A stretch of 33,189 bases of DNA from a virus. Numbering within the stretch: the stretch's first letter is position 1; every line of letters starts with the position of its first letter. The stretch spans positions 1 to 33,189 of IMG/VR virus record IMGVR_UViG_3300030117_003040, one strand, 5' to 3'. The position numbers and the translations under genes are program-made. Of the stretch, positions 1 to 33,189 are shown piece after piece. The notes under the pieces were generated by a model. That model did no database searches. It was not told where the DNA came from and saw only the letters and a program-made list of their open reading frames with translations.

Positions 1-752
1 CGATCCAATGTGAGTGTGTTATTGTATGCGGTGCTATTATTGGTAAGATGAAATTGATACCCAACAACGCCGCTCGTTACTATCTTTGAATCTAACTCTA
101 AGAAAAAAGCATCTTCGCCCGAAGCGTAGGAACCTCTTAGGATATTTGAATTATCAGCAAACCCTATGTCTAACGGTGCGGCTGGACTTGTAGTTCCAAT
201 CCCCACTTTGTTATTAAAAATAGCTGTACCAGCCTCAGACATATCAAGGGTGAGGGCGGTAATCGTGCCACTGCTGGTGTTACCCCTAAATCTTATGTCA
301 TCATCTTGAACTGTGGCGATAATATCTACGTTGGCACCATCAGTGATTTTGAACTGCATTTCTTGAGCGCCATCAGCTTTAATACGAACGTCTCCACCTG
401 ATACATCTAATGAGAGATCACCGTTTACATCTATGGTCATATCAGCCGAACAATCTATCTCTGTTCCGTCTATAGTGATGTTATCTACCGACACAGCCGT
501 AAACGTACCCGCCCCAGCCGAAGCTCCGCCAATCGTTACGCCATCAATTGTACCGCCGTTTATATCAACAGAGCTTAGCTGTGGGCTTGTCAAAGCCTGT
601 GTGCCAGCATCCATATCCTTAAGGTGAGCCATCATTTGCCGAATGGCATTGTTGACGTTTGACGGGGCCATACCTTCAGCAATGTTAATGCTGTCTATGT
701 CCGTGTTGTTAGCCGCTGTTGCGTCATATTCGCTAATCTTTGTCTTAGCCAT
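1..752 (-). CDS. Tail fibre protein, N-terminal part (runs off window)
   Basis: The reading frame starts at an ATG that overlaps the stop of the upstream gene (TAATG) and stays open for 250 codons to the window edge. It begins MAKTKISEYDATAANNTDID, an N-terminus I recognise from many fibres of marine short-tailed phages. It is followed by low-complexity beta-rich sequence with Gly/Thr/Asp-rich repeats (for example SVDINGGTIDGVTIGG and VGIGTTSPAAPLDI). The VGIGT-SP-PL-I repeat type also occurs in the fragment at the other window end, which carries the C-terminal chaperone domain, so the two are probably one protein of more than 790 residues. Role: attachment to the host surface at the virion tail. 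Confidence 0.85.
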   Translation of the reverse strand, partial: MAKTKISEYDATAANNTDIDSINIAEGMAPSNVNNAIRQMMAHLKDMDAGTQALTSPQLSSVDINGGTIDGVTIGGASAGAGTFTAVSVDNITIDGTEIDCSADMTIDVNGDLSLDVSGGDVRIKADGAQEMQFKITDGANVDIIATVQDDDIRFRGNTSSGTITALTLDMSEAGTAIFNNKVGIGTTSPAAPLDIGFADNSNILRGSYASGEDAFFLELDSKIVTSGVVGYQFHLTNNSTAYNNTLTLD

Positions 753-2593
753 TAGTTTGGTTCCTCTTCTCTTGCTTGATCTGCTCCAATCAAGCGCAAC
801 AAGGTTGCGGCCTCAGAGCCTATGGCGCTGCCATCCTGGGCAAGCCGTCTTAATTTTGTAAAGTTGCCAGCCGCTGCTGCGTTGACAGCTTTTAAGGCTG
901 GGGTGCTAGTAAGTAATTTTGTGCCTGCAAATGTTGACGCTGCAATCATTGCTGCTGCTCCAAAGTCTGCCGCTGTTCCTGCAAAAAATGCCAAAACAGC
1001 ATTTGCTGGTGAGCTTCCTGTTGAAACTGGGCGTCTCTTATATCGCTCAACAACACGAGCCAGCTTATCTAACTCAGAAGCCGCGCTTCTTGGCACATTT
1101 CCACTTAACAACACAAGCTTTGCTGACTTGTCCATTTTATTGTAGTTTGTCAGGAAAGTGGCAGGATTAAACTCCGCAAAATCACTTGCATCTGGCGCAC
1201 CAGCCTGCGCTGGCCTTGCCTCACCCAACTTGCGAAAAATTGTTGCAGAAACAGTTGACCATTCGTCTTTTGGCAGGCTTTTTTTAAGCTCTAAAAGTTT
1301 CTTTGTGCTGCCGCGTGGGCTGTCAGCCGTGGCTAAAGCAACAATTTCAGAATAAGCTTTTTCTGGCGTAACGTCTGCTTTGGTGATTTTTTTCAAAGCA
1401 CTATCAATTCTTGCTTGACCTGCGCTGTAATACTTATTGGCTCTGTTAAAGGCTTTAACAGCGTCTGGCCCTGCTTTTTCAGCAGCTAGTCGCATGTCAT
1501 CGCTGAGCGCGCCGTAAAGCCTTTTAAGGTCAGCTTCACTTAAATCAGCAAGCGGCCCTTTTATTTTTGATACACTTTTACCGACACTTGATCGCAAGTC
1601 TGCAAGCAATTCATAAGGTACTTCATTTAATATTTGAAACGGCCTGCCAGCTTCATTTAGAAACTTCGTTTCTTTTTCTAAGCTTGACAATAAAGATTGA
1701 AACTTTGGCCTGTTTAAAAAATTAGAAATTTCAGGATATTCTTGAGCATATTTTGTAAGCTCTTTTACTGTAGCTAAAGCGTTTGGTGCTTGCACCTTTG
1801 TATTAAAGCCAATTTTTTTATCAACCGCATCGTAAAGCCTTGTTGATTTGTCTTGAAAAGTATTAACAAAGGCTTGCCCACCTCTTTGTGCAGCTTCACC
1901 AGCCCCTGAAACACTTGTGGGCGTTCCCACTTTTCCTACTGCAGTTTGAAAAGCATCACTCATTTGATCAACAACGCGCTCATTTGCGCGAACAACATTC
2001 CCAGCAGAAAATGGAACATTTGCAGCAGCAGCCTCAATTAAGCCTGCGCCACGCCCCTGCATGCCCAGCGTAGGCGTCACATTTATGTCCTGCGCTGCCT
2101 GTGCTGCTGCTTGCTTTGCAGGAAGCTCAGCACCCTGCCTTGCAATGCGACTTACAGCAGAAGGCACACTAGCAAGCTCTGGTATGGCAACTTCGCCCAG
2201 CAGCATAAAATCACGCGCAGCTTTGCGCTCTTGCGTTCTATCGCCGCCAACTATGTCGCCAAGCAAACCAGCAGTACCACCATAAGCCGCGCCTAAAGCC
2301 GCTAACCCTGTCATCCCAGCATCGCCAGCCCTCTGCAAAAGGTTACGATCTTCTGCCATCATACGCGCAGCATATGCTCGCATGGCTTCCCTAGCAGGCG
2401 CAGAAAACTCAGCAGCCGTATCGCCAAACCGATTAGGCTCAACACGATTTGGCAGTTTTTCATTGTCGGGGCTGGGAAGCATGTTTTGCTGAGCAAAAGC
2501 TGACCTTTGTGCCGCGTCTAGTTCCGCAAGCTTTTTTGCTCTTTCTTGCGCCTGAAGAAGTTGCAAACGCTTAAGCTTTTCTTCGCGGGTCAT
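752..2593 (-). CDS. Probable internal virion / ejection protein (613 aa)
   Basis: A 613-residue protein with no enzyme motif that I recognise. The N-terminus (residues 1-45) is a charged helix rich in Lys, Glu and Gln. Residues about 90-115 are Gly/Ala-rich and could insert in a membrane (AGMTGLAALGAAYGGTAGLL). The middle is helical with many Lys and Ala, and a second Ala-rich hydrophobic stretch (AVLAFFAGTAADFGAAAMIA) lies near residue 550. Size, Ala/Gln-rich helices and position between the tail genes and the fibre suit proteins ejected with the DNA by short-tailed phages. The start overlaps the stop of the upstream gene (TAATG), so translation is probably coupled. Function is inferred from position and composition only. 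Confidence 0.6.
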   Translation of the reverse strand: MTREEKLKRLQLLQAQERAKKLAELDAAQRSAFAQQNMLPSPDNEKLPNRVEPNRFGDTAAEFSAPAREAMRAYAARMMAEDRNLLQRAGDAGMTGLAALGAAYGGTAGLLGDIVGGDRTQERKAARDFMLLGEVAIPELASVPSAVSRIARQGAELPAKQAAAQAAQDINVTPTLGMQGRGAGLIEAAAANVPFSAGNVVRANERVVDQMSDAFQTAVGKVGTPTSVSGAGEAAQRGGQAFVNTFQDKSTRLYDAVDKKIGFNTKVQAPNALATVKELTKYAQEYPEISNFLNRPKFQSLLSSLEKETKFLNEAGRPFQILNEVPYELLADLRSSVGKSVSKIKGPLADLSEADLKRLYGALSDDMRLAAEKAGPDAVKAFNRANKYYSAGQARIDSALKKITKADVTPEKAYSEIVALATADSPRGSTKKLLELKKSLPKDEWSTVSATIFRKLGEARPAQAGAPDASDFAEFNPATFLTNYNKMDKSAKLVLLSGNVPRSAASELDKLARVVERYKRRPVSTGSSPANAVLAFFAGTAADFGAAAMIAASTFAGTKLLTSTPALKAVNAAAAGNFTKLRRLAQDGSAIGSEAATLLRLIGADQAREEEPN

Positions 2594-3999
2594 TATCTGC
2601 CCTCCTCGAAACGCTTAAGCATAATGTCAATTTCATCCATAGATAACTTACTGGTATCTACATTGACCAATTCGCTGTAGGGCATTGTCGCAACGTCAGC
2701 GGTACTTGTCTGCGTTGTGCTTTGAGATTGCTGAGATGTTGCTTGCTCTGGTAAAGGTGCTGTTTGTGTTGCTTTTGCCCAATCTTCATTTATTTTTAAA
2801 AGCTCAGAGCCTTTAGGCAAAACATCTTGTTGAAGCTGCCTAAATTGTTTTGCAAATTCTTCATCGACCTGCACTCTAAGAAGTGGCGGCAAATTCTTTA
2901 ATAAGCCATCTCTGGCAATACGCCTTGCCTTTCGTTTTCTCTCAATAACTTGCTGGCTATCACCAGGCTTAGGGAAATACATCGCATCGTACAAAGATGT
3001 TTCCCAAGCTTGAATTGCCGCACCCGTGTCTTTACGAATAAGGGGAGTTAAAAACTCTTGCGCTAGTGTTCTTGCTATTTGGTAATTTGGGTCTTGCAAA
3101 GGGCCTCGCAAAATTCCAGTCGGGTCTTGGTCAAGTAAAACATCCCCGTAATTTGTTAGCTCAGTATCAACCTTATCAAGTTCATCTAAAAGTTCTATTG
3201 GCAATCTGGCGGCAAAGCCCAAGTCCTTGCCTTGCTGCTCAGTAATCTTTTGATTTGCTCCCTGACCTGGCCCGTATGTAAATGTAGTGCCATCAGGAGT
3301 TGATACGGTAAAAGATTCGCCCTTTCTAGACTGCGTTGCTTTTTTTATAGCCGCATTTCTTGTTGTTTCATCTATTAGGCCATTCTCAAAGTCTTGTTGG
3401 ATTTTCCCAACAGTTGAGGCCGCTCCAGGGTCTTTAGGGGGTGCTATAAATGTCAGTTTTTTGACACCAGCGTTGAATGCATCAACACTAATCAAGCCAG
3501 CCTTATAGTCTGCTGCTAACTTTCCCAAGTTTGACTCTGGGCCAGTATCTGCAGAAGTAGCCTTGCTAACTATATCAAGCCCACCAGTTTTATTATTTCT
3601 CTGTACAATCGTGCCTTTTGCAAGCCCAAGAGCGGAAACTTGATCAGGAGTAAGCGTAGTCATTGTAGCTCTATTCGCCGCTGCATCTGAACGTGCTTGC
3701 TTTTGATTGCGTATTTGTACTGCTGTGCCTGCTGGATTATTGCTTGCTGAAATCAGCGCTTGCTCTTGTTTCGTAAAACCACCCTCGGAGATAAGCTTTT
3801 GAATCATCTCCTTACGCTTGCGGTCTTCTTCGATGCCTGCAAGCCCTTGATACGTTCCAAGCCCAGCTTGCACGGCCTGACCAATTGGCTGACCTTCAAG
3901 TAAGCCGACGCCTGTTGTCAGCAATCCAAGACTTCCAGACAAAGGCATGTTGTTTAAGGTGTTTCCAAGGTTGCCAAATAAGTTTTGCATCTCTGTCAT
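2593..3999 (-). CDS. Probable internal virion protein (468 aa)
   Basis: A 468-residue protein without a recognised domain. Residues 1-60 are Gly/Leu-rich (FGNLGNTLNNMPLSGSLGLL) and could associate with membranes. A Lys/Arg/Glu helix follows near residues 58-75, then a Thr/Ser-rich stretch with a WETSLYD motif near residue 330, and a Gln/Thr/Ser-rich tail with EQATSQQSQSTTQTSTADV. It sits between two other long virion-type proteins, starts 13 bases after the 881-residue gene and ends in a TAATG overlap with the 613-residue gene. An ejection or internal core protein is the best guess from context. Confidence 0.55.
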   Translation of the reverse strand: MTEMQNLFGNLGNTLNNMPLSGSLGLLTTGVGLLEGQPIGQAVQAGLGTYQGLAGIEEDRKRKEMIQKLISEGGFTKQEQALISASNNPAGTAVQIRNQKQARSDAAANRATMTTLTPDQVSALGLAKGTIVQRNNKTGGLDIVSKATSADTGPESNLGKLAADYKAGLISVDAFNAGVKKLTFIAPPKDPGAASTVGKIQQDFENGLIDETTRNAAIKKATQSRKGESFTVSTPDGTTFTYGPGQGANQKITEQQGKDLGFAARLPIELLDELDKVDTELTNYGDVLLDQDPTGILRGPLQDPNYQIARTLAQEFLTPLIRKDTGAAIQAWETSLYDAMYFPKPGDSQQVIERKRKARRIARDGLLKNLPPLLRVQVDEEFAKQFRQLQQDVLPKGSELLKINEDWAKATQTAPLPEQATSQQSQSTTQTSTADVATMPYSELVNVDTSKLSMDEIDIMLKRFEEGR

Positions 4000-4011
4000 T
4001 ATTAAAACCCC

Positions 4012-6657
4012 TTAAATAAAGCCAAGAAGGCCCAGACCGCCGCCAATAGCAGCGCCAAGAGGGCCACCAACAGCACCGATTTGCGAACCTAAGGCCGCAC
4101 CTGATAGCGCACCACCTAAGCCGCTTTGCAGCGCTGATGGACCACCACCTGTCTGCGTTGTTGTTTGACCAAACAAACCGCCACCCATGCCAGCAGCGCT
4201 AAGAAGCGCATTGATACGGTTTTGATCCAACACATTTTGCTGCTGCTGCTGCGCCGTAACCGCGTCAAGCCCAGCTTGAACGATGCCTCTTTCAAGACCG
4301 CCAAGCTGTGCTGCCTGACTGATAATCGCCTGATCAGCCCCAAGCAATCCTGGTGCCTGCCCGATAGCCGCAAGCCTTGCTCTGGCGTCTGCCTCGGAAG
4401 CCGCTGTAAGCTGATTGGCAAGCGTTGCATCAATCTGCCTGCTTGCCTGCTGAGCCTGCAAGGCTCTGCCCAAGTCACTCGTTGCCAAATCTGCAACAGC
4501 CCCTGCGCCTTGCAACTGCCTTGCAAGGTCTGTCTGCTCGGCTCCCAACAATGACTGTGCAATATCTGCCTGCAATCCTGTCTGTTGCCTGCTTGCGTCT
4601 GTCAATAATCCTGCAAGCTGTGCATCTCTCGCAAGCCCTACATTTGCAGCATCTACAAGCTGACCTTCCCCTGCTAATTGTCTTGCAAGATCAGCTTGCC
4701 CTAGCTCAGCCGCAGTTGTTTGGCCCGTTAAGGCTCTTTGAAGGTCTGCTTGTTGCAGTCCTGCCGCTGTTGTTGCACCCTGAACTTGCCTAGCTAGATT
4801 AGCCGCACCAATGTCTGCCGCTGCTTGCTGACCCGTTAAGGCCCTTTGTAAGTTTTGCTGCTGCGCTGCAAGCGCTGCTTGCTCGCTTGATACGGCCCTG
4901 CCTAAATCAGCCTGCTGCAGCCCTGCGGCTGTTGTTGCGCCTGTTAAACCTCTTGCAAGGTCTGCTTGCTGCAAGCCCGCCGCGCTTTGAGCAGCCTGTA
5001 GTGCTCGCCCAATATTGTCGGCCTCTACGCCTGCTATTGCTTGCTGCCCCGAAAGCGCCCTTCCCAAGTCAGCCTGCTGTAATCCCGCAGCACTTGTTGC
5101 GCCCGTTAGACCCCTAGCAAGGTCTGCTTGCTGTATCCCTGCAGCGCTTTGTGCAGCCTGTAGTGCTCGCCCAATATTGTCAGCCTCTATGCCTGCTATT
5201 GCCTGCTGTCCCGACAACGCCCTTCCTAAGTCAGCCTGTTGTAGCCCTGCCGCTGTTGTTGCGCCCGATAGACCTCTTGCAAGATCTGCTTGCTGTATCC
5301 CTGCAGCGCTTTGTGCAGCCTGTAATGCTCTGTTAATGTCTGCTTGTTGTGCGCTTACACCAAGCTCTGCCGCCGCAAGCTGACGTCCAATGTCTTGTCC
5401 TGAAACCGATCCAAGAGCCTGTGCTGCTTGTAACTGTCTTGCTTGGTCTTGCTGTAAGTTTTGAGCCAAAATAGGCGCGGAAGCTGCTGCAATGCCCTGA
5501 CCCAAACTGTCAGCAAAACTGCCAGAACCTAATCGACCACCAAGGGCATACTGCGAGCTTACCCTATCAACAGCCCCGCCGATTGCGTTGTCAATTTGCT
5601 GCTGAAGTAACGGATTTGTGCCGCCACTTGCTAAGCCTGTCAGTAAGTTCGTTGCAGCGTTTTGCTGTGCTGCGATATCAGCAACACCAGAGGTGTCCAC
5701 GCCACGATTACCTGCAGCAACAATATTGCTTGCATCCGTTGCCCGTTGCGCTGCATCAAGAATGCCTTGTAAATCTGTCTGTGCGCCTGCAGCACCCGCT
5801 AAACCACTAGTGCCTACAGCGCGATTACCTGCAGCAACAATATTGCTTGCGTCAGTAGCACGTTGCGCTGCATTTAGCACACCCTGCAAATCTGTTTGTG
5901 CGCCTGCAGCACCCGCTAAACCAGTAGTGCCTACAGCCCGATTACCTGCCGCGACTATGTTGCTTGCATCCGTTGCCCGTTGCGCTGCGTCAAGAACACC
6001 CTGTAAATCTGTCTGCGCACCACCAAGAGCACGTAGCTGGGCTGGATCAACGGCCTGATTGGCTGCATTAATAAGATTTAGTGCACTTACTTGTTGATTG
6101 GCGGCTGTCGTGATTGGCGATGTATCTACACCAGCAGCACCCGCATCCGTTATGCCTGTTGTATCAATGCCTGCAGCTGCTGCATTTGCCAAGCCCGTTG
6201 TGTCTGCTCGATTTCCAACAAGATTGGTAAGCTGACTTGTGTCGATTTGAGAGCCTAAGAGGTTTTGCAGATTAGTTAAATTAGCGCCTGCGTTGGCTGC
6301 GCTTGTCAGGCCCGTTGCATCAACAGTGCCTGCAGTCAAATCACCCAGGTTCAATTGGTTTTGCAGCGCCGTAGTATCTATCTGGCCTGCGCCCATCAAG
6401 TCGCTAAGGTTACTCTCAGCACTAGAAAGAAACCCTGGCTGATTACGAACATTATTAAGCGCTCCAAAGAGTGCTTCGGTTTCTGCTGAGCTTAGCCTTT
6501 GCGTTTGGGCCAAAGGTGCAGTCGGAGCAAAGGCATTTATTGCACCAAACGCAGCCTGAAACGGATTGAAATCAGTATAAGCCTGCGTAAGAGCCTGCTC
6601 TACTGCAGGGGGTAATGCCTGAACATTAGTGACAGTTGAGTTACTACCCTTACCCAT
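4012..6657 (-). CDS. Repeat-rich internal virion protein (881 aa)
   Basis: An 881-residue Ala/Gln/Leu-rich protein. The first 200 residues contain short degenerate motifs of the form D(T/A)(T/S)(G/Q)L. Three 39-residue repeats (TDLQGVLDAAQRATDASN...) follow, then a Gly/Ser segment (GGAVDRVSSQYALGGRLGSG), then thirteen 18-residue units of the form AAGLQQADLxRAL(S/T)GxxT, which should make a long continuous helix. The C-terminus is Gly/Ala-rich and hydrophobic, ending GAAIGGGLGLLGFI, and could insert in a membrane. Composition and position suggest a protein ejected with DNA, such as a trans-envelope tube component. The start codon follows a GNAT-like gene by one base. Unrelated phages carry similarly composed proteins, but I cannot name a family. 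Confidence 0.65.
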   Translation of the reverse strand: MGKGSNSTVTNVQALPPAVEQALTQAYTDFNPFQAAFGAINAFAPTAPLAQTQRLSSAETEALFGALNNVRNQPGFLSSAESNLSDLMGAGQIDTTALQNQLNLGDLTAGTVDATGLTSAANAGANLTNLQNLLGSQIDTSQLTNLVGNRADTTGLANAAAAGIDTTGITDAGAAGVDTSPITTAANQQVSALNLINAANQAVDPAQLRALGGAQTDLQGVLDAAQRATDASNIVAAGNRAVGTTGLAGAAGAQTDLQGVLNAAQRATDASNIVAAGNRAVGTSGLAGAAGAQTDLQGILDAAQRATDASNIVAAGNRGVDTSGVADIAAQQNAATNLLTGLASGGTNPLLQQQIDNAIGGAVDRVSSQYALGGRLGSGSFADSLGQGIAAASAPILAQNLQQDQARQLQAAQALGSVSGQDIGRQLAAAELGVSAQQADINRALQAAQSAAGIQQADLARGLSGATTAAGLQQADLGRALSGQQAIAGIEADNIGRALQAAQSAAGIQQADLARGLTGATSAAGLQQADLGRALSGQQAIAGVEADNIGRALQAAQSAAGLQQADLARGLTGATTAAGLQQADLGRAVSSEQAALAAQQQNLQRALTGQQAAADIGAANLARQVQGATTAAGLQQADLQRALTGQTTAAELGQADLARQLAGEGQLVDAANVGLARDAQLAGLLTDASRQQTGLQADIAQSLLGAEQTDLARQLQGAGAVADLATSDLGRALQAQQASRQIDATLANQLTAASEADARARLAAIGQAPGLLGADQAIISQAAQLGGLERGIVQAGLDAVTAQQQQQNVLDQNRINALLSAAGMGGGLFGQTTTQTGGGPSALQSGLGGALSGAALGSQIGAVGGPLGAAIGGGLGLLGFI
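4660..5361 (-). repeat. 13 tandem 54-bp coding repeats (18-aa helical units)
   Basis: Thirteen consecutive in-frame units of exactly 18 residues fill this stretch. The consensus is AAGLQQADLGRALSGQQA. Units 2-4 and 5-7 form a near-identical 54-residue (162-bp) higher-order repeat (ARGLSGATT / GRALSGQQA / GRALQAAQS), which shows recent duplication. Units 9-13 have diverged. Confidence 0.95.
5662..6012 (-). repeat. Three tandem 117-bp coding repeats (39-aa units)
   Basis: Three head-to-tail copies of a 39-residue unit start at 6012, 5895 and 5778 and begin TDLQG(V/I)L(D/N)AAQRATDASN. The first two are almost identical and the third diverges at its end. They lie inside the 881-residue virion protein, upstream of its 18-residue repeat array. 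Confidence 0.95.
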
Positions 6658-6658
6658 G

Positions 6659-7075
6659 TCAAAGTTCCTTCTTGTAAGTTATATAAGCCTGTCCCCAGCC
6701 TAAAGGCTCAAGATACCGTGACCACGCCTTGCGCCCGTAAGCTTCCAGTTGTTCACATCCATTGCGTTTCGCATGCTCCTCAATCGCCTCTTGCGCTAAG
6801 TGCAGCCATTCCTTCATTCGTGTTCCACCCAAAAAATCCATCGCTAATGCCTTGGACTTGGGGTACGTTATTATCCGCGTTGTTATCGCGCCGACAAATT
6901 CACCAGTTGTTTCATCAACTGCCGCCCACACAACGTAAACACCAGCAAGAGCGCCAGCATAGACATTGCCCAAGTCAATAATTTCAGGGTTTAACCTAAC
7001 GGCTTTATCTAACAACGGGCTGACGTGAGGCCACAAATCGGGTAAAAGCTTTGGGTGAATGACTGTGAATTTCAT
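6659..7075 (-). CDS. GNAT-like protein of the virion module (138 aa)
   Basis: A 138-residue protein with the general pattern of GCN5-type acetyltransferases: beta strands with VYVVWAAVDETTGEFVGAI (core strand where GNATs contact substrate), a following helix at residues 84-102, and a C-terminal LEAYGRKAWSRYLEPLGW segment like the GNAT motif B/C helix-strand. The classic acetyl-CoA loop Q/RxxGxG/A is weak, with FLGGTRMKEW at that place. A GNAT-like fold without proven activity is known for the T7 virion protein gp13. The gene overlaps the upstream gene by ATGA and is followed at once by the 881-residue virion gene, so a structural or assembly role is more likely than metabolism. Confidence 0.55.
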   Translation of the reverse strand: MKFTVIHPKLLPDLWPHVSPLLDKAVRLNPEIIDLGNVYAGALAGVYVVWAAVDETTGEFVGAITTRIITYPKSKALAMDFLGGTRMKEWLHLAQEAIEEHAKRNGCEQLEAYGRKAWSRYLEPLGWGQAYITYKKEL

Positions 7076-7395
7076 CCGATAATAATGTAGAGGAAAGTTC
7101 TGTCCGTCTGGGAGTTATTAGCATGGGTTAGCGTAAACCCCTGCTTAACTCTTGCAGATAGGAACATAGTGCCGTTGCCTTGCTCAGCAGCAGCGTTAGC
7201 CGTTGTAGGCGTGAATAAAATCACGCTGTCAGGCCCAGCGCGGTAATCTGTAACCGCTGTAGTCGTGGCACTTGCTGTTAATGTAATGCTTCCAATGGCG
7301 TTAAATTTACCATCAATAAGCAGATTTACAGCTTGCGCCGTTTGTCTTGCGTCAGCACCAGCAGCAGGTAGCTTGACGTAGTTGAAGTCTGTCAT
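7072..7395 (-). CDS. Small virion-associated protein (107 aa)
   Basis: A 107-residue, mostly beta-strand protein (SITLTASATTTAVTDYRAGPDSVILFTP) ending FTLTHANNSQTDRTFLYIIIG. Pattern and position are typical of small tail or head decoration proteins of marine phages, but I cannot assign a named family with certainty. It overlaps the tail hub gene upstream by ATGA and the GNAT-like gene downstream by ATGA, so the three are probably translated together. Confidence 0.6.
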   Translation of the reverse strand: MTDFNYVKLPAAGADARQTAQAVNLLIDGKFNAIGSITLTASATTTAVTDYRAGPDSVILFTPTTANAAAEQGNGTMFLSARVKQGFTLTHANNSQTDRTFLYIIIG

Positions 7396-8849
7396 CGTTT
7401 TCCTGCGCTTACAGCATCAACGTCAACGCCCAGAGCATACCTCCATGTGCCGCTGACATTCACACGAACACGGTGATACCTTCCGCTACTACGCGCTGGA
7501 CAGTTATTGTCAGCGTTCAAGGAAAGCTCGGAGCCAAACCTGGGACTGTCTATTTGTCTACTTCGAGAGCCAACTTGAACGCTTAATGTCGGTGTTGAGT
7601 TTTTTGCCGTTACATAAGGCGTTACGCCCCTAATGAGCGATTGCCGCATTGTTGCAGGCTCAAACTCTGTCGTTTCTAAAGTTGCAGCCAAGGGCGCACC
7701 CGTGACCGTATGTATTTTTTTATCCTTACCAGCGCTTAGCTGAAAAAACCCGCCAGCATAAAAACGGGAGTCTAAGGAAGTTGTCAGACCATCAACAGAA
7801 CTGCTTAGAGTGTCTAGGCTTTCTACCGTAAAACTTGGAGTAAGCGAAGATGCCAAAAGCTCATGGTCAAGCTCTACAACCGACCACCTTTGCACAGCGT
7901 AATTATACACAAGTATTCTATCTGGCTCACCAACACCGCTTACGGAAGGATACCCCCACATGACCACCTGATTTTCTGGATCAATCGCACAGCTTATTCT
8001 ATCGCTGTTGGCAAAATCCAAGTCATCAAAGAAAAACTGATCAACCTTCTCCGCGCCAATCGGAATGCTTCTCTGTCCGTCAAACATAAAAAAGCCATCG
8101 TCGGCTAAGTAAAACACTTGCGTTGGGCCAAGGCTTGCTATGCTGTTTGAGTAGTTACACCCGTGACCTGTCTCAACCTTTTCAAACGTAAAAATCAAAG
8201 GCGAACCAACGTATTGCATACGCGCAATAGCTTGCTCCAACAAAACCACACCAAACTCACCGCCAACCAAACCTGTGATGTGACCAGCATCAGGAATGTC
8301 CTGAAAGTCTGCTTGGTTTGTTCCTATTGTCCAACTTGTAGCATCGTTAATTGCAGACCAGCGCACACGGCTGCGATACGTTGCAGAGCTATACGTGACA
8401 TTTGCTGTAACAACAAAATCACGAATGACAGCCAAATGCCTTGCAGCAGGCGCACCCGACACAGATGCAAAAGCGCTGTCGGTGCCAATAGTAAAGCCTT
8501 GCAGAACGTCACTGTCAGACCCAGCAGCAATAACCTCATCACCAAACCTGACAAAATCCCAGTACATGTCACTCGTAACCGTGTAGCCCGTGTTGGTCTG
8601 GTCTAGGCTGAAGTCAGAATTGTCTAGCTTGTAAAGCTTGCCCTGATCACCCGCGAAAGTAATAACAGTGCCATCAGTTGCCTTTGTGGCATAAATACCG
8701 CGTAGGCGATTTGTTGCCGCCGCAGAAACAGTTGTAAGGCTCGCAAAAGGCTTATAACCACGCGCTGCTGGCAACACATTGGTTGCAATAGTCGCGCCAG
8801 GGTTTTGCAAATCTGATTGGTCTGGAAGCCATTCGCCAAAAGGTATCAT
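7392..8849 (-). CDS. Tail hub/nozzle protein, P22 gp10-like (485 aa)
   Basis: A 485-residue protein that starts MIPFGEWLPDQSDLQNPGA, the form seen in the packaged-DNA stabilisation / tail nozzle family of short-tailed phages. These begin by listing the positions of the phage data and then form a beta propeller. Repeated beta motifs such as GDQGKLYKLD, FGDEVIAAGSDSDVLQGF, FVVTANVTY and FYLADDGFFMFDGQRSIPIG fit blades of such a propeller. In the family this protein plugs and extends the portal channel after packaging. It overlaps its upstream neighbour by ATGA. Family assignment comes from motif recognition and was not searched. Confidence 0.7.
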   Translation of the reverse strand: MIPFGEWLPDQSDLQNPGATIATNVLPAARGYKPFASLTTVSAAATNRLRGIYATKATDGTVITFAGDQGKLYKLDNSDFSLDQTNTGYTVTSDMYWDFVRFGDEVIAAGSDSDVLQGFTIGTDSAFASVSGAPAARHLAVIRDFVVTANVTYSSATYRSRVRWSAINDATSWTIGTNQADFQDIPDAGHITGLVGGEFGVVLLEQAIARMQYVGSPLIFTFEKVETGHGCNYSNSIASLGPTQVFYLADDGFFMFDGQRSIPIGAEKVDQFFFDDLDFANSDRISCAIDPENQVVMWGYPSVSGVGEPDRILVYNYAVQRWSVVELDHELLASSLTPSFTVESLDTLSSSVDGLTTSLDSRFYAGGFFQLSAGKDKKIHTVTGAPLAATLETTEFEPATMRQSLIRGVTPYVTAKNSTPTLSVQVGSRSRQIDSPRFGSELSLNADNNCPARSSGRYHRVRVNVSGTWRYALGVDVDAVSAGKR

Positions 8850-9544
8850 TGATTATTCCAAGTTTCTGAGCCAACGCTTAAAGACGTAAACGCAATGTTT
8901 GATGCAGCAAGGTCTGACCAAGTTTCACTACCTGCAGAAATGTCTGCCCACGTCTCACTGCCTGCCGCAATGTCCGACCACGTTTCGCTGCCAGCCGCTT
9001 TATCACTCCAAGCCTCGCCAAGCTTTTCAGCGTCTACCGTAGAGCTAACGATGATCTCAGGCGTTGCAGCCATAACAACCGTAAACTGCGCTGCGCCTGT
9101 TATTTCAAACGCAATACTTGACGCTGCACTGCTGCTGAGAACAGCATTAACACCCGCAGTGACAGTAACCGCCGTGCTTACAGCAGCGCTCGGAAGCTGT
9201 ACACGAATTACTGCAGAGCTTTCCGTTATAGCAAAACTTACGCTTGCATCCATAGAAACGGTAAAACGAGCAGAAGCCGATATTGAGGCTGCACCCGTTA
9301 CGCTTGCAGACACGCCATGAACCAAAGTAGCGCTGCTTGACTGCGTGACTGCAACGTTAACTGCAGCGCTTACAGCCTCAACATGCGTTGCCGTTGCCGT
9401 TGCCGTTCCGCTAATAGATACAGCCGAAGATGCTTCAAATAGGTTAAGATCGTCTAGTTGCTCAAGCGTTCCAAATGCGTCTAGCGCATCCATTGACCCC
9501 CAATTGTCTAGCTGCTCTAGCGTGGGGCCAAGTATCTCTGCCAT
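8846..9544 (-). CDS. Ser/Ala-rich tail protein with SETWSD repeats (232 aa)
   Basis: A 232-residue protein. The N-terminus carries two copies of LEQLD (LGPTLEQLDNWGSMDALDAF and TLEQLDDLNLF). The middle 120 residues are Ala/Ser/Val/Thr-rich beta repeats (SGTATATATHVEAVSAAVNV). The C-terminus has tandem ten-residue repeats AGSETWSDIA. No enzyme motif is visible. Position between a tail accessory gene and the hub suggests a fibrous tail or neck component. The start follows the previous gene by one base and the stop overlaps the hub start (ATGA). Confidence 0.6.
   Translation of the reverse strand: MAEILGPTLEQLDNWGSMDALDAFGTLEQLDDLNLFEASSAVSISGTATATATHVEAVSAAVNVAVTQSSSATLVHGVSASVTGAASISASARFTVSMDASVSFAITESSAVIRVQLPSAAVSTAVTVTAGVNAVLSSSAASSIAFEITGAAQFTVVMAATPEIIVSSTVDAEKLGEAWSDKAAGSETWSDIAAGSETWADISAGSETWSDLAASNIAFTSLSVGSETWNNQ
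8905..9000 (-). repeat. 30-bp coding repeats (SETWSD units)
   Basis: Three adjacent ten-residue units AGSETWSDIA / AGSETWADIS / AGSETWSDLA, with weaker copies on both sides (GEAWSDKA before, GSETWNNQ at the protein end). They are in frame within the 232-residue tail protein. Boundaries are approximate. Confidence 0.85.
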
Positions 9545-9545
9545 G

Positions 9546-9932
9546 TTATGTTGCCGTTACGTCAAGGTCTCCTGCCGCAACCCTTAGAATGTCACCAGTG
9601 GTTATTGTCTTTGCAGCGCTAAAAGCCCCATGAACCAAAAGATTTCCTGAAGAACTTGCGTCAAAAATGCCAAAATGACTTACGCTTCCCCATGTTCCTG
9701 TTGCCGCCGCAAACTCAACCGCTGCACTATTGTCAGTAGTGCCACCAGAAGCAGCGTCAAAGTTAATAGCAACACGAGAATAATTACTGCCGCTCAACTC
9801 AGTGCCTGAATTGTCATCGTTGAAACTACCAGTACTAAGACCAAGATATGCCTGAGAAGGATGTGTAAACGCAGAAGTTCCCAACAAATGATCAAGAATT
9901 TTGTTTTCAGCGTAATCGGAAAGTGCAGACAT
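9546..9932 (-). CDS. Small tail protein, Gp80-like family (128 aa)
   Basis: A 128-residue protein that matches a pattern common to many phages: an N-terminal helix (SDYAENKILDHLLGT), then AYLGLSTGSFNDDNSGTELSG, an SRVAINFDAASGGTTDNSAAVEF segment, WGSVSHFGIFD, and a TTGDILRVAAGDLDVT end. In this widespread family the role is not proven; it is usually found among tail or neck genes. The neighbouring adaptor gene lies two bases upstream. I am fairly sure of the family and unsure of the exact function. Confidence 0.7.
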   Translation of the reverse strand: MSALSDYAENKILDHLLGTSAFTHPSQAYLGLSTGSFNDDNSGTELSGSNYSRVAINFDAASGGTTDNSAAVEFAAATGTWGSVSHFGIFDASSSGNLLVHGAFSAAKTITTGDILRVAAGDLDVTAT

Positions 9933-9933
9933 A

Positions 9934-10557
9934 TCAGGCTCCTACATAATCGCTTTTCATTGCCAACGGTCCACCATAAAAAGCTTTTTCGTTGTCTGTT
10001 TTGATTTCTGCCATGACACGGGTAAACAGCGCGTCATACTGGTTAGACCTAGCTTCATCCAAGAGATACAAATACGCAGCATGAAGCGAACCATAAAGAT
10101 AAGCATCTGGATGGCGGCTAAGAATGGTGTTTGTTGCGCTGCTGTCAGACAAAGACGAAATGTCCTCAGAATAAATAATCTCAACAGTCATCACGCTGTC
10201 AGGTATAGGGCGCAACGCAATCTCAGTACCTATAACTGTGTAAATCTTAGGCCGACCACCGCCAGAAGACGAATAGGTTTCATAGTAATCTTGCGGAGAG
10301 GCATATTCCAACACATCAATGGGATCAGTATTGAGCTTGACCAAACGTATTTTACGCAAGTCTGTCGGCAAACTGATAAACTCATCGCTTGCAACAGTGG
10401 ATGCTGTGGCTCTCTTTTCTTGTGAGCGGGTGTCTAACTCACGGCTCATTCGCGCCTCAGCAAGCTCAATATATTCTGGAATGCGTGACGTTAAATCATC
10501 ACGCGCCAAGAAATTAGCTATAGCGGTCTGAAGCTCAGAATAAGTCGTGATAGCCAT
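9934..10557 (-). CDS. Head-tail adaptor protein, SU10-type (207 aa)
   Basis: A 207-residue mostly helical protein beginning MAITTYSELQTAIANFLARD, with ELAEARMSRELDTR, then FISLPTDLRKIRLVKLN, YASPQDYYETY and the strand pattern YTVIGTEIALRPIPDSVMTVEIIYSED. This layout is that of the adaptor that joins portal and tail in SU10/phiEco32-like and many marine short-tailed phages. It is consistent with the SU10-type capsid gene next door. It begins directly after the stop of the 106-residue gene. Confidence 0.7.
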   Translation of the reverse strand: MAITTYSELQTAIANFLARDDLTSRIPEYIELAEARMSRELDTRSQEKRATASTVASDEFISLPTDLRKIRLVKLNTDPIDVLEYASPQDYYETYSSSGGGRPKIYTVIGTEIALRPIPDSVMTVEIIYSEDISSLSDSSATNTILSRHPDAYLYGSLHAAYLYLLDEARSNQYDALFTRVMAEIKTDNEKAFYGGPLAMKSDYVGA

Positions 10558-10878
10558 CTATACAGTACCGCCCGTTGTTTTAAATACACGGTTATCACGC
10601 TCATTAACCCACTGACGCCACTTTTTCGGGTTCTGCCAAGGCTGACCAAACTTTTCGACAAGCTGGTAATACAAAGGCGCAGGGATATCGGCGATTTTTT
10701 GCTTATGCCGCTGAGTGTTGCCAATCAAAGAACCATAACGCCACTCTTTCGCCTCTTCCTTGGCAGAGTCCATAATTGGCGTTACATCAACTTCAGTCGT
10801 AATGAAGTTGCCTTCTGGCTTCCAATGAAATTTTGTTTTTTTGCCGGTGATCGGATCATGGCTAAGAAGTCGTTCCAT
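10558..10878 (-). CDS. Conserved head-tail region protein (106 aa)
   Basis: A 106-residue protein. The ATG at 10878 is chosen because it has a GAGG ribosome-binding site; an upstream extension would run through the terminator hairpin. The sequence has a motif rich in Trp and Lys (KFHWKPEGNFITTEVDV, KEWRYGSLIGNTQRHKQKIADIP, WQNPKKWRQWVNERDNR). Similar short proteins sit directly downstream of the capsid gene in related short-tailed phages, but their role is not known to me. It starts after a strong terminator and may have its own promoter or depend on read-through. Confidence 0.7.
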   Translation of the reverse strand: MERLLSHDPITGKKTKFHWKPEGNFITTEVDVTPIMDSAKEEAKEWRYGSLIGNTQRHKQKIADIPAPLYYQLVEKFGQPWQNPKKWRQWVNERDNRVFKTTGGTV

Positions 10879-10891
10879 ACTTACCTCAAAT

Positions 10892-10922
10892 AAAAAAAGG
10901 GGCCACCGAAGCAGCCCCTTTG
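10892..10922 (-). terminator. Rho-independent terminator after the capsid gene
   Basis: On the minus strand an eight-base perfect stem (AAAGGGGC / GCCCCTTT) encloses a ten-base loop containing TTCG and is followed by a run of seven T. It lies 22 bases past the capsid stop codon and before the next gene. Partial termination here would give more capsid than tail message. Confidence 0.93.
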
Positions 10923-10943
10923 AGTTCACTAAGGAGAAAAAAA

Positions 10944-12133
10944 CTATGAACCGTTTAAGCCAATTACCGCAGCATGGGCCTTGGGAGCTTTCACGATCAA
11001 AGTGTACTCGGACACAATAGCGAACCTGGTCGCATCCCCAACGGGAGCAACATCAGTTGCGCTGAACATGCGTCCAGGCAATGACCCAATACACACATAG
11101 TCTGTGTCTATTAGATACATTTCGGAATTTGGACATGTCCTGTCTACTGTCACGCTTAACTCTCCGAAGTCGGAGAGATATAGGCTGCAAAATTTTCACC
11201 TTAGTTCGCTAATCTAAGACCGCCTTTCGGCTGCTTTACTTCACAGTAAAGATAAGACCATATCATCATCCTATCAGGATGCTCTGCGCTTCGGATCGCT
11301 TGATCCTACTTCCTTTCGGAATGGCCGTTGAACCTTCCCCTTATAGGGCTTGGCTGCTGATTTTCTCAAAGAGATGTCCCAGCAATTCACAGAGTTTTTC
11401 GAGATAGGTTGCCCTATCAAGCCGCCAATTTAACGGAGCCTATTATGCTTGCTTCGCGTGGAGCAGTGTAAGTAATCTGGTTTGTAGAAACAGAACCAGA
11501 GGACAAGCCAGAAAAGTTTTGCTTGTTAGTTGGTGACATCAACAACATGCTTGGATTGCCGCCATCGTTATAGGCTGCAAGCATTGCTGCATCAATCTTA
11601 GCAAGCGTTAATGCTGCTGCTGTACCCGTAAGGTCAGCCGTATCACTACCGTCGCCAGTTGCCGCCGCCATATCAGACGGTGCGTCTACGTTTGTAATCC
11701 ACGTAATTAGCTTTGCAGCCTTGCGCGGATCAGACGTTGACTTCGCTTCGTTCTTGTAAAGCGATTTATTTATATCACGCCGTTGTTCGATACCCTTGAG
11801 CACCTTGACGTATGCGGTTTCTTTATCGCGCCCCGCTTTGTCCACGGTATCAAGCGTATTGGAAACGCTTGCGGCCTGTACGGCAATTTGGTGAACGTTG
11901 GTAAGTCGGGTTGTGGCGCTGGGGTTTGCATACGAATAATCAGCACCCTCGTTTGCGTGGTTGGTATCAACTGCACTAGCAAGTTCTTGGACTTGCCATT
12001 CAGTTATAATACCCCGTGTTGTTTCCTTTGTAGCATTGGAAAACAGTGGCGTTTCGTCGGGATCTACGCGATATATAATATCCGAAAGGTCTTCCCTTTC
12101 GCCAATCGCATTGCTGGTTAAAAAGGTCGCCAT
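10944..12133 (-). CDS. Major capsid protein, SU10-type (DUF5309), split by group I intron
   Basis: Exon 1 runs 12133-11433 and exon 2 runs 11187-10944. Joined they give 945 bases, a 314-residue protein. Exon 1 starts MATFLTSNAIGEREDLSDII after a perfect GGAGG site and encodes the family pattern DPDETPLFS, WQVQELASA, and MLLMSPTNKQNFSG. Exon 2 supplies the typical end LYLSDFGELSV, a receptor-like strand set and VSEYTLIVKAPKAHAAVIGL. The joined sequence at the junction reads IIGSV-SLYLSDFGEL, which aligns with the NAVDYYIHDFG-like region of this capsid family. Without splicing, exon 1 ends prematurely (KLAA) within the intron and exon 2 lacks a start. The protein builds the icosahedral shell. 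The splice position is inferred to within a few bases. Confidence 0.9.
11188..11432 (-). ncRNA. Group I self-splicing intron in the capsid gene
   Basis: The RNA shows the ordered core elements of group I introns: P at 11387-11376 (AATTGCTGGGAC), Q at 11362-11348 (AATCAGCAGCCAAGC), R at 11334-11321 (GGTTCAACGGCCAT) and S at 11267-11256 (GATGATATGGTC). P7 pairs GGCCAU with AUGGUC. P1 pairs exon CCGUU with guide GGCGG, giving the U-G pair at the splice site. P2 is GATAGG-GCAA-CCTATC. Peripheral hairpins near the 3' end include GCC-GAAA-GGC and CTTTAC-TGTGAA-GTAAAG. The last intron base is inferred as G at 11188. The intron has about 245 bases and no open frame for a homing endonuclease. In-frame exon joining supports these borders; the end could shift to 11185 (GCAG) without changing the frame. 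Confidence 0.92.
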
Positions 12134-12148
12134 GATGGCCTCCTAAAG

Positions 12149-13099
12149 TTAGCGAGTTAACATAAATTGAACGGCATCTTCTTTCGTGCCGCTCTTTTTG
12201 AGTTTGTCAAAAGCCTTACGCTTTCGCTCTGTTGCAGAGTCGCCCTTAGTCTTTGGTTGCCCACTTTTCACCATCTTAGGGGCCGTCTTTACTTTCTTTG
12301 CAGCAATGGGTTTTTGTGACTGCAAGTTGTCGTAAAGATAGGCTTTTCGCATTAAATCAACGTACTTGGAATCAATAGCATTCCCAAGCTCTTGAGAAGT
12401 AAAACCTTTAGATTGCGCATATGTAACAATCGCTGCTTTTTCTCTCGCTTCCACTTCTGGGTCTTTCCATTCTGGAACTAACTCAAGAAGCTTCTTTTGC
12501 TCTTCTGCTATTTTTACCTGACGCAAACGCAATTGCTCAGCCTGCACAGCTTGTGCTTTGGTTTGAGCATCACGCTCCTGATCACGCTGCCTAACATATT
12601 CGAGTGGATCGCTTTCAAATAACGCATCCCAATGAGCCTGATCTTTTGGCTGATTGGCCTGCCGCAATTGATTAGCTAACGCATTAAGGGCTTGCTCGTA
12701 TTGCTGACGAGCTTGCTCAGTAGACGCTTTTTCAGCCTCAACAGATTTACGCTGTTCAGACACTTCTTGTAGCCTTTTCTGAGCTGTTTTTTCTAACTGA
12801 TAGTTTTTGATGAGTTCATCAATTGTAGCCTCACCATCTTCACCATCAATCTTAACAGCGTAGGTGTCGATAGTCTCAACTTCCTCGCCGCTTTCCTCAA
12901 CCTCTTCAGCTTCCGTTTCGGCTTGGCTGTCATCAACGGCCTCAACTTCAACCTCTTCAGTTTCGGATGCCTCTACTTCAGTCGTTTCGGCGGTTTGCTC
13001 TTGAACATCCTCGCTTGCCTTCTCAGGGGCTTGGCCATTCAATAGTAAGTTCACAGCATCTGCCTGTGAAAAGCTGGATTCCTGCGGAGTACCAGACAT
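12149..13099 (-). CDS. Scaffold protein (316 aa)
   Basis: A 316-residue acidic, highly helical protein with no fixed domain. Residues 25-85 are very Glu-rich (EEVEVEAVDDSQAETEAEEVEE). A long coiled-coil follows (EKTAQKRLQEVSEQRKSVEAEK, QARQQYEQALNALANQLRQ) and the C-terminus is basic (KRKAFDKLKKSGTKEDAVQFML). This charge pattern, size and position between portal and capsid are typical of phage scaffolds, which guide shell assembly and leave. The ATG at 13099 is chosen because GGAG lies six bases upstream; a TTG in frame further up lacks that spacing. Confidence 0.85.
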   Translation of the reverse strand: MSGTPQESSFSQADAVNLLLNGQAPEKASEDVQEQTAETTEVEASETEEVEVEAVDDSQAETEAEEVEESGEEVETIDTYAVKIDGEDGEATIDELIKNYQLEKTAQKRLQEVSEQRKSVEAEKASTEQARQQYEQALNALANQLRQANQPKDQAHWDALFESDPLEYVRQRDQERDAQTKAQAVQAEQLRLRQVKIAEEQKKLLELVPEWKDPEVEAREKAAIVTYAQSKGFTSQELGNAIDSKYVDLMRKAYLYDNLQSQKPIAAKKVKTAPKMVKSGQPKTKGDSATERKRKAFDKLKKSGTKEDAVQFMLTR

Positions 13100-13114
13100 T
13101 AAAATCTCCAAATT

Positions 13115-13378
13115 TTATAGGTTTCTTCTAACTGTTTCCAACTGCACAGAGGCCATTTTGCCAGTCTCAACAACACTCTGAAAATGCTGCTCAAACGCCT
13201 CAAGAGCCTTTAGCAAATGAAAACACTGCTCACGAAAATCCGTGTCGCTGGGGTCGCTGCCCGACCAACCGTCAACATAGGTTTTTCGCAATTCTTCAAA
13301 CGCCTCTACAACGAGAGGCTCACGCAAAATACTCGCAGCCCTTGCGCCACGGTCTTGCTCAACTAATAAATCTGTCAT
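13115..13378 (-). CDS. Small protein between portal and scaffold (87 aa)
   Basis: An 87-residue helical protein (MTDLLVEQDRGARAASILRE ... LLKALEAFEQHFQSVVETG). A protein of this size and style is common between portal and scaffold genes of podovirus-like phages, but I know no function. Its start overlaps the portal stop by ATGA. Confidence 0.7.
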   Translation of the reverse strand: MTDLLVEQDRGARAASILREPLVVEAFEELRKTYVDGWSGSDPSDTDFREQCFHLLKALEAFEQHFQSVVETGKMASVQLETVRRNL

Positions 13379-15378
13379 TGTCTCGGCAAGTTCACTGAAA
13401 CATTGCCGCCAGCCGCAAGCTTCTGCTGACGAAGCTGTAACTCTGCCTCAAGCTCAAACCTGCGTAAGGCCAAGTCTGCTTGCATCTTCTCACGCTCAAG
13501 GGCAATCTCTGCCTGCATCTTCTCACGTTTTAACGCAATCTCGGCTTCCAACTTGGCTTGCTCAATACCCGCAGAATTATCCTGACCTTGCTGCTGAGCG
13601 CCCTGCGCGATTTGCTGATCAATCTGATCACCAGACGTAAAGAACTGATCAGTATCCTTGAAGCCAGCAAACTCCGCAATCCGCTTTAACGTATTTACAT
13701 ACTGGCTTGGCTTTACAACAGGATTTTGCGGCCCTAACTGCGCTATAATCTGCTCTTGCTTGCCTGCAATCTGAGCAAGCATTGCCAGCTTTTCATCTTC
13801 ACGCCCGTTGCCAAGACCAACCTCAACCATCAAATCAAAGCCATTTGCAAAAGCTCGCGGATCAATGCTCACAAACTCGCCACGAATACGAACAACACGC
13901 TCGCTGTCCTGATGCTTCTGAAGCAAATGCAAAACGCCCTTGGCTAAATCCTTGCAACCTGTCTCGGCAAAAACACGCGCAATCATTTCAATTTTTAACT
14001 GCGCCCCTTGAATAGTCGCGTTAACAGCGCTCGCCGTTGTGCTTTGAAGCGTTGACGGATCAAGGCCCATCGAAGCTTTAGAAAAACCCGTACGCTGATC
14101 ACGAACCTGATCCACATACTCAAGCATTGCAAACGCAGACTGACCCAATTGCGGTACTGCCAACGGCTGAACCATTCCAGGCGCACGAACCCTAACAACG
14201 CCGCCAGGACGGCTCGAAAGTAAGTCATCAAGATTTGTCTGCCCCTCAACTGCAACTACGCGGCTATTGTTCGTCAAGTATAGATTATCCAACATCTGGC
14301 GCATGATCGTTGACTTGATCAACTGCAAATCCATCACCATCTCAGCAACACTACGCCCGACCATTCGATGCGGCATTAGAATAGGCGACAATAAAGCAAA
14401 TGGAACATGATCAAAGGGTTCATTCTCAAGAACCTCAACGCCATCGCCCAAAGCAACAACACGGCGCAACTCAGGAATATTATCACCGTCATAGTCAGCC
14501 TTAATGTACGCCTCAGTAACCAAAACCTCACGCATGGTCGGGTCGGCATTCTCAAACGTATCGCCTGACTCTAACTCTTCAAAACGCGCCTGTCTTTCAG
14601 GCTCATCGTCCAAGTCATCGTAACCAGCATACCTAAGAACAATATCAGGATCATAACCCTGCTCTATCAAGTCGCCTGCACGTACCTGCGTCCTGTGAGC
14701 AATAAATGAACAATCCTCAAGAGCAGTAGCGCGGCGACTAAATATCAACTCTTCAGGCGGCACATTGTCTAACTTCACACTGCCTGACTTCTTCGTGCGC
14801 TTAACCTCTACGGAAAAGTTGCGCTCCATAGGCAACTCAGCACCGTCAGGAGATACAACGCCCATCTCTGTGACTTCCTGAGAAATAACCTCAATCGCAG
14901 GATCACTAATCAATAACGTCAGTTCGTCTTCCGTTAAATTCTCATAAGTCTCGTTAACTGTCGTGTCAGTCTCAGACCAGTAAAACTTGATAGCACCAAC
15001 CTTGAACAACAAAGCATCTTTAAAAAAGTCATGCAAAACACGAAAGCCGCTGTTGTCAGTGTTAATAGCAAAGTTAACTAAATCAGTCGCTTGCTCAGCA
15101 GCCTTAACGTCCTCTGGGCCTCTAGGAAGAAAACGCGCAAAATCTGGCGAAGATGTAAACATCTTCATCAAAGATGGCATCATGTACTCAATGGTATCCG
15201 ACACCTCGGTTGCAACGACTTGACTACGGTTCTCAACCTCGTTGCCAAATGGCTCGCCTAGATAATGACTTAAAACGTCCGCACGTTCCTGAGAAAACTC
15301 GCTATCGTAATAGTTGACTGCGCTCTGTATCTCATGCTGCAAAATGCTGCGAAAACGCACGTCATCCATTTCAGCCAT
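13375..15378 (-). CDS. Portal protein (667 aa)
   Basis: A 667-residue protein of the length usual for P22-like portals. The N-terminus (VRFRSILQHEIQSAVNYYDS) and the motif MMPSLMKMFTSSPDFARFLPR are typical, followed by a beta wing domain (FKVGAIKFYWSETDTTVNE) and the KLDNVPPEELIFSRRATALED segment. Near residues 360-440 the stem/clip part reads LLSPILMPHRMVGRSVAEMVMD and LYLTNNSRVVAVEGQTNLDDLL. The last 90 residues are a Lys/Glu/Gln helix (barrel or assembly tail, EAEIALKREKMQAEIALERE). It forms the dodecameric DNA gate at one capsid vertex. It follows three bases after an 18-codon basic gene. Confidence 0.92.
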   Translation of the reverse strand: MAEMDDVRFRSILQHEIQSAVNYYDSEFSQERADVLSHYLGEPFGNEVENRSQVVATEVSDTIEYMMPSLMKMFTSSPDFARFLPRGPEDVKAAEQATDLVNFAINTDNSGFRVLHDFFKDALLFKVGAIKFYWSETDTTVNETYENLTEDELTLLISDPAIEVISQEVTEMGVVSPDGAELPMERNFSVEVKRTKKSGSVKLDNVPPEELIFSRRATALEDCSFIAHRTQVRAGDLIEQGYDPDIVLRYAGYDDLDDEPERQARFEELESGDTFENADPTMREVLVTEAYIKADYDGDNIPELRRVVALGDGVEVLENEPFDHVPFALLSPILMPHRMVGRSVAEMVMDLQLIKSTIMRQMLDNLYLTNNSRVVAVEGQTNLDDLLSSRPGGVVRVRAPGMVQPLAVPQLGQSAFAMLEYVDQVRDQRTGFSKASMGLDPSTLQSTTASAVNATIQGAQLKIEMIARVFAETGCKDLAKGVLHLLQKHQDSERVVRIRGEFVSIDPRAFANGFDLMVEVGLGNGREDEKLAMLAQIAGKQEQIIAQLGPQNPVVKPSQYVNTLKRIAEFAGFKDTDQFFTSGDQIDQQIAQGAQQQGQDNSAGIEQAKLEAEIALKREKMQAEIALEREKMQADLALRRFELEAELQLRQQKLAAGGNVSVNLPRQ

Positions 15379-15380
15379 TC

Positions 15381-15437
15381 TTACTTGCCCTTGCCTTTTT
15401 TCTTAGGCTTCTTCTTTCCTTTATGCATTGGCATCAT
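15381..15437 (-). CDS. Tiny basic peptide (18 aa)
   Basis: An 18-codon reading frame MMPMHKGKKKPKKKGKGK. Its ATG overlaps the stop of the 43-codon gene (ATGA) and it ends just before the portal start. Half the residues are Lys. Very short basic peptides at this position recur in related marine phages as I recall; the tight coupling supports translation. No function is known to me. Confidence 0.6.
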   Translation of the reverse strand: MMPMHKGKKKPKKKGKGK

Positions 15438-15565
15438 GCTTTCCTTTTCTTTGCTGGTTTCTTAGACTTACGAAGCTTTGCAAAATCCGCAGAGGTGATT
15501 TTATTGCGTGGCTTGGCAACCCTCGCTAACTTCTTTTGCTTCGATGAATACTTTGAAAATGGCAT
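15434..15565 (-). CDS. Small basic protein (43 aa)
   Basis: A 43-residue very basic protein, MPFSKYSSKQKKLARVAKPR ... KKPAKKRKA. It begins soon after the 91-residue gene and ends in ATGA with the next. The composition suggests binding to nucleic acid or to the acidic capsid interior. Function is unknown. Confidence 0.7.
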   Translation of the reverse strand: MPFSKYSSKQKKLARVAKPRNKITSADFAKLRKSKKPAKKRKA

Positions 15566-15567
15566 AA

Positions 15568-15843
15568 CTACGCTTTCTTGGCCTTTGCAGCCTTTGCCTT
15601 CTTCCATAAATCAGCGTCAGCCTTCCTAGCACCGCCGCTGCCACTTATAAACGAATTAACCCTGCCCATACTCCAAGCAGCCATAGGGACATTGCGACTG
15701 CCGCTAGATAAATACGCAGCATTCCCACGCTTCTGAACTTGCTTTAGAATAGACAGCGGAATGCCGCTTTTCTTTGACTTGTCGGCAAGAGAACCACCGC
15801 TAGACTTTTTTGCGGCGCTTTTTGGTTTTTGCTTGGCTGGCAC
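15568..15843 (-). CDS. DUF5872-like small basic protein (91 aa)
   Basis: A 91-residue basic protein. The core SKKSGIPLSILKQVQKRGNA-AY and MGRVNSFISGSGGARKADADLWKK is a pattern I recognise as a widespread small domain (DUF5872 type) found in many phages, where a product of unknown function binds or packages with DNA. The first 20 residues are Lys/Ala-rich. It overlaps the 69-residue gene by 44 bases in another frame; the domain lies beyond the overlap. Confidence 0.75.
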   Translation of the reverse strand: MPAKQKPKSAAKKSSGGSLADKSKKSGIPLSILKQVQKRGNAAYLSSGSRNVPMAAWSMGRVNSFISGSGGARKADADLWKKAKAAKAKKA

Positions 15844-16009
15844 GACTTTTACTCACCTTCTTAACATCAATAGGCAAACCCAACTTATAACGCCTGCGCG
15901 TTTCTAAAATCTCACGCTCCTTCGCAGCAGGATTCTTAGCGCCCCTCACATACTTTTTGGGAACGCCGCTCTTCGTTTTAGGAACCTTCGGAAAACTCCG
16001 CTTAGCCAT
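15800..16009 (-). CDS. Small basic protein (69 aa)
   Basis: A 69-residue basic protein MAKRSFPKVPKTKSGVPKKY ... NPAAKEREILETRRRYKLG ... KTKKRRKKV. Similar KSGVPKKYV-GAKNP-KEREI sequences occur in other phages near the terminase as I recall. It overlaps both neighbours (eight bases upstream, 44 downstream). Function is not known. Confidence 0.75.
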   Translation of the reverse strand: MAKRSFPKVPKTKSGVPKKYVRGAKNPAAKEREILETRRRYKLGLPIDVKKVSKSRASQAKTKKRRKKV

Positions 16010-16190
16010 CAGAGCTATAAGCGCCCGTCTGTACGCCCTTCTTAATACGAGCGTAAGTATTCGCGTTCTTTCTAGTAGGTTTTTTGCGTGCTTTCTTCGC
16101 CTTCTTAGGAGCCTCTTCCATCATCTCTGGCTTCTTGCCAGGCTTTGGATTAGAATAACGCTTTATATACATCGCATTGCCGTACATCAT
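16002..16190 (-). CDS. Small basic protein (62 aa)
   Basis: A 62-residue basic protein with MMYGNAMYIKRYSNPKPGKK, a Lys/Ala stretch (APKKAKKARKKPTRKN) and the end YARIKKGVQTGAYSSDG. The two Met codons follow immediately after the TAG of the upstream gene. It overlaps the next gene by eight bases. No family recognised. Confidence 0.7.
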   Translation of the reverse strand: MMYGNAMYIKRYSNPKPGKKPEMMEEAPKKAKKARKKPTRKNANTYARIKKGVQTGAYSSDG

Positions 16191-16484
16191 CTAACAATCC
16201 CACATTCTACGTGACCAGTAATTTGCCGAAAACTTATCGTTAGCACCCTTAATGCCGCTCGAACGGGCGCAGTAACTACGCTTGCGAGCAGGCTGATCCT
16301 TCTTAATGCTCATGTTAGGATCGCCAAACGTAACCTTTTTAACATCTTCGCCCTTCTTGGCTAAAACCTTAAACTTCCTCTTGGCGCTAGGCGTGCGCTG
16401 AACCTTGTTAAAGCCAGGAAAAGTCTCGCCATTATAACTCAATCGACCGCTAGGAAGACGCCTGACACTGCTCGCTTTCGCCAT
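16191..16484 (-). CDS. DUF6321-like small protein (97 aa)
   Basis: A 97-residue basic protein. The segment KFKVLAKKGEDVKKVTFGDP and the following NMSIKKDQPARKRSYCARSS ... NDKFSANYWSRRMW match a phage family I recall as DUF6321, of unknown function and often found near terminase or portal. The start at 16484 overlaps the terminase stop (TAATG). A longer start at 16496 inside terminase is less likely. Confidence 0.75.
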   Translation of the reverse strand: MAKASSVRRLPSGRLSYNGETFPGFNKVQRTPSAKRKFKVLAKKGEDVKKVTFGDPNMSIKKDQPARKRSYCARSSGIKGANDKFSANYWSRRMWDC

Positions 16485-17899
16485 TACACCACCCAAGACG
16501 CTGAACCGTAGTTCAAATCCCCAGAAAAACCGTAATAATCCACAGAACCCGCCGCCTTCACCGCCTGAGATGCAAACGTCAATACAAAAGCATCCGCTAA
16601 GTCAGGGCTACGATGACCACGACGTTTCATTTCGTCCTTGCTCTCGGCCTTAAACTTCCCAGAAGACAAAATTTTAAAACGCAACGACGTTAACTCATTA
16701 ATTAACTCATCTTGCTCTGGCATGTGGCAATCACGCGCCTCAAACCACTCACGAGCCTTAAACCACAACTCATCACGCAATCGAGCATAACGATTGCCCA
16801 AAGAAGGACTCTCGGCAACGTTAATAGATCGCGCAGGCAATCCAAGCTCCTGCAAACGAGAGCAAACACCCGCACCAATCCCAATAGCATCCACGCAAAT
16901 CTCGCTAGGACGCTCCATAAAACTCGTCGCCTCGTATTCGGTCAAAACAGCGCCAACAGTCTCCATCAAGTCCTTCCCAGACCAATGACGAACTGGCTCT
17001 AACAAAACATTGCCCTGACGCTTGGCTAACGCGCAACGATCAGCGCCCGTAAATGCAACGTCTAAACCCCAGACAGGCGCTATCAACATAGCATCAACTT
17101 GCCGCGAAACAGCGCTGTCAACCAAATGACGCCCTATGAGAGAGTCATCGGACTCAGCGCCAAACTCACCTAATGCACGTATTTTAAACGTATTGCTGTC
17201 TTCGCCATACTGCGACTTCATTTCCTCAATGAAATCTTCGCTAACATAAGGACTATCGTAACAACTCACCGTCATGCGCTTCCAGCGATGCGAAGACTTG
17301 TGAAACGCATCGTAAAAATATCCCGTGTTGCGCGTCGGATTACCCACCATCAATATCTTCGAACCCTCAGAAGACAAAGCGCCCTGAGCAACCTCAAAGA
17401 TAATATCATCAACGCCGCTGCACTCATCAACAACAAACAACATGTTTGACTTGCCGCTTGCATCAAGATGGTGAAACCCCTGCAAAGCTTCAGGGTTTTC
17501 CTTGCGGCTCACCCTAGCATGCGCAGAGCTATCCACGCCTTTCACCGTGATTTTATCAGAGGTGATCTCAATTTGCTTCTGAAAACCCTCGGGCATATTC
17601 CGCGCCCACTTTTGGATTTCCGCCCACAAAACCTGATTTAACTGATTGGCGCTGTTGGCAGTGCAAACAACACGACAAGATCGCGTAAAAATATACCAAA
17701 GAATAACCCAGGAAAGCAGCGCGGATTTGCCAACGCCGTGAGAGGACTTTATGGCAACGCGAGGGTTGTCTCTGACATGCATTAATGCATCACGTTGCCA
17801 AGCCTGGGGGGTGACGTTCAGGACTGTCTGGACAAACAAAACAGGATCGCCGTGAAGCTTTAAGAGCGTGTCCGCGAGCGTAGATTTTTTCTTAGGCAT
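16484..17899 (-). CDS. terL: Terminase large subunit (471 aa)
   Basis: The packaging motor ATPase and nuclease. Walker A is SSHGVGKS near residue 50 and Walker B is LFVVDE near residue 160. The C-terminal RNase H-like nuclease carries acidic residues in GLDVAFTGADR, ICVDAIGIGAG and SPDLADAFVL. The start is unclear. An ATG at 17926 would add nine residues (MGGFLAHPP), but it lies inside a C7/G8 hairpin and neither ATG has a visible ribosome site; MPKKKSTLADTLLKLHGDPV at 17899 looks more natural. The gene acts with the small terminase 300 bases upstream and is followed by six tiny genes and the portal. Confidence 0.93.
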   Translation of the reverse strand: MPKKKSTLADTLLKLHGDPVLFVQTVLNVTPQAWQRDALMHVRDNPRVAIKSSHGVGKSALLSWVILWYIFTRSCRVVCTANSANQLNQVLWAEIQKWARNMPEGFQKQIEITSDKITVKGVDSSAHARVSRKENPEALQGFHHLDASGKSNMLFVVDECSGVDDIIFEVAQGALSSEGSKILMVGNPTRNTGYFYDAFHKSSHRWKRMTVSCYDSPYVSEDFIEEMKSQYGEDSNTFKIRALGEFGAESDDSLIGRHLVDSAVSRQVDAMLIAPVWGLDVAFTGADRCALAKRQGNVLLEPVRHWSGKDLMETVGAVLTEYEATSFMERPSEICVDAIGIGAGVCSRLQELGLPARSINVAESPSLGNRYARLRDELWFKAREWFEARDCHMPEQDELINELTSLRFKILSSGKFKAESKDEMKRRGHRSPDLADAFVLTFASQAVKAAGSVDYYGFSGDLNYGSASWVV

Positions 17900-17910
17900 G
17901 GGTGGGTGTG

Positions 17911-17938
17911 CTAAAAACCCCCCCACATGGGGGGGGTT
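17911..17938 (-). terminator. C/G-tract hairpin with T run (terminator-like)
   Basis: On the minus strand AACCCCCCC pairs with GGGGGGGTT around a short loop that contains CATGT, followed by a T run. It has the form of an intrinsic terminator between small and large terminase. Because it overlaps the first possible terL start, it could equally act as a translation control hairpin. Confidence 0.55.
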
Positions 17939-18194
17939 GGGAGGAAAGGTAAACGTAATGAACAGGCCGCAGAGGCAAAGGATAGAACTTGATGTCGCCC
18001 TTTGACACTCTCCATTCTGGGCTACAAGAAATTCTTGAAGACACGGCCTATTGTATAACAGGTATAATAGTCATGTGGCTGTACGTCAAGACGAATATTT
18101 ATAGGTGGGGGGTGTGTGGGGGTATATACATATATTGCTGCACCCCACGATCAAATGACGGGGGGGGTGTTGTCCATTTTCTAGGGTTTTTCTG
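17927..18194. other. Terminase spacer with G tracts and a minor plus-strand ORF
   Basis: Noncoding spacer between small and large terminase. The plus strand has several runs of G (17929-17937, and about 18104-18120 and 18160-18168), separated by AT-rich sequence. A 15-codon plus-strand frame at 17958-18005 (MNRPQRQRIELDVAL) carries the same ribosome-site sequence AGGAAAGGTAAAC as two plus-strand genes downstream. At 18058-18070 the minus strand reads TTATACCT, a match to the recurring control motif. Such a spacer is the usual neighbourhood of a packaging (pac/cos) site, but nothing here proves it. Confidence 0.5.
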
Positions 18195-18584
18195 CTATTT
18201 TTTGCGCTTTTTTTGTTTTGTGTCGGTTTTTGTGACGGTCTGCTCAGGTGTTTCTGGTGTAATATCAATAAGTTGACCCTGTTTTCCTGCCGATGGTAAA
18301 TCGGCTTCCGCTATTTTTATAGCAATCTGCCCAAGAGCTTGGGCAAATTCGGAGCCACCTTCGCCAAGGTTAACCTCCTGCGGTACAAACTTACTGAGCT
18401 TAGACAGCGTTCCAGCTGCATCTTGTTGAATTTGCTCAGCTAATAGCATGTCAAGCGGGTGTCCGTTCTTCTTACATATGCTTAAAGCGCTATAGATTTC
18501 CTTACGCAACCGCTGCGTGATATGCGCGGCTCCACCTGTGCCAACTGGCCGTCCTGCTCTTTTCTTTGGCTTTAATTCATTCAT
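18195..18584 (-). CDS. terS: Probable terminase small subunit (129 aa)
   Basis: A 129-residue protein MNELKPKKRAGRPVGTGGAA, then a helix-turn-helix-like stretch HITQRLRKEIYSALSICKKN, an acidic middle and a Lys-rich end (KTDTKQKKRKK). Basic N-terminus with GRPxGxG, size, acidic/basic segments and position directly upstream of the large terminase fit the DNA-recognition subunit. The ATG at 18584 is chosen; extending to 18650 would add a hydrophobic leader that is not expected. A weak AGGG site lies upstream. Confidence 0.7.
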   Translation of the reverse strand: MNELKPKKRAGRPVGTGGAAHITQRLRKEIYSALSICKKNGHPLDMLLAEQIQQDAAGTLSKLSKFVPQEVNLGEGGSEFAQALGQIAIKIAEADLPSAGKQGQLIDITPETPEQTVTKTDTKQKKRKK

Positions 18585-18728
18585 GTATTTGTTATCCCTA
18601 AAAATCGAATTGATTGCCCAATAAATAAGAATAATCACAAAAAAAAGCAACTTTTACCTGTTTTACCTCTTGCATCTTATGCAGATATGAATATTATACC
18701 TATATAAGAGTAAAGAGAGGTAAACGAA
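18585..18728. promoter_or_regulatory. Divergent control region between terS and plus-strand genes
   Basis: The plus strand has a promoter candidate with -35 TTGCAT (18670-18675), 16-base spacing and -10 TATTAT (18692-18697), which would start transcription about 25 bases before the ATG at 18729. Next to it lie TTTTACCTG (18652-18660), TTTTACCTC (18661-18669) and TTATACCT (18694-18701), and the inverted repeat TGCAT-CTT-ATGCA (18671-18683) that overlaps the -35 box. The motif TATGAATATTATACCT recurs with one mismatch at 25977-25992. On the minus strand TATAAT occurs, but I see no clear -35 for terS. Confidence 0.6.
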
Positions 18729-18959
18729 ATGGACTTCACATCAGAACTTTATGGAGCTGACTATTACAACGGTTGGTTGGTTATTACAGACAAGACCACC
18801 AAAAAGAATGAATGCGTTCAATTAACAAACAACAATGGGCGCAACATCACACTTGCTCAATTTAAAAGCGGCATCAAATCACATGGTTTAGACAAGACCT
18901 GTGCAACTTTTGTGAAGCTTGCAGCAACTTACAAGCCAACATCAACACCTTGTTATTGA
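18729..18959 (+). CDS. Small protein of unknown function (76 aa)
   Basis: A 76-residue protein MDFTSELYGADYYNGWLVIT with a beta pattern and the ending TSTPCY. It has a strong AGAGAGGTAAAC site and a promoter candidate just upstream. It is the first of six plus-strand genes between the terminase and the early operon. No family recognised. Confidence 0.7.
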   Translation: MDFTSELYGADYYNGWLVITDKTTKKNECVQLTNNNGRNITLAQFKSGIKSHGLDKTCATFVKLAATYKPTSTPCY

Positions 18960-18970
18960 CCCATCGCCTA

Positions 18971-19008
18971 GCAGCGTTGCGGCGCTGCCTTGCCATGCGT
19001 CAAGCATG
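18971..19008. other. Two hairpins between plus-strand genes
   Basis: GCAGCG-TTGCGG-CGCTGC (18971-18988) and CATGC-GTCAA-GCATG (18994-19008) are perfect-stem hairpins in the 77-base gap. No T run follows, so they are not standard terminators. They may affect message processing. Confidence 0.55.
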
Positions 19009-19036
19009 AACAGCTAATCAAGGAAAGGTAAACAAA

Positions 19037-19351
19037 ATGCACATGTACACAGAAGCAAAATCAATTGCCACGGAAGCTTTAGAGCAATCAGAGGGATGCT
19101 TCGAGACTGCCCAAGATTACTTGCACCAAATCTGCGATGGTCACGAAGTTTCTATATATTACCACAAAGCCATTCAGTTTTGTGCTGAGCAGAACACAAG
19201 TGACGGTGAGCAATGGCTAGACGATTGCGGCGGCATTGCACAAGAGGGCGATAGCTTCGGAACTATCGCTTGCCGCATAGCCTTCGCAACACTGCTTGTC
19301 AGATCACAAGAAGCGCTTTGGGAAATGCAAGAAGAACTTGAAGTCGCATGA
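19037..19351 (+). CDS. Acidic protein of unknown function (104 aa)
   Basis: A 104-residue acidic helical protein (MHMYTEAKSIATEALEQSEG ... CFETAQDYLHQICDGHEVSIYYHK) with many Cys and Tyr. It follows the ribosome-site sequence AAGGAAAGGTAAAC and ends in ATGA with the next gene. No family recognised. It could belong to the small host-interaction proteins that phages encode in such clusters. Confidence 0.7.
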   Translation: MHMYTEAKSIATEALEQSEGCFETAQDYLHQICDGHEVSIYYHKAIQFCAEQNTSDGEQWLDDCGGIAQEGDSFGTIACRIAFATLLVRSQEALWEMQEELEVA

Positions 19352-19467
19352 CAACCCTCAACCTAATCAAACAAGCTTTGCGGCATGTCTCGGTTTGGGA
19401 TGTCTTGGGATGTGTCGCATTGTTTGCAGCGCTTTTTGTGGCGCTATCAATCGGAGCAATCCCATGA
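19348..19467 (+). CDS. Small membrane protein (39 aa)
   Basis: A 39-residue protein with a transmembrane segment (WDVLGCVALFAALFVALSIG). Both ends overlap neighbours by ATGA: its start overlaps the stop of the 104-residue gene and its stop overlaps the start of the 47-residue gene. That linkage and the hydrophobic helix support a real gene. Function unknown. Confidence 0.65.
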   Translation: MTTLNLIKQALRHVSVWDVLGCVALFAALFVALSIGAIP

Positions 19468-19607
19468 CCAACCAAGCGCAAATCTATGAACAAGTTAACG
19501 CTAGGTTGCAACGTGAAAAAGAAGAGCTTGAGCAAAAGCTTGAGCGCGCAATGTTTCGCCTAGCAATTTTAGAGGCTGAGAAAACAATTGAAAGAAAGGA
19601 AAGATAA
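19464..19607 (+). CDS. Short coiled-coil protein (47 aa)
   Basis: A 47-residue protein MTNQAQIYEQVNARLQREKE ... LEQKLERAMFRLAILEAE that should form one long amphipathic coiled coil. Start overlaps the upstream stop (ATGA). Function unknown; an adapter or partner of its membrane-protein neighbour is possible. Confidence 0.7.
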   Translation: MTNQAQIYEQVNARLQREKEELEQKLERAMFRLAILEAEKTIERKER

Positions 19608-19608
19608 C

Positions 19609-19812
19609 ATGAAAAAGAAACCATTCTTAAAAGCTAAGCCCCGCGAACTAAAAAAAATCAGCGAAAAGGCTGTTGTTGTAAAATCATATAATGGGGAAGA
19701 AGATATTTTACCTATAAGTCAAATTAGGGAAGGGCTGGACTGCATCTATATTCCAACCTGGCTTGCGGAAAAAAAGAAGGTTCAATGTGCAAACAAGACC
19801 TATTGGCTGTGA
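19609..19812 (+). CDS. Small basic protein (67 aa)
   Basis: A 67-residue protein MKKKPFLKAKPRELKKISEK followed by AVVVKSYNGEEDILPISQIR and a strand-rich end with CIYIPTWLAEKKKVQC. The ATG at 19609 is chosen because a GAAAGGAAAGATAAC site precedes it; an upstream start lies inside the coiled-coil gene. No family recognised. Confidence 0.7.
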   Translation: MKKKPFLKAKPRELKKISEKAVVVKSYNGEEDILPISQIREGLDCIYIPTWLAEKKKVQCANKTYWL

Positions 19813-19824
19813 GGGGAGAGTATT

Positions 19825-20394
19825 ATGACTGAACATGATGTACGGGAATGGTTCGGAAACCGTGGGTATCCATTAAATGAAAAAGTAAAGCTTACGTTTT
19901 CGGTTGTTAAAAAATGCGGACAGAATTGGCTTTTTTTAAAGGACGATTGCCACGATTTTGAGGGTTACGATTGGGTAGAGTCTTACTATTTAGATACAAA
20001 TTGTTGCGAACCTTATGACGGTTGGAAAGCAAAAGGCTTTTCTTGGAAAACAGAAGACCTTGAGGCACTAATTGACACAATGGAAGGTAGAATAAAAATC
20101 GGTGAAGCCTGTGATTACATTGACCTCAACACTACAGAAAATAATCTTTATCAAGGCTGTGGCTGGGCGATTGCTCACACTCAGGGTGACGTTATTACAA
20201 AACTTATTTACGTCAATCAATTTGAACTGGGCAGTGAAGAAGAAGAAGCAAAAGCGGAAATAAATGACGCTTTAGAAAGCGGCAATTGTTGGTTCGGCAT
20301 GTGCAGTTGTCATCAATTCTGCGAACCACGAAAAATAACTGAAAATGATCCAAAATTACTCGCCAGAATAATGCGGCTATCAATGGAAGATTAA
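19825..20394 (+). CDS. Cys-rich acidic protein (189 aa)
   Basis: A 189-residue protein rich in Cys, Trp, Tyr and acidic residues (DDCHDFEGYDWVESYYLDTN, NLYQGCGWAIAHTQGDV, SGNCWFGMCSCHQFCEP). The Cys cluster near residues 155-167 (C-x4-C-x-C-x3-C) could bind metal. It starts behind a GAGGGGAGAG site 12 bases after the preceding gene and is the last of the plus-strand group. No family recognised. Confidence 0.7.
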   Translation: MTEHDVREWFGNRGYPLNEKVKLTFSVVKKCGQNWLFLKDDCHDFEGYDWVESYYLDTNCCEPYDGWKAKGFSWKTEDLEALIDTMEGRIKIGEACDYIDLNTTENNLYQGCGWAIAHTQGDVITKLIYVNQFELGSEEEEAKAEINDALESGNCWFGMCSCHQFCEPRKITENDPKLLARIMRLSMED

Positions 20395-20503
20395 TAAACT
20401 AACAATTGAGTTTCAAGAAGCAGAAGCAGAGCTAAACACCTTTGTACATGGAGCACAGTGATGGACACAGACAAGAAAAGGCCAAGAAAACCACAGAGTC
20501 CGC
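20395..20503. other. Convergent intergenic region
   Basis: Separates the plus-strand group from the early minus-strand operon. Possible short plus-strand peptides here (for example MDTDKKRPRKPQSPPNP at 20461) lack a ribosome site. No classic terminator is seen for the plus strand. Confidence 0.5.
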
Positions 20504-21019
20504 CTAACCCCTAGCCATTCCAAAATGATCCCCAAGGGCATCCAAGCAAAGTCTAAGCACGACAACGCCTCCCTTGGGGTCATGCCCCTGCTCTTCAGCC
20601 CACGATTTCGCGCTGCTGCCCTCTATAACGACCCATTGAGCAACCTTTGCTAAATCTTGGCCTATGTCTCTAAGCGCTGCGAGGTACGCTGAGAAAGCCT
20701 CTCCGGCCCCCTCAGAACCTTTGCCACCCCCATCTACCCTTACAGCCGTATAATCCACGCTTACGCGCATAGAACGCCCAGCAGCGTACCACAACCGATA
20801 TAGCTGTTGGCCTGCTTCGAATTGCCTTCGCGTGATCTGACCGCGTGTGTAGTGCCTATCGAGCGGCGTTTGATTAGTCACGCGCAATCTTTTTGCACCG
20901 CCTAACTTTTTGTTTACGCGCTCAATGCGAATACCGTCAGGCCCTGCGTGAAATATTCGCTCCTCTGTGCCAAAGTCTGATGCGTCCTCGCGCTCGTTAA
21001 GACTTTTTTTCTTTTTCAT
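20504..21019 (-). CDS. DUF6456-like protein, end of early operon (171 aa)
   Basis: A 171-residue protein. RVTNQTPLDRHYTRGQITRR and QFEAGQQLYRLWYAAGRSM resemble a helical domain (DUF6456 type) seen in alphaproteobacterial phage and prophage proteins that lie near replication genes. The C-terminal half has AQWVVIEGSSAKSWAEEQGH and LCLDALGDHFGMARG. The ATG at 21019 is chosen; the longer frame would start inside the next gene. It overlaps the upstream gene by 23 bases. Confidence 0.65.
   Translation of the reverse strand: MKKKKSLNEREDASDFGTEERIFHAGPDGIRIERVNKKLGGAKRLRVTNQTPLDRHYTRGQITRRQFEAGQQLYRLWYAAGRSMRVSVDYTAVRVDGGGKGSEGAGEAFSAYLAALRDIGQDLAKVAQWVVIEGSSAKSWAEEQGHDPKGGVVVLRLCLDALGDHFGMARG
20525..20583. 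other. Long inverted repeat at the end of the early operon
   Basis: ATGATCCCCAAGGG (20525-20538) and CCCTTGGGGTCAT (20571-20583) can pair over 13 bases around a 32-base loop. It lies at the 3' end of the 171-residue gene and could stabilise the operon message or end transcription. Confidence 0.6.
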
Positions 21020-21284
21020 AAAGCGCCCCTGCGATACTAAGGTATCCAATTGCATCTAGTATGCTGTCCTGTGTTCCCGTGCCTTTTTGTTGCATACGCG
21101 CAAGCTTGAGTGCCACCATAAGCAAAGCAGCCTCATATGGTGTAATATCGTCCTTTAACTTGTTTGCTAGGATAAATGAGAAGAGCGACCCCATCTCGTC
21201 AAAAAGCTTATTAAAATCACCGTGTTCCTTGCCGCGTTCCTCAAGAATGTCTACTGCTCGCGCTGCATAATTATTTGCTTTCAT
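20997..21284 (-). CDS. DUF6378-like protein (95 aa)
   Basis: A 95-residue helical protein MKANNYAARAVDILEERGKE with HGDFNKLFDEMGSLFSFI and ITPYEAALLMVALKLAR ... DSILDAIGYLSIAGAL. This is the pattern of a phage family (DUF6378) with all-alpha folds that resembles MazG-like NTP pyrophosphohydrolases, but the metal site is not clear. The ATG at 21284 is chosen because a GAGG site lies upstream. It overlaps both neighbours. Confidence 0.7.
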   Translation of the reverse strand: MKANNYAARAVDILEERGKEHGDFNKLFDEMGSLFSFILANKLKDDITPYEAALLMVALKLARMQQKGTGTQDSILDAIGYLSIAGALYEKEKKS

Positions 21285-21603
21285 CAACCGCCTCGTAAAT
21301 CCATTTAGTTGCGCCCTCTTCAAATCTGCCAGTCATTCCCATTTTTTGGACTTTGCCATGACTAACCAACGTGCTTAACGCACTAGCTACCTCCAGAACA
21401 GTTACGTAGTCCTCGCATCGATTTGCGATTTGCTCAGCCGTTGCACAGCCAAGCTTTTTCAAATGCCTAAGAACCATTAACGCTCTCGCGGGCAACTTTG
21501 GCTTGACGCTTGGAACATCACATGGCAGCGGCCCACGCTTCCCATCACGCCATTGCTGGCGCTCCCATTCGATCCAGGATTTCTCCATGTCATGCTCGCC
21601 CAT
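21271..21603 (-). CDS. Winged-helix protein (110 aa)
   Basis: A 110-residue protein. The C-terminal 75 residues resemble a winged helix-turn-helix (ARALMVLRHLKKLGCATAEQ, IANRCEDYVTVLEVASALST, LVSHGKVQKMGMTGRFEEGATKW). The N-terminus MGEHDMEKSWIEWERQQWRD is Trp- and charge-rich. The ATG at 21603 is chosen because GGGAG lies eight bases upstream. It overlaps the 79-residue gene by 14 bases. Possible regulator of the early operon; target unknown. Confidence 0.65.
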   Translation of the reverse strand: MGEHDMEKSWIEWERQQWRDGKRGPLPCDVPSVKPKLPARALMVLRHLKKLGCATAEQIANRCEDYVTVLEVASALSTLVSHGKVQKMGMTGRFEEGATKWIYEAVDESK

Positions 21604-21829
21604 TCTCAAGCTCCCATTTACGTTTAAGAATTTGCTCGCGTTGCCACGGCAACCAACGCGGAAGTTCAGGGGCATTCAACACGCGCCTGCGATTAGCCAA
21701 ACCCTCAAGCTCCTCTAAATCTGTGTAAGATTTCAACGCCTCGATGAACTCGCGCTCATTCAATTGTGTATAGTCCAAAGAAAAACGGGGATTTTTGACA
21801 AATTGCTGAGAATTAACCAAATCTAGCAT
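21590..21829 (-). CDS. Small protein next to the iteron array (79 aa)
   Basis: A 79-residue protein MLDLVNSQQFVKNPRFSLDY with helix-rich LNEREFIEALKSYTDLEELE and a basic end. It is the first gene after the iteron array on the minus strand. No family recognised. Given its place, it may take part in replication. Confidence 0.65.
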   Translation of the reverse strand: MLDLVNSQQFVKNPRFSLDYTQLNEREFIEALKSYTDLEELEGLANRRRVLNAPELPRWLPWQREQILKRKWELENGRA

Positions 21830-21855
21830 AAAACACCCAAAATCCTCTTATGCTC

Positions 21856-21931
21856 AGGGGGTGTTATACTTGTTATAATTATTATATATGTTATGCCTGT
21901 TATATTCCAATTATAACAGTTATAACACCCT
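21856..21931. repeat. Nine-base iteron array, candidate replication origin
   Basis: Five direct units in exact nine-base steps: TGTTATACT (21862), TGTTATAAT (21871), TATTATATA (21880), TGTTATGCC (21889) and TGTTATATT (21898). Two inverted units follow: ATTATAACA (21910) and GTTATAACA (21919). The whole is flanked by inverted AGGGGGTGTTATA and TATAACACCCT and is very AT-rich. It lies 7 bases after the stop of the RepA-type helicase gene. Iteron arrays beside rep genes are the classic origin layout in plasmids and some phages. It could instead bind a transcription regulator. Confidence 0.75.
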
Positions 21932-21937
21932 ATGCTC

Positions 21938-22951
21938 TTAGTCATTTTCATTCATGGCTGCATAGCCTCCCCTGCCCAATTCAACGACCAATTCCTTGTC
22001 AATTAGCTTCGTAAGCGTTTTGCTGACATACGCCTGACTTACGTCTAGGTCATGTATCAGCCCTTTTTGTGTTATTCTTGGCTTTCTTTTGATCAAGTCG
22101 AGCATCTCAGCTTGCCTTGGCCCAAGCGTAGCAAGCTCTGGATCGTGGCTGAAATCGAAGCCATCTCCGTTCCATTTTAGATAGAACTCGTTTTGCTCTA
22201 CGTCCTTACCCGTCACATGGAGCTTGCAGTCTTTTTTACCGACTTCTTTGGTCATCACCATGATTGTTTCCACGGTTCCTGCGATTGCCTGACTTCCAAG
22301 CAGGTTTTCAAAGGGTGACACTGCCGCATCTGTGACTTTGCGCGTGTGATGCACTAGCAGTATTGCAATGTTATTCTGGTGCGCCACGCGCCGTAGCTCA
22401 GAGTATTCTAGTTCTGTCACCTGATACTCTGAGCGTCCTTTTTTGGGTGCATCTGGGTTTAAAATGTTCGCTACCGTATCAACGATTATCAGATGTGGCG
22501 CATGCTGATCAGCAATTTCCTGCAACATGCGCAAGCCTTCCTTGCCGCGTGGTATAGCGTTGTCTTGGCTCATGCCTGCGATTGTCTGCAGGTTTCGCAG
22601 GTTTGTTAGCTGCGATTGTTTAAGCCTTTTTTGCAGTCTTGCTTCGTTATCCTCTGCAGACAAATAGAACACCTCTTTGCCTTCTCCGCAAAGCTCCTTG
22701 ATTATCCGCATGCACTCCCAGGATTTGCCCACTTTCGGGCCACCGCCGAGCATTGCTAACCCGCAAGCAGGCAGTAGGTCATCTATAAGAAAATCTACGG
22801 GCGCAATATCCTTTTTGATCAAATGGTCTGCGCGAATGACGTTGAGTCTTGCTAGCACACTATCAGCCGCACCAGCCGCGCTATGATCATCGTAGCTTCC
22901 TTGCATTTTTGCGTCCAGAGCGGCCCATCTGTTTGTCAATTTATTCACCAC
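21938..22951 (-). CDS. RepA-like replicative helicase/ATPase (337 aa)
   Basis: A 337-residue AAA_25/RecA-fold ATPase. Walker A is GGGPKVGKSW near residue 55, followed by YLSAEDNEARLQKRL. Walker B is LIIVDTV near residue 160 and a histidine motif ILLVHHTRKVTD follows. This is the pattern of the RSF1010 RepA hexameric helicase family. The C-terminal 55 residues form a winged helix (KPRITQKGLIHDLDVSQAYVSKTL), which could recognise the iteron array just downstream. The GTG at 22951 overlaps the previous gene by seven bases. With no polymerase gene in the window, it probably opens the origin for host replication. Confidence 0.82.
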   Translation of the reverse strand: MVNKLTNRWAALDAKMQGSYDDHSAAGAADSVLARLNVIRADHLIKKDIAPVDFLIDDLLPACGLAMLGGGPKVGKSWECMRIIKELCGEGKEVFYLSAEDNEARLQKRLKQSQLTNLRNLQTIAGMSQDNAIPRGKEGLRMLQEIADQHAPHLIIVDTVANILNPDAPKKGRSEYQVTELEYSELRRVAHQNNIAILLVHHTRKVTDAAVSPFENLLGSQAIAGTVETIMVMTKEVGKKDCKLHVTGKDVEQNEFYLKWNGDGFDFSHDPELATLGPRQAEMLDLIKRKPRITQKGLIHDLDVSQAYVSKTLTKLIDKELVVELGRGGYAAMNEND

Positions 22952-23349
22952 TCACCCTTTAAGTGCGCTTGCAACTCTTGCTGGCTTTTCTTTGGTAATG
23001 CCCTGTAAGCTGCCATAAGGTACGCTTCGTGTTCCTGCTGATTTGCGATTGACGCCCACCATTGCGCATCGTCATGCACCTCGCCAAACGTTGGCATTGG
23101 CACCCCAGCACCCTCGTCAAGCTCAAACGCCACTTCTAGCACCTTTTGACGATCTTCCAGGTTCATTGATCGCAGCGCGGCCAACGCGATACACGCCCTT
23201 TCGCGCTCGCTGAGCCTCCCTGCAATAATCTGCTTCCACGCCATCCAGCCATCGCTTTCCATTAGCCCCAGCGCATATAAAAGCGCCCTGCAAGCCGCCT
23301 TGTGGCCCTCTGGCGCTTCTTTATAGATATGCGGCGATACCTTGCTCAT
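22945..23349 (-). CDS. Unknown early protein (134 aa)
   Basis: A 134-residue helical protein (HKAACRALLYALGLMESDGW ... MAWKQIIAGRLSERERACIA, EVHDDAQWWASIANQQEHE). I recall related proteins beside RepA-type helicases in alphaproteobacterial prophages but no function. It overlaps the following helicase gene by seven bases and the previous gene by four (ATGA). Confidence 0.65.
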   Translation of the reverse strand: MSKVSPHIYKEAPEGHKAACRALLYALGLMESDGWMAWKQIIAGRLSERERACIALAALRSMNLEDRQKVLEVAFELDEGAGVPMPTFGEVHDDAQWWASIANQQEHEAYLMAAYRALPKKSQQELQAHLKGEW

Positions 23350-23558
23350 TTGTCTGCCTCTGGCCTCATGCGCGGCCTTACGATGACCTGATCAGTTTCG
23401 CGGCAGTATGCATTGGCTTCTGGGTGTTCTATTCGAACACTTTCAAGCAACTCTGATCGAAGCAGCGCATCGCAATGCTCCATACCGCGCACGACAAATT
23501 TTGACTGTAAGCGCTCGCCTTCAATGACGTAACTGATTATCAGAACGACCCAGAACAT
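23346..23558 (-). CDS. Small early membrane-anchored protein (70 aa)
   Basis: A 70-residue protein. The first 14 residues are hydrophobic (MFWVVLIISYVIEG) and the rest is charged, with LLRSELLESVRIEH near the middle. Starts four bases after the SSB stop. No family recognised. Confidence 0.6.
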   Translation of the reverse strand: MFWVVLIISYVIEGERLQSKFVVRGMEHCDALLRSELLESVRIEHPEANAYCRETDQVIVRPRMRPEADK

Positions 23559-23561
23559 TTT

Positions 23562-24206
23562 TTAAAACGGTATCTCGTCTTCCAAATCATTTACGCTTGC
23601 TGATTGCTTTTCTTTGTTTAAATCTGGCAAGCCAAACGGGTCTTTGGCATCATCTTCATCTGCTGGTTCATTTATAAATATTCCGTCTGGGTCTTCTTTG
23701 ACGTAAACGGCTTCACGAATTTGCACAGCTTGCATAAACGCTGAGATGCCCCATTTGTTTGTCGAAGGATTGGGTTGTGGACTTATGGAAAATTTGATTG
23801 CGCCCTTTGTGCCACCTTCAAAGCTTCTATCCACAACTGTTCTCATCGACTTATCAATTACGTTAGGCGTTCTAGGCTTCCCTTGCTGGTCGCTTGCATT
23901 AAGCTTTGCAGAAACCAAATACGTGCCATCGTCATTTTCTTTGACGCAATGTACTTTGCCAAACTCGCCTATTTTTTTGTTGTGCTTTTTGCGGGTTGCA
24001 AAGTGTGATTTGCATGCTTGAATAAATGCGTCTCCGTCTTCTGCAGATAGTGTCCAACAGACTGAATATGTGCCGATACCGCTTTCTGGTTCAAACGACT
24101 CATACTCGTTTTTGTTGATGTTAAATTTTCTTGGTCTATCCAAATCAAGATACGTAAACTCTCCGACATAAGACATGTTTTTAAAGTCTTCATTTTTTTG
24201 TGCCAT
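23562..24206 (-). CDS. Single-strand DNA-binding protein (214 aa)
   Basis: A 214-residue acidic protein with an N-terminal OB-like beta region (MSYVGEFTYLDLDRPRKFNI, CWTLSAEDGDAFIQACKSHF, GTYLVSAKLNASDQQGKPR) and the C-terminus SVNDLEDEIPF, the acidic tail ending in Pro-Phe by which single-strand binding proteins recruit partners. The ATG at 24206 is chosen because AAGGAGA lies six bases upstream. It sits between a RecE-like nuclease and the helicase, so it protects single strands during replication and recombination. Confidence 0.75.
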   Translation of the reverse strand: MAQKNEDFKNMSYVGEFTYLDLDRPRKFNINKNEYESFEPESGIGTYSVCWTLSAEDGDAFIQACKSHFATRKKHNKKIGEFGKVHCVKENDDGTYLVSAKLNASDQQGKPRTPNVIDKSMRTVVDRSFEGGTKGAIKFSISPQPNPSTNKWGISAFMQAVQIREAVYVKEDPDGIFINEPADEDDAKDPFGLPDLNKEKQSASVNDLEDEIPF

Positions 24207-24225
24207 TATCTTCTCCTTAGTTTTG

Positions 24226-25059
24226 TTATTCCATCCATCCAAATTCTGCAGTGTGGATGCTGGGCCATCCTGTTTCTATGACGCCTGTTTTATATGCGTC
24301 TGCGATTTCATCTATTGCGCCACAGGCAAGCTGAAAGCCGTACTCCAACAAGTCTTGCGGCAACTCTATGACCTGCGTTCTGTGCGGATATTCGCGCTCA
24401 ACGCAGAAAAACAAAAAGCGCTTCACGGGCATGCCGAGAGTTTCCATTACGTTTCTATAAAACGCTGCTTGCACGTGCCATTTCATCCGTTCGATATGCT
24501 TATTCATTTGGTGGGGTTCTGGCTTTGGCCCCGTTTTTACATCGATGCAAATCCCACCACGTTTGATGTACATATCAGGTCGGGCTTTTTGGATAAGCTT
24601 GCATACTAAATGCGGCCTTTGATGCTTATCCATTTCATTGACTTGCATTTGAACAAACAGGCTTTGCTCAACGGCGTGCTTGCGTTTTTTAAATGCTGCC
24701 ATTGCTTTGTTGTTAAGCATGGCCTGGTGCATTCCCATGACGCGCTTGTAGTCTGCGGAAGGCAGGGCTATGCGGTTGGTACGTTGTGCTTCTTCAACGG
24801 CTTCTTTGTATTCCTTAGCTGCGCGTGTTTTACCGCCGCATATTGGCATGTGTCCTTCAAGGTAAAGCGAGTGCAATGCTGTACCTGCGTCTAGGATTGC
24901 TTGGTTTTTTATCGCTGGTTTATTGAACGCATAGAAGAGGTCTTCCATGCAAACGTCTTTGACCATTGTTGAACTAATGACGGGTATTCCATTAACCTCT
25001 TTAATAGAATGGTAGTCTTCGTTGGACATGTTTGTGTGAATGCCGAAGGGATAGCTCAT
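24226..25059 (-). CDS. RecE-like PD-(D/E)XK exonuclease (277 aa)
   Basis: A 277-residue protein. The motifs GTALHSLYLEG (near residue 58), KLIQKARPDMYIKRG (about 163-177), CIDVKTG (the E/DxK core, about 180-186) and HVQAAFYRNVM (about 201-211) match the exonuclease VIII / RecE family, which trims DNA ends to 3' single strands for recombination. Position beside an SSB and a RuvC-like resolvase supports a recombination module. It starts in ATGA with the zinc-ribbon gene. Confidence 0.8.
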   Translation of the reverse strand: MSYPFGIHTNMSNEDYHSIKEVNGIPVISSTMVKDVCMEDLFYAFNKPAIKNQAILDAGTALHSLYLEGHMPICGGKTRAAKEYKEAVEEAQRTNRIALPSADYKRVMGMHQAMLNNKAMAAFKKRKHAVEQSLFVQMQVNEMDKHQRPHLVCKLIQKARPDMYIKRGGICIDVKTGPKPEPHQMNKHIERMKWHVQAAFYRNVMETLGMPVKRFLFFCVEREYPHRTQVIELPQDLLEYGFQLACGAIDEIADAYKTGVIETGWPSIHTAEFGWME

Positions 25060-25232
25060 TTATCACTCACCAGCGTAACACCCTCGCCATTACATTCAGG
25101 GCAAGGCTCTTTGACCTCAATTGGCCCACCGCCTGCATTTTTTGTTGGCCAAATGATATAATCCTCAGAGTAGAAATAACCGTCATCGCATTTGATGCCG
25201 TCTTGCTCGTATTCACATTTTTTTAGTGGCAT
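25056..25232 (-). CDS. Small zinc-ribbon protein (58 aa)
   Basis: A 58-residue protein MPLKKCEYEQDGIKCDDGYF ... EPCPECNGEGVTLVSDK. Two Cys pairs (C6 and C15; CPEC near residue 44, of the DnaJ-type CPxCxGxG) could bind one zinc ion. It overlaps the RuvC-like gene by 20 bases and the nuclease gene by ATGA, so it is part of the recombination operon. Confidence 0.75.
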   Translation of the reverse strand: MPLKKCEYEQDGIKCDDGYFYSEDYIIWPTKNAGGGPIEVKEPCPECNGEGVTLVSDK

Positions 25233-25683
25233 TTGCTAACCCCTCTGCATATGCCGACATCAGCAAAGCTTCTGCGCGGTGTTCGTCTTTTTTTCTTGAA
25301 AGATGTTGTTGTTGCTTGGGATAAAGCTGCTGAGCAAGTCGCCGCGCCCCATCTTTATCTTGAGGTACGTTAAATGCGTTTTTCCACTTGCTGGGCGTAA
25401 CGATGCGGTATGGCACCCTCGTAACAGTCAAACACGCTAGTATCTGCCCGTATGCCATTCCAATTTTAAAAGCAGATGCTACGCCTTGCTTGGGTCTGCT
25501 ACTTTGCTTTTCGATCACGCACAAGCTGACTGGCACACTTCTGAGAATATCTATTAGACCAGCGCAATCCACGCCTTGGTCTGTGAACACTGGCAGGTCA
25601 TGCACTTCTGACCACCCACCTTGCACCAACGCAACGCCGCCTTGGCGATATCCAGGGTCTATTCCTGCATAACAATCAGGCAT
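25213..25683 (-). CDS. RuvC-like Holliday-junction resolvase (156 aa)
   Basis: A 156-residue RNase H-fold nuclease. Acidic catalytic residues lie in GIDPGYRQGG (near residue 8), CVIEKQ (near residue 58) and KKDEHRAEALLM (near residue 135), with a KWKNAF basic helix between them as in phage RuvC relatives. Its job is to cut branched DNA before packaging or in recombination. The ATG at 25683 is chosen and overlaps the Cro-like gene by eight bases (a TTG two codons earlier is in frame). Confidence 0.82.
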   Translation of the reverse strand: MPDCYAGIDPGYRQGGVALVQGGWSEVHDLPVFTDQGVDCAGLIDILRSVPVSLCVIEKQSSRPKQGVASAFKIGMAYGQILACLTVTRVPYRIVTPSKWKNAFNVPQDKDGARRLAQQLYPKQQQHLSRKKDEHRAEALLMSAYAEGLANATKKM

Positions 25684-25909
25684 CTTCAACGAGCCTCGCC
25701 AGCGCTTCAGCGTGATCTTTGTCGAATGTTTCCCAAGCGCTGCAAGGTACTTTACCTAGCGTTGCCTTTTCTATGCGTGCGCCGATAATTACGCTTGGAA
25801 GCGTTTTACCCGTTAAATACCTGCTTAAAGTAGGCTGAGACACGCCTATTCTGTCGGCAAAAGTGGTTTGACTTACCTCTGCCGCTGCTAAAAATTCATA
25901 AAGCTGCAT
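25676..25909 (-). CDS. Cro-like HTH regulator (77 aa)
   Basis: A 77-residue protein. Residues 10-45 form a helix-turn-helix of the CI/Cro type (VSQTTFADRIGVSQPTLSRY LTGKTLPSVI). It is the first gene of the early minus-strand operon and faces the repressor gene across a 182-base divergent region. This arrangement is that of cro in lambdoid switches. It should bind the shared operators and allow early gene expression. Confidence 0.85.
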   Translation of the reverse strand: MQLYEFLAAAEVSQTTFADRIGVSQPTLSRYLTGKTLPSVIIGARIEKATLGKVPCSAWETFDKDHAEALARLVEDA

Positions 25910-26091
25910 GAGTTCACTTGTTATTTTTAAATGTATTTTCGACGCTAGATGAAAATTTTACCTGCGTCAAGTCATTTATGAATATTCTACCTTGCATAGA
26001 GGTTATTGGCAGTTTTGTTGATAATTCACGCTTGACGCCATGCATATGTGCATATAAGAAATGGCGTTACGGATAGGTAGAAAGAAAAATA
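25910..26091. promoter_or_regulatory. Divergent cI/cro-type switch region
   Basis: The octamer CTTGACGC occurs on both strands (plus 26031-26038; minus 25971-25964) and supplies a good -35 box for each direction. For the repressor, TTGACG is followed after 15 bases by TATAAG (26053-26058). ATGCA-TATG-TGCAT (26040-26053) is an inverted repeat inside that promoter and a likely operator. TTTTACCTG (25956), TTCTACCT (25985) and, on the minus strand, TTCTACCT (26082-26075) match the recurring motif. The minus -10 box is not clear. Confidence 0.7.
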
Positions 26092-26751
26092 ATGCACACA
26101 AATATTCACCGCGTACGCACACTAAAGCGAATATCCCAAGTCGAACTAGCAGAGCTTGCAAAAGTCAGCCAGTCACAATTGAGCAAATATGAAAAAGGAG
26201 AAGTGTTGCGACCTAGCTACGGAAAGTTGGTTCGAATTGCTGAAGCTTTAGGCTGCACTATTGAAGAGATCACTGATGAAGTCGAAAATCGCGCAGAAAC
26301 AGCCTTCTCAAGCTTTACACAGACTGCAGGCGCTGTGTTCATTCCTCTATATGTGGAGAAGCAGAACATGGACATAAAGTTTAGTCACGGCGAAGGCGTC
26401 GTAATACGACCAGAAGGCACTCAACAGCAAATTAAAAAGCCAAGCTTTTTGGATTATTCCGACCAAGCATATGCTATTCAAACGTACACAGAAGCAATGT
26501 CACCGCGCTACAATCAGGGCGACACGCTCTTTGTTGACCCACAGTTAACGCCGCAGGTCAACGATGATGTAGTGATTCTTTTTAGCGTTGAAAAACACCT
26601 TGTCGGGATGGTCAGACAGGTTTGCCAAACAAGCGACGAAACTAACGAGATGCGCGTAAAAGACTTGCAGTCAGGTAAGACGGTCAAGTTTCAAAAGACT
26701 GACCTATATGCGACACACGTTGTTGTTGGCATGAAAAAGCACAGGGGTTAA
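26092..26751 (+). CDS. CI-like repressor with degenerate S24 domain (219 aa)
   Basis: A 219-residue phage repressor. Residues 5-62 form an XRE-type helix-turn-helix (RTLKRISQVELAELAKVSQS QLSKYEKGEV). The C-terminal half has the LexA/CI S24 fold (QAYAIQTYTEAMSPRYNQGD and DVVILFSVEKHLVGMVRQV). At the place of the catalytic Ser in the usual SMxP motif stands Ala (AMSP), and the Lys position appears to be Arg (GMVR). So self-cleavage upon SOS is unlikely. It is preceded by the switch region and is the only plus-strand gene there. It should keep the prophage silent. Confidence 0.85.
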   Translation: MHTNIHRVRTLKRISQVELAELAKVSQSQLSKYEKGEVLRPSYGKLVRIAEALGCTIEEITDEVENRAETAFSSFTQTAGAVFIPLYVEKQNMDIKFSHGEGVVIRPEGTQQQIKKPSFLDYSDQAYAIQTYTEAMSPRYNQGDTLFVDPQLTPQVNDDVVILFSVEKHLVGMVRQVCQTSDETNEMRVKDLQSGKTVKFQKTDLYATHVVVGMKKHRG

Positions 26752-26767
26752 GCGCCCCTATTGCGCC

Positions 26768-27868
26768 TTAAAGCTCCACAACATAAGCATCTTCAAGCAC
26801 AACGTCATTGCGCACATCTCGGTAATACTTTTCGGTCACTGAGCTACCCATTTGATGGCCTGCAAGCTTCTGGATGTGCTCTTTCATCAGTTGACGCTCT
26901 GCAAGCTCGTTGATGTAAAACCTGCGCAATGCGTGAAAGCCCCACTTGCGTGTGCCTGCTTTTCGTTGCGCTTTGTATAGCACCTGTTTAAGCACGTCTG
27001 CGCTATTAAGAAGTCTGCCATGCTTGGTTGTAAAAATATACCTGTCGTTTTCTGTGGCCTCGCAGGCAAGCTTATGCTCGCTTAACAGCGCTCTTTGCTT
27101 TGTGCTTATGCGTATTTTGCGCTCACTATCAAACGTCTTGGTTGTTTGATTGTCCTTACCATCCACGACTGAACGGCGCACAGAAACTATACCGTGTTCA
27201 ACGTCACCCCAGGCAAGTCCAAGCACCTCGCTAATACGCATGCCGCATTCCGCTGCGAAGTTGTAAATGAGCTTATCGCGCACCGTTTCAAGCGCAAGCA
27301 ACACTGCAAGCGTTTCTGCGCGGTCTGGGGTAATTTTCTCGCGCTTTTTACTGTGCCGCATGGTTTGCACATGTTCCTTGCTGGGCGGCGTCCAGTTTGC
27401 AATCTTGCTTTTGAGATACAGAAAGTTGATCACACGAAAGACAAGCGACACTATGGGCGCAATGGTTTGACCTGACAAATCGTGCGTATGCTTGAGTTCT
27501 AACTGAAACTCACCGATTTCTCTTGCTGTAATTTCTGGGGCTTGCATGGCTCCGAAAAACGGTAAGATGTACCTTCTTAGATTGCTCTCAATATACTTCT
27601 TACGCTTTTGACGTATTTCACCGTCTGCAAGCATGCGCTCTAGCTCAGCGTTAAAGTACATTTCAACAAGCACATCAAAGCGATGCCCACGGGAGACTAT
27701 ACGCCCCCCGACAAGCTCCATTCTAAGCTGTTGTTTGTAATGCTCTGGATCAATGCCCCTTGGAACTTTGCGGCGTTTCAGCTTTCCTTTCTGTGTCCAT
27801 CTCACTTGCCAGCCCCGATTGGGGCAGTAATGGGTGTAAAGTTCTGTATGGCTCCCAAGAATTTGCAT
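26768..27868 (-). CDS. int: Tyrosine integrase (366 aa)
   Basis: A 366-residue tyrosine recombinase. The N-terminal 170 residues hold the arm- and core-binding domains. Catalytic residues can be placed: Arg in GMRISEVLGLAWGDV (near residue 212), HxxR in FHALRRFYINELA (near 305), His in KLAGHQMGSSVT (near 328) and the Tyr nucleophile in EKYYRDV (near 347). It integrates the phage at the tRNA-Arg gene whose 3' half lies upstream. It ends head to tail with the repressor gene (17 bases apart). A short GAGG site precedes the start. Confidence 0.93.
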   Translation of the reverse strand: MQILGSHTELYTHYCPNRGWQVRWTQKGKLKRRKVPRGIDPEHYKQQLRMELVGGRIVSRGHRFDVLVEMYFNAELERMLADGEIRQKRKKYIESNLRRYILPFFGAMQAPEITAREIGEFQLELKHTHDLSGQTIAPIVSLVFRVINFLYLKSKIANWTPPSKEHVQTMRHSKKREKITPDRAETLAVLLALETVRDKLIYNFAAECGMRISEVLGLAWGDVEHGIVSVRRSVVDGKDNQTTKTFDSERKIRISTKQRALLSEHKLACEATENDRYIFTTKHGRLLNSADVLKQVLYKAQRKAGTRKWGFHALRRFYINELAERQLMKEHIQKLAGHQMGSSVTEKYYRDVRNDVVLEDAYVVEL

Positions 27869-28058
27869 TGAAAATTTCCTCTATAATTTCGCTTTCTAAG
27901 CCACGAAAGGCTTGGTGAAAGCCGTTTACCATTCCGTTGTATGCCTCTTGGGGCATTTTGTGTTCATGTTGACCAATCGCATAAAACGCTTTTCTAAGCT
28001 CTGCTAACTCTTGTATGATCTTCATGCCTGTTTCTGTGATATTCACTTTTGTATTCAT
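27750..28058 (-). CDS. Small helical protein overlapping integrase (102 aa)
   Basis: A 102-residue protein MNTKVNITETGMKIIQELAE ... LRKAFYAIGQHEHKMPQEAY with an AAAAAGAGGTTG site seven bases before ATG 28058. Its last 40 residues overlap the integrase start by 119 bases in another frame. By position between integrase and attP it might be an excisionase or regulator, but it has no recognised HTH. The overlap makes the C-terminus less certain than the N-terminus. Confidence 0.65.
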   Translation of the reverse strand: MNTKVNITETGMKIIQELAELRKAFYAIGQHEHKMPQEAYNGMVNGFHQAFRGLESEIIEEIFNANSWEPYRTLHPLLPQSGLASEMDTERKAETPQSSKGH

Positions 28059-28074
28059 AATCAACCTCTTTTTA

Positions 28075-28086
28075 TGCCAATCGGCA
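28075..28086. promoter_or_regulatory. Palindrome upstream of the 102-aa gene
   Basis: TGCCAATCGGCA is a palindrome with perfect TGCC/GGCA arms. It lies 17 bases before the start codon of the 102-residue gene and shares AATCGGCAGGTT with attP (28079-28090 and 28245-28256). It may be a regulator or integration-protein site. Confidence 0.5.
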
Positions 28087-28237
28087 GGTTTTTATTCTCC
28101 TTGTGATGGCTGGATGTGTCGGTTTTTCACGCCCATCTTGCTGCTCATGTGACCTACAACTTGATTTTTAGTCACTTATGTTATTGTAAACATTGAATAA
28201 ATTATGAGAGGTATTTTACCTGTATATTCAGGTTAAC

Positions 28238-28284
28238 TTCTTCTAATCGGCAGGTTGAGGGTTCGAGTCCTTCAGGGGCCGCCA
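28238..28284 (+). other. attP: 3' half of tRNA-Arg(UCU)
   Basis: This stretch is the 3' end of a tRNA gene: anticodon loop CTTCTAA (anticodon TCT at 28242-28244), anticodon stem TCGGC, variable AGGTT, T arm GAGGG-TTCGAGT-CCTTC, acceptor strand AGGGGCC, discriminator G and CCA at 28282-28284. The 5' half is missing, so it is no working tRNA. Temperate phages with tyrosine integrases often carry the 3' half of their target tRNA to restore it upon integration. The core crossover is probably near the anticodon loop. Confidence 0.88.
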
Positions 28285-28406
28285 TTTATCTAGTATTTAC
28301 AACTGCATAGCTATAGGCGCAATTGTGGCCTGTCAAGAATATTTTTACGTGACGCTAATGTGTCGTTCGTAAAATTTGAGTCGGAATTTTGTGTCGGTCT
28401 TGTGTT
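28285..28406. other. Noncoding region between attP and endolysin
   Basis: No gene or clear signal seen in about 120 bases. Integrase arm sites are possible here and in 28092-28237, where ACCTG-TATATT-CAGGT (28218-28233) is an inverted repeat and TTTTACCTG matches the control motif. Confidence 0.5.
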
Positions 28407-29087
28407 TTACTCTTTCCAAAGATCACTTGCCTTCTTTACATATCTGCTTTTGACAAGCCATCCATAAATTTTTTCGGTTTCTTTTCTTCTATGGTCAAGG
28501 CCGTTGTAGCCGCCGTTAATTCTTTTAGTAAGGCGCTTTATGGTGTCATCGCTTACACCTTCGTCACATATCTTCCAGAGATTGTTTCGATTAAAAAACC
28601 AGATGGCACTTTCCATTGCGTAATCAGTTCCAACTAAATCTGGATTGCTCATAATTTCCGGCAATTTCATTTCCCTTGAAAACGCTTGGTAATTATTGCG
28701 ACCAGTACATTGTAAAAAACCGCGGCCTCTAAATTTCCAGCCATCGCCTTCCATAATGTTGCCAAGTTTACCGTTTTTCGATCTGTATGCGTCATTATAA
28801 ACGATATTAGCAATTTTTTCAGGTTGTCGTTCACAGGCTTTTGCATCGTCTTTTGTGCGAAAATATCTTGTACCAAAAACCTTTTGCAGACGATCAGCAG
28901 AATAGTTTAAATTTTCAGTGACTATTGAAAAAGACCCGCTTTCATGAACGACTTGGCCAAGCATGTGTGCTGCTCGAAATGTCTTCCATTTGTAAAAGTT
29001 TGCAATAGCATTTGCCGTCATCGGGCCAAACTCACCATCGGGAGTAGTGCCGCATTTACTTTGCAATTGTTTTAATGCTTCGCTCAT
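28407..29087 (-). CDS. GH19 chitinase-type endolysin (226 aa)
   Basis: A 226-residue glycoside hydrolase family 19 lysozyme. The catalytic Glu stands in VVHESGSFSIV (near residue 49), and FRGRGFLQCTGRNNY and AMESAIWFF are typical of phage endolysins of this family. Residues 8-30 resemble a small peptidoglycan-binding repeat (KCGTTPDGEFGPMTANAIAN). It cuts peptidoglycan at lysis, released by the holin-like proteins upstream. Its ATG overlaps the stop of the 37-residue gene (ATGA). Confidence 0.9.
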   Translation of the reverse strand: MSEALKQLQSKCGTTPDGEFGPMTANAIANFYKWKTFRAAHMLGQVVHESGSFSIVTENLNYSADRLQKVFGTRYFRTKDDAKACERQPEKIANIVYNDAYRSKNGKLGNIMEGDGWKFRGRGFLQCTGRNNYQAFSREMKLPEIMSNPDLVGTDYAMESAIWFFNRNNLWKICDEGVSDDTIKRLTKRINGGYNGLDHRRKETEKIYGWLVKSRYVKKASDLWKE

Positions 29088-29197
29088 AGTTTAATATCCC
29101 ATTCATGTCGTTTGTATTCGAGGTGTAATCGCCAACAGTTAACCAACGTGTTGACGCTTACTGCGCTAAACAGCATAATCCATTGCCACATTTCCAT
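29084..29197 (-). CDS. Small lysis-region membrane protein (37 aa)
   Basis: A 37-residue peptide MEMWQWIMLFSAVSVNTLVN with one hydrophobic helix and a charged end HLEYKRHEWDIKL. It overlaps the upstream gene by one base (TGATG) and the endolysin by three (ATGA). Such linkage right before an endolysin supports a lysis role; a spanin-like or holin-partner function is a guess. Confidence 0.65.
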   Translation of the reverse strand: MEMWQWIMLFSAVSVNTLVNCWRLHLEYKRHEWDIKL

Positions 29198-29388
29198 CAG
29201 GTGTCTACCTCACCAAAACTGACACATTTGAAATTCAAGACGACATGATTAGGAAAACGATCACGGATAAGCCAAATACCATAATTAACTGCTGCGTATT
29301 CACAGTCTTTTTTTGTTTCGAATAAAGGACTGCCAACTGCTAAACAGTCTTCCTGACTGCATATTAAAAAAAATGCAGCCCATATCAC
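29197..29388 (-). CDS. Small exported Cys protein (63 aa)
   Basis: A 63-residue protein with a hydrophobic N-terminus (MIWAAFFLICSQ) and the pattern PLFETKKDCEYAAVNYGIWL ... VVLNFKCVSFG, two Cys in the exported part. The start is a GTG preceded by TAAGG. The F-x5-C-x-YAA-...-C pattern is shared with the 76-residue frame at 29864-30094. Probably secreted to the periplasm; a lysis role is inferred by position. Confidence 0.65.
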   Translation of the reverse strand: MIWAAFFLICSQEDCLAVGSPLFETKKDCEYAAVNYGIWLIRDRFPNHVVLNFKCVSFGEVDT

Positions 29389-29413
29389 CTTATCTTAACC
29401 TTTTTTTGTTGCA

Positions 29414-29815
29414 TTATTTTGTTAAGCCTCGTTGCTTCTCATAGGTTCTAAGCCCACCAATCCCAAGCATACCTCCCAGAACAGTCAACAAAGTTCCCAT
29501 ATCAAAGTCAGGAAGCTCAGGAAGCTCTGCACCCGCAAAGCTTGCCCCGAAAACAATGAGGTCTTTCACCACAAAATGGTACGCAAATGCTATCGCACAA
29601 ACCCACCCCACAGCAGGACGCCAACCACCCTTGAAAAACGAACCAGATGCCGCCTCTGCCTTGTTAATCTCTAGCTGCGCTATTAATGCCTCTTGGGCGT
29701 GTCGGTCAGACATCGTGGCTATCTCATGCGCCAACTTTGCTGCCTGGTCTTTGTCGGTTACTACCTTGTCAATAATGCCCGTCACTGGGCCAATTAGTGC
29801 ATTAAGTATGCTCAT
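29414..29815 (-). CDS. 3-TM holin, GTA holin-like (133 aa)
   Basis: A 133-residue protein with an amphipathic N-terminus, an acidic helix (HEIATMSDRHAQEALIAQLE), then GGWRPAVGWVCAIAFAYHFV and TLLTVLGGMLGIGGLRTYEK as membrane segments. The (G)WRPxxGW motif identifies the GTA_holin_3TM/phage holin group. Holins open the inner membrane and time lysis. It overlaps the upstream basic-protein frame by four bases. Confidence 0.85.
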   Translation of the reverse strand: MSILNALIGPVTGIIDKVVTDKDQAAKLAHEIATMSDRHAQEALIAQLEINKAEAASGSFFKGGWRPAVGWVCAIAFAYHFVVKDLIVFGASFAGAELPELPDFDMGTLLTVLGGMLGIGGLRTYEKQRGLTK

Positions 29816-30096
29816 CTTTTTGACCCCTTTTTGTTCTTTGAACCCTTCGGCCTGCCTCTGCGTTTACTCGTAGATTTTGAAGTCTTCGGGATTGACGAAC
29901 TTTGGGAGACAGTGCGCTTCGATGAGCGGCTTTTTCTTTTGGTAGTAGTTTTTTCCAACCCAGACTTCGTTGCCTGTTCGCTCGATATCGGCGGCGTAAC
30001 TCGCGCATGAGATGATAGAACTAAAGTAGATGGGCTGCCCTGCCTGGTGAATTTCTCCAGCAACCGAAACCATAAGGACAAAAACGAGTTCCACAT
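29812..30096 (-). CDS. Basic protein with AT-hook-like tail (94 aa)
   Basis: A 94-residue frame starting from an ATG that overlaps the previous stop (TAATG) eight bases after AAGGA. The N-terminus is hydrophobic/basic (MWNSFLSLWFRLLEKFTRQG) and the tail is very basic, with RRGRPKGSKNKKGSKR, which contains the AT-hook core RGRPKGSKNK. A second frame, start 30094 (76 aa), lies on the same strand over most of its length. The AT-hook tail lies just beyond that second frame. Both frames look real; see findings. Confidence 0.55.
   Translation of the reverse strand: MWNSFLSLWFRLLEKFTRQGSPSTLVLSSHARVTPPISSEQATKSGLEKTTTKRKSRSSKRTVSQSSSIPKTSKSTSKRRGRPKGSKNKKGSKR
29864..30094 (-). CDS. Exported Cys protein in overlapping frame (76 aa)
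   Basis: A 76-residue frame beginning with GTG: MELVFVLMVSVAGEIHQAGQ has a signal-like start, followed by PIYFSSIISCASYAADIERT and IEAHCLPKFVNPEDFKIYE. The F-x5-C-x-YAA-...-C pattern matches the 63-residue lysis-region protein and other small secreted proteins of marine phages that I recall. It begins two bases after the ATG of the basic frame. Confidence 0.6.
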   Translation of the reverse strand: MELVFVLMVSVAGEIHQAGQPIYFSSIISCASYAADIERTGNEVWVGKNYYQKKKPLIEAHCLPKFVNPEDFKIYE

Positions 30097-30311
30097 TATT
30101 TTGATCCTTGGCTAGTCTGAGCTTCTTTGTTCATCCATATGCCGAAGCATCCCGTAAGTGCGCCCATGCAGACGCTAACTAGCCCAGCTTGCCCATTTGT
30201 TGGCTCAGGCAAGCTCATGTACCAGTGAACAGATTGGTAGGTTAAAATTGTAACCACAAGCATCATCAGCCGTGGAAATATTTTATATTCATCAATTATA
30301 GTCGAAGCCAT
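30096..30311 (-). CDS. Small 2-TM protein, holin-like (71 aa)
   Basis: A 71-residue protein MASTIIDEYKIFPRLMMLVV with two membrane segments (LMMLVVTILTYQSVHWYM and AGLVSVCMGALTGCFGIWM) and a short charged end. The ATG at 30311 is chosen because GAGG lies five bases upstream. Size and topology fit a class II holin. It ends in TAATG with the basic-protein frame. Confidence 0.7.
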   Translation of the reverse strand: MASTIIDEYKIFPRLMMLVVTILTYQSVHWYMSLPEPTNGQAGLVSVCMGALTGCFGIWMNKEAQTSQGSK

Positions 30312-30318
30312 TTCAACC

Positions 30319-30789
30319 TCATGTGTTTGCTGTTCGCATGATCCAAACCAAACCAAAAAGAGCGCCAACGCATATTACAAATAAAAATATGCCTGCTGTC
30401 CACTCGATGATCTTTTGTCGGATTTCTATGCGCCGATACTCATGCTCACGCTGAGCTTTTCGTACTTCAGCCTCTATTTTTAGAAGCTCTTGCCACGCGC
30501 TAGGACCAAGCGTACCAGATATCCAAGTGCGCAACTCTTCGCGTTGGGCCTGTATCTGACGCCGTTGCACAAACAATTCCATCGCTTGAGCTTCGATTCC
30601 ACCACCCATTGCTTTATACCAGGGTGGCTTTTCGATCTGTTTTGCAGCGAAATCAAAATCTGCCATAGCCTTGCCCCAGCGCGACAAGTCCTTACCCATG
30701 CCCTCCAAATCTCGCCCGATTTGACAGCCCTTGCGAATGGCCTGGAATGCAGAACTGGCGAGCGCAAGCGCCGTTGCTGGGTCCACCAT
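30319..30789 (-). CDS. Coiled-coil protein with C-terminal membrane anchor (156 aa)
   Basis: A 156-residue protein with a helical Gln/Arg/Glu middle (QAREELRTW, LLKIEAEVRKAQREHEYRRI) and a C-terminal membrane helix (TAGIFLFVICVGALFGLVWI). Such proteins stand in the lysis/tail region of marine phages, but I know no function. Possibly a spanin-like or virion membrane protein. Confidence 0.65.
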   Translation of the reverse strand: MVDPATALALASSAFQAIRKGCQIGRDLEGMGKDLSRWGKAMADFDFAAKQIEKPPWYKAMGGGIEAQAMELFVQRRQIQAQREELRTWISGTLGPSAWQELLKIEAEVRKAQREHEYRRIEIRQKIIEWTAGIFLFVICVGALFGLVWIMRTANT

Positions 30790-30810
30790 GCTGCATCCCT
30801 CAATGTTTAA

Positions 30811-30990
30811 TTAAGCGCCGTACATCCCTGCTAGTAGCAGCAGGATTATCGCACCCGCAGAGCCTATTAAAATTGTCTCAAGCCGCGCTAATCGCTTAAG
30901 AACCTCTTCTGTCATCACTTCAAGTCTGATCACGCGCTCGCTTAGTTCATCTATGCGTTCGTGTGCTTCGCTTGCTGTGCGTTTTTGCAT
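30811..30990 (-). CDS. XhlA-like amphipathic/membrane protein (59 aa)
   Basis: A 59-residue protein MQKRTASEAHERIDELSERV with a coiled coil followed by a C-terminal membrane helix (LIGSAGAIILLLLAGMYGA). This is the pattern of the hemolysin XhlA family, a holin helper of phage PBSX. Its ATG overlaps the previous stop by one base (TAATG). Confidence 0.75.
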   Translation of the reverse strand: MQKRTASEAHERIDELSERVIRLEVMTEEVLKRLARLETILIGSAGAIILLLLAGMYGA

Positions 30991-31217
30991 TACTCTGCTG
31001 CCTCAATGACTTCAGCATCGTTTTCTAATGAACCTGTGAGCATCTTAACAAACGCCTCACGCCCCACCGTCATTTGATCTAAACTAAACTGAGCAGACCT
31101 TATTTTTCTATCAAGATCATGCACATGATTAATCATAGTGACTTGCTGATCATTTAGCTGGTCTTCCGTGTATTCTTTATCATTTATCGTGATGGTTTTT
31201 GTTTGTTTCTCTACCAT
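30990..31217 (-). CDS. Small coiled-coil protein (75 aa)
   Basis: A 75-residue acidic helical protein MVEKQTKTITINDKEYTEDQ ... NHVHDLDRKIRSAQFSLDQM. It forms one coupled pair (TAATG) with the XhlA-like gene. I recall similar proteins next to fibres in marine phages. Function unknown. Confidence 0.7.
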   Translation of the reverse strand: MVEKQTKTITINDKEYTEDQLNDQQVTMINHVHDLDRKIRSAQFSLDQMTVGREAFVKMLTGSLENDAEVIEAAE

Positions 31218-31240
31218 CGTGATCTCCTTTTAGGTTAGTG

Positions 31241-31555
31241 TTATGCGGCCCAAGGGCGACCGCTCATGGTTGGTGGGTTTTTAAGATTATCTATGCCTTT
31301 CGCAAGATTTGCTTCAGTGGTGTCTTTGTCTACCTGTGCCTGTACCCAAGCAATACAGTTAGCCTCTGTAACACTGTCATAAGCTATGAAGCCACTATCT
31401 GATGGATCAGGCGTGTGGCTAGTTGTGCCATAAGAGCTTACAGAGTGCTCACCATCAACTGCTGTGCAACGCCAGTGCAGCCTTTGTATACCTTTGCTGC
31501 CGCTTGTAGTTTCGTATTCTGTTTGACTGATGATCCATGTGTATTCGATTGCCAT
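31241..31555 (-). CDS. DUF7936-like small tail protein (104 aa)
   Basis: A 104-residue beta-rich protein MAIEYTWIISQTEYETTSGS ... VHWRC-type core, HSVSSYGTTSHTPDPSDSGF and ends MSGRPWAA. The pattern (W-I-S-Q-E, D-V-T-E-A-N-C-I-A-W-V) is one I recall as a small family (DUF7936) next to fibres of short-tailed marine phages. It starts two bases after the tail-fibre stop. Role probably in tail-fibre assembly, unproven. Confidence 0.7.
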   Translation of the reverse strand: MAIEYTWIISQTEYETTSGSKGIQRLHWRCTAVDGEHSVSSYGTTSHTPDPSDSGFIAYDSVTEANCIAWVQAQVDKDTTEANLAKGIDNLKNPPTMSGRPWAA

Positions 31556-31557
31556 TT

Positions 31558-33189
31558 TTAAGCTCCTTCCAATGCTGTGATACGTGCTTCTAATTCTTGG
31601 ATTGTTTTGACCAAAAGAGGCACAAGTTTCGATTGGTCTATGCCTTGCATGACTGGATTACCGTCACCATCAACTTCGTCTTTTGTTCCTGTGATAGCCT
31701 CTGGAACTATTGCAGAAACCTCATGTGCTAAGAAGCCATCAACTGTTGTATCTGCGTCCACGATAAAATTAAAACGCTTTGGCTTTAGCTGTTTCAGACG
31801 TGCAGTTGCTCCTGTCATTTCTGCTACGTTCTCTTTTAGGCGATAGTCTGAAGATGTGTTGAAGGCTGTTGCTGATCCATTTACTACTATATCCCCGATT
31901 TTACCGTTTGGGTTGAAAAACTCCGCAAGGCCTTGGTTGCCCGTGTTTGTTGTGCCTAACTTAAGAACCATTCTGCCGTTGGTATTTGGATCAAATGCTG
32001 CACCGCCTGCGCTACTTGATGGTACAGCAGCGCCAGCCCCAAAAATAACATTGCCGCTGCTGTCGATGCGCATGGCTTCTGCGCCACCCGTAGAAAATGC
32101 AAGCGTGTCGGATGCTGCACGATACATACCTGTGTCGGGGTCACTGTAGAATGTATGTGTTGGAGCAGAGTTAGAGCCGTTTGTTGGACCTACTGCACCG
32201 CTTACAGACAATAAGACTGCGGTATCGGGCGTCATGCCAATCCCCACGTCGCCGCCAGATGAAACACGAAATTTTTCACTTAGAGAACCAGACTCGCCAG
32301 TATTTATTACAAAAGCGCTGCTTAAATTAGAAGAAGTATTTACATCAGCAACAAAACCAATTTGCCCCTGATTTTGCACAGTGCCGCCATTACGCTCACC
32401 CGAAAAAAGTATAGTTGAGCCGAAGCCTGTTGTCGTTGTACCTGAAGATGTATGCTCAATTTTAAGCATATTTTCCGTCGAATTCGTGCGACTGCTTTGC
32501 TTTTTAACAACAAGACGAGAAGTCGGAGAATCTTCTCCAATCCCAACGTCACCGCTGCTGTTAATGCGCATGCGTTCTGTGAGGGTATCTGAGCTAGTAA
32601 CATTACCTCCATTCGTAGCAAAATATAAATCATTTCCACTAGCTGCAGATGTAAATTGTGACCCGATTGCTGCACCTCTGTTTGATCCTGCCGTACCTGC
32701 TGTAAAATACATCTCAGCAGTAATACCGTGAGCAGAACCATTTGCGTTGTGTATCCTTAATCCACTGTATCCAGAAAATTGTGTGGTAGAGGAGTTATCC
32801 CCTTCTATTTCTAACGGAGCATCTGGCGAATTCGTCCCAATCCCTACGTTGCCGGTGCTGGTAATTATTACTCTGTCATCCCCTCCTGCCCCTAAGTTTA
32901 GCCGATCAAGATCGTGGCTATACTGTACATAACCTCGGTATGCTTGATTTCCTGACGTTCCGTCTGCAAAGAAAAGATTACCAGAGCTTGAAGCACTAGA
33001 TCGTACTGTTATTCCACGAGCACCAGAACTGTTTCCAACAACTAAATCATCTGCTGATGAACTAAAATCTCCTGGAGTGTCTTGGGCGATTCCAACCCTG
33101 CCGCTGCTGTCGATGGTCATGCGAGTAGTCGAACCACCTGTTCCTATGATCGTGCTAGTACCATTTGCGCCAAAGAAAGCCCCACCGCT
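31558..33189 (-). CDS. Tail fibre, C-terminal part with S74 chaperone (543 aa, enters from window edge)
   Basis: An open frame of 543 residues to the window end, starting inside a gene (first residues SGGAFFGANGT). It has repeated VGIG-type blades (MTIDSSGRVGIAQDTPGDFS, SGDVGIGEDSPTSRLVVKK, SGNVIFGAGAAV) and a C-terminal peptidase S74 domain with SSDYRLKENVAEM, FNFIVDADTTVDGFLAHEV and SIQ-like helix LVKTIQELEARITALEGA. S74 is the intramolecular chaperone of endosialidase-type fibres that cuts itself off after trimer folding; the Ser of SDYRLKEN is the catalytic residue. Probably the C-terminus of the fibre seen at the window start. Confidence 0.88.
   Translation of the reverse strand, partial: SGGAFFGANGTSTIIGTGGSTTRMTIDSSGRVGIAQDTPGDFSSSADDLVVGNSSGARGITVRSSASSSGNLFFADGTSGNQAYRGYVQYSHDLDRLNLGAGGDDRVIITSTGNVGIGTNSPDAPLEIEGDNSSTTQFSGYSGLRIHNANGSAHGITAEMYFTAGTAGSNRGAAIGSQFTSAASGNDLYFATNGGNVTSSDTLTERMRINSSGDVGIGEDSPTSRLVVKKQSSRTNSTENMLKIEHTSSGTTTTGFGSTILFSGERNGGTVQNQGQIGFVADVNTSSNLSSAFVINTGESGSLSEKFRVSSGGDVGIGMTPDTAVLLSVSGAVGPTNGSNSAPTHTFYSDPDTGMYRAASDTLAFSTGGAEAMRIDSSGNVIFGAGAAVPSSSAGGAAFDPNTNGRMVLKLGTTNTGNQGLAEFFNPNGKIGDIVVNGSATAFNTSSDYRLKENVAEMTGATARLKQLKPKRFNFIVDADTTVDGFLAHEVSAIVPEAITGTKDEVDGDGNPVMQGIDQSKLVPLLVKTIQELEARITALEGA

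Follow-up and report, generated by a model that had tools for sequence, protein, structure and literature searches.

An endonuclease-free group I intron in the major capsid protein gene of an SU10-type phage, and its relatives at other capsid gene sites

The interrupted capsid gene

The window, the whole 33,189-nt stretch analysed here (IMG/VR record IMGVR_UViG_3300030117_003040), carries on its minus strand a major capsid protein (MCP) gene whose reading frame opens with ATG at 12133, is closed by TGA at 11419-11417, and continues from 11187 in another frame. Exon 1 (11433-12133, minus strand, 701 nt) comprises codons 1-233 and two bases of codon 234, and exon 2 (10944-11187, minus strand) completes codon 234 with its third base and adds 80 codons and the stop. 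Joining 12133-11433 to 11187-10944 yields a 314-aa protein containing SLYLSDFGEL that matches nearly the whole SU10_MCP model (Pfam PF17236) at 238.6 bits (E 1.3e-70), compared with 159.1 and 63.5 bits for exon 1 and exon 2 alone, respectively. This spliced, SU10-type product resembles its uninterrupted relatives, and homologues are collinear with exon 1. The predicted splice junction (11433/11187) joins GGCTCCGT to CAGCCTATA.

The two exons are separated by a 245-nt group I intron without an endonuclease (11188-11432, minus strand), inserted after the second base of MCP codon 234 at a position termed site D. Rfam RF00028 aligns in full length to 11446-11234 on the minus strand with 91.9 bits (E 1.5e-22), which places the conserved core (P3-P8) above the curated threshold (gathering score 50). 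Read from the sequence, P1 (11422-11436, minus) pairs 5' exon CCGU (11436-11433) with the guide GCGG (11425-11422) and ends in the U11433.G11425 pair at the 5' splice site, and P10 (11185-11428, minus) pairs 3' exon CAG (11187-11185) with UUG (11428-11426). P7 (11256-11326, minus), also read directly, pairs GGCCA (11326-11322) with UGGUC (11260-11256) and is GACUA/UAGUC in relatives, a compensatory change. In the consensus fold, P3 (11282-11394, minus; 11394-11388 with 11288-11282) has compensatory changes at 5 of 7 pairs and is broken by no sequence, and P4 (11355-11384, minus; 11384-11379 with 11360-11355) likewise has compensatory changes and no breaks. Across 19 related introns, double changes that keep the pairing were found at 29 of 38 predicted pairs. 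Minimum-energy folding of the window intron (z -2.68) does not by itself show the whole group I architecture, so covariance evidence was used for the fold. The borders are considered exact because the restored frame, the U that precedes the intron (U11433), its final base (G11188) and the P1 with U11433.G11425 all agree.

The first-pass annotation, made from the letters alone, had proposed an intron of this class at 11188-11432, with a P7 pair, a P1 guide bearing the U-G splice pair, no homing endonuclease and a restored SLYLSDFGEL, and in all these respects it was right, to the base in its coordinates; no endonuclease reading frame was found in the 245 nt. The two comparisons by which it had suggested checking the reading also bear it out, in that the full covariance model matches with its conserved core and intron-free SU10-type relatives have an intact MCP that lacks the segment. 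Chance is excluded by the covariance score, by seven relatives whose intron lies at this very base, and by about 36 others in which the MCP is uninterrupted over the portion covered. A frameshift, pseudogene or assembly error would also leave a broken frame, which is the sole point in its favour; that explanation was rejected, and its probability is practically nil, given the RF00028 match, the same insertion in seven other contigs and the exact restoration of the frame.

Splicing of the window intron is inferred from sequence and covariation. The intron would be transcribed within the structural-gene mRNA and fold; a guanosine-dependent cut would follow U11433, which would then be joined to C11187 to give the 314-aa MCP. 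In the unspliced message the in-frame TGA (11417-11419, minus strand) is the sixth codon, counting from the codon split at the 5' splice site, and closes the reading frame ahead of the ribozyme core. An in-frame stop lies within 8 codons of the 5' splice site in every related intron with well-placed borders, and in a representative intron set the mean stop position was 4.8 codons, compared with 15.7 in shuffles (none of 2,000 shuffles was as low). Early in-frame stops are known from other protein-gene group I introns, where they are read as aiding folding via ribosome stalling (PMC3984707). The stop pattern is observed, and from it we infer that an early stop would allow exon 1 to be translated and the ribosome to be released ahead of the P3-P8 core. 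Such stops fit the keeping of ribosomes off the ribozyme better than they fit a timer. The suggestion of the first-pass annotation that splicing efficiency might control lytic timing thus found no support: the host is a structural gene for which high expression is expected and whose output splicing could limit, but the nearest relative lacks the intron, as do other close relatives, intron sites and numbers vary among relatives, and the sequence suggests no sensor, so a role in capsid timing is very improbable.

Elsewhere in the window, a CI-like repressor with an S24 peptidase domain (plus strand) adjoins a tyrosine integrase (minus strand) at 26092-27868, and the phage is thus probably temperate. 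A match to a GTA-type 3TM holin lies at 29414-29815, near a weak GH19-like match (28407-29087) that may represent an endolysin. An 881-aa protein (4012-6657) contains many near-repeats (AGIQQADLARGL..., AAGAQTDLQGVL...) and has no Pfam match. Long reading frames on the same strand run off both ends (1-752 and 31558-33189), and the contig possibly represents an almost complete genome in permuted form. A host was sought through prophages, and no host is claimed because the nearest prophage MCP, from an Opitutae metagenome-assembled genome, is only 49% identical.

Introns in related capsid genes

Relatives of the window MCP were recovered at 71 loci in a search of a viral collection. Interruptions, 44 in total and often two per gene, occur in 29 of these, all within the MCP gene; about 36 loci are uninterrupted over the MCP portion covered, and a few more are too short to judge. 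All 44 interruptions are group I introns by RF00028 (60-108 bits), and all are preceded by T and end in G, two bases that were favoured in border scoring. They fall at four positions: site A, after MCP coding base 68 (22 loci); site B, after base 322 (14 loci); site C, after base 354 (1 locus); and site D, after base 701 (L045, L052, L058, L061, L062, L065 and L071, in addition to the window). The combinations A+B, A+D and B+D are found in the window clade. When 48 whole records were searched with RF00028 for further group I introns, none was found except the MCP intron of phage C72C1 itself.

The sequences of the window clade are metagenomic contigs, and C72C1 (L073, OQ984150.1; MCP 50% identical), the sole named phage record, has the site-B intron only. 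The record divides the MCP into two 'major head protein' pieces and places three small reading frames without assigned function in the gap, a split attributable to the unrecognised intron. The sister clade of C72C1 was queried with an exon, which should keep the ranking independent of intron presence, and introns were found in 2 of 80 loci, some of the loci being too short to judge. A high intron load is thus a trait of certain clades and not of all SU10-type phages.

More heavily interrupted genes were found with a DNA pattern for the group I core that is blind to gene identity, which recovered 85 introns among the matches listed, about 10 of them in SU10-type MCP genes. Four introns interrupt the SU10-type MCP genes of L168 and L200 (L356), and L357 and L358, whose exon is identical to that of L200, have four MCP introns each. 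Removal of the four introns of L357 in silico gives a protein of 325 aa, the length of the intact homologue L360. After mapping, insertion sites in SU10-type MCPs number about 17, distant members included, and P1 helices of 4-7 bp with a terminal U.G were found at 20 of 21 introns of the further sites. Splice borders of L172, L181, L363, L367, L278 and L073 were placed with wider limits, the automatic placement for L279 was wrong, and L199 was left out of the counts as its borders were misplaced; for the second intron of L168 (codon 52), P1 is poor (2 bp) and the borders are uncertain. Local conservation at the insertion sites is 0.726 versus 0.589 for random positions (P <5e-5, or P 0.002 with neighbouring sites merged). 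The placement of the roughly 17 sites at conserved positions agrees with the known rule that introns occupy conserved sites (PMC2814812).

A 33-nt pattern typical of the window-intron lineage, used without regard to gene identity on the viral collection, matched 23 loci, all of them MCP genes (17 SU10_MCP, 2 Phage_capsid_2, 2 PHROG 1357 and 2 PHROG 267), and a pattern for the site-A lineage matched 20 loci, all SU10-type MCP genes. Judged by such patterns, the window-intron lineage is confined to phage MCP genes in the data searched. Close relatives of the window intron in PHROG 267, Phage_capsid_2 and PHROG 1357 MCP genes were seen in L444, L463, L446, L456, L447 and L454, with two introns each in L444, L463 and L456. 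Two gene-blind background samples from IMG/VR were composed of introns with commoner cores than those of the window lineage. By Pfam, capsid families made up about 21 of 77 (~27%) and 29 of 79 (~37%) of the downstream exons in the first and second sample, respectively, and DNA polymerase A accounted for 13 in the second, each among the matches listed. MCP families were the commonest group I intron hosts among the matches listed in both samples, and Mu-like gpT and P22-type coat genes were among the intron-hosting MCPs; amoC and psbA genes were also hosts.

Gain, loss and spread

Intron presence is patchy. With flanks masked, the MCP exon tree requires at least 16 (site A), 10 (site B) and 6 (site D) changes to explain it, and the nearest relative of the window, L002 (84% DNA and 95% protein identity), has no intron. 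The window intron is 95.1% identical to that of L061, and the exons of the two are 69.4% identical overall and 43.0% at third codon positions; the high intron identity could partly reflect constraint on the ribozyme.

The exon sequence around the sites differs between loci that have and lack an intron. In greedily chosen have/lack pairs, mismatch counts at positions up to 25 nt from the site versus those more than 60 nt away were 156/900 versus 811/13050 (site A), 69/600 versus 521/8700 (site B) and 64/350 versus 505/5075 (site D); because the pairs retain some phylogenetic dependence, the associated P values are too small and indicative only. In pairs that share an intron the flanks are closer than the rest of the gene, with a near-to-far mismatch ratio of about 0.4. 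Two pairs show this most clearly: L050 and L048, which are 99.2% identical and differ in the site-A intron, have mismatches at -6, +1, +4, +7 and +10 (5 of 50 positions near the site versus 2 of 725 far from it), and L059 and L029 differ by a run of substitutions from -60 to +1. The window and L002 differ by a substituted stretch from about -27 to +25. The P1/P10 pairing fixes about 7 nt of adjoining exon and could mimic a short tract, but the flank substitutions extend over 10-60 nt and mostly lie three nucleotides apart. They are therefore read as co-conversion tracts, which implies that the intron was gained or removed by short-tract recombination at the DNA level. Polymorphic presence with co-converted flanks, one hallmark of mobile group I introns, is thus found here; the window intron encodes no homing endonuclease, the other hallmark. 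Patchy sites among near-identical phages indicate that introns keep invading and leaving the MCP gene. The first-pass annotation had called the intron mobile only with help, if at all; no endonuclease was found, in keeping with the first part, and the frequent gain and loss with co-converted flanks speak against the second.

The intron tree groups by site, with 17 changes for 17 sites (minimum possible 16), and related introns at different sites nest together (20/51/77/144 and 234/238/240/284/118). This grouping and nesting indicate that spread is mostly allelic, with rare moves to a new site accompanied by a new guide sequence. We consider it highly probable that a self-splicing intron of an MCP lineage spreads as DNA by allelic recombination, with an early stop shielding its core and with rare moves to new sites. 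An intron-bearing MCP allele would recombine with an intron-free allele over conserved flanks, and the transfer would carry the intron together with about 10-60 nt of exon, the length of the observed tracts; loss would be the same recombination reversed. Rare moves with a changed guide would account for the roughly 17 sites and for genes that hold as many as four introns. The recombination might be triggered by the phage's own machinery or by a cleaving enzyme from elsewhere. The window contains an exonuclease VIII-like gene (24226-25059) and a RuvC-like Holliday junction resolvase gene (25213-25689), both candidates for intron-moving recombination, and as these proteins are encoded, phage recombination functions could suffice for the spread. 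A more specific version is put forward only tentatively and is rather doubtful: that small tailed-phage MCP genes form a dedicated niche for an endonuclease-free lineage, moved by phage recombination with no homing endonuclease and with occasional jumps to new positions, whether within one MCP gene or in another.

The trigger might instead be collaborative homing, in which a free-standing endonuclease encoded elsewhere cuts intron-free MCP sites and repair copies the intron. Such a pathway is known for endonuclease-free introns (PMC3984707), other introns with the same core in the viral collection adjoin endonuclease genes, and it would explain the co-converted flanks, the site-specific spread seen in the grouping by site, and insertion at conserved codons. 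However, about 17 sites would require many specificities, and none of five endonuclease families was matched in the searched records, several contigs of more than 30 kb included: in Pfam searches with working controls, on contigs that may be incomplete, HNH and GIY-YIG were not found in 28 records, and HNH_3, LAGLIDADG_2 and LAGLIDADG_3 were not found in 36 records, the window being among both sets. Endonuclease_7 also gave no match, but its positive control was silent and the result carries little weight. We regard collaborative homing as a serious possibility that falls short of an even chance. Reverse splicing of the excised intron RNA into abundant MCP mRNA through 4-6 nt of pairing, followed by reverse transcription and recombination, could account for ectopic moves within MCP genes and for a bias towards an abundant transcript; a pairing of 4-7 nt suffices for P1, and the intron tree does nest relatives from different sites. 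It would leave the recipient flanks unchanged, yet the flanks were replaced along with the intron; no reverse transcriptase was found among the window proteins scanned, and the pathway has no direct experimental evidence according to PMC3984707. It is unlikely as the general route, and may lie behind the rare site changes. An account by old insertions that were inherited vertically and lost repeatedly, with the intron sequence strongly constrained, draws on the sharing of site B by C72C1 and L222, and of site A with L172, across widely diverged MCPs, from which some insertions may be old. As a full account it is quite improbable, for the patchy presence among near-identical phages comes with flank replacement, and intron identity lies far above that of third codon positions.

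Relation to known introns and significance

Both a capsid gene intron of probable group I type and small endonuclease-free introns have been described in phages before (PMC3706429; PMC12363816). The MCP intron of mycobacteriophage LittleE, whose splicing was shown by RT-PCR and N-terminal sequencing, resembles the present one in its host gene, in its exon-end U and intron-end G, and in being most likely group I, although its type is not firmly assigned; it is a single intron of 819 bp with an endonuclease gene, whereas the window intron is 245 nt long, has no endonuclease, and has relatives with up to four introns per gene, inserted at many positions (PMC3706429). Closer in size is the 265-bp endonuclease-free intron in the minor tail gene of BAKA and Optimus, also a virion gene, whose splicing was shown by RT-PCR; it occupies another gene and site, and no colonisation of multiple sites was reported (PMC3706429). 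Jug phages have many small introns (mean ~206 nt), several per gene, for example in terL, and 37 of 76 predicted introns are backed by metatranscriptomes (PMC12363816). Their genomes are 360-402 kb, with introns in many genes and hundreds of mostly stand-alone endonucleases across the set, while the phages of the window clade are of about 33 kb, with introns in the MCP only and endonucleases not found. In collaborative (trans) homing an endonuclease-free intron likewise spreads with co-conversion of flanks, but no partner endonuclease was found for the MCP introns in the records searched (PMC3984707). Group I introns of rDNA similarly occupy many sites in one gene region, with related introns at different sites; the present introns differ in that they interrupt a phage gene coding for protein and exchange their flanks (PMC1299323). 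Set against the literature examined, in a search that was incomplete, four features are new: MCP genes with as many as four endonuclease-free introns, some 17 insertion sites within a single MCP family, the restriction of a lineage to MCP genes, and pairs of near-identical phages in which its transfer is recorded.

Among the matches listed in two gene-blind samples, about one third of the group I introns of phages lie in MCP genes, which are ahead of DNA polymerase genes in this respect. Gene finders without splicing will break intron-bearing MCP genes, as in the C72C1 record. Four introns within about 1 kb of coding sequence indicate the extent of interruption that a gene expected to be highly expressed may tolerate if splicing is efficient. 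How introns without endonucleases persist and spread is a standing question, and the many natural pairs of near-identical phages distinguished by one intron, whose conversion tracts can be read within one short gene, would allow simple co-infection tests of it.
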